Below, piece after piece: positions 1 through 32,995 of a stretch of DNA of 32,995 nucleotides. Source of the DNA: an uncultured Mycoplasmatota bacterium (GTDB lineage: Bacteria; Bacillota_I; Bacilli_A; RF39; UBA660); the NCBI GenBank assembly GCA_949288035.1, contig CASEIJ010000023.1:1-32995 (forward strand), given 5' to 3'. How positions within the stretch are numbered: the first letter of the stretch is position 1; each line of letters opens with the position of its first letter. A program made the position numbers and the translations under genes. The notes below the pieces were generated by a model, which saw only the letters and a list, made by a program, of their open reading frames with translations, did no database searches and was not told the DNA's origin.

Positions 1-479
1 CCAGCACTTTCTTTATCTAATCCATTTAACTTATCACAAATATCTGCATGATATGGAATTTCATAATTTGGTACAATTGGTTCTCCATATTTTTCAATCT
101 CCACATTTTCTGTATCATCTTTTCCAATTGGTACAGATGGATCTATCATTTGTGGAATAATTAACATTTTTTCTCTAATTTCTTGTGATAGTTTTGTTTC
201 TTCTTCTTCAATTTGTGTTAGTTGTTGATTAATTTCTTTTACTTGTTCTTTTAATGCATTTGCTTCATCGATTTTTTTATCACGCATGAGTAATCCAATT
301 TGACTACTAGATTCATTTCTTTTACTTCTTAATTCATCACCTTGTTGTTTTAATTCTCGGTTTTTTTTATCCAATTCAACGACTTCATCTACAAGTGGTA
401 ATTTTTCATCTTGAAATTTCTTTCTAATATTTTCTTTTACTAATTCTTGATTTTCTCTTAAAAATTTAATGTCTAACAT
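1..479 (-). CDS. serS: Seryl-tRNA synthetase, N-terminal part (cut by window edge)
   Basis: This class II synthetase charges tRNA-Ser with serine in the cytoplasm. Only the first ~159 codons are present. The protein begins MLDIKFLRENQE and continues into a long charged helical arm (about residues 30-105, rich in Lys/Glu/Gln), which is the tRNA-binding coiled coil of SerRS. After the arm comes the family-typical stretch IPQMIDPSVPIGKDD, just before the catalytic domain. The start is the ATG at 479-477, with a GGAGG ribosome site (revcomp of 484-488). It lies two bases after the DUF1653 gene on the same strand, so both are probably transcribed from the T-box leader upstream. The catalytic core is outside the window. 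Confidence 0.95.
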   Translation of the reverse strand, partial: MLDIKFLRENQELVKENIRKKFQDEKLPLVDEVVELDKKNRELKQQGDELRSKRNESSSQIGLLMRDKKIDEANALKEQVKEINQQLTQIEEEETKLSQEIREKMLIIPQMIDPSVPIGKDDTENVEIEKYGEPIVPNYEIPYHADICDKLNGLDKESA

Positions 480-481
480 AT

Positions 482-703
482 TTATCCTCCTATTTTCTCA
501 AATCTATATTTTTGACCAGTGATATTATCTGGTCTACTGCTTATATCAGTTTTATCTTCAAACATCGACAGTGGTCTTACCCAATAAGTATGATTATGAA
601 TATAAACAACCATATCTTCTAAAGTTTCCGAGTGTTTCGCAACACAGATCACTTCTATGATATCTCCTTTAAAATGTCTATATTTCTCATGTGCTTTTAC
701 CAT
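482..703 (-). CDS. DUF1653 family protein
   Basis: A 73-residue protein that is almost entirely one DUF1653 domain: YRHFKGDIIEVICVAKHSET near the start, then VVYIHNHTYWVRPLSMF. The family is small, soluble and of unknown function. I chose the ATG at 703-701 because an AAGGA ribosome site sits just upstream and the domain begins a few residues in. A longer frame running upstream to 838 would read through the T-box leader and is not credible. The gene sits between the Ser T-box and serS with a 2-nt gap, so it is expected to be induced with serS when tRNA-Ser is uncharged. Why a DUF1653 protein is under serine control is not known. Confidence 0.85.
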   Translation of the reverse strand: MVKAHEKYRHFKGDIIEVICVAKHSETLEDMVVYIHNHTYWVRPLSMFEDKTDISSRPDNITGQKYRFEKIGG

Positions 704-734
704 TATGTTCCTTCTTTCTAAATAAAAAAGAATG

Positions 735-920
735 ATACACAAGGAGTGCATAAGCACGGTACCATCCTTTCTTTTTCTCACTTTAGATAACGGTGTGAAC
801 CGGAAATGTTTACATTTCACTCGAGGAGTAGATTTCATAAATTTCTCTTATTCGTTCTCATCACCCACGAACTTTCTTAGAAAGAGTCCTTTATTACTTA
901 GTTCCTGTCTTTGTTTTTAC
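735..920 (-). promoter_or_regulatory. T-box leader (Ser) controlling the DUF1653-serS operon
   Basis: Read on the minus strand, the leader holds a textbook antiterminator: AAGGA, the bulge UGGUACC, GUGC, loop UUAU, GCAC, UCCUU (revcomp of 741-769). The alternative stem AUGCAC-UCCUU-GUGUAU (735-751), followed by a U-rich run at 720-730, would be the terminator. In stem I, GAAA is followed by UCU at 832-830, a serine codon, where the specifier is expected by comparison with the Phe leader at 17957. The leader senses uncharged tRNA-Ser by codon-anticodon pairing plus pairing of the tRNA acceptor end with the UGGU bulge. It fills most of the gene-free stretch 704-1005. Confidence 0.88.
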
Positions 921-926
921 AAATTC

Positions 927-955
927 ATATTAGCAAATTCCCATATATTTGTCAA
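927..955 (-). promoter_or_regulatory. Promoter of the Ser T-box operon
   Basis: On the minus strand: TTGACA (revcomp of 950-955), a 17-nt spacer, then TAATAT (revcomp of 927-932). This is close to the vegetative consensus. Transcription should start near 920, giving a leader of about 215 nt before the DUF1653 start codon. Confidence 0.8.
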
Positions 956-974
956 TGTTATCATTGTCTTTTTA

Positions 975-983
975 TGGTATACT
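975..983 (+). promoter_or_regulatory. Extended -10 promoter of mutM
   Basis: TGGTATACT (TGn extended -10) lies 23 nt before the mutM ATG. There is no good -35 at standard spacing. The element is divergent from the serS-side promoter, with only about 20 nt between the two. Confidence 0.55.
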
Positions 984-1005
984 AAAAGACAAGGGAAGTG
1001 ATATT

Positions 1006-1827
1006 ATGCCTGAACTACCAGAAGTAGAAACAGTTAGAAGAGGATTAGAAAAAGAATTAGTAAATCGTAAAATCGTAGATGTTATGGTTTATTATGCGAA
1101 TATGATTGCTAAGCCAACGGTAGAAGAATTTAAAAAGCAAATAAAAAATCAAACAATTCATAAAATAAAACGTTATGGAAAATGGCTAATTTTTGAATTA
1201 GATCATGATGTTTTACTTTCTCATTTAAGAATGGAAGGGAAGTATTTTTTTCGTAGTACGAAAGATCCAATTCAGAAACATGAACATGTTGTTTTCTATT
1301 TAGATGATAAAAGACAGTTAAGATATCATGATACGAGAAAATTTGGTAGGATGTATTTATTACCAAAAGAGATTGTTTATCAAGTACCGCCATTATCTAA
1401 GTTAGGATTAGAGCCATGGGATGAATTACTTACTGTTTCTTATTTAAAAGAAAAATGGAAACATAAAAAGATTCCAATTAAGACAAGTTTACTAGATCAA
1501 AGTGTCATTGTAGGAATTGGTAATATTTATGCCAATGAGATTTTATTTTTAAGTCATATATCACCTCTTAGAGCATCCAATCGTTTGACAAAAAAAGAAC
1601 TAGAAAGTTTGATTGAAAATACCAAAACAATTTTAAAAGAAGCAATTGATTTAGGTGGTAGTACCATTCGTAGTTATCATCCTAGTGAGGGAGTAGATGG
1701 TATGTTTCAACAAAAGTTATTTGTTCATGGAAAAGAAGGTCAACCATGTCCTATCTGTGGGAAAGCCATTAAAAAGAGATTTATCAATGGACGTAGTAGT
1801 TACTATTGTACAAATTGTCAAAAATAA
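1006..1827 (+). CDS. mutM: Formamidopyrimidine-DNA glycosylase
   Basis: This DNA glycosylase/AP lyase removes 8-oxoguanine and formamidopyrimidines. The 273-aa protein starts with MPELPEVETVRRGL, giving the N-terminal Pro nucleophile and the following Glu. HLRMEGKY carries the conserved Lys of the family. The H2TH region shows IGNIYANEIL. The C-terminus is a zinc finger with CPICG, then YYCTNC and the DNA-binding NGRSSYYC loop. The start is fixed by the catalytic proline, which must be residue 2, and a GGGAAGTG ribosome site lies just upstream. The gene stands alone, with its own promoter and a terminator right after the stop. All catalytic features are intact. Confidence 0.97.
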   Translation: MPELPEVETVRRGLEKELVNRKIVDVMVYYANMIAKPTVEEFKKQIKNQTIHKIKRYGKWLIFELDHDVLLSHLRMEGKYFFRSTKDPIQKHEHVVFYLDDKRQLRYHDTRKFGRMYLLPKEIVYQVPPLSKLGLEPWDELLTVSYLKEKWKHKKIPIKTSLLDQSVIVGIGNIYANEILFLSHISPLRASNRLTKKELESLIENTKTILKEAIDLGGSTIRSYHPSEGVDGMFQQKLFVHGKEGQPCPICGKAIKKRFINGRSSYYCTNCQK

Positions 1828-1848
1828 GAACCTCGGTTCTTTTTATTT
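1826..1848. terminator. Bidirectional terminator between mutM and the M15 peptidase gene
   Basis: The hairpin AGAACC-TC-GGTTCT (1827-1840) is flanked by A-rich sequence on the left and T-rich sequence on the right. It can therefore end mutM on the plus strand and the converging peptidase gene on the minus strand. Confidence 0.75.
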
Positions 1849-2520
1849 TCCGTATTTTTTAAAATAATATTCATCTAATGTCATATTGTTTTTCGTAAGA
1901 TAAGAAGCTAAATCTTTACCAACATAACGATAATGCCATGGTTCATATTTAAAACCAGTGATATCATATCCATCTTTCGGATATCTTAAAATAAAACCAT
2001 ATTGATATGCATGTTTTCTCATCCATTGAAATTCTTTGGTATCTTCAAACAGATTATAATCGCCATTTTCTCCCATAATATCGAGTGCTAATCCAGTTTG
2101 ATGTTCAGAATGTCCTGGTCTAGCACTACAACGATCTGCATAGTTTTTCCCACTTGTTTTTACATAGTGTTGATATAATTCATTTTGATATGAATAACTA
2201 CGATAAGCAGATACTAGAATAATTTGATAGCCATCTTTTTTTGCTTGTTGTGCCATTTCTTCAAAAGCATTTTTTGCCTCTTTTCTTAAATATTTATGTT
2301 CAAAAGCAAATTCAACATGAACTTCTTCTAAGTCAGATGGCATATAATCTTCTTGCAATTGATAATTTTTATTTACTAGAACATCTAATTGATTTGGATT
2401 TTTTACTTGTTTAATATTTTTATAAAAGTCAGAAAATAAGTTAAAATCTTTTGTAAAAAATACAATTACTAAAATAAATAAGATGGTATAAATACAGATA
2501 CGAAACTTTTTTTCACTCAT
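1843..2520 (-). CDS. D-alanyl-D-alanine carboxypeptidase, M15B (VanY-like)
   Basis: A membrane-anchored zinc peptidase that trims D-Ala (or a related end) from peptidoglycan stems outside the cell. It is 225 aa. An N-terminal transmembrane helix (about residues 8-23) is followed by the M15B domain: SAYRSYS, then SEHQTGLALD with His140 and Asp147, then EPWHYRYVG with Glu193 and His196. The zinc ligands and general base are all present. I chose the ATG at 2520-2518 because GGTGA lies at a good distance; an in-frame ATG at 2532 has no ribosome site. It is followed on the same strand by its own terminator and preceded by a second, larger M15B gene. Substrate (D-Ala-D-Ala dipeptide or pentapeptide) cannot be told from sequence. 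Confidence 0.88.
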   Translation of the reverse strand: MSEKKFRICIYTILFILVIVFFTKDFNLFSDFYKNIKQVKNPNQLDVLVNKNYQLQEDYMPSDLEEVHVEFAFEHKYLRKEAKNAFEEMAQQAKKDGYQIILVSAYRSYSYQNELYQHYVKTSGKNYADRCSARPGHSEHQTGLALDIMGENGDYNLFEDTKEFQWMRKHAYQYGFILRYPKDGYDITGFKYEPWHYRYVGKDLASYLTKNNMTLDEYYFKKYGK

Positions 2521-2577
2521 ATACTTCACCATTATATTATATGCAGTAATAAAAAAAGAAAGACTTGTCCATTAAAA

Positions 2578-2595
2578 AAGTGGGTTATCCCACTT
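2578..2595 (-). terminator. Terminator of the 315-aa M15B gene
   Basis: On the minus strand, AAGTGGG-ATAA-CCCACTT is followed by TTTT. The hairpin overlaps the stop codon of the upstream M15B gene. Confidence 0.8.
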
Positions 2596-3541
2596 ATTTA
2601 TCTAAATAATATGCATAATATTCATCAAAGGTAATATCTAAATTATGAATTTCTTCTGCCACTTCTTCTCCAACATAACGATAATGCCATGATTCATATT
2701 CATAACCTGTAATGTTCTCTTTCCCTTTTGGATATCTTAAAATAAAACCGTATTTATAAGCATTTTTTTGTAACCATTTAAATTCTTCTGTATTTTCAAA
2801 TTCATTCATAATTACATCATTGGTAACAATATCAAGTGCTAGTCCTGTTTCATGTTCACTAGATCCAGCTCTAGCTGCTTTATTGTCAGCCCATTCTTCG
2901 CCATGTGCTTCGGCATAATCTTTCCATACCGCATCTTGTGTTTCATAATCGCGATAAGAAGAGTTGACGATTAACATTAATCCTTCTTCTTTAGCAGCAT
3001 TCCACATAGAACGATATTTCTCATAAACATGTTTACTAATTTCATTTCCTTCATAAGAGAATTGATTACTAATTGGAACAATATTATCTGGTTTAAAATC
3101 TTTTGTTAATTTATAATATTTATTAACAAGAATTAGATCTCCTTTTGATGTATCAGTTTTCTCTAATTTCTCATAAAAGTCACGATCACGATTTACATTT
3201 ACTAAACTAACTGCATCTTTTACAGTTGTTTCAGGATTTTCTTTTAAATATTTAAGATAACGATCCATATTTTTTTCCATATAATATTTTTGTTGTAATA
3301 GTTTTGGAATATTTGGTTCTAACTTTTTATCTTTGATTAATTGTTCTAATTGATCTTGATTGTATTTTTCAATCAAGATATTCGTTTCTGTTTCATTATA
3401 TCCAATCTTTAACAATTTATAAGTATCACTCATACGATAACGAATTTCTTTAAAAGCAAAGAAACCACCAACTCCAATTAGAATAATTAAAACAGCTGCA
3501 ATGATTGGACCTTTTTTAATTTTTCTTTTTGTACGATACAT
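2594..3541 (-). CDS. D-alanyl-D-alanine carboxypeptidase, M15B (second paralog)
   Basis: A second extracytoplasmic M15B zinc peptidase, 315 aa. It has a basic N-terminus, one transmembrane helix (about residues 11-30), a helical spacer of roughly 120 residues unlike anything in its neighbour, and then the catalytic domain. The active-site motifs are SSYRDYE, SEHETGLALD (His230, Asp237) and ESWHYRYVG (Glu283, His286), so it should be active. The start has a good AGGGTGA ribosome site. Its catalytic half is clearly similar to the downstream 225-aa gene (GFILRYPK and WHYRYVG are shared), so the pair looks like an old tandem duplication with one copy gaining or keeping a spacer. The spacer may set the distance from the membrane or hold a partner; this is inference. 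Confidence 0.88.
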   Translation of the reverse strand: MYRTKRKIKKGPIIAAVLIILIGVGGFFAFKEIRYRMSDTYKLLKIGYNETETNILIEKYNQDQLEQLIKDKKLEPNIPKLLQQKYYMEKNMDRYLKYLKENPETTVKDAVSLVNVNRDRDFYEKLEKTDTSKGDLILVNKYYKLTKDFKPDNIVPISNQFSYEGNEISKHVYEKYRSMWNAAKEEGLMLIVNSSYRDYETQDAVWKDYAEAHGEEWADNKAARAGSSEHETGLALDIVTNDVIMNEFENTEEFKWLQKNAYKYGFILRYPKGKENITGYEYESWHYRYVGEEVAEEIHNLDITFDEYYAYYLDK

Positions 3542-3595
3542 ATTATCACCCTAATATCATTATAACCAAAAAATATTGTTTTTACAATTAGAATT

Positions 3596-3619
3596 AAAAA
3601 AATCCAATTAAATTGGATT
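3596..3619 (-). terminator. Terminator of the CDF transporter gene
   Basis: On the minus strand, AATCCAATT and AATTGGATT form a stem that overlaps the stop codon, followed by a run of seven T. Confidence 0.8.
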
Positions 3620-4465
3620 GACATGAATTACGACTGAATAAATTTCTGGTAATTGTTTAAGTTCTAGTTCTATTTTGTTAGCGATTTGATGAGATTGATA
3701 AGTAGATAAATTGCCATCTACATAAATTGTAAATGAAATTTGATATTGATAACCAACAGGGATGGCAACAAAATGACTCATACGTTTTACTTTTGGATAT
3801 TTTTTTATAATATTTAATACTTCGCTACGTTTTTTAGGATCGATTGTTTTATCCATTAATACGTCATAACTTTCTTTGCATATTTTAAAGCCTTGATAGA
3901 AAATCCATAGAGCAATAAAAATACCAGCAATACTATCAATGAAATAAATACCATATTGTGTTAATAGAATTGCTCCTAAATTAATACAAGTAATAAATGA
4001 ATCATATAAGTGATCTTTCGCATTTGCTTTTAAAAGGAGACTATTTAAATTTTTAGATAAATAATGAATATAAAAATATAGTCCTAATTTTGTTAAAATG
4101 GTAATTAGACAGACGATAATTAACCAAATAGAAAAATGATATTTGGATGGTGAGAAAAGAGAGAAGATAGAATCTTTGATTAATGTGATAGCCATCATCA
4201 TAATAATGATACTAATAAAAAGGGAATAGATATATTCTGCTTTTCCATGTCCTAAATTATGATCTTGGTCTTTTGGTTTACTTGCTATTTTATTTCCAAT
4301 CCATGTCATAAGGGAGGAGAAGATATCTCCTAAACTATTCATTGCATCCGCCATCATAGATTGACTTGATGTAATCATGGAAACGATAAATTTGATGAGA
4401 AATAATAATAAATTAAAAAATATTCCTAAGAAACTAGCGATTTTTGTCGACTGAAATCTTTTCAT
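3608..4465 (-). CDS. Cation diffusion facilitator (CDF) metal efflux transporter
   Basis: A 285-aa inner-membrane antiporter of the CDF family, which exports divalent metals such as Zn, Mn, Fe or Co in exchange for protons. Six hydrophobic segments span roughly residues 10-195. ADAMNSLGD in helix 2 supplies the two Asp ligands, and DHLYDS in helix 5 supplies the His and Asp ligands of the transport site. GHGKAEY follows helix 2, as is usual. The last ~80 residues form the cytoplasmic ferredoxin-like domain, with PVGYQYQISFTIYVD and VVIHVNP. I chose the ATG at 4465 with AGAGG eight bases upstream; upstream in-frame starts lack a site. The metal is not decided: the helix-2 pair is Asp/Asp rather than His/Asp, which in the family tends to go with Mn or Fe, but this is weak evidence. 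Confidence 0.92.
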   Translation of the reverse strand: MKRFQSTKIASFLGIFFNLLLFLIKFIVSMITSSQSMMADAMNSLGDIFSSLMTWIGNKIASKPKDQDHNLGHGKAEYIYSLFISIIIMMMAITLIKDSIFSLFSPSKYHFSIWLIIVCLITILTKLGLYFYIHYLSKNLNSLLLKANAKDHLYDSFITCINLGAILLTQYGIYFIDSIAGIFIALWIFYQGFKICKESYDVLMDKTIDPKKRSEVLNIIKKYPKVKRMSHFVAIPVGYQYQISFTIYVDGNLSTYQSHQIANKIELELKQLPEIYSVVIHVNPI

Positions 4466-4568
4466 ATACATAACCTCTATTATTGATATTGTAACAACAT
4501 ATGATCTTTCTCGCAATGTTTTGTTCTAGAAAAAATGGAAATAACATAAAACGTATTAGAGGTGAATT

Positions 4569-5717
4569 ATGAAAAAAGGATTTGTGCTGTTGTTAGGTAT
4601 TTTAATTATGTTTCCATGGCATGTAAAAGCAGTTAGTTTAGCAGAAAATGCCAAAAGTGCAATTATGATAGAGGCAAGTACAGGTGAGATTATTTTTGAA
4701 AAAAATTCTCATGAGAAATTAGCGCCTGCTTCTATGACAAAGATGATGAGTATGTTATTAATTGTAGAAGCAATTGACCGTGGTGATTTAAAATGGAATC
4801 AGATGATTACTGTTTCTGAAAATGCTTCTAGTATGGGAGGAAGTCAAATATTATTAGAGACTGGAGAAAAAATGTCAGTCCAAGATTTATTTAAGGGAAT
4901 TGCTGTTGCTTCTGGAAATGACGCTGTAGTAGCACTATCAGAAGCAGTCGCAGGAACAGAAGATGAATTTGTAAAACAAATGAATGAGCGTGCCAAAGAA
5001 TTAGGCTTAAATGATACTAATTTTAAAAACCCTCATGGATTAGATACTGCTAATCATTATTCTAGTGCTTATGATATGGCAATGATTGCCAAAGAATTAG
5101 TAAGTCACGAAAAAGTATTAGAATTTACATCTATTTATGAAGATTATTTAAGAGAAAATCAGGAGAATAAAGTATGGTTAGTGAATACCAATAAATTAGT
5201 ACGTTTTTATGATGGCGTTGATGGATTAAAAACTGGTTATACCAAAGAAGCTGGTTATTGTTTAACATCAACAGCAAAACGTGGTGACACGAGATTTATT
5301 ACAGTGGTTATGGGGGAGCCTGATACCAAAACAAGAAACAATGAAACAACAAGTATGTTAGACTATGGATTTAGTCAATATATAGCAGAAAAAGTATTAA
5401 GTAAAGATAGTGTAGTAGGAACAGTTCGTGTAGAAAAAGGGAAAAAAGAAGCAGTTAAATTAGTACCCATGTATGATGTTACAGTATTAAATAAAAAAGT
5501 AGGAAAAAAGAAAAATGCCGATTATGAAGTAAAAATGAAACAATTAACTGCCCCAGTAACAAAAGGCGAACAAGTGGGAGAGTTAATTTTAAAAGTGGAA
5601 GGTGAAAAAGAAAGAAAGATTCCATTAACAGTTAATCAAACCATAGAAAAAGCAAATCTGTTGGAAGTCTATTTGAATCATATTAAATCTATGTTAGGAG
5701 GAAATTTAGAAGTATAG
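4569..5717 (+). CDS. dacA: D-alanyl-D-alanine carboxypeptidase, S11 (PBP5/DacA type)
   Basis: A low-molecular-weight penicillin-binding protein that removes the terminal D-Ala from peptidoglycan pentapeptides outside the membrane. The 382-aa precursor has a signal peptide (about 1-21). The three active-site motifs are intact: SMTK (Ser55-Lys58), SGN (115-117) and KTG (221-223). After the catalytic domain comes the PBP5-type C-terminal beta domain (about 285-360), and the end could be an amphipathic membrane-contacting helix. The start has a GAGGTG ribosome site. The gene is divergent from the CDF gene and ends in its own terminator. With two M15 peptidases nearby, the region devotes three genes to trimming wall peptides. 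The symbol is by family; dacA and dacF are hard to separate. Confidence 0.93.
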   Translation: MKKGFVLLLGILIMFPWHVKAVSLAENAKSAIMIEASTGEIIFEKNSHEKLAPASMTKMMSMLLIVEAIDRGDLKWNQMITVSENASSMGGSQILLETGEKMSVQDLFKGIAVASGNDAVVALSEAVAGTEDEFVKQMNERAKELGLNDTNFKNPHGLDTANHYSSAYDMAMIAKELVSHEKVLEFTSIYEDYLRENQENKVWLVNTNKLVRFYDGVDGLKTGYTKEAGYCLTSTAKRGDTRFITVVMGEPDTKTRNNETTSMLDYGFSQYIAEKVLSKDSVVGTVRVEKGKKEAVKLVPMYDVTVLNKKVGKKKNADYEVKMKQLTAPVTKGEQVGELILKVEGEKERKIPLTVNQTIEKANLLEVYLNHIKSMLGGNLEV

Positions 5718-5737
5718 AAGCATTTGCTTCTTTTTCT
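5716..5737 (+). terminator. Terminator of the S11 carboxypeptidase gene
   Basis: AGAAGCA-TT-TGCTTCT followed by TTTTCTTT, starting at the stop codon. Confidence 0.8.
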
Positions 5738-5748
5738 TTGCCAAGATA

Positions 5749-5757
5749 TGGTACAAT
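5749..5757 (+). promoter_or_regulatory. Extended -10 promoter for the membrane-protein pair
   Basis: TGGTACAAT lies 25 nt upstream of the ATG at 5783, just after the preceding terminator. No good -35 is seen. Confidence 0.45.
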
Positions 5758-5782
5758 ATAATTAGAGTAGGAGTTGTATAAA

Positions 5783-6442
5783 ATGGAATCAAAAAAAGGG
5801 GTTAGAACTTGGATTCAATTTATCTGTATTGCCATTATTTTTATTGTTGGGGGTTACTTATTACTTGCGAATCTATTTCACATGTATGCGATATCAGAAA
5901 AAGAAAAGACAGATGTATTTTATGTTTCACAAAGTACAAAAAGTACATTTAGAAAATTACAAAATGATTTATATGAAAAGAATCAGCAATTAAAAACAAT
6001 TGATCATACGAATACATTTACTACACAAGAATTATTGTCTTTAAAGAATTATTTAAAAGCAGTCGAAGATAGAATGAGTAATTCACAATGTTTAGATGAG
6101 TTAAACTCTGTGAATGATGTTCATATGTATAAATATTTACAGTGTGTAAAAAACATGTTGCCAAATTCTGAATTAATGGAATCTATTTCTAATTCTTTAG
6201 AAAATAAAAAGATCGATGGAATGGATTTAGAAGAAATGTATCAAGAAAAAATAAAAGAATATGATAGTTATGCTGGTTATGAACTTAGTCAATTACAAGA
6301 AAATTATCACTATTATAAAGCTACAAATAAAAGTAATGCTTTTATAAATACAATTACATTTTCACAACAATATATCATACATGTATTAGAAGATCATATT
6401 CATTTTATTAACTTTTTATTAGAAGATGGAGGTGTCATGTGA
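5783..6442 (+). CDS. Unknown membrane-anchored extracytoplasmic protein
   Basis: I do not recognise the family. The 219-aa protein has a short charged N-terminus, one strong transmembrane segment (about residues 11-33), and then about 185 residues predicted outside the cell. These are rich in Lys, Glu, Asn and Gln and look largely helical, possibly coiled coil. Two cysteines (in NSQCLDE and LQCVKN) are spaced so that they could form a disulfide. The ATG at 5783 has AGGAG nine bases upstream; a TTG at 5774 directly abuts that site and is unlikely. It overlaps the next gene by 4 nt (GTGA), so the two are translationally coupled. The adhesin-sortase locus follows, but a terminator separates them, so a shared role is only a guess. 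Confidence 0.75.
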   Translation: MESKKGVRTWIQFICIAIIFIVGGYLLLANLFHMYAISEKEKTDVFYVSQSTKSTFRKLQNDLYEKNQQLKTIDHTNTFTTQELLSLKNYLKAVEDRMSNSQCLDELNSVNDVHMYKYLQCVKNMLPNSELMESISNSLENKKIDGMDLEEMYQEKIKEYDSYAGYELSQLQENYHYYKATNKSNAFINTITFSQQYIIHVLEDHIHFINFLLEDGGVM

Positions 6443-6882
6443 AAAAGGTTTTATATTATGTGAGAAATGTGTCACTTTTTATCGTTACAGTTTTATTTAT
6501 TGTAAGTTTTTCTAATATGTTAAATGCCAATTTAAATAGTACAAATCCACCTAATATGATATCAATGTATTTTTACTTTATGTTAAATTTATTTTTTGTA
6601 GGATATATATGTATAGAGTATGTTTTACAATTAAAAACAAAGGAAGATAATTATTTTCAATGTTTATTTATTTTTATGAATTTATTAATTATATTGATTT
6701 ATGGTCGTACTTATTTTGATAATAATATCGTATCGGTTTATTTAAATAAGTTAGGAAGTCTTCAATATGAAGGGTTAAATACTTTATTTTTATTAGATAA
6801 TATGATTTATTTTGATATTGCCTATGTTTTTTTATTAATTTATGCCTTGGTGGGTCAAAAGAAAAATGAGAAAAATGTGTAG
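6439..6882 (+). CDS. Unknown four-helix membrane protein
   Basis: A 147-aa integral membrane protein with about four hydrophobic segments (roughly residues 8-28, 42-62, 74-92 and 118-138) and short loops. The family is not recognised. It begins with GTG at 6439, overlapping the TGA of the previous gene, and GGAGG lies at 6428-6432. The tight coupling with the single-pass protein before it suggests a two-part membrane complex. It ends in a terminator before the adhesin promoter. Confidence 0.75.
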   Translation: MKKVLYYVRNVSLFIVTVLFIVSFSNMLNANLNSTNPPNMISMYFYFMLNLFFVGYICIEYVLQLKTKEDNYFQCLFIFMNLLIILIYGRTYFDNNIVSVYLNKLGSLQYEGLNTLFLLDNMIYFDIAYVFLLIYALVGQKKNEKNV

Positions 6883-6900
6883 TCTTTTTTCATTTTTTTT
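6862..6900 (+). terminator. Terminator after the membrane-protein pair
   Basis: A long A/T-rich hairpin: AAAAATGAGAAAA (6862-6874) pairs with TTTTTTCATTTTT (6885-6897), with one G-U pair, and runs into more T. It separates the two membrane-protein genes from the adhesin gene. Confidence 0.6.
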
Positions 6901-6919
6901 ACATAAATTATAGTTGAAC

Positions 6920-6948
6920 TTGCAAAAAAATGAATTTTGTGGTAGGAT
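6920..6948 (+). promoter_or_regulatory. Promoter of the thioester adhesin-sortase operon
   Basis: TTGCAA (6920-6925), a 17-nt spacer ending in TGG, then TAGGAT (6943-6948). The extended -10 compensates for the weaker hexamer. It precedes a GGGGGAG ribosome site and the adhesin ATG at 6981. Confidence 0.6.
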
Positions 6949-6980
6949 AGAAACCATTCAAAAAGAAGGGGGAGTTTTAT

Positions 6981-8261
6981 ATGAAACGATTCAAAAGTTC
7001 AAAGCTTTGCAAATGGATGTTATTGACACTTATTTTATTAATTATGCCAGTGTTTGCAAATGCCAAAGAAGCACCTGCGACATTACAAGTAAGTACAAAT
7101 GCGCCATGGACAACACCATACCTAGAACCAGGGTTATATTATGCTCAAAACTATTTAAATGATGGTAGAGTAGCATACTGTTTAGAGCTAGGTAAAGATA
7201 ATCCAACTGGTTTAACAGTTGCGAAGATCAAAAAGTTGGATAAAGGTTATCAATATTTAATTGAAAATGGATATCCAAATAAAAGTATTACTGGTGATGC
7301 TGATAAAGATACTTATATTACACAGGTAGCTATTTATTGGTATGGAGATCGTATTGCTGGAGTACCAGATGGTAAAGATGGAATGATTCCAGCATATTAT
7401 AAACAAAATCCAACCGATCCACAAAATGTAAAACCAAAAATTGAAGCATTATTAAATGGTGCTTTATCGGCACGTAATACAAGTGATGCAAAAGCAAGTA
7501 TTAGTGCATCAGCAACACAAAAAATGAATTTTTCAGAAGATAAAAAATACTTTGTTTCATCTTTAGTTACAGTAAATGGAAGTTCTAATATGAAATCATA
7601 TACTGTAAATATTACTTCTGGAGCGCAAAAAGCAATTATTTATGATGAAAGTGGAAAACCACGTTCTACATTTAATCCAGGAGAGAAATTCTATATTCGT
7701 GTTCCTGTTGAGGAATTAGGAAATAAAGAATTAGTGACTGTAAAAATTACAGGTAAATTTGTAAATAAAGTATTATATTCTTACTCAGGTGGTTCTTCAT
7801 ATCAAACAATTGCACCACCAGAGACTTATGATGAAGAAACAACAGCTAGTACAACAGTTTCATTCTATCCAAGCTATGGAAAAATTACAATTATAAAACA
7901 AGATGCAACAACGAAAGAATCTTTAGCTGGAGCAAAATTAGTATTAAAAGATTCAGACGGTAACATCGTAGCAGAATGGACAACAACAGAAGATGCATAT
8001 ACGATTAATTACTTACCATTTGGTGAATATACATTAGAAGAGGTAAGTGCACCATCTGATTATGTTTTAAGTAAAGAAATCATCCATATTACAATTTCAG
8101 AAGATACTCCTGAACAGGAAACAATTATGTATAATCAACCATATGTAGAGGTTCCTGATACTTCTTCTAAAAGTTCAACAGTACTAACAGTAATGGGATT
8201 TGTCATTCTTACATTAGGGGCTGGAACAATTTATGCGACTAAGAAAAAACATTCTAAATAA
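6981..8261 (+). CDS. Sortase-anchored surface adhesin with thioester domain and one SpaA/Cna_B domain
   Basis: A 426-aa secreted wall protein. The signal peptide is about 1-28. The N-terminal domain (about 35-165) matches the thioester-domain pattern of Gram-positive adhesins: AYCLEL with Cys67 and TQVAIYW with Gln115, the pair that forms an internal Cys-Gln thioester able to bond covalently to host targets. A beta-rich middle region follows (about 170-295). Then comes one SpaA/Cna_B domain (about 300-388) with the isopeptide trio Lys306, Glu354 and Asn385. The C-terminus is a sorting signal: VPDTSS (391-396) instead of LPxTG, a hydrophobic helix and the tail KKKHSK. A sortase gene overlaps its 3' end. 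The likely role is attachment to host cells or matrix. The host ligand is unknown, and thioester formation is inferred from motifs only. Confidence 0.88.
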   Translation: MKRFKSSKLCKWMLLTLILLIMPVFANAKEAPATLQVSTNAPWTTPYLEPGLYYAQNYLNDGRVAYCLELGKDNPTGLTVAKIKKLDKGYQYLIENGYPNKSITGDADKDTYITQVAIYWYGDRIAGVPDGKDGMIPAYYKQNPTDPQNVKPKIEALLNGALSARNTSDAKASISASATQKMNFSEDKKYFVSSLVTVNGSSNMKSYTVNITSGAQKAIIYDESGKPRSTFNPGEKFYIRVPVEELGNKELVTVKITGKFVNKVLYSYSGGSSYQTIAPPETYDEETTASTTVSFYPSYGKITIIKQDATTKESLAGAKLVLKDSDGNIVAEWTTTEDAYTINYLPFGEYTLEEVSAPSDYVLSKEIIHITISEDTPEQETIMYNQPYVEVPDTSSKSSTVLTVMGFVILTLGAGTIYATKKKHSK

Positions 8262-8907
8262 AAAAAGCCATTGCCTCGTCTTTGGCTTTTTCCTATTTTG
8301 TCTTGGTTTATACCTTTTCTCATATTCTTATATTACAAATAAACGTCAAGAAATCTTTGATGGTATGAATTTTAAATTATATGAACAAAATGAAAAAGGT
8401 ATTACAAGTGAAGAAATTGATGTCCCAGAAATTACTGTAGCGAATGATACAGAAACAGCTACAGAAGTAGATGATGATGGGGTAGTTGTTCCAAAATATC
8501 AAGATAATGCGAATTATATTGGTACAATTACCATTCCCAAAATCAATTTAAAAGCAGGTTTTGTATCTATGAATTCAAAGGAAAACGATGTTGATAAGCA
8601 CGTAGCAATTATGCCTACAAGTACTTATCCAGATGTCGCTTTCGGGAACTTTATTTTAGCAGCACATTCAGGACGTGGAAAAATCGCATATTTTAATGAT
8701 TTATATAAATTAAATGTTGGAGATACTGTCACAATAGAGTATCAAGGACAAAATTATACTTATCAAATTGTAAACATTTATGAAGAGAAAAAAACAGGAA
8801 AAGTAGCAATTCATCGTAATTTCAATAAGACAACATTAACATTAATTACATGTACAAATCATAATAGTAAGACACAAACAATATATATCGCTGAACTCAT
8901 AAACTAA
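8233..8907 (+). CDS. Sortase family transpeptidase with Gln at the catalytic Arg position
   Basis: A membrane-bound sortase, 224 aa, expected to cleave the sorting signal of a surface protein and join it to the wall or to another subunit. One N-terminal transmembrane helix (about 14-33) is followed by a linker and the sortase barrel. His145 (AAHSG) and Cys207 (LITCT) are in place. At the position of the third catalytic residue, where SrtA has KRKIFVA, this protein reads TQTIYIA, so Gln215 stands for Arg. The start at 8233 overlaps the adhesin gene by 29 nt in another frame. No later start keeps the membrane helix, and the second sortase has a matching helix plus KLYEQN motif, so the long form is right. 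Its own ribosome site is weak. Activity is uncertain. Confidence 0.85.
   Translation: MRLRKNILNKKSHCLVFGFFLFCLGLYLFSYSYITNKRQEIFDGMNFKLYEQNEKGITSEEIDVPEITVANDTETATEVDDDGVVVPKYQDNANYIGTITIPKINLKAGFVSMNSKENDVDKHVAIMPTSTYPDVAFGNFILAAHSGRGKIAYFNDLYKLNVGDTVTIEYQGQNYTYQIVNIYEEKKTGKVAIHRNFNKTTLTLITCTNHNSKTQTIYIAELIN
8262..8291 (+). terminator. Terminator-like hairpin inside the sortase reading frame
   Basis: AAAAAGCCA (8262-8270) and TGGCTTTTT (8283-8291) form a 9-bp stem with a 12-nt loop, directly after the adhesin stop codon. By position it is the adhesin terminator, yet it lies within codons 10-20 of the overlapping sortase gene. It could make the adhesin transcript much more abundant than the sortase transcript. 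Confidence 0.6.
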
Positions 8908-8926
8908 TAAAAAGGGGGTGGGAGTT

Positions 8927-9898
8927 ATGGTTCAAATGTCGATATTAGATAAATTGGGAATCTTTATACAGACTTTCTTTACATCAAAACTCCCATTACT
9001 TTTTATCTTAATTGCCTTTATTTTCTATTATTGTAAGAAAGTAAGAAAGACAATTGCGAAAAAAGAAGCATATATTCTCTATGGAATATTTAGTTTCATT
9101 GTATTAATGATCTATCATCAAGAAATATTATCTGCATTTGATTATATCATGACAAATCTTTTAACAGGTTATTATTTCCCTGATCTAGCACTTTATTTCT
9201 TGATTGTAATGATAAGTCATATTGCTTTCTTGTCTATCTTCTTTTGCTCTAGATGGACCAAGAAAATTAGAAATTTATGGATTGGACAATTTGTACTGAT
9301 TGAAACGGATTTCCTATTGTTCTTATATTTAGTTTCTAAAAATAAATTAAATGTATCAGATGCTTTATCACTGTACCAAAATGAAAGTGTCTTTGCTTTA
9401 TTAGAATTAGTAACTTTTATTGCATTTATTACGTTTATTCTATTAATTCTTTGTCTTATCTTAGATAGAGAAAAGATTTTCCACAGGAAAACAGAACAAG
9501 AGACAATCGTTGAACCAACAGTGATTGAAGTGCAAAAACCAGTTATACAAACAGAAGTTGTTTATCGTGATAAAGATACCAGTGTTTTAAAAGAAGGATT
9601 AAAGAATTTTCAAACAGAATTAAATGAAACTGATATCATTAGTAGTCATGAACTTCGTATGTTAAAAATTAAACAGAAAAAAGATTTATTAAAAATCTAT
9701 AAAAAAATGATGGAGTTGCAAATTCATTTAAATGATGAAGATTTTGATATTCAAGATGACTTTGATGATATCGAAGCATTGTTAGATGATACCGAAACAA
9801 ATACAGAACAAAATTTTAGACAGTATATTGATCAAAAAGAAAATATCCATAAAAATCAAATGAAGAAAGTAAATCAATTATTAGAAAATAATCTCTAG
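8927..9898 (+). CDS. Unknown five-helix membrane protein with charged C-terminal domain
   Basis: A 323-aa protein not matched to a family. Five hydrophobic segments (about residues 16-34, 46-64, 86-108, 120-140 and 155-180) are followed by a hydrophilic region of about 140 residues. That region is rich in Glu, Asp, Lys and Gln and looks helical or coiled coil, with an acidic patch (DDFDDIEALLDD) before the end. I chose the ATG at 8927, with AGGGGG eight bases upstream. The gene lies between the first sortase and the second adhesin, in the same direction and 19 nt after the sortase, so it belongs to the surface locus. It may be a membrane partner or assembly scaffold for sortase substrates, but nothing in the sequence proves this. 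Confidence 0.75.
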   Translation: MVQMSILDKLGIFIQTFFTSKLPLLFILIAFIFYYCKKVRKTIAKKEAYILYGIFSFIVLMIYHQEILSAFDYIMTNLLTGYYFPDLALYFLIVMISHIAFLSIFFCSRWTKKIRNLWIGQFVLIETDFLLFLYLVSKNKLNVSDALSLYQNESVFALLELVTFIAFITFILLILCLILDREKIFHRKTEQETIVEPTVIEVQKPVIQTEVVYRDKDTSVLKEGLKNFQTELNETDIISSHELRMLKIKQKKDLLKIYKKMMELQIHLNDEDFDIQDDFDDIEALLDDTETNTEQNFRQYIDQKENIHKNQMKKVNQLLENNL

Positions 9899-9927
9899 AA
9901 AAAAATTATCTAAAGATTATTTTTTTT
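9885..9927 (+). terminator. Terminator after the five-helix membrane protein gene
   Basis: AAAATAATCT (9885-9894) pairs with AGATTATTTT (9914-9923), with an inner TAGA/TCTA pairing, and is followed by TTTT. It overlaps the 3' end of the gene and splits the surface locus into two transcription units. Confidence 0.7.
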
Positions 9928-9977
9928 GCAGGAATTTGTCCCCCTTATATCGTAAGTAATTGATAGGAGGGATAAAT

Positions 9978-12290
9978 ATGAAGAAAAAATTATTGACATT
10001 GAGTGTACTTTTGTTTTTCATGATGATATCAGTTTGTCATGCAGGAACAAATGATACCAATATTCGTATTGCGTATATGGAAAATACTTATACGAATTTA
10101 AACATTTTAGGAAAGGAGTTTTCTAATAAGCAAGGTTATGTGTTTGCTAACAATAAAATTGCTTATTGTGTAGAACCAGGAATTTATATCTTATCTAATC
10201 TTTATGATTCTACACCTTATTTTGATATTGCTCATATTACGAATGATCAAAAAGAAAAAATGGAATTATATGCTTATTATGGATATCAGTATCCAAACCA
10301 TCAGAGTAGAAATTATTATCTAGCAACCCAACAGTTAATCTGGGAAACATTAGGTATGACGAATATTTTATTTACAACAGGATTAAATCGTACTGGTCAA
10401 GTCATATTGGTTTCAAATGAAAAAAATGAAATATTAAATTTAATAAAGAAACACCAAAATAAACCATCATTTGATGGTAAAACATTTTCTTTCCAATCAG
10501 GAGAAGAAAAAACGATGACTGATACCAATCAAGTGCTAGCAGAATATCAGTTAAAAAAAGAAAATCCAGAAGTGCAAAAAGAGGGGAATCAACTTACCAT
10601 TAGAGCATATCAAGTAGGTTCTCATACATTAGAACTTTATAAACTTATGAATACAGATACAAGTATGATCTATCGGAAAGAAAATTCACAGACACTAGCA
10701 ACTTTTGGAATTCATAGTGAAATAAATTCTTATTTAAAATGGAATACAGAAGGTTATAACATAGAATTATTAAAACAAGATGCAAAAACGAAAGGGGAAG
10801 CTCCAAAGGGTAGAAGCTTAAAAGGAGCGCAATATGAAGTAAGAAATAAACAAGGGGAGTTAGTAGATACATTAGTAACTGATGAAAATGGGTTTGCGAA
10901 ATCAAAAGAATTACCAAAAGATGTATATCATGTTAAAGAAATAACACCGTCTTATGGCTATGTTTTAGATGATAAAACATATGTTGTAAAAATATATGAA
11001 CATGGGAAAATATATCCAATGACAGTTTATGAAACACCTGAAGAAAAAACATTGGTCTTAAAAAAGTATTTAGAAGATATTGATCAGGAAAAAAATATTC
11101 CAGAACCAGCTATTACTTTTCAAATATTAAATATCAATACCAATGAAATGATACTAGTTGCAACAAATGATTTAGGAATTGCACAAGTATCACTTCCTTT
11201 TGGCACCTATCGCATTCATCAGTTAAATACAACAGAGCAATATCAAAAAGTAGAGGATTTTGAAGTAGTAATTGATGATCAAACAGAAGATACTATTACA
11301 TATGAATTATTCAATAAACCAGAAACAGGTATGATACACTTACATAAAGTAGGAGAAGAGAATGTACCTTTATCTGATGTAACATTTGAATTATACCGTG
11401 GAGAAAAATTAATCTCCACAAAAAAGACTGATGATGATGGTAATATTGTATGGGAACAATTACCATTTGGTAATTATTGCTTAAAAGAAATAAAAACGCA
11501 AGAAGGATATCAATTAGATCAAGAAATGCATTGCTTTTATTTAAAAGGAAAAGAAGAAAAAGAAATGAAACTAAAAAATGAACAATATAAAATTCATTTG
11601 GAATTTACAAAATTAGGAGAAAAGATGAATGGAATCAATCAAGGAAAAGTACAATATGAAACAATTCCCTTAGAAAATGTAGAGTTTACATTATATGATA
11701 GGAATGATCAAGAATTGTTGAAATTGAAAAGTGATGAGCAGGGTAAAATAATCATCCATCAACATTTAAAACCTGGTACTTATTATTTAAAAGAAACAAA
11801 AACTTTAAAAGGGTATCAATCTAATTTAGAACAATATCCATTTGTTGTAACGAATGATTATCAATTAGAACTACAATTTGATCCAGTTATTAAAAATGAA
11901 TGGAAAAAGGGAACTGTTATTTTAAATAAGAAGGATGAACAGGGGCTTCCATTAAATAATACTACATTCGCATTATATAATCGTGAGGGAACACTTCTAT
12001 ATAAAAAGACAACAGATGGAAGCGGTATCATTCGTGTTGAAAACTTACCAAGTGGAAATTATTATTGGAAAGAAGTCAAATCAAAAAAAGGGTATCTTTT
12101 AAAAACAGATGAGATTCCATTTACAATTCAAGACCATGAACAAGTCGTAACATTGCAAGTAACAAATCAATTGGAACAATATCCAAATACGGAAAACTAT
12201 ATTGAAAAAACGAAAAAATGGATTATAGGGATTACGATTGTTGGGTGTGGTATTTTAATTTTTGGAATGGTGTTAGAGAAAAGAAGATGA
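9978..12290 (+). CDS. Large sortase-anchored adhesin with thioester domain and five SpaA/Cna_B repeats
   Basis: A 770-aa secreted wall protein. The signal peptide is about 1-22. The N-terminal thioester domain shows AYCVEPG with Cys64 and ATQQLIW with Gln118. From about 260 on there are five SpaA/Cna_B-type domains: 261-352, 358-448, 452-535, 538-642 and 645-731. Domains 3, 4 and 5 keep the isopeptide trio (Lys457/Glu504/Asn534, Lys545/Glu606/Asn640, Lys651/Glu699/Asn730). Domain 1 ends in Glu352 where Asn is expected, and domain 2 has Gln415 for the Glu. The C-terminus has YPNTE (735-739) as a sorting motif, a hydrophobic helix and EKRR. AGGAGG lies eight bases before the ATG. It overlaps the second sortase gene by 4 nt. 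This is a stalk-like adhesin with a reactive tip; the ligand is unknown. Confidence 0.88.
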   Translation: MKKKLLTLSVLLFFMMISVCHAGTNDTNIRIAYMENTYTNLNILGKEFSNKQGYVFANNKIAYCVEPGIYILSNLYDSTPYFDIAHITNDQKEKMELYAYYGYQYPNHQSRNYYLATQQLIWETLGMTNILFTTGLNRTGQVILVSNEKNEILNLIKKHQNKPSFDGKTFSFQSGEEKTMTDTNQVLAEYQLKKENPEVQKEGNQLTIRAYQVGSHTLELYKLMNTDTSMIYRKENSQTLATFGIHSEINSYLKWNTEGYNIELLKQDAKTKGEAPKGRSLKGAQYEVRNKQGELVDTLVTDENGFAKSKELPKDVYHVKEITPSYGYVLDDKTYVVKIYEHGKIYPMTVYETPEEKTLVLKKYLEDIDQEKNIPEPAITFQILNINTNEMILVATNDLGIAQVSLPFGTYRIHQLNTTEQYQKVEDFEVVIDDQTEDTITYELFNKPETGMIHLHKVGEENVPLSDVTFELYRGEKLISTKKTDDDGNIVWEQLPFGNYCLKEIKTQEGYQLDQEMHCFYLKGKEEKEMKLKNEQYKIHLEFTKLGEKMNGINQGKVQYETIPLENVEFTLYDRNDQELLKLKSDEQGKIIIHQHLKPGTYYLKETKTLKGYQSNLEQYPFVVTNDYQLELQFDPVIKNEWKKGTVILNKKDEQGLPLNNTTFALYNREGTLLYKKTTDGSGIIRVENLPSGNYYWKEVKSKKGYLLKTDEIPFTIQDHEQVVTLQVTNQLEQYPNTENYIEKTKKWIIGITIVGCGILIFGMVLEKRR

Positions 12291-12802
12291 GATGGATAAA
12301 ATATGTAGGAATGATTATATTAATCAGTGTCATGCTTTATACGTTTTTATTTCATCAGAATGAAACAAAGAAAGAACAGAAAAAGAAAATAGAAATAAAA
12401 TTATATGAGCAAAATAGAATAAGAAATAGTGATATATTGGGAATGATTGAATTAGTTCGTACCAATAAAAAAAGTATGATTAAAAAAGGAAACATAGAAG
12501 AAATTATTGCTCAAAATCAAGTTGTATCGTTAAATCAAACACTAGATATTTCAAATACCATTTATTTAGCTGGACATAGTGTACCATCTGTTTTTAATGA
12601 TTTACATCAAAGCCAAATAGGAGATTCCATTATATTAACCATTAAAAATAAAAAATATCATTACTTAATTCAAAATAAGAAAAAAGTATATACAAATGAT
12701 TTTTCACCATTAGTTTCTACAGCATATCATTTGGTGTTAATTACATGTACAACAAATCCACAAATACGATTATTAGTATTTGCTGAATTAACAGAAGATT
12801 GA
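12287..12802 (+). CDS. Sortase family transpeptidase (complete catalytic triad)
   Basis: A short membrane sortase, 171 aa, with an N-terminal transmembrane helix (about 5-22) and a compact barrel. The triad is complete: His97 (LAGHSV), Cys154 (LITCTT) and Arg161 (QIRLLVF). It shares the KLYEQN segment after the helix and the C-terminal FAEL/IAEL end with the first sortase, so the two are paralogs. The ATG overlaps the adhesin TGA (ATGA), giving translational coupling, and this fits a dedicated sortase for the adhesin with the YPNTE signal. The class (A-F) cannot be fixed from sequence alone. The barrel is near the lower size limit for the family. Confidence 0.88.
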   Translation: MRWIKYVGMIILISVMLYTFLFHQNETKKEQKKKIEIKLYEQNRIRNSDILGMIELVRTNKKSMIKKGNIEEIIAQNQVVSLNQTLDISNTIYLAGHSVPSVFNDLHQSQIGDSIILTIKNKKYHYLIQNKKKVYTNDFSPLVSTAYHLVLITCTTNPQIRLLVFAELTED

Positions 12803-12865
12803 CATATGAGATTGACGAATATGACGAAAGAGGGTAAGATGAAAGTAAGATGATAGAGGTGTAAT

Positions 12866-13546
12866 ATGAAACATAAACAAGATGAAATTTTAATTCATTC
12901 ATTACCAGGATCTTTAGATAATGTAAATTTTATTGTCAATCACGATAAAAATAATGTGAAACATTTTCATGAAATTTCTGGATTAATCAAAGAGATGATC
13001 TATGAAAGAGCAACGACGAAAGCTGTTGAAATTCCAAATAAAAATGGTTCTATTACTTATGTTTTTAAAGTGAATAAAGACTCTAAAAAACAAAGTGGAG
13101 TTAGTCAAGTTCGTGTTGTATTAGGAAAAGATGCAGTTGATAATTTGGAACTAGTTGAAAATGAAATGACCATGCAAGAAGTGATGGAATCTTATAGTGA
13201 TACAGTGGTTAAATTAAAAAATGAACATAAATTCGCAGCACTTGGAAAAGCGGTAAGAAATGTGGTTTTAGCAGGTGGAATTACGGGTGCAGCATTATTT
13301 GGAATTGGATATGCAACAGATGTAGAACAACCAAATGGATTTGATCAATTGGCTCCAGAAGTTCAACAAGACATGCGTAATCGTGGTTATGTGAGTGATC
13401 ATGGATATGATTTATTAAGTGATGAGCTAAAAGAAAAAATTTCATTTGATGAATTTTATGGCATGTTTGGATATGATGTATTAAATGGTAATTTGAATAT
13501 GGATCGAGTAGAGGAATATGCTGAGTCTATGGGACATTCGAGATAA
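12866..13546 (+). CDS. Conserved-looking protein of unknown function
   Basis: A 226-aa protein I do not recognise. The first ~130 residues are soluble and mixed alpha/beta in appearance. A hydrophobic, glycine- and alanine-rich segment follows (about 132-150, VVLAGGITGAALFGIGYA). The acidic C-terminal ~75 residues include two short repeats of hydrophobic plus Asp/Glu residues (FDQLAPEVQQDM and YDLLSDELKEKI). The latter resemble short helical motifs that bind partners, but I name no family. A GAGGTG site precedes the ATG. It stands alone between the sortase and recD2 and ends in a clear terminator. Confidence 0.75.
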   Translation: MKHKQDEILIHSLPGSLDNVNFIVNHDKNNVKHFHEISGLIKEMIYERATTKAVEIPNKNGSITYVFKVNKDSKKQSGVSQVRVVLGKDAVDNLELVENEMTMQEVMESYSDTVVKLKNEHKFAALGKAVRNVVLAGGITGAALFGIGYATDVEQPNGFDQLAPEVQQDMRNRGYVSDHGYDLLSDELKEKISFDEFYGMFGYDVLNGNLNMDRVEEYAESMGHSR

Positions 13547-13564
13547 AGGCATATGCCTTTTTTG
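13545..13564 (+). terminator. Terminator of the 226-aa gene
   Basis: AAAGGC-ATAT-GCCTTT followed by TTTT, overlapping the stop codon. Confidence 0.85.
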
Positions 13565-13571
13565 ATTGTAA

Positions 13572-13580
13572 TGGTATAAT
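13572..13580 (+). promoter_or_regulatory. Extended -10 promoter of recD2
   Basis: TGGTATAAT, a perfect extended -10, lies 23 nt before the recD2 GTG. The -35 position falls in the preceding terminator and is poor. Confidence 0.6.
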
Positions 13581-13602
13581 AAAAAAAGAAAGAGGTGAGA
13601 AT

Positions 13603-15813
13603 GTGAAATATTATATCAAAGGGAATTATCGTCGTAGTATTTTCTCATCTCCGAAAGGATATATCATAGGAATTTTTAAAGTACGAGAAACAAATGATGA
13701 AAGATTAAAAGACTATGTCAATAAAACAATTACATTTACAGGATATTTTCATGAATTAAACGAAGATGATAATTACATATTTTACGGAGAAGGAATAGAA
13801 CATCCAAAATATGGATTTCAATTTCAAGTAAGTGAATATGAGAAAATAAAACCAGAAGATAAAGATGGAGTGATTGCTTTTTTATCTAGTGATTTATTTC
13901 CTGGGATTGGTGAGAAACAAGCAACTTTAATTGTCGAAGTGTTAGGAGAAAAAGCATTAGAAAAAATCTTGGAAGATGCTTCTTGTTTAGCATTAGTACC
14001 CAAACTATCTACGAAAAAAGCAAAAAGAATATATGATGTATTGGTGAAATATGAAGAGAGTCATAAGACCATTGTCTATTTAACAGAATTAGGCTTTTCA
14101 ATGAAAGATGCATTAAATATTTATAATACTTATAAATCGTATACAATTGAACATTTAGAACATAATATATATGAATTAATGGATGAAGTAGATGACATTT
14201 CATTTATAAAATTAGATGAAATAGCAAGAAAACAGAATATAGATCCATTGGATGAAAGAAGAATCCGGGCTTGTATTTTATATATGATTCGTACGCTTAC
14301 ATTTCAAACTGGTAATACTTATTTTTCACAAGAGGAAATATATCAAGCAGTTTGTACTTATTTAAAAAACGAATTAGATAGTGATACCTTTTCTACATTA
14401 TTAAATGAATTAATTGATGATGAAAAAATATATCAAGAAGAAGAAAGATATTATGAAGCAGAAATATACCAAGCAGAAGTAGAAATTGCTGATAAAATGA
14501 GTTATTTATGTCATTTACCACAGTTAAAATATAAAAACTTAGATAAAACGATAGAAAGTTATGAAGAAAGTTGTGGTGTCACTTATAATGAAAAACAAAA
14601 TAAAGCAATCAAAGAAGCATTAACCAATCACTGTGTCATTATCACAGGTGGTCCAGGAACAGGAAAAACAACAATTATTAAAGCAATTATTGAATTATAT
14701 CAAAAATTGAATCATTTAAATTATGATCAATTAGAATCAGAAATTCGTCTTTTAGCACCTACTGGACGTGCTAGTAAAAGAATGAGTGAAACAACATTAT
14801 TACCAGCTAGTACCATTCATCGCTTTTTAAAATGGAATAAAGAAACAAATGAATTTGGTGTTAATTCCTTTCATAAAGATCATGGTAAATTCATTATTGT
14901 CGATGAAGTGAGTATGATTGATATATCACTTTTACATAGCCTATTAGATGGGTTAGAGAATCATATACAAATTATTTTTGTAGGTGATTATAATCAATTG
15001 CCAAGTGTTGGTCCAGGGCAAATTTTAAAAGATTTCATTGAAAGTGATATGATTCCCATGGTAGAGTTAGATTTACTGTATCGACAGGATGAAAATTCAT
15101 ATATTACAACACTTGCTCAAGAAATTAAAGAAAATGACTTAAGTGATAATTTTTTAAAAGAAAAAAGTGATTATGTTTTTTTACAGTGTTCTAGTTTATC
15201 ACTACGTAAAAATTTAAAAGGAATTTGTAAACAAATTTTAGAAAAAGGATATACTGAAAAACAAGTACAAGTGATGGCTCCTATGTATCGTGGTATGAAC
15301 GGAATAGATAACTTAAATAAAGAATTACAAGAAGTATTTAATCCACCATCTATCGATAAAAGAGAATTTACTTATGGAGATGTCATTTTTAGAGAACATG
15401 ATAAAATATTACAACTTGTAAATATGCCTGATGAGAATGTTTTTAATGGTGATATTGGAACGATTGAAAGAATTGTATTGGAATCAGAAAGTACATCTAA
15501 GAAAAAAGAAATATATATTGATTATGACGGTTTATTAGTAAAATATTTACCAAAAGATTTTAATAGTATTAAACATGGTTTTGTAATTACCATTCATAAA
15601 TCACAGGGAAGTGAATTCCCAGTGGTTATTATGCCACTTAGCATGTCATATCATCGTATGCTTTATCGTAAATTAGTTTATACAGGAATTACAAGAGCCA
15701 AAAAGAAGTTGATATTATTAGGTGAACCACAAGCATTTTTAGAGAGTATTAAAAATAATCAAGAACAAATTCGTAAAACCACTTTAAAAGAACGTTTAAA
15801 ACAAAAAATATAG
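13603..15813 (+). CDS. recD2: RecD2-type ATP-dependent DNA helicase
   Basis: A 5'-3' superfamily 1B DNA helicase of the RecD2/TraA class, found in bacteria without RecBCD and linked to repair and replication-fork upkeep. The 736-aa protein has the N-terminal extension of the class: an OB-like start and helix-hairpin-helix repeats (LFPGIGEKQA near residue 100). The motor core follows: Walker A GGPGTGKTT (about 349-357), VDEVSM, GDYNQLPSVGPG, and near the end TIHKSQGSEFPVV and TGITRAKKKL. All helicase motifs are present. Translation begins with GTG at 13603, set by AGAGGTGAG just upstream; the overlapping ATG hits a stop at once. It is followed by its own terminator. Confidence 0.95.
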   Translation: MKYYIKGNYRRSIFSSPKGYIIGIFKVRETNDERLKDYVNKTITFTGYFHELNEDDNYIFYGEGIEHPKYGFQFQVSEYEKIKPEDKDGVIAFLSSDLFPGIGEKQATLIVEVLGEKALEKILEDASCLALVPKLSTKKAKRIYDVLVKYEESHKTIVYLTELGFSMKDALNIYNTYKSYTIEHLEHNIYELMDEVDDISFIKLDEIARKQNIDPLDERRIRACILYMIRTLTFQTGNTYFSQEEIYQAVCTYLKNELDSDTFSTLLNELIDDEKIYQEEERYYEAEIYQAEVEIADKMSYLCHLPQLKYKNLDKTIESYEESCGVTYNEKQNKAIKEALTNHCVIITGGPGTGKTTIIKAIIELYQKLNHLNYDQLESEIRLLAPTGRASKRMSETTLLPASTIHRFLKWNKETNEFGVNSFHKDHGKFIIVDEVSMIDISLLHSLLDGLENHIQIIFVGDYNQLPSVGPGQILKDFIESDMIPMVELDLLYRQDENSYITTLAQEIKENDLSDNFLKEKSDYVFLQCSSLSLRKNLKGICKQILEKGYTEKQVQVMAPMYRGMNGIDNLNKELQEVFNPPSIDKREFTYGDVIFREHDKILQLVNMPDENVFNGDIGTIERIVLESESTSKKKEIYIDYDGLLVKYLPKDFNSIKHGFVITIHKSQGSEFPVVIMPLSMSYHRMLYRKLVYTGITRAKKKLILLGEPQAFLESIKNNQEQIRKTTLKERLKQKI

Positions 15814-15826
15814 GGAATACTAACAA

Positions 15827-15860
15827 TGTATGTAAGAGATTACATACAATCATATTTTTT
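15827..15860 (+). terminator. Terminator of recD2
   Basis: TGTATGTAA-GAGA-TTACATACA (15827-15848), a 9-bp stem with a GAGA tetraloop, followed five bases later by a run of T. Confidence 0.7.
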
Positions 15861-15878
15861 AGCTAAGAGGGTGATTTT

Positions 15879-16040
15879 ATGAAAAAGATGAGTCTTGCTA
15901 TGTTAGTAACTGGTATGGCTGCTGGTGCAGGTGCTTATGCAGCATATCAAAAATATAACAAACCAATGATGAATAAAATGGAAAAGGTAGTAAATAAGTC
16001 ATTAAAGAAAGCAAATGATAAGTTAGAAGATATGATGTAA
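15879..16040 (+). CDS. Small single-helix membrane protein (53 aa)
   Basis: A short gene starting MKKMSLAMLVTGMAAGAGAY. An N-terminal hydrophobic, Ala/Gly-rich helix (about 4-23) is followed by a basic, Met-rich amphipathic helix ending LEDMM. The AAGAGGGTG ribosome site and the strong terminator right after the stop argue that it is real. The plan recalls small YtxH-like proteins, but the match is only in general shape and I assign no function. Confidence 0.7.
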   Translation: MKKMSLAMLVTGMAAGAGAYAAYQKYNKPMMNKMEKVVNKSLKKANDKLEDMM

Positions 16041-16044
16041 CAAC

Positions 16045-16072
16045 ATTCTTCCCTACGGGGAAGAATTTTTTT
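16045..16072 (+). terminator. Terminator of the 53-aa gene
   Basis: ATTCTTCCC-TACG-GGGAAGAAT, a 9-bp stem closed by a C(UACG)G tetraloop of the very stable UNCG type, then TTTTTT. Confidence 0.93.
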
Positions 16073-16093
16073 GTAGATAGAATGAAAAAAATG

Positions 16094-16102
16094 TGTTATA
16101 AT
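16094..16102 (+). promoter_or_regulatory. Extended -10 promoter of the 282-aa membrane protein gene
   Basis: TGTTATAAT, 24 nt before the ATG at 16127. A possible TTGTAG -35 lies too far upstream (20-nt spacer). Confidence 0.5.
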
Positions 16103-16126
16103 AAATTTAAGAATAGGGGTGGATTT

Positions 16127-16975
16127 ATGAATTATCCTTCATGGGTGGCTTATTTAGTATCACCTGGGTTATTTATTTTTTTAATTGTTTTATTTGCAAT
16201 TATTAGTATCATTGTATTATTATCACTAAAAAAATTAAAAGTTATTAAAGTAAAAGAAACTTATCGTAAGATTATTTTACCAGCGTGTATCGTTACATTC
16301 CTATCATATATTGTTGGTACATTGATCTTATTATTAACACAATTTTTAGCACGTTTTGATTGGATTAATACCAAATTAGCAGAACCTTTGGTAACCAATC
16401 CATTTACGAATATTTATACATTTCTTTATACTTTATTAGCATTTATTGTATCCACTGTATTAATTTATTATTTAAATAAATTAATTACAATGAAAGCAAT
16501 TCGTCTTTCCAATGGAAAAGAATTTAGAATAGCTCTTGTTTTAACAATCTTTACAGCACCATATTTATTCTTTATCCCAATGAATACAGTAAAAGTTGAA
16601 CCAAAAGAAATTAAAACAGAAGATGTTCAAAAAATCGAATCATATAAAGCAATGGATTTAAATGATACAAATAAATTAAAAGAATTGATGAATCTTTTAG
16701 AAAGTGCGAATTCATATGAAGAAGTAAAAGCGGATATGACAAATAGTCCAAGAACAATTACAATTACTTATAAAGAAGGAATTGAAACACCAGATAATAG
16801 TGTATTTGAAAAAGATAGTGCAATTCTATTGAACTTATTTTCAAATATCGATCGTGTTGAATTTATTTTAGGTGATGTATATTATACATTTGACTTTAGT
16901 GTAGTAAATACAATTCATCAGAACAAATTAAGAAATATGAAGATTGAAGAATTACTTGAGTATTACGATATGTAA
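16127..16975 (+). CDS. Unknown four-helix membrane protein with C-terminal soluble domain
   Basis: A 282-aa protein of unrecognised family. Four transmembrane segments (about residues 8-32, 47-72, 90-115 and 138-158) are followed by a soluble domain of about 120 residues. That domain contains the strand-rich text RTITITYKEG and RVEFILGDVYYTFDF, suggesting a small alpha/beta fold. I chose the ATG at 16127 after AGGGGTGG; an upstream in-frame ATG at 16082 lies before the -10 box and cannot be used. It has its own promoter and lies 70 nt before the two prepilin-like genes, which have a separate strong promoter, so a shared role is possible but not shown. Confidence 0.75.
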   Translation: MNYPSWVAYLVSPGLFIFLIVLFAIISIIVLLSLKKLKVIKVKETYRKIILPACIVTFLSYIVGTLILLLTQFLARFDWINTKLAEPLVTNPFTNIYTFLYTLLAFIVSTVLIYYLNKLITMKAIRLSNGKEFRIALVLTIFTAPYLFFIPMNTVKVEPKEIKTEDVQKIESYKAMDLNDTNKLKELMNLLESANSYEEVKADMTNSPRTITITYKEGIETPDNSVFEKDSAILLNLFSNIDRVEFILGDVYYTFDFSVVNTIHQNKLRNMKIEELLEYYDM

Positions 16976-16991
16976 AGAAGTAATTCTTTTC

Positions 16992-17020
16992 TTTACAAAA
17001 ACTTTAAAAATCGTTATAAT
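16992..17020 (+). promoter_or_regulatory. Promoter of the prepilin-like gene pair
   Basis: TTTACA (16992-16997), a 17-nt spacer, then TATAAT (17015-17020). This is among the best vegetative promoter matches in the window, so the pair is likely well expressed. Confidence 0.8.
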
Positions 17021-17045
17021 GAACATGAGAATAGGGTGAGGAAAC

Positions 17046-17429
17046 ATGAAAAAGGGATTTACATTAGTAGAACTTTTAGGTGTTATTGTAATCTTAGGAA
17101 TTATTGCGTTAATATCATTACCACCTATTTTGAATCAACTAAATAGTTCCAAAGAAACAATTAATGAATCGACCATGAAATTAATTTATAATGCTGGTTC
17201 TCTTTACTTAGATGAAAGACAAAATGATTATGTTCGTACTCCAGGAAATGTGTTTTGTGTTACATTACGTGAGTTAGTAGCAGATGGAAAGTTAGAATCA
17301 CCTGTTACGGATGCTTCAACAGGAAAAGAGATCGATTTAGGAAAATATGTCAAATATACTGTAAATAATCACGGTGCATTAAACTATGATAATCAATTAT
17401 TTGATAGTTGTACGCCACAAGTAAATTAG
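17046..17429 (+). CDS. Type IV prepilin-like protein
   Basis: A 127-aa protein with a class-III (prepilin) signal: MKKG followed by FTLVELL, where a prepilin peptidase would cut after Gly4 and methylate Phe5, with Glu at position 5 of the mature chain. The hydrophobic stem helix spans about residues 5-25. The globular part has two cysteines (VFCVTL and FDSCTP) that may form a disulfide. It resembles ComGC and other Gram-positive pseudopilins but is longer. A strong promoter and GAGG site precede it, and a second prepilin gene follows after 8 nt. No assembly ATPase, platform protein or prepilin peptidase is in the window, so these must lie elsewhere if the pilus exists. Confidence 0.85.
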   Translation: MKKGFTLVELLGVIVILGIIALISLPPILNQLNSSKETINESTMKLIYNAGSLYLDERQNDYVRTPGNVFCVTLRELVADGKLESPVTDASTGKEIDLGKYVKYTVNNHGALNYDNQLFDSCTPQVN

Positions 17430-17437
17430 GTGAAGAT

Positions 17438-17791
17438 ATGAAAAAGAATGGATTTACTTTAATTGAATTATTAGCAACTCTTACTATTTTAGCAATCTTA
17501 GCAGTGATTGTATTTCCGAATGTTTTTGGAGCAATTAATCGTTCTAACGAAAATGCTTACGAACAACAAGTAAACAGTATTATCAATGGTTCTAAAAACT
17601 ATTTTGCAGATCATGCGGAATTATTACCAGCAAATGGAGCAACTGCAACTGTAACAGTAGGAGAGTTAAAAAATGGTAATTATATTGATAAAGAAATAGA
17701 AAATCCTAAAACGGGAGAAATCTTTTCAAATAGTAGTTATGTACAAGTGAAAAATACGAATGAGAATTATAAATATACATATCATGAATAA
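17438..17791 (+). CDS. Type IV prepilin-like protein (second of pair)
   Basis: A 117-aa protein with MKKNG followed by FTLIELL, the prepilin cleavage and methylation motif, and a hydrophobic stem helix (about 6-27). The globular domain has no cysteines, unlike its neighbour, and holds the strands TATVTVGELKNG and SSYVQVKN. The ATG at 17438 uses the AGGTGAAG site that overlaps the previous stop codon, so the two are one operon. Both share the layout GEL/REL-...-NG/DGK followed by a P-T-G-(K/E)-I motif (SPVTDASTGKEI and ENPKTGEI), which points to a common ancestor. It could be a minor pilin or pseudopilin of a competence-like or adhesive fibre. Confidence 0.83.
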   Translation: MKKNGFTLIELLATLTILAILAVIVFPNVFGAINRSNENAYEQQVNSIINGSKNYFADHAELLPANGATATVTVGELKNGNYIDKEIENPKTGEIFSNSSYVQVKNTNENYKYTYHE

Positions 17792-17816
17792 AGTGTTCAA
17801 GTTGAATACTTTTTTT
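17790..17816 (+). terminator. Terminator of the prepilin operon
   Basis: AAAGTGTTCA-AGT-TGAATACTTT, a 10-bp stem with one G-U pair, followed by TTTT. Confidence 0.82.
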
Positions 17817-17825
17817 AAATTATAC

Positions 17826-17853
17826 TTGAAATAAAAAGGAATTATGGTATAAT
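17826..17853 (+). promoter_or_regulatory. Promoter of the pheST operon
   Basis: TTGAAA (17826-17831), a 16-nt spacer that ends in TGG, then TATAAT (17848-17853). Confidence 0.8.
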
Positions 17854-17861
17854 CTAATTAG

Positions 17862-18085
17862 TTTACAAAAAAAGCAAAGAAAAAGAAGTAGTAGTAACTC
17901 ACCTTTTTAAAAGAGAGTCTACGGTTGGTGGAAAGTAGATAAAAAAGCGTTATGAATTCGTCTTTGGAGCTGTATATAAGAAAATATATATCGGTGATGC
18001 GTTATAATCTATGAGGTAGCTTTTAGCTATAAATTAAGGTGGTACCACGTATTGTCACGTCCTTATCTAGGATGTGACTTTTTTC
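17862..18085 (+). promoter_or_regulatory. T-box leader (Phe) controlling pheST
   Basis: This leader fills the gene-free stretch before pheS. Stem I has the AGAGAG bulge and GGUUGGUGG apical motif of classical T-boxes. The specifier UUC (Phe) sits at 17957-17959 after GAA. The antiterminator is AAGG, bulge UGGUACC, ACGU (18036-18050), pairing with ACGUCCUU (18057-18064). The competing terminator is GTCACGTCCT-TATCT-AGGATGTGAC (18054-18078) plus seven T. Uncharged tRNA-Phe should favour read-through into pheS and pheT. Confidence 0.95.
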
Positions 18086-18108
18086 TTTGTAAGAATAGGA
18101 GGAATCAT

Positions 18109-19155
18109 ATGATAGAAGAATTAAATACATTAAAACAAGAAATTGAAAGCAAAGTAAATCAAACAGCTAGTACCAAAGAATTAAACGACATTCGTGTAGA
18201 ATATTTAGGTAAAAAAGGACCAATTCAAAGTCTTAGTAGTAAGATGGGAAGTTTATCTGTCGAGGAGAAAAAAGAATTTGGACGTTCTTTAAATATGTTA
18301 AAAACAGAAGTTAATCAATTATTAGAAAATAAAAAACAAGAACTAGAACAAAAAGAATTAGAAGAACGTTTAAAGAAAGAAACCATTGATATTACACTTC
18401 CTAGTACAGAACTTACTGTCGGAGGAATTCATCCAATTACTAAAATTATTAATGAAGTAGAAGATTTATTCGTATCTATGGGATATGATGTTGTAGAAGG
18501 ACCAGAAGTAGAGTTAGATTTATATAACTTTGAACTATTAAACTTACCAAAAGGACACCCTGCTAGAGATAGTCAAGATAGTTTCTATATTACAGATGAA
18601 GTATTACTTCGTACGCAAACATCTCCTGTTCAAGCAAGAACAATGGAAGCAAATAAAGAAAAGAAACCAATTCGTGTTATTTGTCCTGGTAAAACATATC
18701 GTAGAGATAATGATGATGCAACTCATTCTCATCAATTCCACCAAATAGAAGGATTAGTAGTTGATGAGAATATCTCTCTTGCTGATTTAAAAGGGACTCT
18801 AGAAATACTTGCTAAAACAATGTTTGGAGAAGATCGTGAAATTCGTCTTCGTCCAAGTTTCTTCCCATTTACAGAACCATCTATAGAAGTAGATGTATCA
18901 TGTTTTAAATGTGGTGGAAAAGGTTGTCCATTATGTAAAGGAACAGGATGGATTGAAATACTAGGTAGTGGAATGGTACATCCAAATGTATTAAGAGATA
19001 ATGGATATGATCCAGAAAAATATACTGGTTTCGCATTTGGTATGGGACCAGAAAGAATTGCAATGTTAAAATATGGAATAACAGATATTCGTAGTTTCTA
19101 TACCAATGATCTTCGATTCTTAAATGATTTCAATCGAGTAGAAGGAGGAGAATAA
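18109..19155 (+). CDS. pheS: Phenylalanyl-tRNA synthetase alpha subunit
   Basis: Catalytic alpha subunit of the alpha2-beta2 class II synthetase that charges tRNA-Phe. The 348-aa protein has the N-terminal coiled-coil arm (about 1-85), then the catalytic core. Motif 2 is [31 protein letters not shown] belongs to the Phe-binding region, and motif 3 is [17 protein letters not shown] near the C-terminus. [16 protein letters not shown] zinc-like segment (about 265-282) is seen, as in many Gram-positive PheS. The ATG at 18109 has GGAGG just upstream; an upstream in-frame frame would start inside the terminator. pheT follows after one base. Confidence 0.97.
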
Positions 19156-19156
19156 G

Positions 19157-21544
19157 ATGCGTGTTAGTAAAAGTTTTTTAAATGACTATGTAAAAGTAGA
19201 TGACTTAAACTTTCATGAAGTAGCCAATAAAATGGTACTAGCTGGAAATGAATACGAAAGTGTTGAAAAAGTTAGTGAAGCTACTGGCATTGTAGTAGGT
19301 CATGTTCTAGAATGTGAAATGCATCCTGAAAGTAAGAAACTTCATATCTGTAAAGTAGATTTAGGAGATGAAGTCGTTCAAATCTTATGTGGGGCACCAA
19401 ATATGAGACAAGGAATTAAAGTTCCAGTTGCGAAAATAGGTGCGAAATTACCAAATGGAATCGAAATAAAAAAAGCAAAGTTAGCTGGTATGGATTCTAA
19501 TGGAATGTGTTGTTCTTTAGAAGAATTAGGAATTGAATCTAAATATATGAGTGAAGAAGATAAAACAGGGATTCATGTTCTTCCTGATGATGCACCAGTT
19601 GGAGAAGATGCGATTCATTATATGGGATATGATGATGAAGTCATCGATTTTGAATTAACTGCAAATCGTGGTGATTTACTAAGTATCTTAGGTATGGCCC
19701 ATGAAGTAGGGGCAATCTATAACCGTCCTGTTACATATCCAGAAAACACACCAAAGGTATTAAAAGACAATGTAAATGATTGTATGACAATTGATGTACA
19801 AACTGAAAACTGTCCTATTTACTTAGGTAAAATTGTAAAAGATGTAGTGATTAAAGATAGTCCAGAATGGATGAAAGAACGTCTTATGGCAAGTGGAATC
19901 CGTTCTATTAACAATGTAGTAGATATTAGTAATTATGTGATGTTAGAGTATGGACAACCACTTCATTTCTTCGATAAAGATCGTCTTGGTGATAAAGTAA
20001 TTGTTCGTATGGCACATGAAGATGAAAGTTTAAAAACATTAGACGGACAAGAAAGAACTCTAAAAACAAGCGATATTGTTATTGCAAATGAAAAAGAAGC
20101 AGTCGCTTTAGCTGGTGTTATGGGAGGACTTTCTACAGAAGTAGAAATGGATACAAAAAATATATTTATTGAAGCTGCTATCTTTGAACCAATTCATATT
20201 CGTTATACAGCAAAAACTATCTTACGTAGTGAAGCATCTAGTAGATATGAAAAAGGGATTGATCCAAATAGATGTAAGGAAGCATTAAATAGAGCTTGTT
20301 ATCTATTAGAAAAATATGCCGATGGAAAAGTATATGATGGAATCTTAACACATGATACAACAAGTAAAGAAGATAAAGAAATCGATATTACATTAGAAAA
20401 GATAAATGCAGTACTTGGTATGACATTAACAAAAGAAAATGTCATTGATGTCTTAACTCGTTTAGGGTTCAAAGTACAAGAAGAAAATGAAACATTCAAA
20501 GTATTTGTACCTACTAGAAGATTAGATGTAAATATCAAAGAAGATTTAATCGAAGAAGTAGGTAGAATATATGGTTATGAACATGTTGTAGGAAAACTAC
20601 CTGTATTAGAATCAAAAGAGGGAAGTTATTCTAAAAAAGAATTATTAACAAAAGAATTACGTCATCGTTTACAAGGACTAGGATTAACAGAAGTTATTAC
20701 TTATTCCCTTGTAAAAAAAGAAGATGCCAATAAATATACAAACTACCAAAATGAAGATATTGTATTATTAGATCCATTAACAGAAGATAGAAAATATTTA
20801 CGTAAGAGTTTAATTCCATCTCTATTAAATGTATGGGAATATAACATTAGTAGAAATCAAAAAAATGTTGCCATCTATGAATCTGGAAATATCTATTATA
20901 AAGAAAATGAAGAATATGTAGAAAAACCAATGATTTCAGGATTGTTATATGGAATAGGTACCAATAATCTATGGCAACAAGAAAAAATTGTAGTTGATTT
21001 CTATTATGTAAAAGGAATCATTGAAAACATTATGAAGTATTTAGGTTTAAATAATCGTTATTCATTTGATACAAACAATTTACCAAAAGAATTTCACCCA
21101 GGAAGAAGTTGCGCTTTATTAATTGATCGTGAAGTAGTGGGATACTTTGGTCAAGTACATCCTACAGAGTGTAAAAAAGAAGTATATGTATTTGAATTAG
21201 ATTTATTAAAAATCATGTCACATAAAGTACGTATGGTAAAATATAAAGAAGTATCTAAATATCCAGCAATTCATAAAGATGTCGCATTCATTGTAGATAA
21301 ACAAGTAACTTCTAAAGCAGTGATGGATATTTTAAAACATACAGGTGGACGTATGGTAACAAATATTGATGTATTTGATGTATACACAGGAGAAAATGTA
21401 GGCGCAAATGAAAAATCAATCGCATATTCCATTACATTTGAAGATGCTACAAAAACATTAACAGATGAAGAAGTTATGAAAGTATTTAATAAAATGATTA
21501 CAGAAGTAGAATCTAAATTAAATGCGAAAGTAAGAGATAAGTAA
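19157..21544 (+). CDS. pheT: Phenylalanyl-tRNA synthetase beta subunit
   Basis: Beta subunit of PheRS, 795 aa, which binds tRNA and edits mischarged Tyr. Domain order is standard: an N-terminal EMAP-II-like tRNA-binding domain (about 40-150, GHVLECEMHPESKKLHICKV), B3/B4 editing domain (about 210-390, with ANRGDLLS just before it and YEKGID after), B5 (about 405-475), the catalytic-like core, and the FDX-ACB anticodon-binding domain at the end (about 700-795, KYKEVSKYPAIHKDVAF). The start codon follows a GGAGG that lies inside the pheS stop region, so the two genes are translated together. No defects are seen. Confidence 0.97.
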   Translation: MRVSKSFLNDYVKVDDLNFHEVANKMVLAGNEYESVEKVSEATGIVVGHVLECEMHPESKKLHICKVDLGDEVVQILCGAPNMRQGIKVPVAKIGAKLPNGIEIKKAKLAGMDSNGMCCSLEELGIESKYMSEEDKTGIHVLPDDAPVGEDAIHYMGYDDEVIDFELTANRGDLLSILGMAHEVGAIYNRPVTYPENTPKVLKDNVNDCMTIDVQTENCPIYLGKIVKDVVIKDSPEWMKERLMASGIRSINNVVDISNYVMLEYGQPLHFFDKDRLGDKVIVRMAHEDESLKTLDGQERTLKTSDIVIANEKEAVALAGVMGGLSTEVEMDTKNIFIEAAIFEPIHIRYTAKTILRSEASSRYEKGIDPNRCKEALNRACYLLEKYADGKVYDGILTHDTTSKEDKEIDITLEKINAVLGMTLTKENVIDVLTRLGFKVQEENETFKVFVPTRRLDVNIKEDLIEEVGRIYGYEHVVGKLPVLESKEGSYSKKELLTKELRHRLQGLGLTEVITYSLVKKEDANKYTNYQNEDIVLLDPLTEDRKYLRKSLIPSLLNVWEYNISRNQKNVAIYESGNIYYKENEEYVEKPMISGLLYGIGTNNLWQQEKIVVDFYYVKGIIENIMKYLGLNNRYSFDTNNLPKEFHPGRSCALLIDREVVGYFGQVHPTECKKEVYVFELDLLKIMSHKVRMVKYKEVSKYPAIHKDVAFIVDKQVTSKAVMDILKHTGGRMVTNIDVFDVYTGENVGANEKSIAYSITFEDATKTLTDEEVMKVFNKMITEVESKLNAKVRDK

Positions 21545-21549
21545 TAGAG

Positions 21550-21574
21550 ACACCAATTTAATTGGTGTTTTTGA
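21550..21574 (+). terminator. Terminator of pheST
   Basis: ACACCAA and TTGGTGT around a short A/T loop, followed by TTTT. Confidence 0.85.
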
Positions 21575-21625
21575 TTGATTTTTTAAAAATAAAGTGTTAT
21601 TTTAGATACAAATAGAGGTGTTTTT

Positions 21626-21943
21626 ATGGCAATTGATGTTGTTTTACCTTCGGGAATGGAATCTTTATTAAAAGGTAGAAAAAATTTAAAAATCAATGTA
21701 AGAATAGGAGATTATTTAACAGATAATTTCTTTCAAACATTTACAAAATTTCAAGGATTTTGGGAGTTTATTTATTTTTCTCCTTATACAGGTGATCAGT
21801 TAGATAATGATCCCAAATTATATGAAACCGATGATATGGATCGATATATTGAATTAACTACCCAATTTCATTCTTATAGTGAAATGTTTGGGGTTGCAGT
21901 TGAATGGGCTTTACAACAAGTATGGAACGAAGGAGGTATATAA
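21626..21943 (+). CDS. Small soluble protein of unknown function
   Basis: A 105-aa protein with no recognised domain. It has no signal or membrane segment and is rich in aromatic residues (NFFQTFTKFQGFWEFIYFSPY), so it is likely a compact folded protein. GAGGTG precedes the ATG. Its stop codon directly abuts the start of the SPOUT methyltransferase gene, whose GGAGG site lies within its 3' end, so the two genes form an operon. A functional link to RNA modification is possible but only by position. Confidence 0.7.
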   Translation: MAIDVVLPSGMESLLKGRKNLKINVRIGDYLTDNFFQTFTKFQGFWEFIYFSPYTGDQLDNDPKLYETDDMDRYIELTTQFHSYSEMFGVAVEWALQQVWNEGGI

Positions 21944-22462
21944 ATGGCAAATGTACAATTAACGCATCAAAATTATAAACATATACAAAAAAAGTTTCCA
22001 ATTTATTTAGTGTTAGATAACATAAGTGATATTGTCAATGTTGGTAGTGCTTTTCGCCTGTCTGATGCGTTAGGTGTTAGTAAAATATATATTTGTGGTA
22101 CCAAACCAATAGATATTTTAAAAAATAAAAAATTAACTAGAGTTTCTAGAAATACGATTAATTATGTGGATTATGAGATTCATGATGACACGAAAAAATG
22201 TATTCGTGATTTACAACTTCATAATATTACTGTTTTAGCTTTAGAATTGACAAATCAAAGTATTCCAATACAAAATTATAGTTTTGAGCAACAGAAGGCT
22301 TATGCATTTGTGGTTGGTAATGAGCAGAATGGAGTTTCTCAAGCGGCATTAGATACAGTTGATGATACAGTACATATTGATATGTTTGGTAATAATTCTT
22401 CTATGAATGTATCTGTAGCTACTGGAATTGCTATATCGCAATGTGTAAATAAAATTAGATGA
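21944..22462 (+). CDS. TrmH/SpoU-family RNA 2'-O-methyltransferase
   Basis: A 172-aa SPOUT-class methyltransferase that uses SAM to methylate ribose in tRNA or rRNA. The three SpoU motifs are present: NVGSAFRLSDALG (motif 1, with the catalytic Arg), FVVGNEQNGVS (motif 2) and IDMFGNNSSMNVSVATGIA (motif 3), the last two forming the SAM-binding trefoil knot. There is no N-terminal RNA-binding extension, so it is a minimal form like TrmL or TrmH core enzymes. The specific target nucleotide cannot be told from sequence. It is in an operon with the 105-aa gene before it and is followed by a small interrupted gene with a good ribosome site. Confidence 0.88.
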   Translation: MANVQLTHQNYKHIQKKFPIYLVLDNISDIVNVGSAFRLSDALGVSKIYICGTKPIDILKNKKLTRVSRNTINYVDYEIHDDTKKCIRDLQLHNITVLALELTNQSIPIQNYSFEQQKAYAFVVGNEQNGVSQAALDTVDDTVHIDMFGNNSSMNVSVATGIAISQCVNKIR

Positions 22463-22474
22463 GGAGGAGATATT

Positions 22475-22684
22475 TTGAAGAATAATGATCGTAGTAGTAC
22501 ACTACAATGTAAAGGAGGTTCTGGAAATAGCGAAATAAATTTGACAACTTATATAGATGATAAGGGACTAGAAAACTATGTTACTCAATAAAAAAAAGAA
22601 GGTAAAGAAGTTTTTCATGTTACTAAACATTCAGATGGAAATGTATACTACACTGACAAAGATGGTAAAAAAAAGATTAGATAG
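22475..22684 (+). pseudogene. Small interrupted gene with one in-frame TAA
   Basis: A GGAGGAG site three bases after the methyltransferase stop leads to a TTG start at 22475. The frame reads 38 residues (starting MKNNDRSS) to TAA at 22589-22591. The same frame then stays open for 30 more codons of protein-like text (EVFHVTKHSDGNVYYTDKDG) before TAG at 22682. No frameshift is needed, only a single stop codon, which lies at the start of an A-rich run. This looks like a small gene of about 69 codons inactivated by one nonsense change. Alternatives are a genuine 38-aa peptide or programmed read-through. The product is not recognised. Confidence 0.5.
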
Positions 22685-22697
22685 TTAAACATAAAAA

Positions 22698-22725
22698 GAC
22701 ATCCATTATTTGGATGCCTTTTTTT
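22698..22725. terminator. Bidirectional terminator between the methyltransferase operon and the gatD-like gene
   Basis: GACATCCA-TTATT-TGGATGCC with an A run on the left and a run of seven T on the right. It serves the plus-strand operon and, overlapping the stop codon, the minus-strand gatD-like gene. Confidence 0.88.
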
Positions 22726-23452
22726 CTTCGATAAATTCTTTATAATAGTTTTCCATAAAAGTATCATGTGCTTTTTTCTCTAATTGTAGAGAAAAGTTTT
22801 TGAATTTGAAATTTGGTTCTTTAGAAAGAATTATTTTTTTAACAAAATATTTTAATAGTTCTGGATTACGAAGTAATAATGGACCAATTAAATAAGTTCC
22901 ATAAAATTCATATTCGTGAATTCCTTCTTTCTTAGAATTTGGATAAGATCCGGTTCCTTTTAAAACATGGAATAGGGGATTCTTATTTTCTCGCATGACA
23001 CTGTTTTGGTTTTGAAATCCTAGAATTGGTTCTTTTACGAAATCACATTGGAATAATGCTTCATCTGCAATACGAAAATTTTCTTGTTTTGCAAAATAAG
23101 GGAAGATATTTAAAGCTTTTATTTTTTTCTTATCAGTTGTTAAAATATATCGCCCAAATAATTCAATCGCATTTCCAGTGATTAAGAATAATTTATTTTG
23201 ATGAATTGTTGTTTCAATCTCATTTTTATATTTTAGTAAATGTTTCACAACGAGTTTTTGATTTTCTTCTGTACCTGCTCCCATATATACCATATCATAT
23301 TCATTGAAATTTAGTTCATCATCGATTGTAAGTGATAAAACTTTTACAGAAATATTTTGTTCTTCTAATTGCTTTTTCAATGCTTTGATGTTTCCGTTTT
23401 CTCCATATAGATTCATTAAATCATAATAAAGGTGAGCGATTTTAATTTCCAT
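22706..23452 (-). CDS. gatD: GatD-like glutamine amidotransferase homolog lacking the catalytic Cys and His
   Basis: Homolog of GatD, the glutaminase partner of MurT; the canonical pair amidates the D-Glu of lipid II to D-isoglutamine. The 248-aa protein keeps the family frame: YYDLMNLYGENGNI at the start, YMGAGTEENQ, GFQNQ, and KKEGIHEYEFYGTYLIGP near the end. In active GatD the nucleophile elbow is ICGGYQ and the histidine is in TYLHGP. Here these read ITGNAI (Thr92) and TYLIGP (Ile189), so both glutaminase residues are missing. I chose the ATG at 23452 with AGGAAG eight bases upstream. It overlaps the murT gene by 11 nt. It may be a structural partner for ammonia-driven amidation, or have a new role. 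Confidence 0.82.
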   Translation of the reverse strand: MEIKIAHLYYDLMNLYGENGNIKALKKQLEEQNISVKVLSLTIDDELNFNEYDMVYMGAGTEENQKLVVKHLLKYKNEIETTIHQNKLFLITGNAIELFGRYILTTDKKKIKALNIFPYFAKQENFRIADEALFQCDFVKEPILGFQNQNSVMRENKNPLFHVLKGTGSYPNSKKEGIHEYEFYGTYLIGPLLLRNPELLKYFVKKIILSKEPNFKFKNFSLQLEKKAHDTFMENYYKEFIEEKKASK

Positions 23453-24782
23453 GTTTATCACTTCCTTTCATGAGTTTTGAAAATGGTTTTACGTAATCGA
23501 AATTTAATATAGCAAATATATCTTTTTTGGTTCTATGATTCAAATAAAATACTGCTTCTTCTAAGTTCTCAAAAACAACAATCTTTTTCTCATCAATTCC
23601 TGCATATTTCATTCTTGTAGCAATATCATAACGATTAATACCAACACATACTACTTTTTCTAAAGTAGGGTGGTTTAATAATTCAAAATCAATATCATAT
23701 AGCCATGATAAATCCTCATATTGATATCTTCTACTAATCTCTTTCCAACCAATCACAATTGTTTTCTCATCTTTAAAACGAGTTGTATAAGCAATTGATT
23801 GATTAAATGTCGTACTATTTTCATTTTTATTATTTAAAACATGGACATGACGTTTTCCAACCGTAAAGAAATTTTCTTTGGAAGCATGTCTCGATATTTC
23901 CGTTAATTGTTCAGCGATTTGTTTTTCTTTTTTTCCTAAACATGCAAGTAATGTATAACATGCTAACATATTATAAGCATTATAAAGTAGGGTGGGTTTT
24001 AAATACATCTCATATTTTTTATTGATTGTCATTTTTGATTTTTCTAGGTTTAAACTTGTTGCTTCATATTGTGGAGTTGGTCTTTGAAATTGGTTACAAC
24101 TACAATAATAATCTCCTAATGCTTCAAATTGATAGTAGTGGTATTGTAATTTTTTATGGCAAATAGGACAATGAGAAATATTTAAATTCTCATATTTTGA
24201 GGTTGTACTAGAATATCTATTTTTACCGATTCCATAATAAGTAATTTTACAACCATGATTTTCAAACTTTTGTAGATAGGGATCATCCGCATTTAATATT
24301 AAGTGCATATTTTCATCTAGAGCTTTTTCTATTTCTGTAAATACTTTATCAAAGTGACCTTGTCTAGGTGGTTGATCTCTAGTGATGTTTGTAATTACCA
24401 CGTATTGAGGATGAATCTTTGGAAAGACAAACTTCGTATATCTTTCATCTACTTCACATACTAAATAATCTGCTTTTATTTTTCCTCCAATGGTTGCTTC
24501 CTGTAATAACATGGTTAAAATTCCTGCTTCTAGATTAGAGCCTGATTCATTATGCGCTACGGTATGACCATCTTGTCTTAAAATAGTAGCAATTACTTTT
24601 GTAATACTACCTTTTCCACTAGAACCAGTAACAGCAATGATATGATTTGGAAGTTCTAGTTTTTTTAACATATCTGGTTCAAATTTTAAAACGATTTGTC
24701 CAGGAAGCGTGCTACCTCGACCTAATCGCTTGCCGATCCAAGCAATTATTTTTCCTAAAATAATGAGAATACTACGTTTCAT
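23442..24782 (-). CDS. murT: MurT-like Mur ligase family protein
   Basis: Homolog of MurT, the ATP-using half of lipid II isoglutaminyl synthase. The 446-aa protein has a short N-terminal helix, the Mur ligase central domain (P-loop TGSSGKGSITK at 52-62, then HNESGSNLEAGI), a zinc-ribbon insertion with CPIC (205-208) and CSC (227-229), and a C-terminal DUF1727 domain with SWLYDIDFE. Two oddities stand out: the P-loop has GKGS, as in folylpolyglutamate synthases, rather than GKTT, and the second half of the ribbon is CxC instead of CxxC. The start has GGGGGAG. It is followed by an overlapping gatD-like gene whose glutaminase site is lost, so the complex may not hydrolyse glutamine. Confidence 0.88.
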   Translation of the reverse strand: MKRSILIILGKIIAWIGKRLGRGSTLPGQIVLKFEPDMLKKLELPNHIIAVTGSSGKGSITKVIATILRQDGHTVAHNESGSNLEAGILTMLLQEATIGGKIKADYLVCEVDERYTKFVFPKIHPQYVVITNITRDQPPRQGHFDKVFTEIEKALDENMHLILNADDPYLQKFENHGCKITYYGIGKNRYSSTTSKYENLNISHCPICHKKLQYHYYQFEALGDYYCSCNQFQRPTPQYEATSLNLEKSKMTINKKYEMYLKPTLLYNAYNMLACYTLLACLGKKEKQIAEQLTEISRHASKENFFTVGKRHVHVLNNKNENSTTFNQSIAYTTRFKDEKTIVIGWKEISRRYQYEDLSWLYDIDFELLNHPTLEKVVCVGINRYDIATRMKYAGIDEKKIVVFENLEEAVFYLNHRTKKDIFAILNFDYVKPFSKLMKGSDKHGN

Positions 24783-24882
24783 ATACTTCTCCCCCTTGGT
24801 CTCATTATATCAAAAATTCTATGAGATAAAAAGAGATACATAAACAAGACTTTAAAACATACAATGTGATAGGTGGTACTTT

Positions 24883-25122
24883 ATGGAAATGATTTCAAAA
24901 ATTCGTTCATATTTATTAGAAACAGAATTTTCTATGCATTGTTATGAAGATCAAATTGATATTGTCAATTATAAAGAGATCAGTAGAATTAGTGATACGG
25001 GAATTGATATATTAAGTGATCAAAATAGAATTGTTATTACGGGTAAAAATCTGACAATTACAAGACTGTTAGAAGATGAGGTATTAATTAAAGGAAAGTT
25101 TGAGAAAATAGAATTTAGGTGA
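24883..25122 (+). CDS. yqfC: YqfC-like (YabP/YqfC family) sporulation protein
   Basis: A 79-aa protein of the YabP/YqfC family, small beta-rich proteins made in the mother cell during sporulation in Bacillus and Clostridium. Strand-like repeats ISDTGIDILSDQNRIVITGKNLTITRLLEDEVLIKGKFEKIEF fill the C-terminal half, the usual family pattern. An AGGTGG site precedes the ATG. It overlaps or abuts yqfD through a shared AGGTGA, the order found in spore formers. The precise function is unknown in any species. Its presence is a hint, not proof, of sporulation here. Confidence 0.8.
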   Translation: MEMISKIRSYLLETEFSMHCYEDQIDIVNYKEISRISDTGIDILSDQNRIVITGKNLTITRLLEDEVLIKGKFEKIEFR

Positions 25123-25127
25123 TTCTA

Positions 25128-26327
25128 ATGAATTTAAAAAATTTTTTAGAAAGACAAAATCGAGTTCAATTAAAAGTAGAAGGAAAAAACTTAGAACGTT
25201 TTATCAAAAGATTAATCACACATAAAATTTCACTTTTGAAAGTCATTCAAATTGATCGAAAGACACTTCTAATTACCATATATGAAAAAGATTACGAGAA
25301 ATTAAAGGAATTAAAGACAATTTATCGTATAAATATAATAGATACTTATGGAGTAAATCGTTTCAAAAAGAAATGGAAAAAAAATCATGTATTACTCCTT
25401 AGTATCTTTTTGGGACTTGCTGTATTAATTGCTTTATCTCATATTATTTATCAAGTAGAGATTGTTTATTTAGATAAAGATGTACGTAATTTTTTAAAAA
25501 GAGAACTAGAAAAAGAAGGAATTCACCGTTATCAGTGGAAGAAGAGTTATCAACAGTTAGAACAAATTAAGAAAAAGATCATTAAAAATAATCAAGATAA
25601 AATAGAGTGGATGGAAATAGAAACAGTAGGGACAAAATATGTGATACGTGTTGAAATGAGAAAACAAGCCAGTAAGAAAAAAGAACCAAATATTCGTCAT
25701 ATTGTTGCGAAGAAAGATGCGATTGTAAGAAGAGTAGAAGCATCTCAGGGAGAAATTATTAGAAAAAATAATGATTATGTAAAATCTGGAGATATTATTA
25801 TTAGTGGAGAAATAAAGTTAAACGAAGAGGTAAAGAACAAAGTCAGTGCGAAGGGGAAGGTATATGGAGAAGTGTGGTATGAAGTAGAAGTAGAAATACC
25901 ATATCATTATTATGATGTGAAAAAGACGGGAAGAAAAAATACTGTATATACAGTTGAATATTTTAATCATCGTTTTGAATTGTTTAATTCCAAACCATTT
26001 CGTCAAAAAGAATGTCAAGTAGATAAGATATGGGAACACTTTGTTTTGCCAATTCGTTTCCAAAAAGAAGAGCAAACAGAAGTGATTAAAACGGATAAGA
26101 TATTAACGAAAAATGAAGCGGTACAACAAGCAGTAGAATTAGGAATCGATAAAATGCAAGAAAGATTAACAAAAAAAGAAAAAATAATTGATGTAAAAAC
26201 TTTGAAAACCACGCAAAAAAATAGTAAAATGGTAGTAGATATGTTTTTTACTGTTTATGAGGATATTACTGCATATGGAGAAGTAAAAGAACAAGAAGAA
26301 AATCATGTAGAAAACGCCCAAGAATAG
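25128..26327 (+). CDS. yqfD: YqfD-like sporulation protein
   Basis: A 399-aa membrane protein of the YqfD family, associated with stage IV sporulation (cortex and coat assembly) in spore formers. The N-terminal soluble domain (about 1-80) is followed by one transmembrane helix (about 86-106). A large extracytoplasmic region then contains EWMEIETVGTKYVIRVEMRKQ, IVAKKDAIVRRVEASQGE and VKSGDIIISGEI, the last resembling a biotinyl-lipoyl-like beta motif common in this family. The ATG at 25128 has AGGTG six bases upstream, which also overlaps the yqfC stop. In Bacillus subtilis phoH and yqfF follow; here a VanZ-like gene follows instead. Confidence 0.87.
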   Translation: MNLKNFLERQNRVQLKVEGKNLERFIKRLITHKISLLKVIQIDRKTLLITIYEKDYEKLKELKTIYRINIIDTYGVNRFKKKWKKNHVLLLSIFLGLAVLIALSHIIYQVEIVYLDKDVRNFLKRELEKEGIHRYQWKKSYQQLEQIKKKIIKNNQDKIEWMEIETVGTKYVIRVEMRKQASKKKEPNIRHIVAKKDAIVRRVEASQGEIIRKNNDYVKSGDIIISGEIKLNEEVKNKVSAKGKVYGEVWYEVEVEIPYHYYDVKKTGRKNTVYTVEYFNHRFELFNSKPFRQKECQVDKIWEHFVLPIRFQKEEQTEVIKTDKILTKNEAVQQAVELGIDKMQERLTKKEKIIDVKTLKTTQKNSKMVVDMFFTVYEDITAYGEVKEQEENHVENAQE

Positions 26328-26340
26328 GAAGTGAGCGTAT

Positions 26341-26958
26341 ATGTTACAAGAGACTGTACTAAATATATTTGAGAATAGTTGGCCTATGATATTTATTTTT
26401 TCTATGATTATCATATCAATGAGAATTACTTATATTGTTAAGTATGATAAACATGTTGTATTTTATAAAGATATTTTAGCTTTGATGTTTATCATTTATA
26501 TTTTATGTTTATTCCATGTTGTTACATTTCAAGATGTGACATGGTCAACTTCTAATTTTATTCCATTTAAAGAAATGTTTCGCTATCGTTTCGCGTCTTC
26601 TTTATTTATTCGTAATGTATTAGGTAATATGTTGATGTTTATTCCATTTGGATTCTTTGTTTCATACTTTTTAAAATTAAAAAAGCCATATTCTATTTTA
26701 TTACTTAGTTTATTAATTTCTAGTACCATTGAAACAACACAATTATTAATTGGTCGTGTCTTTGATGTCGATGATATTTTATTAAATGTTGTTGGTGGAA
26801 TTATTGGATTTGCGATTTGGTGGGTTCTTTCTAAAATCAAAAGCCATCTCCCAGCATTCTTGAAAAAAGATATATTTTATAATATAATAATATCACTTAT
26901 TTTGGTATTTATGTTGTGGCAATTATATCAAATTATTAACTTAGGGGGAGCAGTATGA
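26341..26958 (+). CDS. VanZ-like family membrane protein
   Basis: A 205-aa integral membrane protein of the VanZ-like family. About five hydrophobic segments are seen, with the conserved texts SNFIPFK, LGNMLMFIPFGF and IETTQLLIGRVFDVDDILLNVVGGIIG. In VanA clusters VanZ gives low-level teicoplanin resistance, but the wider family is common in Firmicutes and its biochemical role is unknown. Presence here does not imply glycopeptide resistance: no vanHAX genes are seen. It overlaps ybeY by 4 nt (ATGA), so it is part of the operon, in the position where phoH and yqfF lie in Bacillus. Confidence 0.87.
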   Translation: MLQETVLNIFENSWPMIFIFSMIIISMRITYIVKYDKHVVFYKDILALMFIIYILCLFHVVTFQDVTWSTSNFIPFKEMFRYRFASSLFIRNVLGNMLMFIPFGFFVSYFLKLKKPYSILLLSLLISSTIETTQLLIGRVFDVDDILLNVVGGIIGFAIWWVLSKIKSHLPAFLKKDIFYNIIISLILVFMLWQLYQIINLGGAV

Positions 26959-27404
26959 ACGAAGTAGAAATCATAAATCTTACTCGTTGTGATTGGGAAG
27001 AATTAGAAGAGCTTGAAAAATATATTCAATTTGTATTATCTTATGAGAAGTTAGAACATGTTTTATTTAATGTGATTTTAGTAGATGATCCATATATCCA
27101 TAAAATTAATTTAGAATATCGTGGGATAGATCGTCCAACAGATGTGATTACATTTGCTTTAGAAGATGAAAAAGAAGTACAAGCCCAAGATATACGTGTA
27201 CTAGGTGATATTTATATTTCTGTAGATCGTGTGGTTAGTCAAGCAAAAGAATATGGCCATTCTCGTAAAAGAGAATTATTCTTTTTAGTAACGCATGGAA
27301 TTTATCACTTATTAGGATATGATCATATGACAAAAGAGGAAGAAAAAGTGATGTTTGATAAACAAGAGAAGGTGTTAGAAGCATATGGAATTACGAGAAA
27401 ATAA
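26955..27404 (+). CDS. ybeY: Endoribonuclease YbeY
   Basis: A 149-aa metal-dependent endoribonuclease needed for 16S rRNA 3'-end maturation and ribosome quality control. The signature zinc motif HGIYHLLGYDH (about residues 115-125) supplies the three His ligands. RPTDVITFALE and LGDIYIS are also conserved in the family. The ATG overlaps the VanZ-like stop codon. The dgkA gene starts 20 nt before the ybeY end in another frame. Order ybeY-dgkA-cdd-era is standard in Firmicutes, and YbeY works with the Era GTPase encoded downstream. Confidence 0.95.
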   Translation: MNEVEIINLTRCDWEELEELEKYIQFVLSYEKLEHVLFNVILVDDPYIHKINLEYRGIDRPTDVITFALEDEKEVQAQDIRVLGDIYISVDRVVSQAKEYGHSRKRELFFLVTHGIYHLLGYDHMTKEEEKVMFDKQEKVLEAYGITRK

Positions 27405-27789
27405 AAGACATAAAGTAAGTTTAAAAGGTTATATCAAAGGTTTTTCTTATGCGAAAGATGGGTTAAAATCAGCTTATAAGAATGAACAGAGTATGACACT
27501 TCACTTTTTTACAACCATTATTATTGTTACTTTATGTATTATTTTAAAAGCGACACCAATTGAATGGGCAGTTTCTATTTTACTATTAGGATTAATTGCT
27601 GGAATGGAATTGATTAATACGGCTTTAGAAGCAGTCATCGATCTTATTTGTCCCAAAATTCATCCGCTTGCGAAAGTAGGAAAAGATACTGCATCAGGCG
27701 CAGTAGGATTATTATCTTGTTTAGCATTCTTATTTTGGGTAATTTTATTTGGCCCAAGACTCGTAATGCTTATCATAAGTTTGTTTTAG
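27385..27789 (+). CDS. dgkA: Diacylglycerol/undecaprenol kinase (first of tandem pair)
   Basis: A 134-aa member of the prokaryotic DgkA family, small trimeric membrane kinases. Gram-positive members phosphorylate undecaprenol to recycle the lipid carrier for wall synthesis. Three transmembrane helices are visible. The family motifs are NEQSM (first catalytic Glu) and ELINTALEAVID (second Glu), then HPLAKVGKDTASGAV, where the usual AKDxAAAAV is changed to GKDTASGAV. The start lies inside ybeY. A second dgkA follows after 12 nt. The catalytic glutamates are kept, so it may still be active, but the altered third motif makes this the more divergent copy. Confidence 0.9.
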   Translation: MELRENKRHKVSLKGYIKGFSYAKDGLKSAYKNEQSMTLHFFTTIIIVTLCIILKATPIEWAVSILLLGLIAGMELINTALEAVIDLICPKIHPLAKVGKDTASGAVGLLSCLAFLFWVILFGPRLVMLIISLF

Positions 27790-27801
27790 GTGGTGAAAGA
27801 T

Positions 27802-28197
27802 ATGAATGAAGAAAAAAGAAAAGAACAGAAAAAAAGGGGAATAAAAAGATTTATTAATAGTTTCCACTATTCATGGGATGGAATTAAATATGCTTTTAAA
27901 TATGAACAAAGTATGTTTATTCATGTTTTAGTGACATTATTAGTTGTTATTTGTGGAATTATATTCAAACTTAATTTTCATGAATGGTTACTTTGCATTG
28001 TTTTAATTGGACTTGTAATCGCAACAGAATTAATTAATACGGCGATAGAAGCAGTGGTTGATCTCGCGTGTCCAGAGATTCATCCACTTGCTAAAACAGC
28101 CAAAGATACGGCAGCAGCAGCTGTATTTGTATTTGCAATCACTGCCTTTTTATGTGGACTATTCTTATTTGTACCAAAAATCATTGCGTTATTTTAG
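27802..28197 (+). CDS. dgkA: Diacylglycerol/undecaprenol kinase (second of tandem pair)
   Basis: A 131-aa DgkA-family membrane kinase with three transmembrane helices. The motifs are closer to consensus than in the first copy: YEQSMFIHV, ATELINTAIEAVVDLACPEIHPLAKTAKDTAAAAV. I chose the ATG at 27802 with AGGTGG eight bases upstream rather than the GTG codons inside that site. The two copies share the order SF-YA-DG-K-A-K-EQSM and INTAxEAVxDL, so they are clear tandem paralogs. They may form mixed trimers or prefer different lipids (undecaprenol versus diacylglycerol); this is inference. Confidence 0.92.
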   Translation: MNEEKRKEQKKRGIKRFINSFHYSWDGIKYAFKYEQSMFIHVLVTLLVVICGIIFKLNFHEWLLCIVLIGLVIATELINTAIEAVVDLACPEIHPLAKTAKDTAAAAVFVFAITAFLCGLFLFVPKIIALF

Positions 28198-28204
28198 GTG
28201 AATT

Positions 28205-28588
28205 ATGAGAGAAAAATTAACAGAATTATTAAAGAATAGTTATAGTCCCTATTCAAAATTTCCAGTTGCTGCAATTGTTGTAATGAAAGATGGTCATGAA
28301 TTTTATGGAGTCAATGTTGAAAATGCTTCTTATGGAGCTACAATATGTGCGGAAAGAAGTGCCATTGTAAGTGCTATTAGTCATGGTTATCAAAAAGGTG
28401 ATTTTAAAGAGTTATATATTATGGTAAATACAGAAAAAGTCAGTACCTGTTGTTTTTTATGCCGTCAAGTTATTACAGAATTATTTGATAAAGATGCCAA
28501 GATCACATGCATGAGTCAAACAGATGTAAAAGAGTTTTTCGTATCTGAATTATGTCCATATCCATTTGATGAAGGAGACTTAAAATGA
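28205..28588 (+). CDS. cdd: Cytidine deaminase
   Basis: A 127-aa zinc enzyme that deaminates cytidine and deoxycytidine in pyrimidine salvage. YSPYSKFPVAA, VNVENASYG and CAERSA (first Cys ligand and catalytic Glu) are typical. The second zinc motif is usually PCGxCRQ; here it reads TCCFLCRQ, so the CxxC pair and RQ are kept but the conserved Pro is replaced by Cys. The enzyme is probably still active. AGGTGA overlaps the previous stop codon, and the end overlaps era by 4 nt (ATGA). Position between dgkA and era is the usual one. Confidence 0.93.
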   Translation: MREKLTELLKNSYSPYSKFPVAAIVVMKDGHEFYGVNVENASYGATICAERSAIVSAISHGYQKGDFKELYIMVNTEKVSTCCFLCRQVITELFDKDAKITCMSQTDVKEFFVSELCPYPFDEGDLK

Positions 28589-29469
28589 AAAGTGGGTTTG
28601 TAAGCTTAGTAGGAAGACCTAATGTTGGTAAATCTACTTTAATGAATCACTTATTAGAACGTCATATTGCGATTACATCCAATAAACCTCAGACAACAAG
28701 AAACATGATTCAAGGAATTTATAATGATGAGGAAGCTCAAATTGTATTTGTAGATACACCAGGAATTCATAAACCAACTCATAAATTAGGAAGTTATTTA
28801 AATAAAGAAGCATATTACAGTATGGATGATGTAGATATCTTATTATTTTTAGTAGATGCTTCTATGCCATTAGGACCTGGAGATAAATATATTATTGAAA
28901 GATTAAAACAAATAGATAAACCTGTATTTTTAATTTTAAATAAGATCGATAAATTAACAAAAGAACAAATTATGAATAAAATACAAGAATATATGGATCT
29001 ATATCCATTTCAAGAAATTATACCGGTATCTGCTTTAAAAGATGATAATTTAGATACACTTTTAAAAGTGATTAAATCTTATTTAAAAGAGGGTATTTGT
29101 TATTATGGAAAAGAAGATGTAACCAATCAATCTACAGAGTTCGTATTAGCAGAAATGATTCGTGAAAAAGTATTTCGTTTAACAGAAGAAGAGATTCCTC
29201 ATTCTGTTGCTTGTGTCATTGAATCAGTAGAAAAAAAGAAAAATTCTATTACTATTTATGCGAATATTATTACAGATAGAGATTCTGTCAAACGTATTAT
29301 TGTAGGAGCCAATGGTCAAATGATTAAAAAGATTGGTACCTATGCCAGAGAAGACATGGAAGAAATGTTGGGGAAAAAGGTATATTTAAATTTATTTGTA
29401 AAAGTGATTAAAAATTGGCGTGATAAAGAAAAATATTTAAAGGAGTTTGGATATCAAGATTTTGATTAA
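28585..29469 (+). CDS. era: GTPase Era
   Basis: A 294-aa essential GTPase that binds the 3' end of 16S rRNA and helps mature the 30S subunit. G1 is GRPNVGKST (about 10-18), G2 contains PQTTRN, G3 is VDTPG, G4 is LNKIDK and G5 is VSALK. The C-terminal KH domain has IVGANGQMIKKIG. Length and motifs are normal. The ATG overlaps the cdd stop codon. YbeY is encoded just upstream, and the small yqzL and recO follow, as in Bacillus. Confidence 0.97.
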   Translation: MKSGFVSLVGRPNVGKSTLMNHLLERHIAITSNKPQTTRNMIQGIYNDEEAQIVFVDTPGIHKPTHKLGSYLNKEAYYSMDDVDILLFLVDASMPLGPGDKYIIERLKQIDKPVFLILNKIDKLTKEQIMNKIQEYMDLYPFQEIIPVSALKDDNLDTLLKVIKSYLKEGICYYGKEDVTNQSTEFVLAEMIREKVFRLTEEEIPHSVACVIESVEKKKNSITIYANIITDRDSVKRIIVGANGQMIKKIGTYAREDMEEMLGKKVYLNLFVKVIKNWRDKEKYLKEFGYQDFD

Positions 29470-29518
29470 TATTGTATAAAGTATTTTAAAAAGTAACAAG
29501 ATATAAATAGGTGATATT

Positions 29519-29623
29519 ATGAAAGAATTACTTTGGGATTTATTTAAAAACACAGGAAAAATAGAATACTATATGCGATATAAAAAAATACTTGATGAAG
29601 AAACAAATGATAGAAGCTGTTGA
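29519..29623 (+). CDS. yqzL: YqzL-like small protein (34 aa)
   Basis: A short gene between era and recO, starting MKELLWDLFKNTGKIEYYMRYK. The pattern LWxLFxxTGxIExYxxYK is that of the YqzL family, tiny proteins of unknown function found at exactly this place in many Bacilli. TAGGTGATAT provides the ribosome site. It overlaps the start of recO by 17 nt in another frame, so recO translation may be coupled to it. Identification rests on both the motif and the position. Confidence 0.75.
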   Translation: MKELLWDLFKNTGKIEYYMRYKKILDEETNDRSC

Positions 29624-30344
29624 AGGAATTATTGTAAGTACCATTCCCTATAAAGAATCTAGTAAAATATTAAATGTATTTACAAAAGAACATGGATTAA
29701 TTGGAATGATGGCGAAAGGTGCTAATAGAATGAAAAGTGAATTACGCAGTGTGACCGATAAACTTACTTATGGAACATTTCATATCTATTATAAAGAAGG
29801 GAAATTATCAAACTTAATCAGTGTTGATATCATAGATCCATTAAAACAGATTAAAACCGATTTAGAAAAAATTAGCTATGCTAGTTATCTATTAGAATTA
29901 ACAGAACAATTAGTAAAACAAAATAATTCAGATAAAATATATCCTTTATTTTTAAGTGGAATTAAGAAAATAGAAGATGGTTTTGATCCATTAGTCATTA
30001 CAAATATATTAGAATTAAAATATCTAGAATATTTAGGAGTTATGCCAGTCATCGATAGATGTGCAGTATGTGGTAGAACGGATTCTATCGCAACATTATC
30101 TAGTTATTTAGGAGGGTATGTTTGTAATTATTGTCGCAAACAAGAACCATTAGTAGATGAAAAGATTATTAAATTAATACGGATGTATTATTATGTAGAT
30201 ATTTCTAAAATAGAAAAATTAGAACTATCAGAAAAAGTAAAAAAAGGTGTGAACCAATTCTTAAATGATTACTATGATCGTTATACTGGTTTATATTTAA
30301 AAAGTAGAGGATTTTTAAAAGATTTAAATGAATTAGAAAGATAA
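29607..30344 (+). CDS. recO: DNA repair protein RecO
   Basis: RecO helps load RecA on gaps coated with SSB and anneals single strands. The 245-aa protein has the N-terminal OB fold (EGIIVSTIPYKESSKILNVFTKEHGLIG), a helical middle, and a zinc finger with CAVCGR (about 155-160) and VCNYC. I chose the ATG at 29607, because it puts the same number of residues before EGI as in Bacillus RecO; an in-frame ATG at 29595 is also possible and neither has a strong ribosome site. The overlap with yqzL may drive translation. A terminator follows directly. Confidence 0.93.
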   Translation: MIEAVEGIIVSTIPYKESSKILNVFTKEHGLIGMMAKGANRMKSELRSVTDKLTYGTFHIYYKEGKLSNLISVDIIDPLKQIKTDLEKISYASYLLELTEQLVKQNNSDKIYPLFLSGIKKIEDGFDPLVITNILELKYLEYLGVMPVIDRCAVCGRTDSIATLSSYLGGYVCNYCRKQEPLVDEKIIKLIRMYYYVDISKIEKLELSEKVKKGVNQFLNDYYDRYTGLYLKSRGFLKDLNELER

Positions 30345-30369
30345 TATCTATATATGTAGATATTTTTTT
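30343..30369 (+). terminator. Terminator of the yqfC-to-recO operon
   Basis: AATATCTA-TATATG-TAGATATT followed by TTTTT, beginning at the recO stop codon. Confidence 0.82.
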
Positions 30370-30383
30370 CATATCTAACAACA

Positions 30384-30413
30384 TTGACGAATAAAATAAG
30401 AACGTGATACAAT
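30384..30413 (+). promoter_or_regulatory. Promoter of the 183-aa gene
   Basis: TTGACG (30384-30389), an 18-nt spacer ending in TGA, then TACAAT (30408-30413). Confidence 0.7.
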
Positions 30414-30465
30414 GCTTATGCAGGAAGTTGTTTGATGTATGTTTTTAATTTGATTGGAGGAATAT

Positions 30466-31017
30466 ATGTCAAACGAAAAGATTGAACAGTTTTTAGAAGT
30501 ATTTGTTAGTTATACAGCTTTATCACCAAATAGTCCTAAGGTGATTGAAGAAGAAAAAGATGGTACAAAAGTACAAAAAGCATTGGTAAAAATACCTGTA
30601 TCAGGATTAGATTATCATGATACGATGACTAGTATGTTAGAAAATGAGAAATATCAAGATATGAGTTCTTATTTTCAATTATCACAAGTTGCTGAGTCAA
30701 AAGAATTATTTGATCAAGAAATACATAAAATTACACAAAATCAACAAGTCCATATGACAACAGATCCAAAATATGGTAATTTATTTTTTAAATTTTCTTT
30801 AGATACAGCAACAACTATTGTCAATCAATTTCAAAAGGATATTATGAATACATATGAGTCATTAGAACCAAAAGAAAGAAATCTTTTTGTGAAAAAACTA
30901 GATCTTAAAATGAAACGATTTGTAGAACATTTTATGGTACAAAATTATTTAGATCGTATTTATAATCAAGATCGAGTGAATGCAAAAGTAAAAAAATTAA
31001 AACTAGTAACAGAATAA
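30466..31017 (+). CDS. Soluble protein of unknown function
   Basis: A 183-aa protein without recognised domain, signal or membrane segment. It is rich in Lys, Glu, Gln and Met and appears mostly helical, with a basic C-terminal helix region (KKLDLKMKRF ... RVNAKVKKLK). GGAGG lies just before the ATG at 30466. It has its own promoter and no clear terminator; the next promoter, for glyS, begins three bases after its stop. No function can be given. Confidence 0.72.
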   Translation: MSNEKIEQFLEVFVSYTALSPNSPKVIEEEKDGTKVQKALVKIPVSGLDYHDTMTSMLENEKYQDMSSYFQLSQVAESKELFDQEIHKITQNQQVHMTTDPKYGNLFFKFSLDTATTIVNQFQKDIMNTYESLEPKERNLFVKKLDLKMKRFVEHFMVQNYLDRIYNQDRVNAKVKKLKLVTE

Positions 31018-31019
31018 GA

Positions 31020-31048
31020 TTGACAAAAGACTAAAAATTGATTAATAT
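31020..31048 (+). promoter_or_regulatory. Promoter of the Gly T-box and glyS
   Basis: TTGACA (31020-31025), a 17-nt spacer, then TAATAT (31043-31048). It is nearly the same as the Ser T-box promoter at 927-955. Confidence 0.85.
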
Positions 31049-31054
31049 GTAAGT

Positions 31055-31245
31055 ATCAACGCGATGACGAAGAGGTATTTATGAAAAAAAGTCTTATGGA
31101 GTGAATTAGGAATAGTGAAAACCTAGTAGACTATCATAAATATGGAGCTTTAGAGCGATATAGAAGAAAGCTGATTCTCTAAAGAGGATAAGTAAGGTGG
31201 AACCGCGGGTAATCCCGTCCTTACATGTCTCTTTAGAGTTTTTTT
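31055..31245 (+). promoter_or_regulatory. T-box leader (Gly) controlling glyS, with unusual terminator layout
   Basis: The antiterminator is clear: AAGG, bulge UGGAACC, GCGGG, loop UAAU, CCCGU, CCUU (31194-31221). Stem I is shorter than in the Phe leader, without the AGAGAG and GGUUGGUG motifs, and I cannot assign the specifier codon. The only strong terminator stem uses CTCTAAAGAG (31177-31186) upstream of the antiterminator and CTCTTTAGAG (31229-31238) after it, followed by seven T. The upstream strand can instead pair with CTTTAGAG at 31149-31156. Confidence 0.88.
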
Positions 31246-31258
31246 ATAGGAGGTTATT

Positions 31259-32629
31259 ATGGAAAAATTAACAATGGAAAAATTAGTAAATTACTGTAAA
31301 CAATATGGATTTATTTTTCAGGGAAGTGAAATTTATGGAGGACTTGCTAATACATGGGATTATGGACCATTAGGAGCACGTTTAAAGAATAATATTAAAG
31401 ATACATGGAGAAAAAGATTTATTCAAGAAAGAAAGAATGCATATGAAGTCGATGCAGCTATTTTAATGCATCCTAGAGTATGGGAAGCAAGTGGACATGT
31501 ATCTAGTTTCTCTGACCCATTAGTCGATTGTAAAGAGTGTAAAACACGTCATAGAGCAGATAATTTAATTGATGACTTCGATGAAAATGCTCATGCAGAT
31601 GGAATGACACAAGAAGAAATGTTACAATATATCAAAGAACATCATGTACCATGTCCAAAATGTGGAAAAAGTAACTTTACAGATATCAGACAATTTAATT
31701 TGATGTTCGAAACACAAAGAGGAGTTACAGAAGATGCGAAAAACACGATCTATTTACGTCCAGAAAATGCCCAAGGAGAATATGTTAACTTCTTAAATGT
31801 ACAACGTACTATGAGAGCAAAACTACCATTTAGTATTGGACAAATAGGAAAAGCATTTCGTAATGAAATAACCCCAGGTAACTTTACATTCCGTACCATA
31901 GAATTTGAACAAATGGAATATCAAACATTCTGTAAAGAAGGAATGGATAGTGACTTATATCAATATTTTAAAGAGTATGCGAAAAAATATTTCACTGACT
32001 TAGGATTACCAGAAGAAAAATTAAGATACCATGATCATGAGAAATTAGCCCATTATGCCAAAGAAGCATGTGATATAGAATATAAATTTAACTTTGGATG
32101 GGGAGAAATTAACGGAACACATAATCGTACGGATTATGATTTATCAAGACACCAAGAATATTCTGGAGTATCACAAGAATATCTAGATCCAGAAACAAAT
32201 CAAAAATATATCCCATATATTATTGAATCTACAGTAGGTTGTGATCGTTTAGTACTTGCATTATTAGATCAATGCTATGAAGAAGAAACATTAGAAAATG
32301 GCGAAACTAGAGAAGTTATGAAATTTAATCCAGCAATTGCTCCATATAAAGTTGCAGTACTTCCATTAAATAAAAAATATCACAAACAAAAAGCAGAAGA
32401 AGTATATGAATTATTCTCAAAATATTTTATGACAAGTTATGATGAAACAGCTTCTATTGGTAAACGTTATCGTAGACAAGATGCAATTGGTACACCATTT
32501 GCAGTAACAATAGATGATGAAACTTTAAATAATGGTACTGTTACAGTAAGAAATAGAGACACAATGGAACAAATCACACTAAAATTAGAAGAAGTAATTC
32601 CATATATTCAAAAACAAATCGTTTTTTAA
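31259..32629 (+). CDS. glyS: Glycyl-tRNA synthetase (dimeric type)
   Basis: Class II synthetase that charges tRNA-Gly, in the single-chain alpha2 form also found in mycoplasmas, Gram-positives, archaea and eukaryotes, not the GlyQ/GlyS tetramer of Bacillus. The 456-aa protein has QGSEIYGGLANTWDYGPLG at the start, a zinc-like insertion (CKECKT and CPKCGK), motif 2 with FRNEITPGNFTFRTIEFEQME, the GINGTHNRTDYDL-type Gly pocket (here WGEINGTHNRTDYDL), and motif 3 with ESTVGCDRLVLALL. The anticodon-binding domain closes the protein (APYKVAVLPL). GGAGG lies just before the ATG. Confidence 0.97.
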   Translation: MEKLTMEKLVNYCKQYGFIFQGSEIYGGLANTWDYGPLGARLKNNIKDTWRKRFIQERKNAYEVDAAILMHPRVWEASGHVSSFSDPLVDCKECKTRHRADNLIDDFDENAHADGMTQEEMLQYIKEHHVPCPKCGKSNFTDIRQFNLMFETQRGVTEDAKNTIYLRPENAQGEYVNFLNVQRTMRAKLPFSIGQIGKAFRNEITPGNFTFRTIEFEQMEYQTFCKEGMDSDLYQYFKEYAKKYFTDLGLPEEKLRYHDHEKLAHYAKEACDIEYKFNFGWGEINGTHNRTDYDLSRHQEYSGVSQEYLDPETNQKYIPYIIESTVGCDRLVLALLDQCYEEETLENGETREVMKFNPAIAPYKVAVLPLNKKYHKQKAEEVYELFSKYFMTSYDETASIGKRYRRQDAIGTPFAVTIDDETLNNGTVTVRNRDTMEQITLKLEEVIPYIQKQIVF

Positions 32630-32653
32630 CAATACAAAATGTATTGTTTTTTT
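32628..32653 (+). terminator. Terminator of glyS
   Basis: AACAATAC and GTATTGTT around an A-rich loop, then TTTTT. Confidence 0.87.
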
Positions 32654-32655
32654 CT

Positions 32656-32683
32656 TTGCAATAAGGATAAAATATGATATATT
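32656..32683 (+). promoter_or_regulatory. Promoter of the right-edge leader
   Basis: TTGCAA (32656-32661), a 16-nt spacer ending in TGA, then TATATT (32678-32683). Transcription would begin near 32690. Confidence 0.6.
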
Positions 32684-32689
32684 AGGTAT

Positions 32690-32842
32690 AGTAAGAGAAT
32701 CGAGAGGTGTAGTAAATGAACGAGATTCAAGTTAACTATAAGCTACCATGGGGAGGGGGTAGTACTTTAACCCTTATAATTCAAGGTCTTGCTAAGTCTT
32801 TTCACATAAAAAAAGTTGTTTTCGTGGTGGAAACAACTTTTT
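32690..32842 (+). promoter_or_regulatory. Candidate structured leader RNA ending in an attenuator hairpin
   Basis: Between the promoter and the next gene lies sequence more GC-rich than the neighbouring genes, with nested pairings: AACTATAAG with CTTATAATT (one mismatch) enclosing CTACC with GGTAG. It ends in the strong hairpin AAAAAGTTGTTT-9 nt-AAACAACTTTTT (32810-32842). This is the layout of an attenuated leader or riboswitch. I do not recognise a known class. A 64-codon ORF runs through the same bases and is listed separately. Confidence 0.4.
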
Positions 32843-32910
32843 CTCGTGGTCATTTCCTAGATCCTCCTACGCAAGTATTTACAACTAGAAAGGAAGATGA
32901 ATGGAGATGA
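32716..32910 (+). CDS. Doubtful small ORF (64 aa) within the leader
   Basis: The ORF has a GAGAGGTG site and an ATG, and its TGA overlaps a downstream ATG (ATGA), which favours a real coupled gene. Against it: codon use is unlike the rest of the window (several GGG, GTG, AAC, CTA and CCT codons), the product (starting MNEIQVNYKLPWGGG) has no recognised pattern, and a perfect 12-bp terminator-like hairpin lies in its middle. It could be a leader peptide whose translation controls the hairpin, or chance reading through a structured RNA. Confidence 0.3.
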   Translation: MNEIQVNYKLPWGGGSTLTLIIQGLAKSFHIKKVVFVVETTFSRGHFLDPPTQVFTTRKEDEWR

Positions 32911-32995
32911 GAAGAGCTATGAAAAAAAGAAAACAGTATTTATTAATAGGATTGATTGTGATTTGTGTATTTCTTATGTTAGGTTTAGGTTATGC
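32907..32995 (+). CDS. N-terminus of a membrane or exported protein (cut by window edge)
   Basis: About 30 codons are visible. Reading from the ATG at 32907 gives MRRAMKKRKQ followed by a strong hydrophobic helix (LLIGLIVICVFLMLGLGYA), a signal peptide or membrane anchor. A second ATG at 32919 is also possible. The end LGLGYA resembles the signal regions of exported Gram-positive surface proteins, but the rest is outside the window and no family can be named. It follows the structured leader at 32690-32842, which may control it. Confidence 0.6.
   Translation, partial: MRRAMKKRKQYLLIGLIVICVFLMLGLGY

Follow-up and report, generated by a model that had tools for sequence, protein, structure and literature searches.

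The window analysed here, a 32,995-nucleotide stretch of DNA from an uncultured Mycoplasmatota bacterium, encodes a GatD-like protein and a MurT-like partner belonging to a subfamily in which the glutaminase active site of GatD has been lost. The inactive version is not one decayed gene; it is ancient and strongly conserved, and it occurs in many gut Bacilli and Clostridia. Across this clade the two genes are paired almost strictly, and the MurT residues that handle ATP and the carboxylate are retained. The enzyme pair probably attaches free ammonia, or else another amine, to a cell wall precursor. MurT/GatD homologs are assumed to be glutamine-dependent amidotransferases, and no description of such a subfamily was found in the open-access literature searched (subscription papers lay outside the search).

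The sequence-only reading had placed a GatD homolog at positions 22706 to 23452 and left the strand unstated; the coordinates hold, and the gene lies on the minus strand (Table 1). The ATG start at 23452 has a good ribosome-binding site (AAAGGAAG) upstream, and the stop is at 22706. A phmmer search aligns S. aureus GatD with the GatD-like protein over most of its length (E 9e-30), and the Pfam GATase_3 model matches at 49 bits (cut-off 27). The AlphaFold2 model, which like that of the MurT-like protein is of a single chain, has a mean pLDDT of 97 and finds its best PDB match in S. aureus GatD (6gs2_A, TM 0.88), confirming homology and fold alike. The score against the NCBIfam GatD equivalog is 126 bits, compared with a cut-off of 400, a threshold that does not discriminate because canonical GatDs of that class likewise reach no more than 183–260 bits. 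The operon linkage proposed from the sequence was borne out, as a murT-like gene overlaps the start of the gatD-like gene. Its product matches MurT (E 2e-52) as well as the Mur_ligase_M and MurT_C models (the latter at 76 bits, cut-off 25), has the domain layout of MurT with a Mur ligase middle domain and a MurT_C domain plus Cys-rich insertion, and is modelled at a pLDDT of 90 with MurT as the nearest solved structures.

Table 1. Coordinates of the gatD-like and murT-like genes and of the residues and motifs discussed in the text.
Feature	Position in window	Strand	Remark
gatD-like gene	22706..23461 if GTG counted	minus	GTG at 23461 gives 251 aa; ATG at 23452 gives 248 aa
Thr92-Gly93-Asn94, former nucleophile elbow	23171..23179	minus	Gly93 = SaGatD Cys94; Asn94 = oxyanion Gly95
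Ile189	22886..22888	minus	At catalytic His189 position (alignment)
Gly58-Ala59-Gly60, oxyanion strand	23273..23281	minus	Ala59 at SaGatD Gly60
Arg127	23072..23074	minus	= SaGatD Arg128, retained; R in 77/84
murT-like gene, 446 aa	23442..24782	minus	Upstream of gatD, overlaps gatD start
P-loop GSSGKGS (canonical GTNGKTT)	24606..24626	minus	ATP-binding; Lys invariant
Interface/channel loop RDQPPRQGH (canonical RDQLDRxGE)	24354..24380	minus	New His at Glu141 position
Zinc-ribbon-like Cys-rich insertion CPIC...CSC	24096..24170	minus	Retained
KNEN (canonical KNPxG)	23817..23828	minus	New acidic residue; C-terminal domain loop facing ATP
SRRY (canonical DNxADG stretch)	23724..23735	minus	Just before triad-completing residue
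Asp357	23712..23714	minus	= SaMurT Asp349, third triad member; D 63, E 12 of 75

Alignment with S. aureus GatD shows that the catalytic Cys and His are both absent. The elbow region is aligned without gaps by both phmmer and MAFFT, and since its distance to each flanking motif equals that of canonical GatD, it is Gly93, and not Thr92, that occupies the position of SaGatD Cys94; Thr92 corresponds to SaGatD Ile93. The predicted fold also identifies Gly93 as the elbow, as a strand of the model ends at residue 92 and a helix begins at 93. The earlier assignment of Thr92 to the nucleophile position is therefore set aside, that of Ile189 to the position of the catalytic His is upheld, and the proposed loss of both residues proves right in substance with one of them misplaced. 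Thr92 was also considered as a replacement nucleophile and rejected on the grounds that spacing and model make Gly93 the elbow and that the base is missing as well. Among non-redundant subfamily relatives the elbow reads T in 81, G in 84 and N in 77 of 84 sequences, compared with a Cys in all 27 canonical GatDs; a His at position 189 is found in 27/27 canonical proteins and in 0/144 members of the subfamily. The oxyanion hole has changed too. The Gly60 position, invariant in canonical GatD, is occupied by Ser, Met, Ala or Cys in the subfamily, the window protein has Ala59 and Asn94 for Gly60 and Gly95, and this Gly pair occurs in none of the non-redundant subfamily sequences. No other Cys and His fall at the active site, the only Cys of the protein being Cys136, which is not conserved among relatives, and a search of the bacterium's own genome for a second GATase_3 gene, and so for an intact gatD, found none. 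In two variant GatDs a Cys directly precedes or follows the elbow Gly (L059 and L050; FCGN and FTGC), but both lack the His. The sequences clearly rule out a cysteine glutaminase of the known type for the subfamily GatD.

The former active site is nevertheless among the most conserved parts of the subfamily GatD, with elbow residues 93, 94 and 95 ranking 13, 3 and 20 of 228 columns. The channel-plug Tyr17 is kept, as is the equivalent of Arg128, the residue that captures glutamine in S. aureus GatD (PMC5871853).

The sequences indicate that MurT has been remodelled together with GatD, which the sequence-only reading had not foreseen, with the ATP machinery kept and new motifs placed at the GatD face and in the C-terminal domain. 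Lys59, Asn80, Asn85, Glu108, Asp110 and Glu111 are invariant, gaps apart, in 75 non-redundant MurT sequences, and the gate acids are retained (Asp349 as Asp or Glu, and Asp355). Pneumococcal MurT requires Lys59, Asn85 and Asp112/Glu113 for activity (PMC6085368). The canonical motifs RDQxDRxGE, KNPxG and DNxADG are replaced by RDQxxRxGH, KxEN and SR[RK]Y. His is found at the Glu141 position in 55/75 subfamily proteins (canonical Glu, 28/28), the K-x-[ED] motif (KxEN) in 73/75 and the basic-x-Tyr motif (SR[RK]Y) in 62/75, the last two being present in 0/28 canonical sequences. The RDQ loop lies at the GatD interface of the pneumococcal structure and may form an ammonia channel, and canonical MurT is without the loop His that is used by other Mur ligases (PMC6085368). 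The new His sits six residues from that Mur-ligase position, so the parallel is only suggestive.

Judging from the 60 relatives that were scanned, the same substitutions are spread through the window's family. Public genomes searched with the MurT alignment yielded 80 named loci, at all but one of which GatD adjoins MurT, the exception being cut by a contig end. The search of related genomes proposed in the sequence-only reading returned 144 sequences with the Gly and no His; another 38 have Cys and His, and sorting by these two positions left 0 intermediates. In a tree of 102 concatenated GatD/MurT pairs, from which the trait columns had been removed, one branch separates the inactive from the canonical side with an SH-aLRT of 100% (a quick search supported by SH-aLRT only), and the label changes once; because the tree is unrooted, the ancestral state cannot be read from it. 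The inactive kind is present in 61 of the 64 genera examined in the window's family (53 with the ordinary form, 5 with a type III form and 3 with both), and the canonical kind in 3. The inactive kind was also found outside this family, in several MAGs of Clostridia and in Massiliimalia massiliensis Marseille-P2963T, a carrier recorded as a named isolate strain. The type III clade (L024, L206, L241-L246, L254, L255) is a third, more divergent MurT/GatD that also lacks the Cys and His; its MurT has an RDS or RDT loop and a KGQN-like motif, and some genomes carry it as well as the ordinary variant. A single MurT was found in 34/36 carrier genomes; the extra copies retrieved from the remaining two belong to type III, and none of them is canonical. 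These counts derive mostly from metagenome assemblies and do not represent independent events.

The gatD gene is under purifying selection, with dN/dS between congeners of 0.07–0.11 (murT, 0.07–0.18), as obtained from simple Nei-Gojobori counts in which dS approaches or exceeds 1 where the pairs are more distant; these values rule out a pseudogene. The match tables for the two proteins, compared by hand across 387 family genomes, place both in 155 of the 163 genomes that hold either. A GatD-like match stands alone in 7 genomes (1 lies at a contig end; the other 6 are weak and may represent other proteins), and a MurT match, a partial one, stands alone in 1. Three genomes of genus g61 keep both genes on different contigs. 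No GatD-like match was found in 225/387 genomes, nor was the pair found in G004, a 94%-complete genome of the same genus, where the function is dispensable or the pair was missed. The suggestion that the gene is under selection for a non-glutaminase role is thus strongly supported by the clade-wide loss, the purifying selection, the near-perfect pairing with MurT and the re-conserved former site. A search for a conserved neighbour that would name the substrate found none across 52 variant loci, only local cell wall neighbours; in G008 the pair adjoins, and is divergent from, murE and a membrane-anchored murF-like gene.

The reading placed first, tentatively and at somewhat below an even chance, is that of a MurT-type ligase that does without glutamine and has a pseudo-glutaminase as its other subunit, with free ammonia as the likeliest nucleophile. 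Among the grounds for ranking it first are the ammonia use of the C94G mutant, the physical need of MurT for GatD, and the precedent of CPS1. In S. aureus GatD the C94G substitution abolishes glutamine use and leaves NH3-dependent amidation at pH 8.5 (PMC3266927), and C94S and C94A are dead for glutamine (PMC3266927, PMC6113224, PMC5871853). MurT alone is inactive with any donor, GatD being physically needed (PMC3266927). Human CPS1 has kept a glutaminase domain that is inactive (Cys to Ser), and it uses free ammonia (PMC4655335).

In the proposed ammonia-dependent mechanism, the MurT-like subunit would bind ATP and Mg2+ and activate a carboxylate by forming an acyl phosphate on it, the likeliest candidate being the D-Glu alpha-carboxylate of the wall precursor. 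The GatD-like subunit, whose nucleophile, base and oxyanion hole are all gone, is predicted to be unable to hydrolyse glutamine and would function as an obligate structural partner that holds MurT active and lines the route leading to the MurT gate. Free ammonia, which is plentiful in gut and rumen contents, would be the likeliest amine, and the product would be D-isoglutamine made without glutamine. Homology, together with the divergent linkage to murE and the murF-like gene in G008, suggests lipid II as the acceptor.

Several observations count against this mechanism. Wild-type S. aureus MurT/GatD takes NH3 only at pH 8.5 and not at 7.5 (PMC3266927). A pure scaffold does not explain the near-invariant T-G-N elbow or the kept glutamine-capture Arg, and the MurT changes (His at 141, SRRY, KxEN) go beyond the needs of a switch to ammonia. 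The apparent absence of the pair from G004 is a further difficulty. The earlier suggestion of a scaffold for MurT using free ammonia survives as the leading specific idea, helped by C94G, but not as the sole one; an amine or amino-acid ligase and a sensing role are kept in play by the further changes in MurT and the renewed conservation of the GatD pocket.

As the nucleophile, free ammonia has a serious competitor in an amino acid or another amine. MurT may have become a ligase for an amino acid or a polyamine, which it would attach to the D-Glu alpha-carboxyl or to another precursor carboxyl, a reading judged possible if rather doubtful. On this reading the incoming amino acid would have its carboxylate held by the basic SR[RK]Y motif, in the manner of the Mur-ligase arginines. 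The subfamily changes do cluster where the nucleophile arrives (E141H, the acidic C-terminal residue, and SR[RK]Y for DNxADG), and the loop regains a His of a kind that canonical MurT lacks (PMC6085368). This His, however, has no positional homology with that of the Mur ligases, the basic-x-Tyr motif is variable and absent in 13/75 sequences, the gate acids for ammonium are kept, and the type III relatives have neither SR[RK]Y nor KxEN. Wall chemistry has shown other bacteria to bear glycine, diamino acids or polyamines on the D-Glu alpha-carboxyl, and to our knowledge no gene has been assigned to the type of enzyme that makes such D-Glu-substituted peptidoglycans. The group B peptidoglycan literature was searched for the carriers and yielded nothing useful. 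That the pair represents a new kind of wall-precursor ligase, placing an amino acid or polyamine on the D-Glu alpha-carboxyl with a pseudo-glutaminase partner, is considered fairly unlikely.

Less probable is a sensor or regulator, in which the remade GatD pocket and Arg128 would bind a small molecule, for example an amino acid, and thereby switch MurT on or off, the nitrogen source being secondary; the standing of T-G-N and Arg128 among the most conserved columns favours such a role, but elbow conservation can be structural, as Gly suits the strained backbone of SaGatD Cys94 (PMC5871853), and the reading is regarded as clearly unlikely. It is very unlikely that ammonia is supplied in trans by another glutaminase, such as an intact C26-type class I GATase beside murF. 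The genome does encode two proteins of the C26-type GATase fold in which Cys and His are intact, one of them overlapping murF, but the murF-linked gene is also present in G004, where MurT/GatD was not found, and there is no sign of a MurT interface. Furthermore, C26 members are typically hydrolases of gamma-glutamyl compounds, which counts against such a supply. The alternative that the pair is a relic in a lineage that has given up amidating lipid II is scarcely credible, since the absence of the pair from over half of the sampled family is outweighed by the low gatD dN/dS, the open reading frames, the 155 genomes with both genes, the one ancient split and the re-conserved sites.

Other cell wall and surface genes were observed in the window and related genomes. 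The murF-overlapping C26-type protein of the bacterium's own genome (L165:1444-2130, contig C28) has its GICMGM Cys and WHPE His intact, and the same adjacency is seen in G002, G003, G004 and G019. At four loci (L247, L248, L251, L252) two MurE-like ligases stand in tandem or a short distance apart, with mraY, where seen, coming next; one of the two carries DNPR and the other DDPH in L247, L251 and L252, which hints at two stem-peptide substrates. MurF-like ligases of about 530 aa with a hydrophobic, probably membrane-spanning N-terminal part occur at L168:1030-2628 and L249:4979-6583, the latter standing with murE divergent from murT-gatD. Several FemAB-type transferase matches on contigs C49 and C5 of the own genome, including three tandem genes on C49, suggest a branched cross-bridge. 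No murE was found in the own genome, probably owing to an assembly gap, and the idea that MurT stands in for it was discarded because congeners have murE (two copies). Within the window, positions 6981-12802 appear to be a pilus locus, judged from the translated reading frames alone, which include pilin-like surface proteins and, next to them, sortase-like ones.

The subfamily shares with S. aureus and S. pneumoniae MurT/GatD the murT-gatD order, full-length homology and fold, the zinc-ribbon-like Cys motif, the P-loop Lys, Asn85, Glu108, Asp/Glu349 and Asp355 of MurT, and Tyr17 and Arg128 of GatD, and it probably works like them in the ATP half of the reaction. In contrast to these enzymes, it lacks the catalytic Cys and His and the oxyanion glycines, has the T-G-N elbow, and carries RDQ..RxGH, KxEN and SR[RK]Y in MurT. 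Since the defining features of a glutamine-hydrolysing GatD and a canonical MurT fail, the pair is not filed here as a lipid II isoglutaminyl synthase. The S. aureus C94G laboratory mutant likewise has a Gly at the nucleophile position, from which a similar loss of glutamine use would be expected here, whereas the mutant retains His189, the oxyanion glycines and a canonical MurT, and its use of NH3 was shown only at pH 8.5. Human CPS1 offers an analogy only, in its inactive class I glutaminase-like domain and use of free ammonia; it is a fused multidomain enzyme of another pathway, with Cys changed to Ser. Archaeal MurT-like proteins and the pseudomurein ligase pMurC are also MurT-related members of the Mur-ligase family, but the archaeal MurT-like genes have no GatD partner and the window pair keeps one.

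MurT/GatD is essential in several pathogens and is an antibiotic target. Here, a whole branch found in common uncultured gut and rumen Bacilli, and also in Clostridia, lacks the glutaminase and keeps both genes. Annotation by name would make these proteins an isoglutaminyl synthase and predict walls with D-isoglutamine and the corresponding NOD1/NOD2 signalling, predictions that may be wrong for these organisms. As Massiliimalia massiliensis is a named strain, its wall chemistry is directly measurable.
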